Shown here piece by piece: positions 1 through 32,050 of a DNA stretch of 32,050 nucleotides. The first letter of the stretch is position 1, and every line of letters starts with the position of its first letter. The stretch covers positions 1 through 32,050 of the forward strand of contig DSBO01000168.1 in the NCBI GenBank assembly GCA_011046015.1, in the 5' to 3' direction. The translations under genes were made by a program, and so were the position numbers. Source of the DNA: Thioalkalivibrio sp. Its GTDB lineage: Bacteria > Pseudomonadota > Gammaproteobacteria > SpSt-1174. The notes under the pieces are model-generated. The model saw only the letters and a list, made by a program, of their open reading frames with translations. It was not told the origin of the DNA and searched no databases.

Positions 1-361
1 CGGCGCGGGACGGCAGGTCCGTGATGGCTGCGACCTCGGTACCGATGTCATCTACGAAGCGGATCACATCCCCACGCGCCTGCATGCGCGCCACCGCGCT
101 GGCGAGGTTGTCCTCGGCGTGACAGCGCAGTTCGTCCATGAAGTCCACTCCCTGGAGTGCATCGATGAGCCGCAGGCAGATCGTCTCCTCGACGTCGGCG
201 GCGGTCGCGCCCCGGTACTCCACCGTGATGCCCACCTCGGTGGGCTGGTAGTCTGGAAAGGTCTCACGCTGGAGCTGCGGGACGGCCAGCACACCCATGG
301 CAAGGAGCAGGATCAATAGCAGGTTGGCGGCCGTCGGGTGGCCGGCGAACCAGCCGATCAC
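1..361 (-). CDS. RND efflux transporter permease (AcrB/MexB-like), N-terminal part, truncated at window edge
   Basis: Reverse-strand translation gives VIGWFAGHPTAANLLLILLLAMGVLAVPQLQRETFPDYQPTEVGITVEYRGATAADVEETICLRLIDALQGVDFMDELRCHAEDN..., a typical RND permease N-terminus. GTG start overlaps the adaptor stop. Absent from the ORF track because it is open at the edge. Confidence 0.85.
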   Translation of the reverse strand, partial: MIGWFAGHPTAANLLLILLLAMGVLAVPQLQRETFPDYQPTEVGITVEYRGATAADVEETICLRLIDALQGVDFMDELRCHAEDNLASAVARMQARGDVIRFVDDIGTEVAAITDLPSRA

Positions 362-1731
362 GGACGCACGCCCTTGGCGCGGTTCACGAGCTCGCGGGCC
401 GCCGCCTCATCATGCGAGACCTCCAGGCGCATGCCCTCGATCGCCGGAGTGAGGTCATCCAGGATCACCCGGTCACCTGGACGGAGCCCCGCGTTGATCA
501 CGGCCAGGTCGCGCTGGGTGAATCCGACTTCCACCCGACGCCGTTCCAGCCGGTCCTCGTCACCGACCAGATAGACCCTCTCCCCATGAACGGCCGCGCG
601 GGGGATCACGATGACCGGTTCCGGGGTGCGGGCGCCAAGCACGCCCTCCACATACATGCCCCGCACCAGCGGGGGACGCTCGGGCGGGCGTGCGCGCCGG
701 TAGGGTTCGTCCACGCCGAGCACCACCTGCACCGTGCGCGTGTCGGGGTTGATGCCGTTAGCCATGCGCAGCACCTGCGCGTCCCACCGTACCTCTGGCG
801 TGCCCACCAACGTCAGACGCGCCTCCAGCGCGTCGAGATCCACCTGCGCCGCGATGTCCGGCCACTCCGTCCCGTCCGGCCCCGCCCGTCGGTCTGCTAC
901 CAGGGCGAGCAGGCGACGCAGCTCGGGCAGAGGGATCTGGGTGACGGCCTCGGCGCGGTCGATGCCATCGCCCGAGAACAGCCGCTGCCCGGGGCTGACA
1001 TGCTGGTGCAGTTCCGCCTCCACGGTTCCCACCCGCAGGTCGTAGGGCGCGTCGAAGCGCGTATCGGTGAGATCGCGTTCCGCCTGGGCCAGCGCCGTCC
1101 GGGCCCGGTCGCGCCGCGCCTCCAGATGAGCGATCCGGCTGGGGATCAGGCGCAGGCCGTTTTCCAGGCCCTGCACGGCCTGGCGCTGCTGCAGCGTGGC
1201 CCGCTCCTGTTCGTCGCGCAGCGTCGCGGCGAGTACGCCCTGTTCCGCCAGTTGGCGGGCCCGCGCCATCTCTCTCTCGGCCAGTGTCAGGCGCCGTCGC
1301 TCCAGCACCAGCAGGTCGCGCGTGTTCTGCTGTTCCTGTTCGAGTTGCGCCAGCTCCGTGTCCAGCGCACCAAGGTCCGCCTGGGCCGCGGCTACGGCCA
1401 GCTCATAGCGGCTCGGGTCGATTTCGAGCAGCCGGGTGCCGGCGGGGATGATGTTGCCGCTCATCAGCCGCGGGTGGCGGAAGCGCACCGGGCCACTCAC
1501 GTTCGCAACCCCCTGAAAGCTCTGCGTCGGCCGCACCGTACCGAAGCCCCTGGCCTCGACGAAAAAATGCACCGACTCCACTTCGATCACGCGCACGGCC
1601 CGCGCCAGCCTGGCCGTATCGTCCTGGGGTGGACCCTGGCGTAGCGCCACCATGGTCACCACAAAGGCCAGCCCAACGGCCAGCGCGATGCCCACCGGCC
1701 AGAGTCGCCGATTCTTTGCATAACTATTCAT
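358..1731 (-). CDS. RND efflux periplasmic adaptor subunit (HlyD/MFP family)
   Basis: ORF 457 aa with N-terminal TM segment, barrel-sandwich and coiled-coil regions, followed directly by the permease gene. Confidence 0.88.
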   Translation of the reverse strand: MNSYAKNRRLWPVGIALAVGLAFVVTMVALRQGPPQDDTARLARAVRVIEVESVHFFVEARGFGTVRPTQSFQGVANVSGPVRFRHPRLMSGNIIPAGTRLLEIDPSRYELAVAAAQADLGALDTELAQLEQEQQNTRDLLVLERRRLTLAEREMARARQLAEQGVLAATLRDEQERATLQQRQAVQGLENGLRLIPSRIAHLEARRDRARTALAQAERDLTDTRFDAPYDLRVGTVEAELHQHVSPGQRLFSGDGIDRAEAVTQIPLPELRRLLALVADRRAGPDGTEWPDIAAQVDLDALEARLTLVGTPEVRWDAQVLRMANGINPDTRTVQVVLGVDEPYRRARPPERPPLVRGMYVEGVLGARTPEPVIVIPRAAVHGERVYLVGDEDRLERRRVEVGFTQRDLAVINAGLRPGDRVILDDLTPAIEGMRLEVSHDEAAARELVNRAKGVRP

Positions 1732-2339
1732 GATTCGCGTACATCGATTCCCTGGCGGAAAATGGCGAAGATCCCCGGTGCCTGGTCACGGGCAGGCTCC
1801 ATCTCGCCCGTGACCAGCGATTGCACCACCAGGCCCTGGATCGCGCCGACGAACAGCACGGCCGCGCTTGCCACGTCCAGATCGTCCCGCAGCTCGCCTG
1901 CGTCGATACCAGCCCGCAGCAGGCCCTCGATGCGGGCACGGTAGCGCGCCAGCGCCTGCTCGATCACCCGCCGCGCCGGCCCCTGTGCCGGCCGTTGAAG
2001 CTCACCGAGCATCAGTCGGGGTACGCCTGGACGCTCGGCGACGAAGGCCACGTGGGCGAGAAACATGGCCTCGAGTCCGGCCAGCGGTGAGGGCGTGTCA
2101 TCCGCCACCGCCGCCACCCGTGAGATAAGCTGCTCCGCGACCCAGGCGGCCACTGCCTGCCAGACTGCCTGTTTGGTCGGGAAGTGGCGAAACAGGGCCG
2201 CCTGGGAGAGCTTCATGCGCTTCGCGATGGCCCCGGTCGTCACCGTGGCCGGGTCCTGTTCGGCACAGAGCTCGATGACGGTTTCCACCGCCTCGCTACG
2301 GCGTTCTTCGGCGGGACGGTGTCGTGTGGGCTCAGCCAT
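1728..2339 (-). CDS. TetR/AcrR family transcriptional regulator
   Basis: ORF 203 aa with N-terminal HTH (VTTGAIAKRMKLSQAALFRHFPTKQAVWQAVAAWV). ATGA overlap with the adaptor gene. Confidence 0.9.
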   Translation of the reverse strand: MAEPTRHRPAEERRSEAVETVIELCAEQDPATVTTGAIAKRMKLSQAALFRHFPTKQAVWQAVAAWVAEQLISRVAAVADDTPSPLAGLEAMFLAHVAFVAERPGVPRLMLGELQRPAQGPARRVIEQALARYRARIEGLLRAGIDAGELRDDLDVASAAVLFVGAIQGLVVQSLVTGEMEPARDQAPGIFAIFRQGIDVRES

Positions 2340-2348
2340 GGCGCGGTG

Positions 2349-2370
2349 TAAGTGAGTGATTGCTCACTTA
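2349..2370. promoter_or_regulatory. Probable TetR operator: perfect 8-bp inverted repeat TAAGTGAG-TGATTG-CTCACTTA
   Basis: Direct reading of the dyad just upstream of the tetR start (2339); abuts a candidate minus-strand promoter. Confidence 0.75.
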
Positions 2371-2397
2371 GTGTATACCTGGTTGCCGGCAATGCAA
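2370..2397 (-). promoter_or_regulatory. Candidate sigma70 promoter for the tetR-RND operon (TTGCAT-N16-TACACT)
   Basis: Reverse-strand reading: -35 at 2397-2392, -10 at 2375-2370, adjacent to the operator dyad. Confidence 0.45.
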
Positions 2398-2488
2398 GTC
2401 CCGTGACTGAACCGGCACTGGCCGCCGGGGTCTCATGGGGCGTAAGATCACGTATTAAGTAGCAAAACGCCCAGGTTTCGAGCACTGC

Positions 2489-4375
<1,887 letters not shown>

Positions 4376-4390
4376 ACCGGGATTTCCCGC

Positions 4391-5515
4391 TCAGGACCGC
4401 CCCAGGAAGACATACCACTGGGGGCGACCCCGCGTCTCCATCGGTACGACACGGACCTGAGCATGCAACACGCTGCCGTCCCCGCAGCGCAGCGGCAGGC
4501 GGATGGGTTGCCCATCGGCCTGCCCCGCCAGCAGCCGCAGCCGGTCCACGGCCGATGTGTCATCAAGCAGCTGTCCCAGGCTCATCCCCACCCGCGCATG
4601 CGCGGCGTAGCCCAGCAACGCCGCTGCTGCGGGGTTCGCCTGTGTGATCTCCGACTCGGTCGCGTCGACGAGCAGCAGGGCGTCCGTGCTGTGCTCGAAC
4701 AGGCCGCGGAAGCGCGCGTTGCTCTCCTGGATCTGCTCCAGGGCCTCGATGCGGTCGGTGACGTCCATCAGTACCAGGACCAGTCCCCCTACCCGGCCGT
4801 TCGGCCCCTTGATCGGCAGCAGGCTCCAGTCCCAGTGCGTGGTGCCGCGCTCGGGTGCGTGGGCATACTGAAAGGGGCGGGCGAAGCCGTGATAGGGCTC
4901 GCCGCTGGCCACGACCTGACGGAAGATGCGCGCGTTGCGGTCGTTGGGGTACAGCTCGAAGTGGTTGCGCCCCGGGAAGTCGGAGGGCTCCCGGCCATCG
5001 ATGCGCGCATAATGGGCGTTCACGCGCAGGAAGTTGAAGTCGCGGTCCATGTAGGCGACGGCAACTTCGTGCACGCTGAAGGCCACGTCGAGCAGCAGGC
5101 TGGCCTCGGCGCCCAGCGCCTCGGCCTGTTTGTGCGCCGTCATGTCGACCACCAGCGCATGAATACCCCGGACCTCCCCCTCGACGATGTCCGGGATGTA
5201 GTCGGCCACAATGTGGCGCTGTGTGCCAGACGCATCGCCGGCCGGGATCTCCAGCTCGTAGCTGACGGTCTCGCCGGCCAGCGCGCGCCGCAGAAAGTGT
5301 TCGACCCGGCCATATATGGCCTCCCCCAGCACCTCGCGCACCGAGCGCCCGACGATGGCCTCGGGATCGATCCCGTACCAGCGCTGATAGGCGGTATTGG
5401 CGAAGCGGTAACGCTCCTCCCGGTCGACATAGGCGACCAGCGCCGGCAGGTGATCGGTGACGTCAAACGCGCGGGCATGGCTCACGTGCTCATCGAGTGG
5501 TCTCACGGGTGGCAT
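4391..5515 (-). CDS. PAS domain-containing protein with about three PAS modules and no recognisable output domain
   Basis: In-frame Met at 5515 (MPPVRPLDEHVSHARAFDVTDHLPALVAYVDREERYRFANTAYQRWYGIDPEAIVGRSV...). Repeated PAS signatures (NFLRVNAHYARIDGREPSDFPGRNHFELYP; NARFRGLFEHSTDALLLVDATESEITQANPAAAALLGY). The longer 670-aa ORF upstream extension looks spurious. Confidence 0.85.
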   Translation of the reverse strand: MPPVRPLDEHVSHARAFDVTDHLPALVAYVDREERYRFANTAYQRWYGIDPEAIVGRSVREVLGEAIYGRVEHFLRRALAGETVSYELEIPAGDASGTQRHIVADYIPDIVEGEVRGIHALVVDMTAHKQAEALGAEASLLLDVAFSVHEVAVAYMDRDFNFLRVNAHYARIDGREPSDFPGRNHFELYPNDRNARIFRQVVASGEPYHGFARPFQYAHAPERGTTHWDWSLLPIKGPNGRVGGLVLVLMDVTDRIEALEQIQESNARFRGLFEHSTDALLLVDATESEITQANPAAAALLGYAAHARVGMSLGQLLDDTSAVDRLRLLAGQADGQPIRLPLRCGDGSVLHAQVRVVPMETRGRPQWYVFLGRS

Positions 5516-5716
5516 CCTTTCCGGGTTGCGCCTGGGCTGCCGAAGGGGTTCGTGTGGGTGCCGGATCTTCTGGTCATGGCGACCACCGATACTGAGCCTA
5601 GTCCAGATCCGGTGGTGACGACAATCGAATCTGTGCCCGATGGAATGCCACTCGTTGCTTGCCCCTCTACCCGGATACGGGGCGCGTCGCGTCCCTTGAC
5701 TCAGGAGGAAAGAATC

Positions 5717-6172
5717 ATGATTCGACGGATACTGATTGCGCTGCTGTTGCTGGTGCCCATCGCGAGCCTCGCCGCTGATAACGGCCTGGTCACCAAGCCC
5801 AGCCCCCATTCCGTGAGCCAGACCCTGAACCGCCTGGAGGCGGCGCTCGAGGCGCGGGGTATCACCATCGTCACCCGCTGGAGCCATGATGCCGGTGCGC
5901 GCCGCGCCGGCATGGCGCTGCGCCCCACGGAACTGCTGCTGTTCGGCAATCCCGCCCTGGGCACCCATTTCTTCACCAGCGCACAGACGGCGGGCATCGA
6001 CCTGCCCATGAAGGCGCTGGCCTGGGAGGATGCCGACGGTCAGGTCTGGCTGGCGTACAATGACCCGGGCTATATTGCGGCGCGCCACGGCATCACCGAC
6101 CGCGAGGAGATCGTGGCCAAGATGCGCGGCGCGCTGGACGGCCTGAGCGATCAGGCGATTGCACCCGACTGA
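5717..6172 (+). CDS. DUF302 domain-containing secreted protein
   Basis: AGGAGG ribosome-binding site at 5703-5708, signal peptide MIRRILIALLLLVPIASLAA, DUF302-like body (SVSQTLNRLEAALEARGITIVTRWSHDAGARRAGMALRPTELLLFGNPALGT). The 4463 ORF start is spurious. Confidence 0.9.
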   Translation: MIRRILIALLLLVPIASLAADNGLVTKPSPHSVSQTLNRLEAALEARGITIVTRWSHDAGARRAGMALRPTELLLFGNPALGTHFFTSAQTAGIDLPMKALAWEDADGQVWLAYNDPGYIAARHGITDREEIVAKMRGALDGLSDQAIAPD

Positions 6173-6190
6173 CCCGACCCGGAACCGTGA

Positions 6191-6838
6191 ATGACCGACT
6201 TCCATGACTTGATGCGGCCCCTGGCCACGGGGGCCGAGGCGCTGGACCTCGCGCTCGATGCCGCCACCCTGCACGTCCTGCTCGACTACCTGGCCCTGCT
6301 GGACAAGTGGAACAAGGTCTTCAACCTCACCGCGGTGCGCAGTCCTCGCGAGATGCTGAGCCACCACCTGCTCGACAGCCTGGCGGTGGAGCCGCACCTG
6401 CACGGCGTGCGCATCATCGACGTGGGTTCGGGCCCCGGCCTGCCGGGTATCCCGCTGGCGGTCGTCTCCCCGGAGCGACGCTTTACCCTGCTCGACAGTA
6501 ACGGGAAGAAGGCGCGTTTCATGCGCCAGGCCGTGATCGACCTCGGGTTATCGAATGTCGAGGTGCTGCACGAGCGGGTGGAAAACTACCGCCCGGAGGA
6601 AGGCTTTGATACAGTCATCAGCCGCGCCTTTTCCGCCATCGCCGACTTCGTGACACTGGCGGGGCCGTTGTGTCGCCAGGGGGGGCGGTTGCTGGCGATG
6701 AAGGGGCGTTATCCCGAGGAGGAACTCAGCGCCCTGCCGGCCGGGTACGCGGTGGCGGCCGTGCACCGGCTGGTCGTGCCCGAGCTCGATGCCGAGCGCC
6801 ACCTCGTCGAGATCACCAAGGAAGCGAGCCGTACATGA
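6191..6838 (+). CDS. rsmG: 16S rRNA (guanine527-N7)-methyltransferase RsmG (GidB)
   Basis: 215 aa; LLDKWNKVFNLTAVRSPREMLSHHLLDSLAV and DVGSGPGLPGIPLAV motifs; located upstream of parA. Confidence 0.97.
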   Translation: MTDFHDLMRPLATGAEALDLALDAATLHVLLDYLALLDKWNKVFNLTAVRSPREMLSHHLLDSLAVEPHLHGVRIIDVGSGPGLPGIPLAVVSPERRFTLLDSNGKKARFMRQAVIDLGLSNVEVLHERVENYRPEEGFDTVISRAFSAIADFVTLAGPLCRQGGRLLAMKGRYPEEELSALPAGYAVAAVHRLVVPELDAERHLVEITKEASRT

Positions 6839-7620
6839 GCAAGATCATCGCCATCACCAACCAGAAGGGCGGCGTCGGCAAGACGACCACCAGCGTCAAC
6901 CTCGCCGCTTCGCTGGCCGCGACCAGGCGCCGCGTCCTGCTGGTCGATCTCGACCCCCAGGGCAACGCCACCATGGGCAGCGGCCTGGACAAGCACGGTC
7001 TGGAAGAGACCAGCTGCGAAGTCCTGCTCGACGGCATGCCAGCGGCCGACGCGATCCGCCGCCTGCCCGAGGTCGGTTATGATATCCTGCCGGCCAACGG
7101 CGAGCTCACCGCCGCCGAGGTGCAGCTCACCGCCGCCGACCGCCGCGAATTCCGCCTGCGCGAGGCCCTGGCGGCCGTCAGCGACCGTTACGACTACATC
7201 CTGGTCGATTGCCCGCCGTCGCTGAACATGCTCACGGTCAATGCCCTGGTGGCGGCCCATGGCGTGCTGATCCCCATGCAGTGCGAGTACTATGCGCTGG
7301 AAGGGTTGTCGGCGCTGGTGAGCACCATCGAGCAGATCCGCAGCAACGTGAACCCGGAGCTGCAGATCGAGGGCCTGTTGCGCACCATGTACGATCCCCG
7401 CAACAACCTGGCCAACGACGTCTCCACCCAGCTTACCGAGCACTTTGGGGAACGCGTCTACCGCACTATCATCCCGCGCAACATCCGACTGGCCGAGGCG
7501 CCGAGCCATGGCCTGCCGGTTTTGCTGTATGATAAAACGTCGCGTGGCGCCCTGGCCTACCTGGCGCTGGCCGGCGAAATCCTCAGACGTGAATCCAACC
7601 TCGCGGCGGCTGCCGGCTGA
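6835..7620 (+). CDS. parA: Chromosome partitioning ATPase ParA (Soj)
   Basis: MSKIIAITNQKGGVGKTTTSVNLAASLA deviant Walker A; ATGA overlap with rsmG. Confidence 0.97.
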   Translation: MSKIIAITNQKGGVGKTTTSVNLAASLAATRRRVLLVDLDPQGNATMGSGLDKHGLEETSCEVLLDGMPAADAIRRLPEVGYDILPANGELTAAEVQLTAADRREFRLREALAAVSDRYDYILVDCPPSLNMLTVNALVAAHGVLIPMQCEYYALEGLSALVSTIEQIRSNVNPELQIEGLLRTMYDPRNNLANDVSTQLTEHFGERVYRTIIPRNIRLAEAPSHGLPVLLYDKTSRGALAYLALAGEILRRESNLAAAAG

Positions 7621-7654
7621 ACGGCCGACGGCGCCCAGTAGCGAAAGCGACACC

Positions 7655-8524
7655 ATGGCACGCAAGAAACCGGGACTCGGACGCGGACTAACCGAGCTGC
7701 TAAGCGCCTCTGCGGCGCAACCGGCCAGCCCTGAAGAAGAGGCGGCCAATCTCAAGAACATCCCGGTGGAGAAGATCCGTCGCGGCAAATACCAGCCGCG
7801 CATCCACATCCGGCCCGAGGCCCTGCAGGAACTGGCGGACTCCATCCGCGCCCAGGGTGTGGTGCAGCCGGTGGTGGTGCGCCCGGTGGACGGGGGCTAC
7901 GAGCTGATCGCCGGCGAGCGTCGCTGGCGCGCCTCCCAGCTGGCCGGCCTGCATGAGGTCCCGGCGCTGGTACGCGACATTCCGGACCAGGCCGCGGCGG
8001 CCATGTCGCTGATCGAGAACATCCAGCGCGAGGACCTCAACCCGCTGGAAGAGGCCAACGCCCTGCAGCGCCTGATCGAGGAATTCGGCCTCACCCACCA
8101 GCAGACCGCCGAATCCGTCGGCCGCTCGCGGACCTCCGTCACCAACCTCCTGCGCCTGCTCGAGCTCACCGAGGAGGTGAAGGCCTTTCTCGACGAGGGT
8201 CAGCTGGAGATGGGGCACGCCCGCGCGCTGCTCGCCCTCAGCGGTGCCCGGCAGGGCGAGGCGGCCCGCAAGGTCGTCGCCCGGGGCATGTCGGTGCGCG
8301 AGACCGAGCGCCTGGTGAAAAAACTCCAGGCCGAGGCCGCCGAGGGCGGGGCCGCGAAGCCCGGCCAGGCCAAGAACCCGGACGTGCGCCGCCTGGAATC
8401 CGACCTCGCCGAACGCCTGGGGGCCCGGGTCAGCATCGACTACAACCAGTGCGGCAAGGGCAAGCTGGTCATTGCCTACAACTCCCTGGACGAGCTCGAC
8501 GGCATCCTCGAGCACATCCGCTAG
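7655..8524 (+). CDS. parB: Chromosome partitioning protein ParB (Spo0J)
   Basis: MARKKPGLGRGLTELL start; GERRWRASQLAG and IENIQREDLNPLEEA ParB motifs. Confidence 0.97.
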   Translation: MARKKPGLGRGLTELLSASAAQPASPEEEAANLKNIPVEKIRRGKYQPRIHIRPEALQELADSIRAQGVVQPVVVRPVDGGYELIAGERRWRASQLAGLHEVPALVRDIPDQAAAAMSLIENIQREDLNPLEEANALQRLIEEFGLTHQQTAESVGRSRTSVTNLLRLLELTEEVKAFLDEGQLEMGHARALLALSGARQGEAARKVVARGMSVRETERLVKKLQAEAAEGGAAKPGQAKNPDVRRLESDLAERLGARVSIDYNQCGKGKLVIAYNSLDELDGILEHIR

Positions 8525-8558
8525 GATCCCGCCCGCGGCCCGGCGAGCCGGGGTTTGG

Positions 8559-8587
8559 TTGACCGTGTATTAGTGCTTCTCTATACT
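8559..8587 (+). promoter_or_regulatory. Candidate sigma70 promoter of the atp operon (TTGACC-N17-TATACT)
   Basis: -35 at 8559-8564, -10 at 8582-8587, 17-bp spacer, in the parB-atpI intergenic region. Confidence 0.75.
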
Positions 8588-8677
8588 TCGCGCTCCAGCG
8601 CCGTACCCCGACTGACGGGCCTGGGGGCAGGAGTCGGGTCGAACCGCGCCGGATCGAGACACAGTGACACCGTATCA

Positions 8678-9914
<1,237 letters not shown>

Positions 9915-9937
9915 TTTCGTTTTTAACCTTTGATTAG

Positions 9938-10192
<255 letters not shown>

Positions 10193-10197
10193 GCCTG

Positions 10198-10213
10198 AAC
10201 GAAAGGGTTCGTT
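10198..10213 (+). other. Intercistronic RNA hairpin AACGAA-AGGG-TTCGTT between atpE and atpF
   Basis: Perfect 6-bp inverted repeat with 4-nt loop, 5 nt after the atpE stop; no U tract. Confidence 0.5.
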
Positions 10214-10244
10214 GCTCTAACAGCCAAAACCACGAGGTACCGGC

Positions 10245-10715
10245 ATGAATTTCAACGCTACACTGATCGGCCAGATGATCACCTTCGCGGTGTTCGTGTG
10301 GTTTGTCATGAAGTTTGTGTGGCCGCCGCTCATCAACGCGCTCAACGAGCGTCGGGCGAAGATCGCTGACGGGCTTGCTGCTGCAGAAAAGGGCAAGCAC
10401 GAGCAGGAACTCGCCAAGAAACGCGCCACCGAGCAGCTTCAAGAGGCCAAGCAGCAAGCGGCCGAAATCATCTCGCAAGCCCAGAAGCGTGCGAATGAGA
10501 TCGTCGAAGAGGCCAAGGGTGCGGCTCGTACCGAAGGTGAGCGCATCAAGGAGGCGGCCAGGGCCGAGATCGATCAGGAAGTCAACCGCGCGAAGGAACA
10601 GTTGCGCGGCCAGGTCTCCACGATCGCTCTTGCTGGCGCCGAGAAGGTGCTGAAGAAAGAAATCGACGCTAAGGCTCACAGCCAGGTGCTGGACGAGCTC
10701 GTCGCACAAATCTAG
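10245..10715 (+). CDS. atpF: F0F1 ATP synthase subunit B
   Basis: [29 protein letters not shown] followed by a long charged helix. Confidence 0.97.
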
Positions 10716-10725
10716 GTAGCTCACG

Positions 10726-11262
10726 ATGTCTGAAATCACCACCGCCGCGCGGCCCTATGCGCGCGCTGCTTTCGAGGTCGCAAAGGAAAAGGGCACGCTG
10801 CAGGTCTGGAGTGACCAGCTGGCCTTCATGGCCGCGGTTGCCAACGATCCGCAGATGCGCGCCGTGCTGGACAGTCCCGCGCTGACCCGTACCCAACGCG
10901 CCGATCTGATGATCAGCGTGTGTGGTGACCACATCGACGACCAGGCCAAGAACCTGGTCAAGCTGCTGGCCGAGAACGGCCGTCTCGTCGTCCTGACGGA
11001 AATCGCCGCGCTGTACGAAGTGATGCGCGCCGATGCCGAAGGGTCGGTCGAGGCCGAAGTGATCTCGGCCCAGGATGTAAGCGACGCGCAGCTGGCGAAA
11101 ATAGCTGAAGCGCTCAAGGGTCGCCTGGGACGTGAGGTGAAACTCACGACGCGCATCGATGACTCGCTCATCGGCGGCGCGATTATCCGCGCAGGTGATT
11201 TGGTGATTGATGGTTCGATTCGGGGCCGACTGGCAAAGCTGACCGGCGCCCTGAGCCGCTAA
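10726..11262 (+). CDS. atpH: F0F1 ATP synthase subunit delta
   Basis: 178 aa; [20 protein letters not shown]-terminus and C-terminal [28 protein letters not shown]. Confidence 0.97.
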
Positions 11263-11275
11263 GAGGATACAGACT

Positions 11276-12817
<1,542 letters not shown>

Positions 12818-12828
12818 CTGAAATCCGC

Positions 12829-12851
12829 GGGCCCGGGAACCATCCGGGCCC
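12829..12851 (+). other. Intercistronic RNA hairpin GGGCCCGG-GAACCAT-CCGGGCCC between atpA and atpG
   Basis: Perfect 8-bp GC-only stem with 7-nt loop, not followed by a U tract. Confidence 0.6.
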
Positions 12852-12885
12852 TGTTCGCGGCCGCAACGTTTGAGGCTTTACTGAT

Positions 12886-13746
12886 ATGGCAGGCGCAAAA
12901 GAGATCCGCACCCAGATCAAGAGTATCCAGAATACTCAGAAGATCACCAAGGCGATGGAAATGGTCGCCGCGTCCAAGATGCGCAGAGCGCAGGACCGGA
13001 TGGCGGCCACCAAGCCGTACGCGGAAAAGATGCGCAACGTGATTGGCCACCTGGCCATGGCGCATCCCGAGTACAAGCATCCGTTCCTGATCGAGCGCGA
13101 AGCCAAGCGCGTCGGTTTCATCATCGTGTCCTCGGACCGTGGTCTGTGCGGCGGCCTGAACATCAATCTGTTCAAGCAGGCCGTGCTGGCGATGAAGGAA
13201 TGGCAGCAGAAGGGTGTCGAGATTGACCTCGTCCTGATCGGTCAGAAGGCCAGCCAGTTCTTCAAGCGCATGGGTGGCAACGTCCTTGGCCAGGTGACCC
13301 ACCTGGGTGACCGTCCGCACCTGTCCGATCTGATCGGCAGCGTGAAGGTCATGCTCGATGGTTACACCGAAGGCCGGATCGACCGCCTCTTCCTGGTGGA
13401 AAACGAGTTCGTCAACACCATGACCCAGAAGCCGCGCGTCAGCACCCTGCTGCCGATCGCCGCCTCCGGGGAAGAAGAGCTCAAGCACCACTGGGATTAC
13501 ATCTACGAACCGGATGCGCAGGATGTCCTCGACGGGCTGCTGATGCGCTACGTGGAATCGCAGGTGTATCAGTCCGTGGTCGAAAACGTTGCCTGTGAAA
13601 TGGCGGCGCGAATGATTGCTATGAAATCTGCCACCGACAACGCGGGCGAGCTCATTGGCGATCTTAAGCTGGTGTACAACAAGGCACGCCAGGCGGCAAT
13701 TACCCAAGAAATTTCCGAGATCGTGAGCGGCGCCGCTGCGGTGTAA
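12886..13746 (+). CDS. atpG: F0F1 ATP synthase subunit gamma
   Basis: [47 protein letters not shown]. Confidence 0.98.
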
Positions 13747-13777
13747 CGCGGTCGGTACTGAATTCGAATTGAGTTAA

Positions 13778-15178
<1,401 letters not shown>

Positions 15179-15209
15179 TTCCGAGGCTAAACCGAACAGA
15201 GGCTAGAAT

Positions 15210-15638
15210 ATGGCTATGACCATGCACGTAGACATTGTAAGCGCTGAGGAGTCGATCTTCTCCGGTACTGTCGAAGAGCTCTACGCCCCGGGTGAGATGG
15301 GTGAGCTCGGGATCTTCCCGCGCCACACCCAGCTCGTCACGCGTCTGAAGCCTGGCGAAGTCCGTGTGAAGCGGGAAGGTCAGTCGGAACTGGAGCTTTA
15401 TTTCGTCTCCGGCGGGATTCTCGAGGTTCAGCCGCACGTGGTGACTGTGCTTGCCGACACCGCCGTGCGCGCCAAGGACCTCGACGAGGCCGCCGCCCTG
15501 GAAGCGAAGAAGCAGGCCGAAGAGGCCCTCGCCGACAAGAAGGCCGACTTCGACTATGCCAAGGCCCAGACCGAGCTGGCTGAAGCGGTTGCCCAGCTGC
15601 GCACGATCCAGAAGATCCGCAAGCAGGGTGGTCAGTAA
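15210..15638 (+). CDS. atpC: F0F1 ATP synthase subunit epsilon
   Basis: 142 aa; [51 protein letters not shown]. Confidence 0.97.
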
Positions 15639-15666
15639 GCAGCCGGCCTTGTGGCATCAGGCAGCG

Positions 15667-15695
15667 AAAAGGCAGCTTCGGCTGCCTTTTCTTTT
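15667..15695 (+). terminator. Rho-independent terminator of the atp operon
   Basis: AAAAGGCAGC-TTCG-GCTGCCTTTT: 10-bp perfect stem capped by a C(UUCG)G tetraloop, followed by a T-rich tail. Confidence 0.93.
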
Positions 15696-15767
15696 GGTCG
15701 TCGGTATGCCATGGACGCACCGTTCCGATACGCCGATAATGACCCCGAGTCTTCGAACCGATCCGCC

Positions 15768-17141
15768 ATGAATCTCGCTGTCGTCATACTCGCCGCCGGA
15801 CAGGGCACGCGCATGCGCTCCCGGCTGCCCAAGGTGCTGCAGCCGCTTGCCGGCCGCCCGCTGCTCGATCATGTCATCGGGCGTGCCCGTGCGCTCGAGC
15901 CGGCCGCTATCCATGTGGTCTACGGCCACGGTGCCGACGCGGTGCAGGCTGCGTTCGCCCACCAGGACGACCTGCTTTGGGAACTCCAGGCCGAGCAGCT
16001 CGGCACGGGTCACGCGGTGGCCCAGGCGCTGCCCGGCATCCGGGACGAGGACGTCGTGCTGGTACTGTACGGTGACGTCCCGCTCACGGCCCCGGCCACG
16101 CTGGAACGCCTGATCCATGCCCTCGAGGCTCATGCGCTTGCGCTTCTCACGGTCAACCTTGCTGATCCCACGGGGTATGGGCGCATCCTGCGTGATGATG
16201 CCGGCGCGGTGGAGCGCATCGTCGAGGAGAAGGATGCCTCCCCCATCGAGCGGCGCATCCATGAGGTGAACACCGGCATCCTCGCCGCGCACGCCGGCGA
16301 TCTGCGTCGCTGGCTGTCGGCCGTGGATGCGGACAACGCGCAGGGCGAGTACTACCTCACCGACTGTGTCGGCCTGGCCGCGGCCGAGGGCGGCACGGTG
16401 CAGGCGCTCGCCTGCCACCACCCCATCGAGGTGATGGGGGTGAACGACAAGGCACAGCTCGCGCGCCTGGAACGCGACTGGCAGCGTCAGCTAGCCCATG
16501 AGCTGATGGACGCTGGCGCCACGCTCATCGATCCCGCACGCCTGGACATCCGCGGCAGCGTCGAGGTGGGCCGCGACGTCCTGATCGAGCCCAACGTGCT
16601 CTTCGAGGGGCGCGTGGTGCTCGGCGAGGGGGTCGTCGTCGGGCCCGGCTGCGTGCTGCGCGACTGCACCGTCGAGGACGGCACGCGGATCGACGCCCAC
16701 TGCGTGATCGACCAGGCGCACATCGGACCGGAGTGCCGTATCGGTCCCTTTGCGCGCATCCGCCCCGAGACGCGACTGGCCGGCCATGCCCATGTCGGCA
16801 ATTTCGTCGAGATCAAGAAGTCCGAGATCGGGGAAGGCAGCAAGATCAATCACCTGAGCTATGTCGGCGACAGCCGTGTGGGCGCACGCGTCAACATCGG
16901 CGCGGGTACCATCACCTGCAACTACGATGGCGCCCGCAAGCATCGCACCGTGATCGGCGACGACGCCTTCATCGGTTCAGACACCCAGCTGGTTGCCCCG
17001 GTGACGGTCGGGCGCGGTGCCACCATCGGCGCCGGATCGACCATCACCCGCGATGCCCCCGAGGACGCGCTCACCCTGAGTCGGGCGAAGCAGCTTACCC
17101 TCAAGGGCTGGCAACGGCCCAGCAAGCAGGACAAGGACTAG
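15768..17141 (+). CDS. glmU: Bifunctional UDP-GlcNAc pyrophosphorylase / glucosamine-1-phosphate N-acetyltransferase
   Basis: [36 protein letters not shown]; left-handed beta-helix hexapeptide repeats. Internal ATG 15768 preferred over ORF start 15651. Confidence 0.96.
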
Positions 17142-17144
17142 ACC

Positions 17145-18977
17145 ATGTGCGGAATCGTCGGTGCCGTCGCCCAGCGCGACGTGGCCCCCATCCTGCTCGA
17201 AGGCCTGCGGCGTCTCGAGTACCGCGGCTATGACTCCGCCGGTATGGCCGTGCTCGGTGCCGATGGCCCCTTCGCACGGCACCGCCGCGTCGGCAAGGTG
17301 GCGGAACTGGCCGAGGCGTTGTCCACCGCGCCGCTGCCCGGCAGTACCGGCGTGGCGCATACCCGCTGGGCCACCCACGGCGTGCCCACCGAGCGCAACG
17401 CCCACCCGCACATCTGCAACGACCGCGTCGCCGTGGTCCACAACGGCATCATCGAGAACCACGCCGAACTGCGCGCGCGCCAGCTCGAACAGGGCTATCG
17501 ATTCACATCCGACACGGACACCGAGGTGGTCGCCCACCAGGTGGTGCATTACCTCGATCAGGGCCTCGACCTGCTCGCGGCCGTGGCGCGTGCCGCGGCT
17601 GACCTCAAGGGGGCCTATGCCCTGGGCGTGGTTCACGTCGAGGAGCCCGGCCGCCTGGTCGCCGCGCGCCATGGCAGCCCGCTGGTGCTCGGTGTGGGTA
17701 TCGGCGAGAACTTCATCGCCTCTGACGTGCAAGCCCTCCTGCCCGTCACCCAGCGTTTCATCTACCTGGAGAATGGGGACATCGCCGACGTGCGCCGCGA
17801 CGCCGTGCAGGTCTACGACCAGGCCCTCGCCCCCGTGTCCCGGCCGGTGCGGGAGACGCAGCTCACCGCCCAGGCCGCCGACCGCGGTGCCTACCGGCAT
17901 TACATGCTCAAGGAGATCTTCGAGCAGCCGCGCGCCATCGCGGACACCCTGGAGGGGCGCATCGTCGACGGCCGCATCCCGGATGCCATCCTCGGACCCG
18001 GGGCCGACGCCCTGCTCGACCAGGTGCGTGCGGTGCAGATCGTGGCCTGCGGCACCAGCTACCATGCCGGACTCGTCGCCCGCTACTGGTTCGAGGCCGT
18101 GGCCGGCGTGCCGTGCCAGGTCGAGGTCGCCAGCGAGTTTCGTTACCGCTCCCACGTCGTGCAGGACGGAACCCTGTTCATCACCATCTCCCAGTCGGGC
18201 GAGACCGCCGACACGCTGGCCGCGCTGCTCGATACCCGGGGGCAGGGTTATCTCGGCTCCGTGGCCATCTGCAACGTACCCGAAAGCTCGCTGGTGCGCG
18301 AATCGGACTACGCCCTGATGACGCACGCCGGCCCGGAGATCGGGGTGGCGTCGACGAAGGCCTTTACCACCCAGCTCGTCGCCCTGCTCCTGCTGGTGCT
18401 CATCGTGGGCCGCCGCCACCGCCTCGCCGCCGACGAGGAGCAGCGCCTGGTGCGCGAACTCGAGGCCGTGCCGGGCCGCATCGAGGCCGTGCTCCAGCTC
18501 GACCCGGCCATCGAGGAATTCGCACGCCACTTCGCCCAGCGCCACCATGCACTGTTTCTCGGGCGTGGCACCCAGTACCCGGTGGCCATGGAGGGGGCGC
18601 TCAAGCTCAAGGAGATCTCCTACATCCACGCCGAGGCCTATCCTGCCGGCGAACTCAAGCACGGTCCGCTCGCGCTGGTCGACGAGGAGATGCCGGTGAT
18701 CGCCGTGGCGCCCTCGGGCGAGCTGCTGGAAAAGCTCCTGTCGAATCTCGAGGAGGTGCGCGCACGCGGCGGCGAGCTGCTGGTCTTTGCCGACCAGCGC
18801 GGCGCGTTTCGTGGCCGCGACGGCATCGCGGTGCTCGACGTGGTCCCCGTGGAGGAGACCACGGCGCCGATCGTCTACACCGTGCCGCTGCAGCTGCTGG
18901 CCTACCACACGGCGGTGATGAAGGGCACCGACGTTGACCAGCCGCGTAACCTCGCCAAGTCCGTCACCGTCGAGTAA
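17145..18977 (+). CDS. glmS: Glutamine-fructose-6-phosphate aminotransferase (isomerizing)
   Basis: MCGIVGAVAQRDVAPILLEGLRRLEYRGYDSAG N-terminal Cys nucleophile; SQSGETADTLAAL SIS domain; C-terminal DQPRNLAKSVTVE. Confidence 0.99.
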   Translation: MCGIVGAVAQRDVAPILLEGLRRLEYRGYDSAGMAVLGADGPFARHRRVGKVAELAEALSTAPLPGSTGVAHTRWATHGVPTERNAHPHICNDRVAVVHNGIIENHAELRARQLEQGYRFTSDTDTEVVAHQVVHYLDQGLDLLAAVARAAADLKGAYALGVVHVEEPGRLVAARHGSPLVLGVGIGENFIASDVQALLPVTQRFIYLENGDIADVRRDAVQVYDQALAPVSRPVRETQLTAQAADRGAYRHYMLKEIFEQPRAIADTLEGRIVDGRIPDAILGPGADALLDQVRAVQIVACGTSYHAGLVARYWFEAVAGVPCQVEVASEFRYRSHVVQDGTLFITISQSGETADTLAALLDTRGQGYLGSVAICNVPESSLVRESDYALMTHAGPEIGVASTKAFTTQLVALLLLVLIVGRRHRLAADEEQRLVRELEAVPGRIEAVLQLDPAIEEFARHFAQRHHALFLGRGTQYPVAMEGALKLKEISYIHAEAYPAGELKHGPLALVDEEMPVIAVAPSGELLEKLLSNLEEVRARGGELLVFADQRGAFRGRDGIAVLDVVPVEETTAPIVYTVPLQLLAYHTAVMKGTDVDQPRNLAKSVTVE

Positions 18978-18979
18978 TT

Positions 18980-18996
18980 CCCAGCGCCCCGCTGGG
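18980..18996 (+). terminator. Probable terminator downstream of glmS
   Basis: CCCAGCG-CCC-CGCTGGG 7-bp stem followed by GCTTTGTT. Confidence 0.6.
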
Positions 18997-19068
18997 GCTT
19001 TGTTGTGCAGGCCCCTTGACTCGTGTACCTTTAGCGCGCGAAAAATCTGGTGCTTTGAGGTATCCGAG

Positions 19069-19365
19069 ATGGAAAAGACTGAACTGAACAAACGCTGCGT
19101 CGAGCTGTACAACCACCCGCGTGTGCGCAACATGATGTGGAACGCCCGCATGTTCTGGGACTTCGGCCGCAAGCTGAACCCGACGAACGAGGAGCTGACC
19201 ACCCCGCGCGTCGACCTCTGCGAGCTGGAGGTCATGCTCTCCGCCGCCGCCTGGAGCGAGTCCCAGTGCGCCGCCGACCTCAACAGCCGCAACCCGGGCC
19301 GTGCCGACTTCATCCGTCGCGCCGTCCAGAGCGGTCAGCGTCCGGTCCTGGCGCGCGTCGCCTGA
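19069..19365 (+). CDS. Hypothetical protein, 98 aa, no family recognised
   Basis: MEKTELNKRCVELYNHPRVRNMMWNARMFWDFGRKLNPTNEELTTPRVDLCELEVMLSAAAWSESQCAADLNSRN...; discrete unit between terminators. Confidence 0.75.
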   Translation: MEKTELNKRCVELYNHPRVRNMMWNARMFWDFGRKLNPTNEELTTPRVDLCELEVMLSAAAWSESQCAADLNSRNPGRADFIRRAVQSGQRPVLARVA

Positions 19366-19391
19366 TCGGCTCGCCATTCGGCGGGAACGTC

Positions 19392-19429
19392 GCATAAAAA
19401 AACCGGGCCATGGCCCGGTTTTTTTATGC
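19392..19429. terminator. Bidirectional rho-independent terminator
   Basis: 38-bp perfect palindrome GCATAAAAAAACCGGGCCATGGCCCGGTTTTTTTATGC between convergent genes, with A tract and T tract on either side of a GC stem. Confidence 0.93.
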
Positions 19430-19447
19430 CTGTCATGCAGGAGGGGG

Positions 19448-20008
19448 TCAGTCCCTGGTCGGGCGTTGCAGCGGCCCTTCCACCTCGGCGCGCTTGCCCG
19501 CGCCGGCGAGTTTCTCGATCAGATCGAGGGCGAAGTCCATAGCCGTGCCTGGACCCCGGGAGGTCACAATCAGCCCGTCCGTCTCTACCGCGTTCTGCGT
19601 AAGCGTCGTGTCCGGCAGGTCCAGCGCATCCAGCACGCCCGGGAAGCTGGTCGCCCGACGTCCCTGGAGCAGCCCCGCGCTGGCCAGTACCTTGGGTGCC
19701 GCACAGATCGCGCCGACATACCGCCCGGTAGCCGCCATCTGCCGTACCAGGGTCTGGATGCGGGGGTCCGCCTCGAGGTGATCCGATCCCGGCTGTCCGC
19801 CGGGCAGCACCACCATGTCGAACTCGCGCCCGAGCACCGCGTCCAGTTCCGCGTCCGGCATCAGCACCGTACCGCGCGAGGCCGTCACCGGTCCGGCCAC
19901 CAGCCCCGCCGTGACGACCTCGATGCCGGCGCGGCGCAGGAGGTCAATGATCGTGACGGCTTCTAGTTCCTCGCAGCCGTCGGCGAGGGGGACAAGGACG
20001 CTTGCCAT
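19448..20008 (-). CDS. DJ-1/PfpI family protein
   Basis: MASVLVPLADGCEELEAVTIIDLLRRAGIEVVTAGL; AAICAAPKVLASAGLLQGRRAT nucleophile-elbow Cys. Confidence 0.95.
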   Translation of the reverse strand: MASVLVPLADGCEELEAVTIIDLLRRAGIEVVTAGLVAGPVTASRGTVLMPDAELDAVLGREFDMVVLPGGQPGSDHLEADPRIQTLVRQMAATGRYVGAICAAPKVLASAGLLQGRRATSFPGVLDALDLPDTTLTQNAVETDGLIVTSRGPGTAMDFALDLIEKLAGAGKRAEVEGPLQRPTRD

Positions 20009-20769
20009 ACCTGCCTCCTATCACGAATGTCGAGCAGCTCGCTAACCGGCACCAGTTCGATGCCCAGGGCATCGAGCTCGCCCAGCCGGGCCTCCAGCAC
20101 CTCAAGCGTCGCCCCGTAGGGGTGACCGATGCCGACGGCCACGCCCCGGCGCAGGGCGACCTGAATCAGGTGGTCGAACTGGCGTTCCACAAAGGCCGCA
20201 TCATCGGGCTCGCTATCGAGAAACACGTCGCGATCCACCGTCGGCACGCGCCGCTCCAGCGCCACGCGCATTGCCACCGACTCGGCCGTGGTACGGCTGT
20301 CGACGAAGTACAGATCGCCGCGATCGGCCAGCACCTGCATCAGCCAGTCCATGTGCCCGGGATGCCGCGTGAGCAGGCTGCCCATGTGGTTGTTGACGCC
20401 CCGCACGTGCGGCACCGCGGCCAGTCCTGTCTCCAGCGCGCGCTTCACCGCCTGTTCCGACATGTCCATGGTCACCCCGCCCGGACCCAGTGGCCGTTCA
20501 TGTACCGCCTGCATCGGCAGGTGCAGCATCACTTCCTTGCCGCGTTCATGGGCCATGGTGGCGATCTGCGCCGCGAACGGGGTGTCCGGCAACACCGCGT
20601 AGGTGACCGGACCCGGCAGCGCCAGGCTGCGCAGCCCCGCCTCGCGCTGGTAACCCAGGTCATCGAGGATGAGCGCGATAACCGGGTGCTGATGGGGCGG
20701 CTCGTCGGCCACCGCCGCGCCCGCGCCGAGGGCAGCGAACAGCAGCATCAGCCACTGCATCGGCCGCAT
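19963..20769 (-). CDS. Divergent polysaccharide deacetylase family protein (YibQ-like)
   Basis: Signal peptide; HPVIALILDDLGYQREAGLRSLALPGPVTYAVLPDTPFAAQIATMAHERGKEVMLHLPMQA; adjacent to ctpA/envC. Confidence 0.93.
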   Translation of the reverse strand: MRPMQWLMLLFAALGAGAAVADEPPHQHPVIALILDDLGYQREAGLRSLALPGPVTYAVLPDTPFAAQIATMAHERGKEVMLHLPMQAVHERPLGPGGVTMDMSEQAVKRALETGLAAVPHVRGVNNHMGSLLTRHPGHMDWLMQVLADRGDLYFVDSRTTAESVAMRVALERRVPTVDRDVFLDSEPDDAAFVERQFDHLIQVALRRGVAVGIGHPYGATLEVLEARLGELDALGIELVPVSELLDIRDRRQVWQASLSPSPTAARN

Positions 20770-20773
20770 CGTG

Positions 20774-22096
20774 TCAGCCTCGCTGCTTCACGATACTCAG
20801 GCCCTTGAGCAGGTTAAGCGCCTCGAACAGCTGGTAGTCGCGCTGCGCCAGCGGCTGCTCTTCGGTCTTCTTGACTGCCTCTTCGCCCTCGGGCGTCTTC
20901 TGCCCGTTCTCCAGGTGACGCGAGAGGTCCGCCTCCGTCAGGGGCCGGAAACCGCCACCTTCGGACTCTGCCACGCGCAGCGGCTCCACGATGATGTCCG
21001 GCTTGATGCCGTCGGCCTGGATCGAGCGACCGTTGGGCGTGTAGTAGCGTGCCGTCGTCAGTTTGAGGGCAGTGTCCTGCGTCAGCTGCAGGATCGTCTG
21101 TACCGATCCCTTGCCGAAGGTCTTGGTGCCCATGATGAGCGCGCGCTCGTGATCCTGCAGAGCACCCGCCACGATCTCGGAGGCCGACGCGGAACCCTCG
21201 TTCACCAGCACAACGATCGGGGCGCCGTCGGCGACGTCACCCGGGCTGGCCGAATAGCGCAGCCTGGAATCCTCGATGCGGCCCTCGGTGTAGACGATGA
21301 GGCCCGACTCGAGGAAGGCGTCGGAGACGCCCACGGCGCCGTTGAGCACGCCGCCCGGGTTGTTGCGCAGGTCGAGCACCAGACCCTTGAGGCGACCGTC
21401 GCTCTCGGCCTTCAGTTTCTGCACCGCATCCACCAGGTCCCGCGTGGTGCGCGACTGGAAGTTGGTGATGCGCAGGTAGCCGAAGCCCGGCTCCAGGCTG
21501 TGGCTCTTGACGCTCTTCACCTGGATGATGTCGCGCTTGATGCTGATCTCCAGCGGCCTGTCGGCCCCTTCGCGCACGATGGTCAGGGTGATGGAGGTGC
21601 CCTTCTTGCCGCGCATCAGCTTCACCGCCTCGTTGAGCGACATGCCCTTCACCGGCTTGTCGTCCAGACGGATGATCAGGTCGCCGGCGCGCACCCCGGC
21701 GCGCTGCGCCGGGGTGTCGTCGATGGGCGCGATCACCTTGACGAAGCCGTCTTCCATGCCCACTTCGATGCCCAGCCCGCCGAACTCGCCGGAGGTGCCA
21801 ATCTGCAGCTCCTTGAACTCTTCCTCGCCGAGGTAATCGGAGTGCGGATCCAGCCCCGTGAGCATGCCGCGGATGGCGTTCTCCAGCAGTTCCTTGTCGT
21901 CGACGTCCTCGACGTAATCGCGCTTGATGCGACCGTAGACCTCGGTCAGCTTGCGCAACTCTTCCAGCGGCAGGGCATCCGGCTGCGTGGCGGCGCGCGT
22001 GTCGCGCTCGGCGAACACGCTGAGCGTCATGCTCAGCGACACACCCAGCAGCAGGCCCATGAGCAGGCCGAATCCAAGGCGGTATTTGGCTTTCAT
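20774..22096 (-). CDS. S41 family carboxy-terminal processing peptidase (CtpA-like)
   Basis: Signal/TM, PDZ (EFGGLGIEVGMEDGFVKVIAPIDDTPAQRAGVRAGDLIIRLD), catalytic VNEGSASASEIVAGALQDHERALIMGTKTFGKGSVQ. Start at 22096 (MKAKYRLGFG, after GGAGAG) preferred over 22162. Confidence 0.95.
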   Translation of the reverse strand: MKAKYRLGFGLLMGLLLGVSLSMTLSVFAERDTRAATQPDALPLEELRKLTEVYGRIKRDYVEDVDDKELLENAIRGMLTGLDPHSDYLGEEEFKELQIGTSGEFGGLGIEVGMEDGFVKVIAPIDDTPAQRAGVRAGDLIIRLDDKPVKGMSLNEAVKLMRGKKGTSITLTIVREGADRPLEISIKRDIIQVKSVKSHSLEPGFGYLRITNFQSRTTRDLVDAVQKLKAESDGRLKGLVLDLRNNPGGVLNGAVGVSDAFLESGLIVYTEGRIEDSRLRYSASPGDVADGAPIVVLVNEGSASASEIVAGALQDHERALIMGTKTFGKGSVQTILQLTQDTALKLTTARYYTPNGRSIQADGIKPDIIVEPLRVAESEGGGFRPLTEADLSRHLENGQKTPEGEEAVKKTEEQPLAQRDYQLFEALNLLKGLSIVKQRG

Positions 22097-22181
22097 CAAT
22101 CTCTCCAGAAACGTGGCGGGGGTTTCGCGCCCTGAGGGTGGTATCTTAGCATTCAATGGCATTGGACCAACCCGGCATGAA

Positions 22182-23390
22182 TTAATTCGTCTGCGCCGCG
22201 ACTGACTGGCTGCACCACTGCGCGGGATTCACCGGCTTGCCCTGGTGGCGGATCTCGAAGTAGACGCCGGCCGTGTCATGGCCGCCGCTACGGCCCGCCG
22301 CGCCGATCACCTGGCCGGGCTCCACCCAGTCGCCGACCGAGGCGTACAGGCTCTGGTTGTACCCGTACAGGCTCATGTAGCCGTCGCCATGATCGACGAT
22401 GACCAGCAGGCCGAAGCCGCGCATCCAGTCGGCGAAGGCGACGCGCCCGTGGGAGATGGCCCGCACCTGGCGCCCCTCGGGCGCGGTGATCAGCACGCCC
22501 TGCCAGCGCAGGCTGGCGCCGGTGTGACCGCGCTCCTCGCCGAAGCGCGCCTTGATCTGGCCGTCGGCCGGCCAGGGCAGGCGCCCCTTGAGCGTGGTGA
22601 ACGGGCGCATGACGCCGTCGTTCGGAATGTCCTCCAGTACACGTGCCAGCTTCGCCAGCAGGGCCTTGAGCTGCTCCTCGTCCTCGCGCAGCGACGTCAG
22701 ACGCTGGTCGCTGGAAAGGATCTCGGCCCGCAGTTTGGCCAGCACCTCGCCGCGCTCCTGCTTGCCCGCCAGCAGCGCGTCCTGTCGCTGTTGCTGCGTC
22801 TTACGCGCCGCTTCCAGCGCCTGTGTCTGCTGGTCGATCTCGGCCTCGGTGCGCCGCAGGTCCGTGAGCGTGGATTCCACGGCATCGATGCGCTCGAGCC
22901 GGGCCGTCTGCAGGAATTCGTAGTAGGCGAGCACCCGGCCGACTGCCGCCGGGTCTTCCTGATTTAGCAGCAGCTTGATCTGCGCCTGGCGCCCGCCCGC
23001 ATAGGCCGCGCGAACCTGGCGCGCGAGCAGGTCGCGCTGTTCGGCCAGCGCATCGAGCTGGTCCCGGCGGGTGGCACGCAGGCCGTCCAGCCGCGCCTGG
23101 GTGCGGGCGAGCTGCGCGTCGATGTCCCGCAGCTCCCGGCTGCCGCGCCCAATCTCGCCTTCGATGCGGCGCAGCTCGCGTTCCAGCTTGCCCTGTTTGC
23201 CGCGCGCGGACTCCAGGCGTTCCTGCACGCGGGTGATCTCGGTCTGCAGCGCCTTGAGCCGTTGGGCCGCCTTCGCCTGCTCATCGGCCAGCGCCGGCGG
23301 GGCCAGCAGGACGGCGAGCAAAAACGGCAGAATGTGGCCAAGCAGTCGGGGAGTCACGCGAACGCGTCCATAATCATGGGCTAGGCGCAT
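22182..23390 (-). CDS. envC: Murein hydrolase activator EnvC (coiled coil plus degenerate LytM/M23 domain)
   Basis: N-terminal signal and coiled coil; C-terminal ISHGRVAFADWMRGFGLLVIVDHGDGYMSLYGYNQSLYASVGDWVEPGQVIGAAGRSGG. ORF extends to 23459 but MRLAHDYG at 23390 is a likelier start. Confidence 0.93.
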   Translation of the reverse strand: MRLAHDYGRVRVTPRLLGHILPFLLAVLLAPPALADEQAKAAQRLKALQTEITRVQERLESARGKQGKLERELRRIEGEIGRGSRELRDIDAQLARTQARLDGLRATRRDQLDALAEQRDLLARQVRAAYAGGRQAQIKLLLNQEDPAAVGRVLAYYEFLQTARLERIDAVESTLTDLRRTEAEIDQQTQALEAARKTQQQRQDALLAGKQERGEVLAKLRAEILSSDQRLTSLREDEEQLKALLAKLARVLEDIPNDGVMRPFTTLKGRLPWPADGQIKARFGEERGHTGASLRWQGVLITAPEGRQVRAISHGRVAFADWMRGFGLLVIVDHGDGYMSLYGYNQSLYASVGDWVEPGQVIGAAGRSGGHDTAGVYFEIRHQGKPVNPAQWCSQSVAAQTN

Positions 23391-23492
23391 TTTAGCCCGC
23401 CGGCACAGCAACTTGGAAAGTCGAACAGGACATCGGGCGCTTCCCTTCTGATGGCTCAACGTATTATTGTATAATGCATTGCTAATTTACAT

Positions 23493-23837
23493 GTGTTCCG
23501 TTTCATGACCGAGGCCGCGATCTTGACCACTTTAACGCCCCAACTGATGACTCGCGAAGAGGACATCGAGCGCGCGTCCCGTTCGCTCAAGGCCATGTCC
23601 CATCCCCTGCGTCTGAAGATCCTCTGCACCCTCGGCGAGCGCGAGGTCAGTGTACAGGAGATCGTGGAAAACGTCGGGACCTCGCAGAGCAACATCTCCC
23701 AGCACCTGGCCATCCTGCGCGACAAGGGCATCCTCGCTTCGCGCAAGGACGCCAACCGTGTCTACTACCGTGTTGGCGACGCACGCACGCTGCGCCTGAT
23801 CGGCATGATGCAGGAAGTGTTCTGCACCCAGGGCTGA
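23493..23837 (+). CDS. ArsR-family regulator, SqrR/BigR/YgaV-like (candidate persulfide sensor)
   Basis: SHPLRLKILCTLGEREVSVQEIVENVGTSQSNISQHLAILRDKGILASRKDANRVYYRV wHTH; only two Cys, at residues 45 and 111. Start may be 23505. Confidence 0.92.
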   Translation: MFRFMTEAAILTTLTPQLMTREEDIERASRSLKAMSHPLRLKILCTLGEREVSVQEIVENVGTSQSNISQHLAILRDKGILASRKDANRVYYRVGDARTLRLIGMMQEVFCTQG

Positions 23838-23943
23838 GCCGGCGCCTCCCTTAAACCGGCCAGACGCGGTATGATCCCCCGTCCGGCACGGCCATCGCGC
23901 CTGTCGGCCACGATCACAACCCAGGCCCGAAGCGGTATCGCAC

Positions 23944-24372
23944 ATGGACCAGTACCTCGAATTCATAAGTAATCATCCCCTGCTCTTCCTGGCCCTCGCG
24001 GCCGTGATCGCCATGCTGATCTGGACCGAGCTGCGCCGTTTCACGGTCGGCTACCAGATCATCACGCCCAATGACGCCGTTCGCCTCATGAACCAGGGGG
24101 ATGCCCTGATCCTCGACGTGCGCGAAGACAACGAGGTGCGCCAGGGCTTCATCGAGGGCGCCAAGCACATTCCGCTGGGCGTACTCGCCAAACGCATCGA
24201 CGAGATCTCGGGCAGCAAGGGCAAGCCGGTCATCGCCTATTGCCGCAGCGGGAACCGCTCGGCCTCGGCCTGCTCCATCCTCACCAAGGCCGGCTTCGAG
24301 AACGTTCACAACCTCAAGGGCGGTGTGATGGCCTGGAGCCAGGCGAATCTGCCGCTGAAAAAAAAGAAATGA
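23944..24372 (+). CDS. Membrane-anchored rhodanese-like domain protein (YibN-like)
   Basis: N-terminal TM, rhodanese active-site loop VIAYCRSGNRSASACSIL; upstream of grxC and secB as in E. coli yibN. Confidence 0.94.
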   Translation: MDQYLEFISNHPLLFLALAAVIAMLIWTELRRFTVGYQIITPNDAVRLMNQGDALILDVREDNEVRQGFIEGAKHIPLGVLAKRIDEISGSKGKPVIAYCRSGNRSASACSILTKAGFENVHNLKGGVMAWSQANLPLKKKK

Positions 24373-24644
24373 GTGCCCAGCCCAAGGTGGTGATGTACGC
24401 CACGGCCTTCTGCCCCTACTGCATGTGGGCGCGCCAGCTGTTCGAGAAGAAGGGCGTGAACTACGAGGAAGTGCGCGTGGACAAGGAGCCGGGGCGTCGC
24501 GGCGAGATGGAAGCGCGCAGCGGCCGCACCAGCGTGCCGCAGATCTTCATCGGTGACTTCCACGTGGGCGGTTTCGACGACATGGCCGCGCTGGATCGTG
24601 CCGGCGAGCTGGACGGCCTGCTGGGACGGGACGCCGCGGGATGA
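24369..24644 (+). CDS. grxC: Glutaredoxin 3
   Basis: MSAQPKVVMYATAFCPYCMWARQLFEKKGV CPYC motif; TSVPQIFIGDFHVGGFDDM; ATGA overlap with upstream gene. ORF track start 24240 is spurious. Confidence 0.95.
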   Translation: MSAQPKVVMYATAFCPYCMWARQLFEKKGVNYEEVRVDKEPGRRGEMEARSGRTSVPQIFIGDFHVGGFDDMAALDRAGELDGLLGRDAAG

Positions 24645-25075
24645 GCGAGCCGCTGCACGTCGTCTGCCCGCACTGCGGCCGGACCAATCGCGTGCCGGCT
24701 GACCGCCTCGCCGCTGCCCCGACCTGTGGCGCCTGCAAGCAACCCCTCTTTACCGGCCGCCCGGCCGAGGTGGACGCCGCCGGCCTCCAGACCCAGATCG
24801 GTCGCAGCGATCTCCCGGTGCTGGTGGACTTCTGGGCCCCCTGGTGCGCACCGTGCCGCATGATGGCCCCGGCCTTCGCCCAGGTGGCCGGGCAGTTCGA
24901 GCCGCACCTGCGTTGCCTCAAGCTCAATACCGAGGATCATCCCGACGGTGCCGCCCCCTTCGGCATCCGCGGCATACCCACGCTGATCCTGTTCAGGGGC
25001 GGGCGCGAGGCCGCGCGCGTGTCCGGGGCCATGGATGTGCGGCGCCTGGCCGACTGGGTGCGCCAGTCCCTGTAG
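24641..25075 (+). CDS. trxC: Thioredoxin 2 (TrxC) with N-terminal zinc-ribbon
   Basis: CPHC...CGAC zinc ribbon; VLVDFWAPWCAPCRMMAP active site. Confidence 0.93.
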   Translation: MSEPLHVVCPHCGRTNRVPADRLAAAPTCGACKQPLFTGRPAEVDAAGLQTQIGRSDLPVLVDFWAPWCAPCRMMAPAFAQVAGQFEPHLRCLKLNTEDHPDGAAPFGIRGIPTLILFRGGREAARVSGAMDVRRLADWVRQSL

Positions 25076-25179
25076 CGGCAGCGCATTTGATCCCCGCCGG
25101 ACCAGTCCCTATCATTCTCGCCATTCGCCGGTGTGCCGTGCGCGCCGTTCATCCCGTCACGTACCCATAGAGAATCACC

Positions 25180-25668
25180 ATGACCGATCAGGACCAGACC
25201 CCGGCTGCCGCCGGCAGCGAGCAGGCCCCCGCCTTCGGCCTGCAGAAGATCTACCTCAAGGACGTCTCCTTCGAGTCGCCCAACGCCCCGGCCGTCTACC
25301 TGGCCGAGTGGAAGCCCGAACACCAGGTACAGCTCACCACCGAGGTCCGCCCGCTGGAGGACGACAACCACGAGGTGGTACTCAACATCACCGTCACCGT
25401 AAAGAACGGCGAGACTACCGCCTACCTGGTCGAGATCAAGCAGGCCGGCATCTTCCTGGTGCGTAACTACAGCGACGAGCAGAAAGGCCCGCTGCTGGGC
25501 AGCCTGGCCCCGGCCACTCTCTTCCCCTATGCCCGCGAGGCCATCGCCAACCTGGTGCAGAAGGGCGGCTTCCCCGAACTGGTGCTACAGCCGATCAACT
25601 TCGACGCCCTGTTCGCCCAGCACGTCAAGCGCGCGCAGGAACAGGCGGCGGCGCAGGCTTCGCACTGA
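25180..25668 (+). CDS. secB: Protein-export chaperone SecB
   Basis: FGLQKIYLKDVSFESPNAPAVY...; LFPYAREAIANLVQKGGFPELVLQPINFDALF. Confidence 0.98.
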   Translation: MTDQDQTPAAAGSEQAPAFGLQKIYLKDVSFESPNAPAVYLAEWKPEHQVQLTTEVRPLEDDNHEVVLNITVTVKNGETTAYLVEIKQAGIFLVRNYSDEQKGPLLGSLAPATLFPYAREAIANLVQKGGFPELVLQPINFDALFAQHVKRAQEQAAAQASH

Positions 25669-25678
25669 GGGGGCGGGC

Positions 25679-26695
25679 GTGAGCGGCACGGATCGCGAAC
25701 GCACCATCGCCGTGTTCGGCGCCGGCTCCTGGGGGACGGCGCTGGCCATCCAGCTCGCGCGCAACGGCTACCGCACCCTGCTGTGGGGGCGTGACGCGGA
25801 GAAGATGGCACGCATGCGCGCCGAGCGCTGCAACGCCCGCTACCTGCCGGGCGTGCCCCTACCGGATGGACTCGAGCCCACCGGCGACCTCGCCGGGACG
25901 CTGGACCAGGCGGACCGGCTGCTGGTGGTGGTGCCGAGCGAAGGGTTTCGCCACTTCCTGCGCGACGTGGTGCCGCACCTGCACCCGGGTATCCGCCTGG
26001 TGTGGGCGACCAAGGGCCTGGAGACCGAGACCGGCAAGTTCCTGCATGAGATCGTGGCCGAGGAGATCGGGCCCGAGGTCCCCTGCGGCGTGATCTCCGG
26101 GCCCTCGTTCGCCAGGGAGGTGGCGCGCGGCCTGCCCACCGCCGTGACCGTCGCCTCGCGCCACGCGGGCTTCGTCGACGAAGTGGTCACCTGGTTTCAC
26201 AGCGATACCTTTCGGGTCTATACCAGTGAAGACATCGCCGGCGTGGAACTCGGCGGCGCGCTGAAGAATGTCCTGGCCGTCGCCGCGGGCATCTCGGATG
26301 GGCTGGGCTTCGGCGCGAACGCGCGCGCGGCCATCATCACCCGCGGGCTGGCCGAGCTGATGCGCCTGGGCGACCGCGCCGGGGCCCAGCGAGAGACCCT
26401 GATGGGACTGTCGGGGCTCGGCGACCTGGTGCTGACCTGCACCGACGACCAGTCGCGCAACCGGCGCCTGGGCCTGGCGCTCGGCGCCGGCAAGGACTTC
26501 GACGCTGCCGTGGCCGAGATCGGCCAGGTGGTGGAGGGGGCCAAGAGTGCGCGGGTGGTGATGCGCAAGGCCAGTGAGCTCGACGTGGAGATGCCGATCT
26601 GCCAGCAGGTGCATCGCATCCTCTATGAGGGCCACGCCCCGGGGCGGGCCGTGGCTGAGTTGCTCGGGCGCGACCTCAAGCCGGAAATGGTGTAG
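25679..26695 (+). CDS. gpsA: NAD(P)H-dependent glycerol-3-phosphate dehydrogenase
   Basis: GTG start; IAVFGAGSWGTALAIQLARNGY; ELGGALKNVLAVAAGISDGLGFGANARAAIITRGL. Confidence 0.97.
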   Translation: MSGTDRERTIAVFGAGSWGTALAIQLARNGYRTLLWGRDAEKMARMRAERCNARYLPGVPLPDGLEPTGDLAGTLDQADRLLVVVPSEGFRHFLRDVVPHLHPGIRLVWATKGLETETGKFLHEIVAEEIGPEVPCGVISGPSFAREVARGLPTAVTVASRHAGFVDEVVTWFHSDTFRVYTSEDIAGVELGGALKNVLAVAAGISDGLGFGANARAAIITRGLAELMRLGDRAGAQRETLMGLSGLGDLVLTCTDDQSRNRRLGLALGAGKDFDAAVAEIGQVVEGAKSARVVMRKASELDVEMPICQQVHRILYEGHAPGRAVAELLGRDLKPEMV

Positions 26696-26701
26696 GCCGG
26701 A

Positions 26702-27163
26702 CTACGCCCCGGCAAACCCCTGCTGGCGCCAGGCCTCGAAGACGATGACCGCGGCCGCGTTGGAGAGGTTGAGGCTGCGGTTGCCCGGCACCATGGGAAT
26801 GCGAATCGTGGGCGCCTCGGGGCCGTGGTCCAGGAGCGCCTCCGGCAGGCCGCGGGTCTCGGGGCCGAACAGGAAGGCGTCGCCCGGACGGTAGGCGGGG
26901 GTCGTGTAGGTCGCCGTGCCGCGGGTGGAACAGGCGAACACGCGGGCCGCGCCGATCCTGGTGCGGCAGGCGGCGAAGTCGTCGTGCACGGCCACGCGCG
27001 CCCACTCGCGGTAGTCGAGCCCGGCGCGGCGCAGCTTGCTGTCATCGAGGTCGAAACCCAGCGGGCGCACCAGGTGAAGCTGGCTGCCCGTATTCGCGCA
27101 CAGGCGCATAATGTTCCCCGTGTTCGGGGGGATTTCCGGTTGATAGAGGATGACGTGAAACAT
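26702..27163 (-). CDS. trmL: tRNA (cytidine(34)-2'-O)-methyltransferase TrmL
   Basis: MFHVILYQPEIPPNTGNIMRLCANTGSQLHLVRPLGF; FLFGPETRGLPEAL; IPMVPGNRSLNLSNAAAVIVFEAWRQ. Confidence 0.96.
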   Translation of the reverse strand: MFHVILYQPEIPPNTGNIMRLCANTGSQLHLVRPLGFDLDDSKLRRAGLDYREWARVAVHDDFAACRTRIGAARVFACSTRGTATYTTPAYRPGDAFLFGPETRGLPEALLDHGPEAPTIRIPMVPGNRSLNLSNAAAVIVFEAWRQQGFAGA

Positions 27164-28133
27164 GGCGGATGACCTGTCCCGCAACACGAACCCGCTCGCG
27201 GTCGAGTTCTGCGGTCTGCAACTGAATAGCCCGCTGGTGCTGCTGTCGGGCTGCGTGGGGTTCGGCGAAGAATATACGCGCGTGGAGGGCTTTTCCAACC
27301 GCGACGTCGGCGCCGTCTGCCTCAAGGGCACCACCCTGGAGCCGCGCCTGGGCAACCGCCCGCACCGCGTCTACGAGACGCCGGACGGCATGCTCAACGC
27401 CATCGGCCTGCAGAACCCGGGCACCCACCACGTGGTGAACGAGATCCTGCCGACCCTGAACTTCGACGAGACGCGTTTCATCGCCAACGTCTCGGGCTCC
27501 ACGGTGGAGGAGTACTACGAGGTCACCCGGCTGTTCGACGACTCGCCCATCGACGCCATCGAGATCAACATCTCTTGCCCGAACGTGAAGGAAGGCGGGG
27601 TGGCCTTCGGCAATAACCCGGATATGTCCGCGCGCGTGGTCGAGGCCTGCCGCAAGGCGACCGGCAAGCCGCTCATCACCAAGCTCTCGCCCAACCAGAC
27701 CGACATCGCCGAGAACGCCCGGCGCTGCATCGAGGCCGGCACCGACGGCTTCGCCGTGATCAACACCCTGATGGGCATGGCCATCGACATCGAGTCGCGC
27801 GCGCCCGTCATCGGCAACAACCAGGGCGGGCTCTCGGGTCCGGCCATCAAGCCCATCGCCCTGCTCAAGGTGCACCAGGTCCACCAGGTGGCGCGTGCGC
27901 ATGGCATCCCCATCATCGGCCAGGGCGGCGTGCTTACCGCCGAGGACGCCATCGAGTTCCTCATTGCCGGGGCGACGACCGTGGGCGTGGGTACCGCGCT
28001 GTTCTATGACCCGTTGGTGTGCAAGAAGATCAATGCCGGCGTCCGCCGCTACCTGGAGCGCCACAACCTGACCAGCGTCGCCCAGCTCACCGGCACGCTG
28101 CGGCTCAACGACAACACGCGCGCCTGCGGCTGA
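27162..28133 (+). CDS. Dihydroorotate dehydrogenase, class 1B-like
   Basis: NISCPNVKEGGVAFG (catalytic Cys), KLSPNQTDIAENARR, INTLMGMAIDIESRAPVIGNNQGGLSGPAIKPIALLKVHQV, PIIGQGGVLTAEDAIEFLIAGATTVGVGTALF. Confidence 0.9.
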   Translation: MADDLSRNTNPLAVEFCGLQLNSPLVLLSGCVGFGEEYTRVEGFSNRDVGAVCLKGTTLEPRLGNRPHRVYETPDGMLNAIGLQNPGTHHVVNEILPTLNFDETRFIANVSGSTVEEYYEVTRLFDDSPIDAIEINISCPNVKEGGVAFGNNPDMSARVVEACRKATGKPLITKLSPNQTDIAENARRCIEAGTDGFAVINTLMGMAIDIESRAPVIGNNQGGLSGPAIKPIALLKVHQVHQVARAHGIPIIGQGGVLTAEDAIEFLIAGATTVGVGTALFYDPLVCKKINAGVRRYLERHNLTSVAQLTGTLRLNDNTRACG

Positions 28134-28145
28134 TCCGAATCAGAT

Positions 28146-28173
28146 TTCACATTGTTTGTGAATTCCTTATATT
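28146..28173 (+). promoter_or_regulatory. Candidate promoter upstream of the msh operon (TTCACA-N16-TATATT)
   Basis: Located in a locally AT-rich intergenic stretch (28134-28275). Confidence 0.3.
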
Positions 28174-28234
28174 GATTATTTCACCCGACTTCGATATCGT
28201 TCACCGCCATAACCATCATAAAAAACATAGTTAG

Positions 28235-28254
28235 ACCGTGATCTTCTTCACGGT
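28235..28254 (+). other. Hairpin ACCGTGA-TCTTCT-TCACGGT in the msh leader / after the DHOD gene
   Basis: Perfect 7-bp inverted repeat with 6-nt loop, about 20 nt before the mshI start; no T tract. Confidence 0.5.
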
Positions 28255-28275
28255 TCTGGACGATGCAAGACGGGA

Positions 28276-29265
28276 TTGAAGATGGGGCGTTCGCTTCTGG
28301 CTCGCCTCCAGGGTGGTGCGCGGCCCGTGAACCGGGTCGGACTGAGCATGGATGCGCAGGTGGCCACGCTGGTCCACCTGCCGATGTCGGGGGCCGCGAG
28401 GCCGCTGGCGGCGGCGCTGCGTACCCTGGAGATGACCCCCCAAAGGACGCTGGCCGATGCCCTCGGTCAGGCCGTGGGCGAACTGCATCTGCGCAACACG
28501 CCCTGCACCCTCACGCTCTCCCCGGGCGAATACCAGACCTTTCAGATCGACCGGCCGCCGGTCGAGCCCGATGAGCTCGTCGCCGCAGCGCGCTGGCGGG
28601 TACGCGATCTGCTCGACTACCCGCTGGACGAGGCCATCATCGATGTCTTCGAGGTCCCGGGCCAGTCCCAGCGCGGGCGGGCACCGGCCGTGATGGTGGT
28701 GGCCGCCCGCCAGGGGCTGCTGCGCCAGCGGCTGGACCTGATCGAGGCCGCCGGCCTGCGGCCCGATCGCATCGACATCGCAGAGCTGGCGCTGCGCAAT
28801 CTGCTCGCGCGCCTCGGCGGGCCGGACGAGACCCTGGTCACCCTCTATCTCGCCAACCACCGTGGCCTGATCCTCATTACGCGGGGCGAACGGCTGTATG
28901 TCGCGCGCGGGGTCGACTACGGCCTGGACGAGGTCCGCGACGCACTCGCCCCCGCTGTCGACGGCAACCTCGCCGTGGCGGGTTCCGCCGAGGCCTTCTG
29001 CGAGCGGGTCGCGCTCGAGGTGCAGCGCACCCTGGACTATTTCGAGCGCCACTTCGGCCTGGAAGCCGCACGACGCCTGCTGCTGGCCCCGGCCCTGTCC
29101 GGGGTCGATGCGCTGGCGACCCAGGTCGGCAGCAGCCTGGGCCTGTCGGCCGAGGTGCTTTCCACCGATACCCTGGTCGGCCTGGATACCGCGTCGGGTA
29201 TCACGGCCCCCGGCATCATCGCCCTGGGCGGCGCACTGCGCCTGCCGACCGGAGGTGGGGCATGA
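28276..29265 (+). CDS. mshI: MSHA biogenesis protein MshI (PilM/ATPase-fold)
   Basis: 330 codons; context upstream of PilN-like, MshJ, MshK and MshL; PilM-like body (VALEVQRTLDYFERHFGL). Start TTG 28276 or ATG 28282. Confidence 0.8.
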   Translation: MKMGRSLLARLQGGARPVNRVGLSMDAQVATLVHLPMSGAARPLAAALRTLEMTPQRTLADALGQAVGELHLRNTPCTLTLSPGEYQTFQIDRPPVEPDELVAAARWRVRDLLDYPLDEAIIDVFEVPGQSQRGRAPAVMVVAARQGLLRQRLDLIEAAGLRPDRIDIAELALRNLLARLGGPDETLVTLYLANHRGLILITRGERLYVARGVDYGLDEVRDALAPAVDGNLAVAGSAEAFCERVALEVQRTLDYFERHFGLEAARRLLLAPALSGVDALATQVGSSLGLSAEVLSTDTLVGLDTASGITAPGIIALGGALRLPTGGGA

Positions 29266-29891
29266 GGCAGGAGATCAACCTCTACCGCGACGCCCTGCGG
29301 CCGGTGAGCCTGATCCTGCCGGCCCGCACCATGCTGGCCCTGCTCGCCGGCCTGCTGTTGCTGTTGCTGTTGCTCTGGGCCGGACTCGCCGTCCGTACCT
29401 GGGGCGCGGAACAGGCGCTGGCCGAGCAGCGCGAACGCCTGGCGCGGCAGCAGGTGGAGGTCTCCCGTGTCAGCGAACAGCTGGCCCAGCGCGTGAAGAG
29501 CCCGGTACTGGAACAGCAGGTGCAGCGTCTCGAGCGCGAGCTCCGCCTCAAGCGCCGCCTGCTCGCCATGGTCTCGGGCGAGAGCCAGGGCAACACCGAG
29601 GGCTTTTCCGCCGCCCTGGCGGGCCTCGGCCGACACCAGCGAGATGGCCTGTGGCTCACGCATATCGCCTTCAGCCGCGGCGGGGCCGGCCTGCGCCTGC
29701 AGGGCGCCACCCTCGATGCCCGCGAGCTGCCCGCCTACCTGCAGGCGCTGGCCGCCGAGCCCGCGTACGTCGGCCGAGAGTTCGGGACCTTCTGGCTGCG
29801 CCGACCGGAGCCGGCGGCCGGGGGCCGCCTCGATTTCGTGGTCAGCACGCATTGCGATGCCGACGACTGCCTGCAGGAGGCCCGCCGATGA
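29262..29891 (+). CDS. PilN-domain MSHA biogenesis protein (MshI2-like)
   Basis: MRQEINLYRDALRPVSLILPARTMLALLAGLLLLLLLLWAG, a PilN-type short cytoplasmic INLY motif plus TM plus coiled coil; ATGA overlap with mshI. Confidence 0.82.
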   Translation: MRQEINLYRDALRPVSLILPARTMLALLAGLLLLLLLLWAGLAVRTWGAEQALAEQRERLARQQVEVSRVSEQLAQRVKSPVLEQQVQRLERELRLKRRLLAMVSGESQGNTEGFSAALAGLGRHQRDGLWLTHIAFSRGGAGLRLQGATLDARELPAYLQALAAEPAYVGREFGTFWLRRPEPAAGGRLDFVVSTHCDADDCLQEARR

Positions 29892-30550
29892 AGGCACGCC
29901 TCCTCGCACTCATGGCCCGCATCGACGGCCTGCAGACGCGCGAGCGCGTGCTGGTGTTCGCCGCCGCCGTGGTCATCCTGGGCGGGCTGATGCTTAGCCT
30001 CCTGGTCACGCCGGCCCAGCAGCACCTGGCGGAGGTCCAGCGCCAGGTCGAGCGCAGCGACACCCAGGTTCGCGAACTGCAAATACAGCTCGACGAGCTG
30101 GCGCGCCGCGCCGCCGCCGATCCCGACGAGGACAACCGTCGCACCCTGGCCCACCTGCAGGAGCAGATCATTGGGGTCGACGCGCAGTTGCGTGACCGCA
30201 CCCTGGAGTTCATCTCGCCAGCGCAGATGGCGCGCGTGGTGGAGGACCTGGTGATCCGTACCCGCGGCCTTGAGCTGGTGGCCGTGCAGAGCGAGGCGGC
30301 CACCGTGGTCGAAGGCCTGGTCGAGCGCGGGGATGTCGCCGAGGACGCCCCTCGCATCTACCGCCACGGCCTCGCCGTGGAACTGCGCGGCAGCTATCAC
30401 GGCGTGCTCGAGTATGCGCGTGCGCTGGAGGGTCTGCCGTGGAAACTGTTCTGGGACGAGCTGGCCCTGGAGACGGACACCTACCCGCAGGCGCGCATAC
30501 GCCTGCGCCTTTACACCCTCAGCCTGAGCGAGGCCTGGATCGGTGTCTAG
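29888..30550 (+). CDS. mshJ: MSHA biogenesis protein MshJ (PilO-like)
   Basis: MKARLLALMARIDGLQTRERVLVFAAAVVILGG TM; coiled coil; HGLAVELRGSYHGVLEYARALEGLPWKLFWDELALETDTYPQARIRLRLYTLSLSEAWIGV. ORF start 28898 is spurious. Confidence 0.85.
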   Translation: MKARLLALMARIDGLQTRERVLVFAAAVVILGGLMLSLLVTPAQQHLAEVQRQVERSDTQVRELQIQLDELARRAAADPDEDNRRTLAHLQEQIIGVDAQLRDRTLEFISPAQMARVVEDLVIRTRGLELVAVQSEAATVVEGLVERGDVAEDAPRIYRHGLAVELRGSYHGVLEYARALEGLPWKLFWDELALETDTYPQARIRLRLYTLSLSEAWIGV

Positions 30551-30869
30551 CCAACGTTTCATCGTCGCCCTGCTGGCCCTGGCGGCGCTGCCGCTGGTGG
30601 CCGCCGGCGAGGACATCCGCGACCCCATGCGCCCGCCGGCCAGCGCCGTGGCGGCGCCGGCCACCGCCATGCACTGGACGCTGCATTCCACTGCCGTCAG
30701 CGGCGGTCAGCGCAGCGCCGTGGTGAACGGGCAGGTGGTCGCCGTGGGCGATGCCGTCCAGGGCGCCCGGGTACTCGACATCCGCCAGAGCAGCGTGCGT
30801 CTGGCCACGGCGCAGGGTGAGATCACCCTGCGACTTCCGGTTTACGAGATCAAGAAAGGTGCGCGTTAA
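30543..30869 (+). CDS. mshK: MSHA biogenesis protein MshK (PilP-like)
   Basis: GTG start; signal peptide; EDIRDPMRPP; AVVNGQVVAVGDAVQGARVLDIRQSSVRLATAQGEITLRL. Confidence 0.82.
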   Translation: MSSQRFIVALLALAALPLVAAGEDIRDPMRPPASAVAAPATAMHWTLHSTAVSGGQRSAVVNGQVVAVGDAVQGARVLDIRQSSVRLATAQGEITLRLPVYEIKKGAR

Positions 30870-30872
30870 GCG

Positions 30873-32050
30873 ATGACGTCCAAACGACTGGTAATCCCCG
30901 GCCTGCTGGCCCTGGCCGCCCTGCTCGCGGGCTGCGAACAGGCCCCCGTGAAGCCGACGGAGACGGCGGATACGCCCCGCCAGCAGCTCGTCGACGAACT
31001 GGATCGGGCGGTTGCCGCCGTCCCGGCCCCGGTGGCCCCGCCGCCGTCGGTGGCCGACGAACTGCTGCCGCCCATGGCCACCGGTCTGCCCGCCCGCGCG
31101 CCGACCGAGCCGCGTTTCGACATCGACGTCAACCAGGCTCCCGCGCGCGCCTTCTTCATGAGCCTGGTCAAGGGCACGCCGCACAACATGATGGTGCACC
31201 CGGACGTGGAAGGCAGCATCAGCCTGACGCTGACCCGTGTCACCGTACCCGAGGTGATGGAGCTGGTGCGCCGGGTCTACGGCTACGAGTACGAGGCCGC
31301 GGGCACGGGCTTCATCGTCATGCCCGCGCGCCTGCAGTCCCGCATCTTCTATGTGGACTACCTGCACCTGCAGCGCCTCGGCGAGTCCAATACCCGCATC
31401 AGCAGCGGCCAGCTCACCGAGGGCGGCAACGCCCGCGATACCGGCAGCGCGGTCGTCACCGGTGGCGGCGACCAGGTGGTGGAATCCTTCGGCAGCCGCG
31501 TGAAGACCAGTTCCGCCTCCGACGTCTGGAGCGAACTGGGTCATACCATCCGCACCCTGGTCGGGGAGGCGGAGGGTCGCAGCGTGATCGTGAGCCCCCA
31601 GGCCAACATGGTGGTGGTGCGCGCCATGCCCTCCGAACTGCGCGAGGTGGAGGAATTCCTCGCCGGCGCCCAGGGCACGCTGCAGCGCCAGGTGATCCTG
31701 GAGGCCAAGATCCTCGAGGTCACGCTCAGCGAGGGCTTCCAGGCGGGCATCAACTGGGCCGGGCTGGGTGAGAACAGCAGTGGTGACTCCATCCTCCTCG
31801 GCCAGACCGGCGGCGGCACCATCTTCGGCACCGAAAACGGCGGCGTCTCGGAGATCGCCGGGCAGACCGGCAACCTCGACCCGAACAACCTCAGCATGGT
31901 CAGCAGCGCTCTGACCTCGGCCTTCGGCGGCGTGTTCACCATGGCCCTGCAGGCCGGCGACTTCACGGCCTTCATCGAGCTGCTGGAATCCCAGGGCGAC
32001 GTGCAGGTGCTGTCCAGTCCGCGCGTGTCCACGGTGAACAACCAGAAGGC
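30873..32050 (+). CDS. mshL: MSHA pilus secretin MshL, N-terminal/central part, truncated at window end
   Basis: ATG at 30873; lipobox-like LLALAALLAGC; RFDIDVNQAPARAFFMSLVKGTPHNMMVHPDVEGSISLTLTRVTVPEVMELVRRVYGYEYEAAGTGFIVMP; RQVILEAKILEVTLSEGFQAGINW; ESQGDVQVLSSPRVSTVNNQK. Not in the ORF track (no in-window stop). Confidence 0.9.
   Translation, partial: MTSKRLVIPGLLALAALLAGCEQAPVKPTETADTPRQQLVDELDRAVAAVPAPVAPPPSVADELLPPMATGLPARAPTEPRFDIDVNQAPARAFFMSLVKGTPHNMMVHPDVEGSISLTLTRVTVPEVMELVRRVYGYEYEAAGTGFIVMPARLQSRIFYVDYLHLQRLGESNTRISSGQLTEGGNARDTGSAVVTGGGDQVVESFGSRVKTSSASDVWSELGHTIRTLVGEAEGRSVIVSPQANMVVVRAMPSELREVEEFLAGAQGTLQRQVILEAKILEVTLSEGFQAGINWAGLGENSSGDSILLGQTGGGTIFGTENGGVSEIAGQTGNLDPNNLSMVSSALTSAFGGVFTMALQAGDFTAFIELLESQGDVQVLSSPRVSTVNNQK

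Follow-up and report, generated by a model that had tools for sequence, protein, structure and literature searches.

We identified, in a stretch of DNA of 32,050 nucleotides (the window), a regulator of the ArsR/SmtB family which we read as a two-cysteine, sulfane-sulfur-sensing repressor. It probably controls its own arsR-rhodanese transcript through an AT-rich element at the arsR promoter. On the basis of sequence comparison, a structural model and analogy with characterised sensors, we estimate the probability of this reading at approximately 0.7. It draws on the sequence, its alignment, the fold, the conservation of the cysteines, the promoter element, the operon layout and the co-occurrence with sulfur genes; from there we infer persulfide chemistry for the window ArsR.

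The regulator would act as a winged-helix repressor, presumably a homodimer. In its reduced form it would repress its own transcript by binding the AT-rich element that covers the arsR -10 box; this transcript probably reads through the rhodanese gene and, here, also through grxC and trxC. When the level of sulfane sulfur (persulfide or polysulfide) rises, a polysulfide bridge would join C45 and C111, and the bridged dimer would release the DNA, inducing the operon. The sulfane sulfur may then be transferred or reduced by the rhodanese and the thiol reductases.

Sensors of this kind are known. The literature searched contained no description of the clade, its fixed place, its element or its occurrence in almost all gammaproteobacterial sulfur oxidisers sampled, and no report of the same gene cluster was found there. 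Within the part of the literature covered, there was also no paper on ArsR sensing of cytoplasmic sulfane sulfur in gammaproteobacterial sulfur oxidisers.

The features of the locus are as follows.

22182..23459, minus strand: envC-like M23 peptidase, divergent (Pfam Peptidase_M23; NCBIfam EnvC match below cut-off; synteny); ORF opens at TTG 23459, with an ATG near 23390 as the probable start
23461..23490, plus strand: AT-rich element, conserved, covering the putative -10 box TATAAT at 23470-23475; candidate core promoter and operator of arsR (motif search)
23493..23837, plus strand: arsR, ArsR/SmtB-family regulator with two cysteines (ORF, translation, Pfam HTH_5, NCBIfam HTH_metalloreg)
23625..23627, plus strand: Cys45 codon, helix α2 (aligned with the BigR, SqrR, YgaV and HlyU cysteine; 52/52 divergent homologues)
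23823..23825, plus strand: Cys111 codon, C-terminal end of helix α5 (aligned with the same sensors; 51/52 divergent homologues, 26/26 at <66% identity)
23838..23943, no strand: arsR-rhodanese gap, 106 bp (scanned for terminator, element and SqrR-type site)
23944..24372, plus strand: membrane-anchored single-domain rhodanese, YibN orthologue, loop CRSGNRS, Cys100 codon 24241-24243 (Pfam Rhodanese; loop survey)
24369..24644, plus strand: glutaredoxin 3, grxC (NCBIfam GRX_bact above cut-off); start overlaps the rhodanese stop (ATGA)
24641..25075, plus strand: thioredoxin 2, trxC (NCBIfam TrxC above cut-off); start overlaps the grxC stop (ATGA)
25180..25668, plus strand: secB (NCBIfam SecB above cut-off), preceded by a 104-bp gap

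The cysteine pair, the predicted fold and the place in the family

Translation of 23493-23834 gave a protein of 114 amino acids with cysteines at 45 (RLKILCTLG) and 111 (MMQEVFCTQG) only, exactly as the earlier note had read them. There are three candidate start codons (GTG 23493, ATG 23505 or ATG 23547) and the choice between them is uncertain; if the gene starts at ATG 23505, the pair is numbered C41/C107. The protein scored above the cut-off for both Pfam HTH_5 and NCBIfam HTH_metalloreg. The proposed equivalence to the cysteine pairs of SqrR and BigR held: in a phmmer search against PDB chains C45 and C111 aligned with the pairs of the best matches, namely BigR (3pqj, E = 1.5e-19), YgaV (3cuo), HlyU (5znx) and SqrR (6o8l group).

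Both cysteines were invariant in close orthologues (96 rows, the window counted twice), but so was most of the protein. Among 52 divergent homologues of approximately 34-77% identity, C45 was present in 52, C111 in 51 and the pair in 51. In the 26 homologues below 66% identity both cysteines were 100% conserved, while the median position was conserved in 58%; therefore their conservation goes beyond chance. Low-identity control ArsRs from the same genomes (33-43% identity) had both cysteines in 6 cases and neither at the aligned places in 8, and 1 was unreadable. One orthologue, L152, is a natural C111V variant that retains C45; its genome (G192) contains a second family match.

The metal sites of ArsR/SmtB sensors follow the patterns α3 CXC or α5 DXHX10HXXE. 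Neither was present in the sequence of the window ArsR, in which α3 reads EVSVQEI and α5 has no His. Since the required α3 CXC and α5 His/Asp ligands are missing, we rejected the identity of a metal-sensing ArsR/SmtB protein. Metal-ligand patterns of ArsR proteins were also drawn from PMC10509353.

We built an AlphaFold2 model of the protein from 64 window and locus sequences (mean pLDDT 86.5). The order of its elements is α1-α2-α3-α4-β1-β2-α5 and, in the numbering of the model, C41 lies inside α2 (34-43) and C107 directly after α5 (93-106). This structure prediction, which had been proposed as a check, puts one cysteine within α2 and the other where α5 ends. Foldseek comparison with PDB ranked HlyU, SqrR (its tetrasulfide form included) and BigR on top, and SmtB and CzrA lower. 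An α2/α5 cysteine pair is the hallmark of cluster 4 of the ArsR similarity network, which holds all known ArsR proteins that sense reactive sulfur species (RSS) (PMC10509353). The predicted fold, the placement of the cysteines and the missing metal-site residues support a fit to the two-cysteine RSS sensor type.

In a tree of 60 proteins, limited by long branches and 98 columns, the window ArsR belonged to a clade of 49 rows divided by a 100/100 split from BigR, SqrR, YgaV and HlyU. The other side of this split held the characterised sensors, metal sensors and four low-identity gammaproteobacterial proteins. With the BigR equivalog NCBIfam NF040642 the protein scored 82.9 bits, below the cut-off of 155 bits. 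No SqrR/YgaV-type ATTC-N8-GAAT site was found in the promoter, where the best match has mismatches at 3 of 8 positions. The earlier note had called the protein a persulfide sensor of the SqrR/BigR/YgaV type: this is partly supported, since the fold, the cysteine placement and the missing metal residues speak for it, whereas the score, the promoter and the place in the tree do not. As judged from the sequence, the clade is a separate, uncharacterised one, RSS-sensor-like by anatomy, yet neither BigR nor SqrR.

We compared the window with the named systems. In Escherichia coli YgaV-YgaP a two-cysteine ArsR, with its cysteines aligned to ours, shares an operon with a rhodanese, YgaP, which is membrane-bound. 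A footprint of the YgaV repressor lies over the core promoter of ygaVP, the operon that encodes it (PMC9774250). This system differs from ours in its clade; the window rhodanese is of YibN type and lies in the secB locus, and the window promoter has no ATTC-N8-GAAT. SqrR of Rhodobacter capsulatus is alike in the fold and the cysteine pair (37-38% identity in the fold alignment), but belongs to a separate clade and uses a different DNA element. BigR (Xylella, Acinetobacter) gave the best PDB sequence match with the cysteine pair aligned, but is set apart by its equivalog cut-off and its clade. HlyU (Vibrio) is among the top fold matches and has the cysteine pair; it differs in activating hlyA transcription and, again, in clade. 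Its chemistry is persulfide-only, with no reaction with H2O2 or GSSG (PMC10509353). Further, sHdrR and SoxR of Hyphomicrobium denitrificans are two-cysteine ArsR proteins tied to sulfur oxidation (PMC12423496, PMC10451225), although they are alphaproteobacterial, regulate sox/shdr clusters and are likened to the window ArsR by description. They affect 165 (sHdrR) and 170 (SoxR) genes (PMC12423496), and SoxR is able to form a disulfide in oxidising conditions (PMC10451225).

A sister group of two-cysteine ArsR paralogues (L184, L185, L190-L195; 57-63% identity) was also observed. Its genes lie mostly directly downstream of a gene for a receiver-PAS protein, usually with a sensor histidine kinase before that (domains checked in L192 only, where a receiver-like domain at the C-terminus of the kinase scored under the Pfam cut-off). 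Kinase / receiver-PAS / ArsR is a repeated arrangement in this group.

The arsR promoter element and the neighbouring genes

A motif search in 90 orthologous arsR upstream regions returned an AT-rich element of 24-30 bp, ATTATTGTATAATGTTTTANTAATAAA, which includes the presumed -10 box. The copy at 23461-23490 scored 33.4 bits, and there was no second match above 12 bits in the window. Many orthologues had a strong copy, the most distant of them at 62% identity; the element was absent in the paralogue group and missing upstream of some arsR orthologues among the 90 regions. A search of 149 genomes gave 17 sites with no more than 2 mismatches, of which 14 were located at arsR when coordinates were compared. 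The element showed weak symmetry (p of about 0.01 at the best of approximately 40 centres, before correction for their number). Palindromic motif models were rejected: they fitted more poorly than the unconstrained model, and the symmetry was not significant when these centres were allowed for.

As strong matches occur almost only at arsR and cover the -10 box, the element may be an operator over the arsR core promoter, which suggests autorepression. The footprint of YgaV helps this reading; the weak symmetry means that the element is perhaps just a conserved promoter. In the arsR-rhodanese gap (23838-23943) we found neither a terminator-like site nor a SqrR-type site, and the element did not recur there.

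The earlier note had placed arsR directly upstream of the rhodanese gene, followed by the grxC and trxC genes. We found the same, with a 106-bp gap after arsR and ATGA overlaps at grxC and trxC. In 146 loci the rhodanese gene followed arsR directly and in the same orientation (gap 0-587 bp, about two thirds of them at 106 bp or less). A promoter scan gave a weak promoter-like match at 25087-25115, in the 104-bp gap before secB. The corresponding locus of E. coli MG1655 has no arsR and consists of yibN-grxC-secB-gpsA opposite gpmM-envC-yibQ. The rhodanese-grxC-secB adjacency is ancestral and, since E. coli has it without arsR, it means little alone; the caution expressed earlier, that it is partly ancestral, was right.

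Of the 122 arsR loci that have both a rhodanese gene and secB, 56 contain grx and 29 contain trxC; 57 have neither of the two. Because these genes vary, the proposal of a switch over a thiol-redox operon was too strong, and the sole conserved element is at the arsR promoter. Grx3 and Trx2 are variable passengers of the arsR locus. In the window, trxC (24641-25075) is inserted between grxC and secB, a presence that it has in 29/122 comparable loci.

The median identity across loci was 86% for ArsR, 62% for Ctp, 49% for SecB, 45% for the rhodanese and 40% for EnvC, and ArsR identity exceeded that of the rhodanese in 143/143 loci; arsR was the search query for this set, which favours close ArsR copies. 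Four orthologues of 71-77% identity (L151, L153, L154, L156) had no rhodanese found nearby. In L151 the next ORF may encode a TolC-type protein.

The linked rhodanese and sulfur-oxidation genes

Along its full length the window rhodanese is 35% identical to E. coli YibN. In E. coli YibN the cysteine is displaced (PMC12282094). The canonical loop C-x-x-G-x-R was present in 24/29 divergent arsR-linked loci and in 3/30 arsR-less loci (Fisher p = 1e-8). After correction for relatedness, on a tree of poor resolution, the difference went the expected way in 6 pairs and the opposite way in 0, and 7 pairs showed none; supported branches held just 2 pairs. The association of the loop with arsR is confounded by phylogeny, and some arsR-linked rhodaneses lack the catalytic cysteine. 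In YibN proteins at the secB locus of Gammaproteobacteria without the ArsR clade (L208-L237 and E. coli, L197) the loop was mostly degenerate, and 6/30 arsR-less YibN proteins had no cysteine at the canonical place. The arsR-linked rhodaneses suggest which YibN proteins still perform sulfur transfer.

We analysed 276 gammaproteobacterial genomes, counting the clade as present at E of about 1e-27 or below, with the paralogue group included. It was carried by 142 of them. SoxB was found in 74% and DsrA in 62% of the clade-carrying genomes, against 7% and 1%, respectively, of those without the clade. Seen from the other side, the clade was present in 88/89 dsrA-positive and 105/115 soxB-positive genomes. 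The pair test for soxB/dsrA gave 5-6 to 0-1 on the best tree, with only 2 pairs on supported branches, and phylogeny confounds this co-occurrence as well. No full SoxB or DsrA was found in the MAG that contains the window, which is 76% complete; a congener has SoxB, without dsrA. The sulfur link of the ArsR rests on the rhodanese loop and the dsrA/soxB co-occurrence, both independent of adjacency.

Alternative readings and a possible wider role

Several observations weigh against a sulfane-sulfur-sensing autorepressor: the place outside the clade of characterised sensors, the confounding of both sulfur associations, the weak symmetry of the element and its gaps among orthologues, the linked rhodaneses without a catalytic cysteine, the loss of C111 in L152 and the lack of a full SoxB or DsrA in the incomplete MAG of the window. 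The alternative that keeps most of it is an RSS sensor with the same sensing step and a different regulon, with main targets elsewhere (sox, dsr and related genes) and minor autoregulation. The contrast between ArsR (86%) and its neighbour proteins (38-62%) hints at constraint beyond one operator, and the phylogenetic profile with dsrA/soxB and the many genes affected by sHdrR and SoxR point the same way. However, the element is nearly confined to arsR and no sulfur-oxidation operon was seen with it in pattern searches for non-degenerate sites; we consider this alternative possible but on balance unlikely.

A broader proposal, that the clade is a class-wide sulfane-sulfur sensor and a master switch linking the persulfide level to rhodanese-fed sulfur oxidation (rDsr/Sox) in gammaproteobacterial sulfur oxidisers, is tentative and in our opinion rather doubtful. 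If it were true, near-universality in dsrA-positive genomes and extreme conservation would be due to a regulon, large or under tight constraint, that is reached via sites unrecognised here.

A local autoregulator that responds to another signal (a metal, another ligand or none), with structural cysteines and an ancestral rhodanese neighbour, seems improbable. The annotation names only a metalloregulator-type ArsR, the rhodanese-grxC-secB order is ancestral, and close orthologues conserve nearly the whole protein and not the cysteines alone. Against this, the sequence lacks the known metal-site residues, the cysteines stayed fixed while most positions changed, and there are the rhodanese-loop and dsrA/soxB associations. 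Quite improbable is a dithiol redox sensor that responds to oxidative or disulfide stress with a plain C45-C111 disulfide and controls grxC and trxC as a thiol-repair operon, sulfane sulfur having no particular part in it: this would suit the overlapping grxC and trxC and the disulfide of Hyphomicrobium SoxR, but both genes are absent from 57/122 comparable loci, HlyU with the same pair is inert to H2O2 and GSSG (PMC10509353), and the co-occurrence partner is dsrA/soxB.

Whether gammaproteobacterial sulfur oxidisers sense sulfane sulfur through this ArsR clade can be tested directly in cultured relatives, e.g. Thioalkalivibrio or Ectothiorhodospira, since the clade is present in 88/89 dsrA-positive genomes, its position is fixed, its conservation greatly exceeds that of the neighbouring genes, and a candidate operator has been defined. 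Very small dsrA-positive genomes of 1.0-1.1 Mb (G228, G129 and G040; loci L161, L165 and L166) keep arsR, and in L161 and L165 the rhodanese has no catalytic cysteine.
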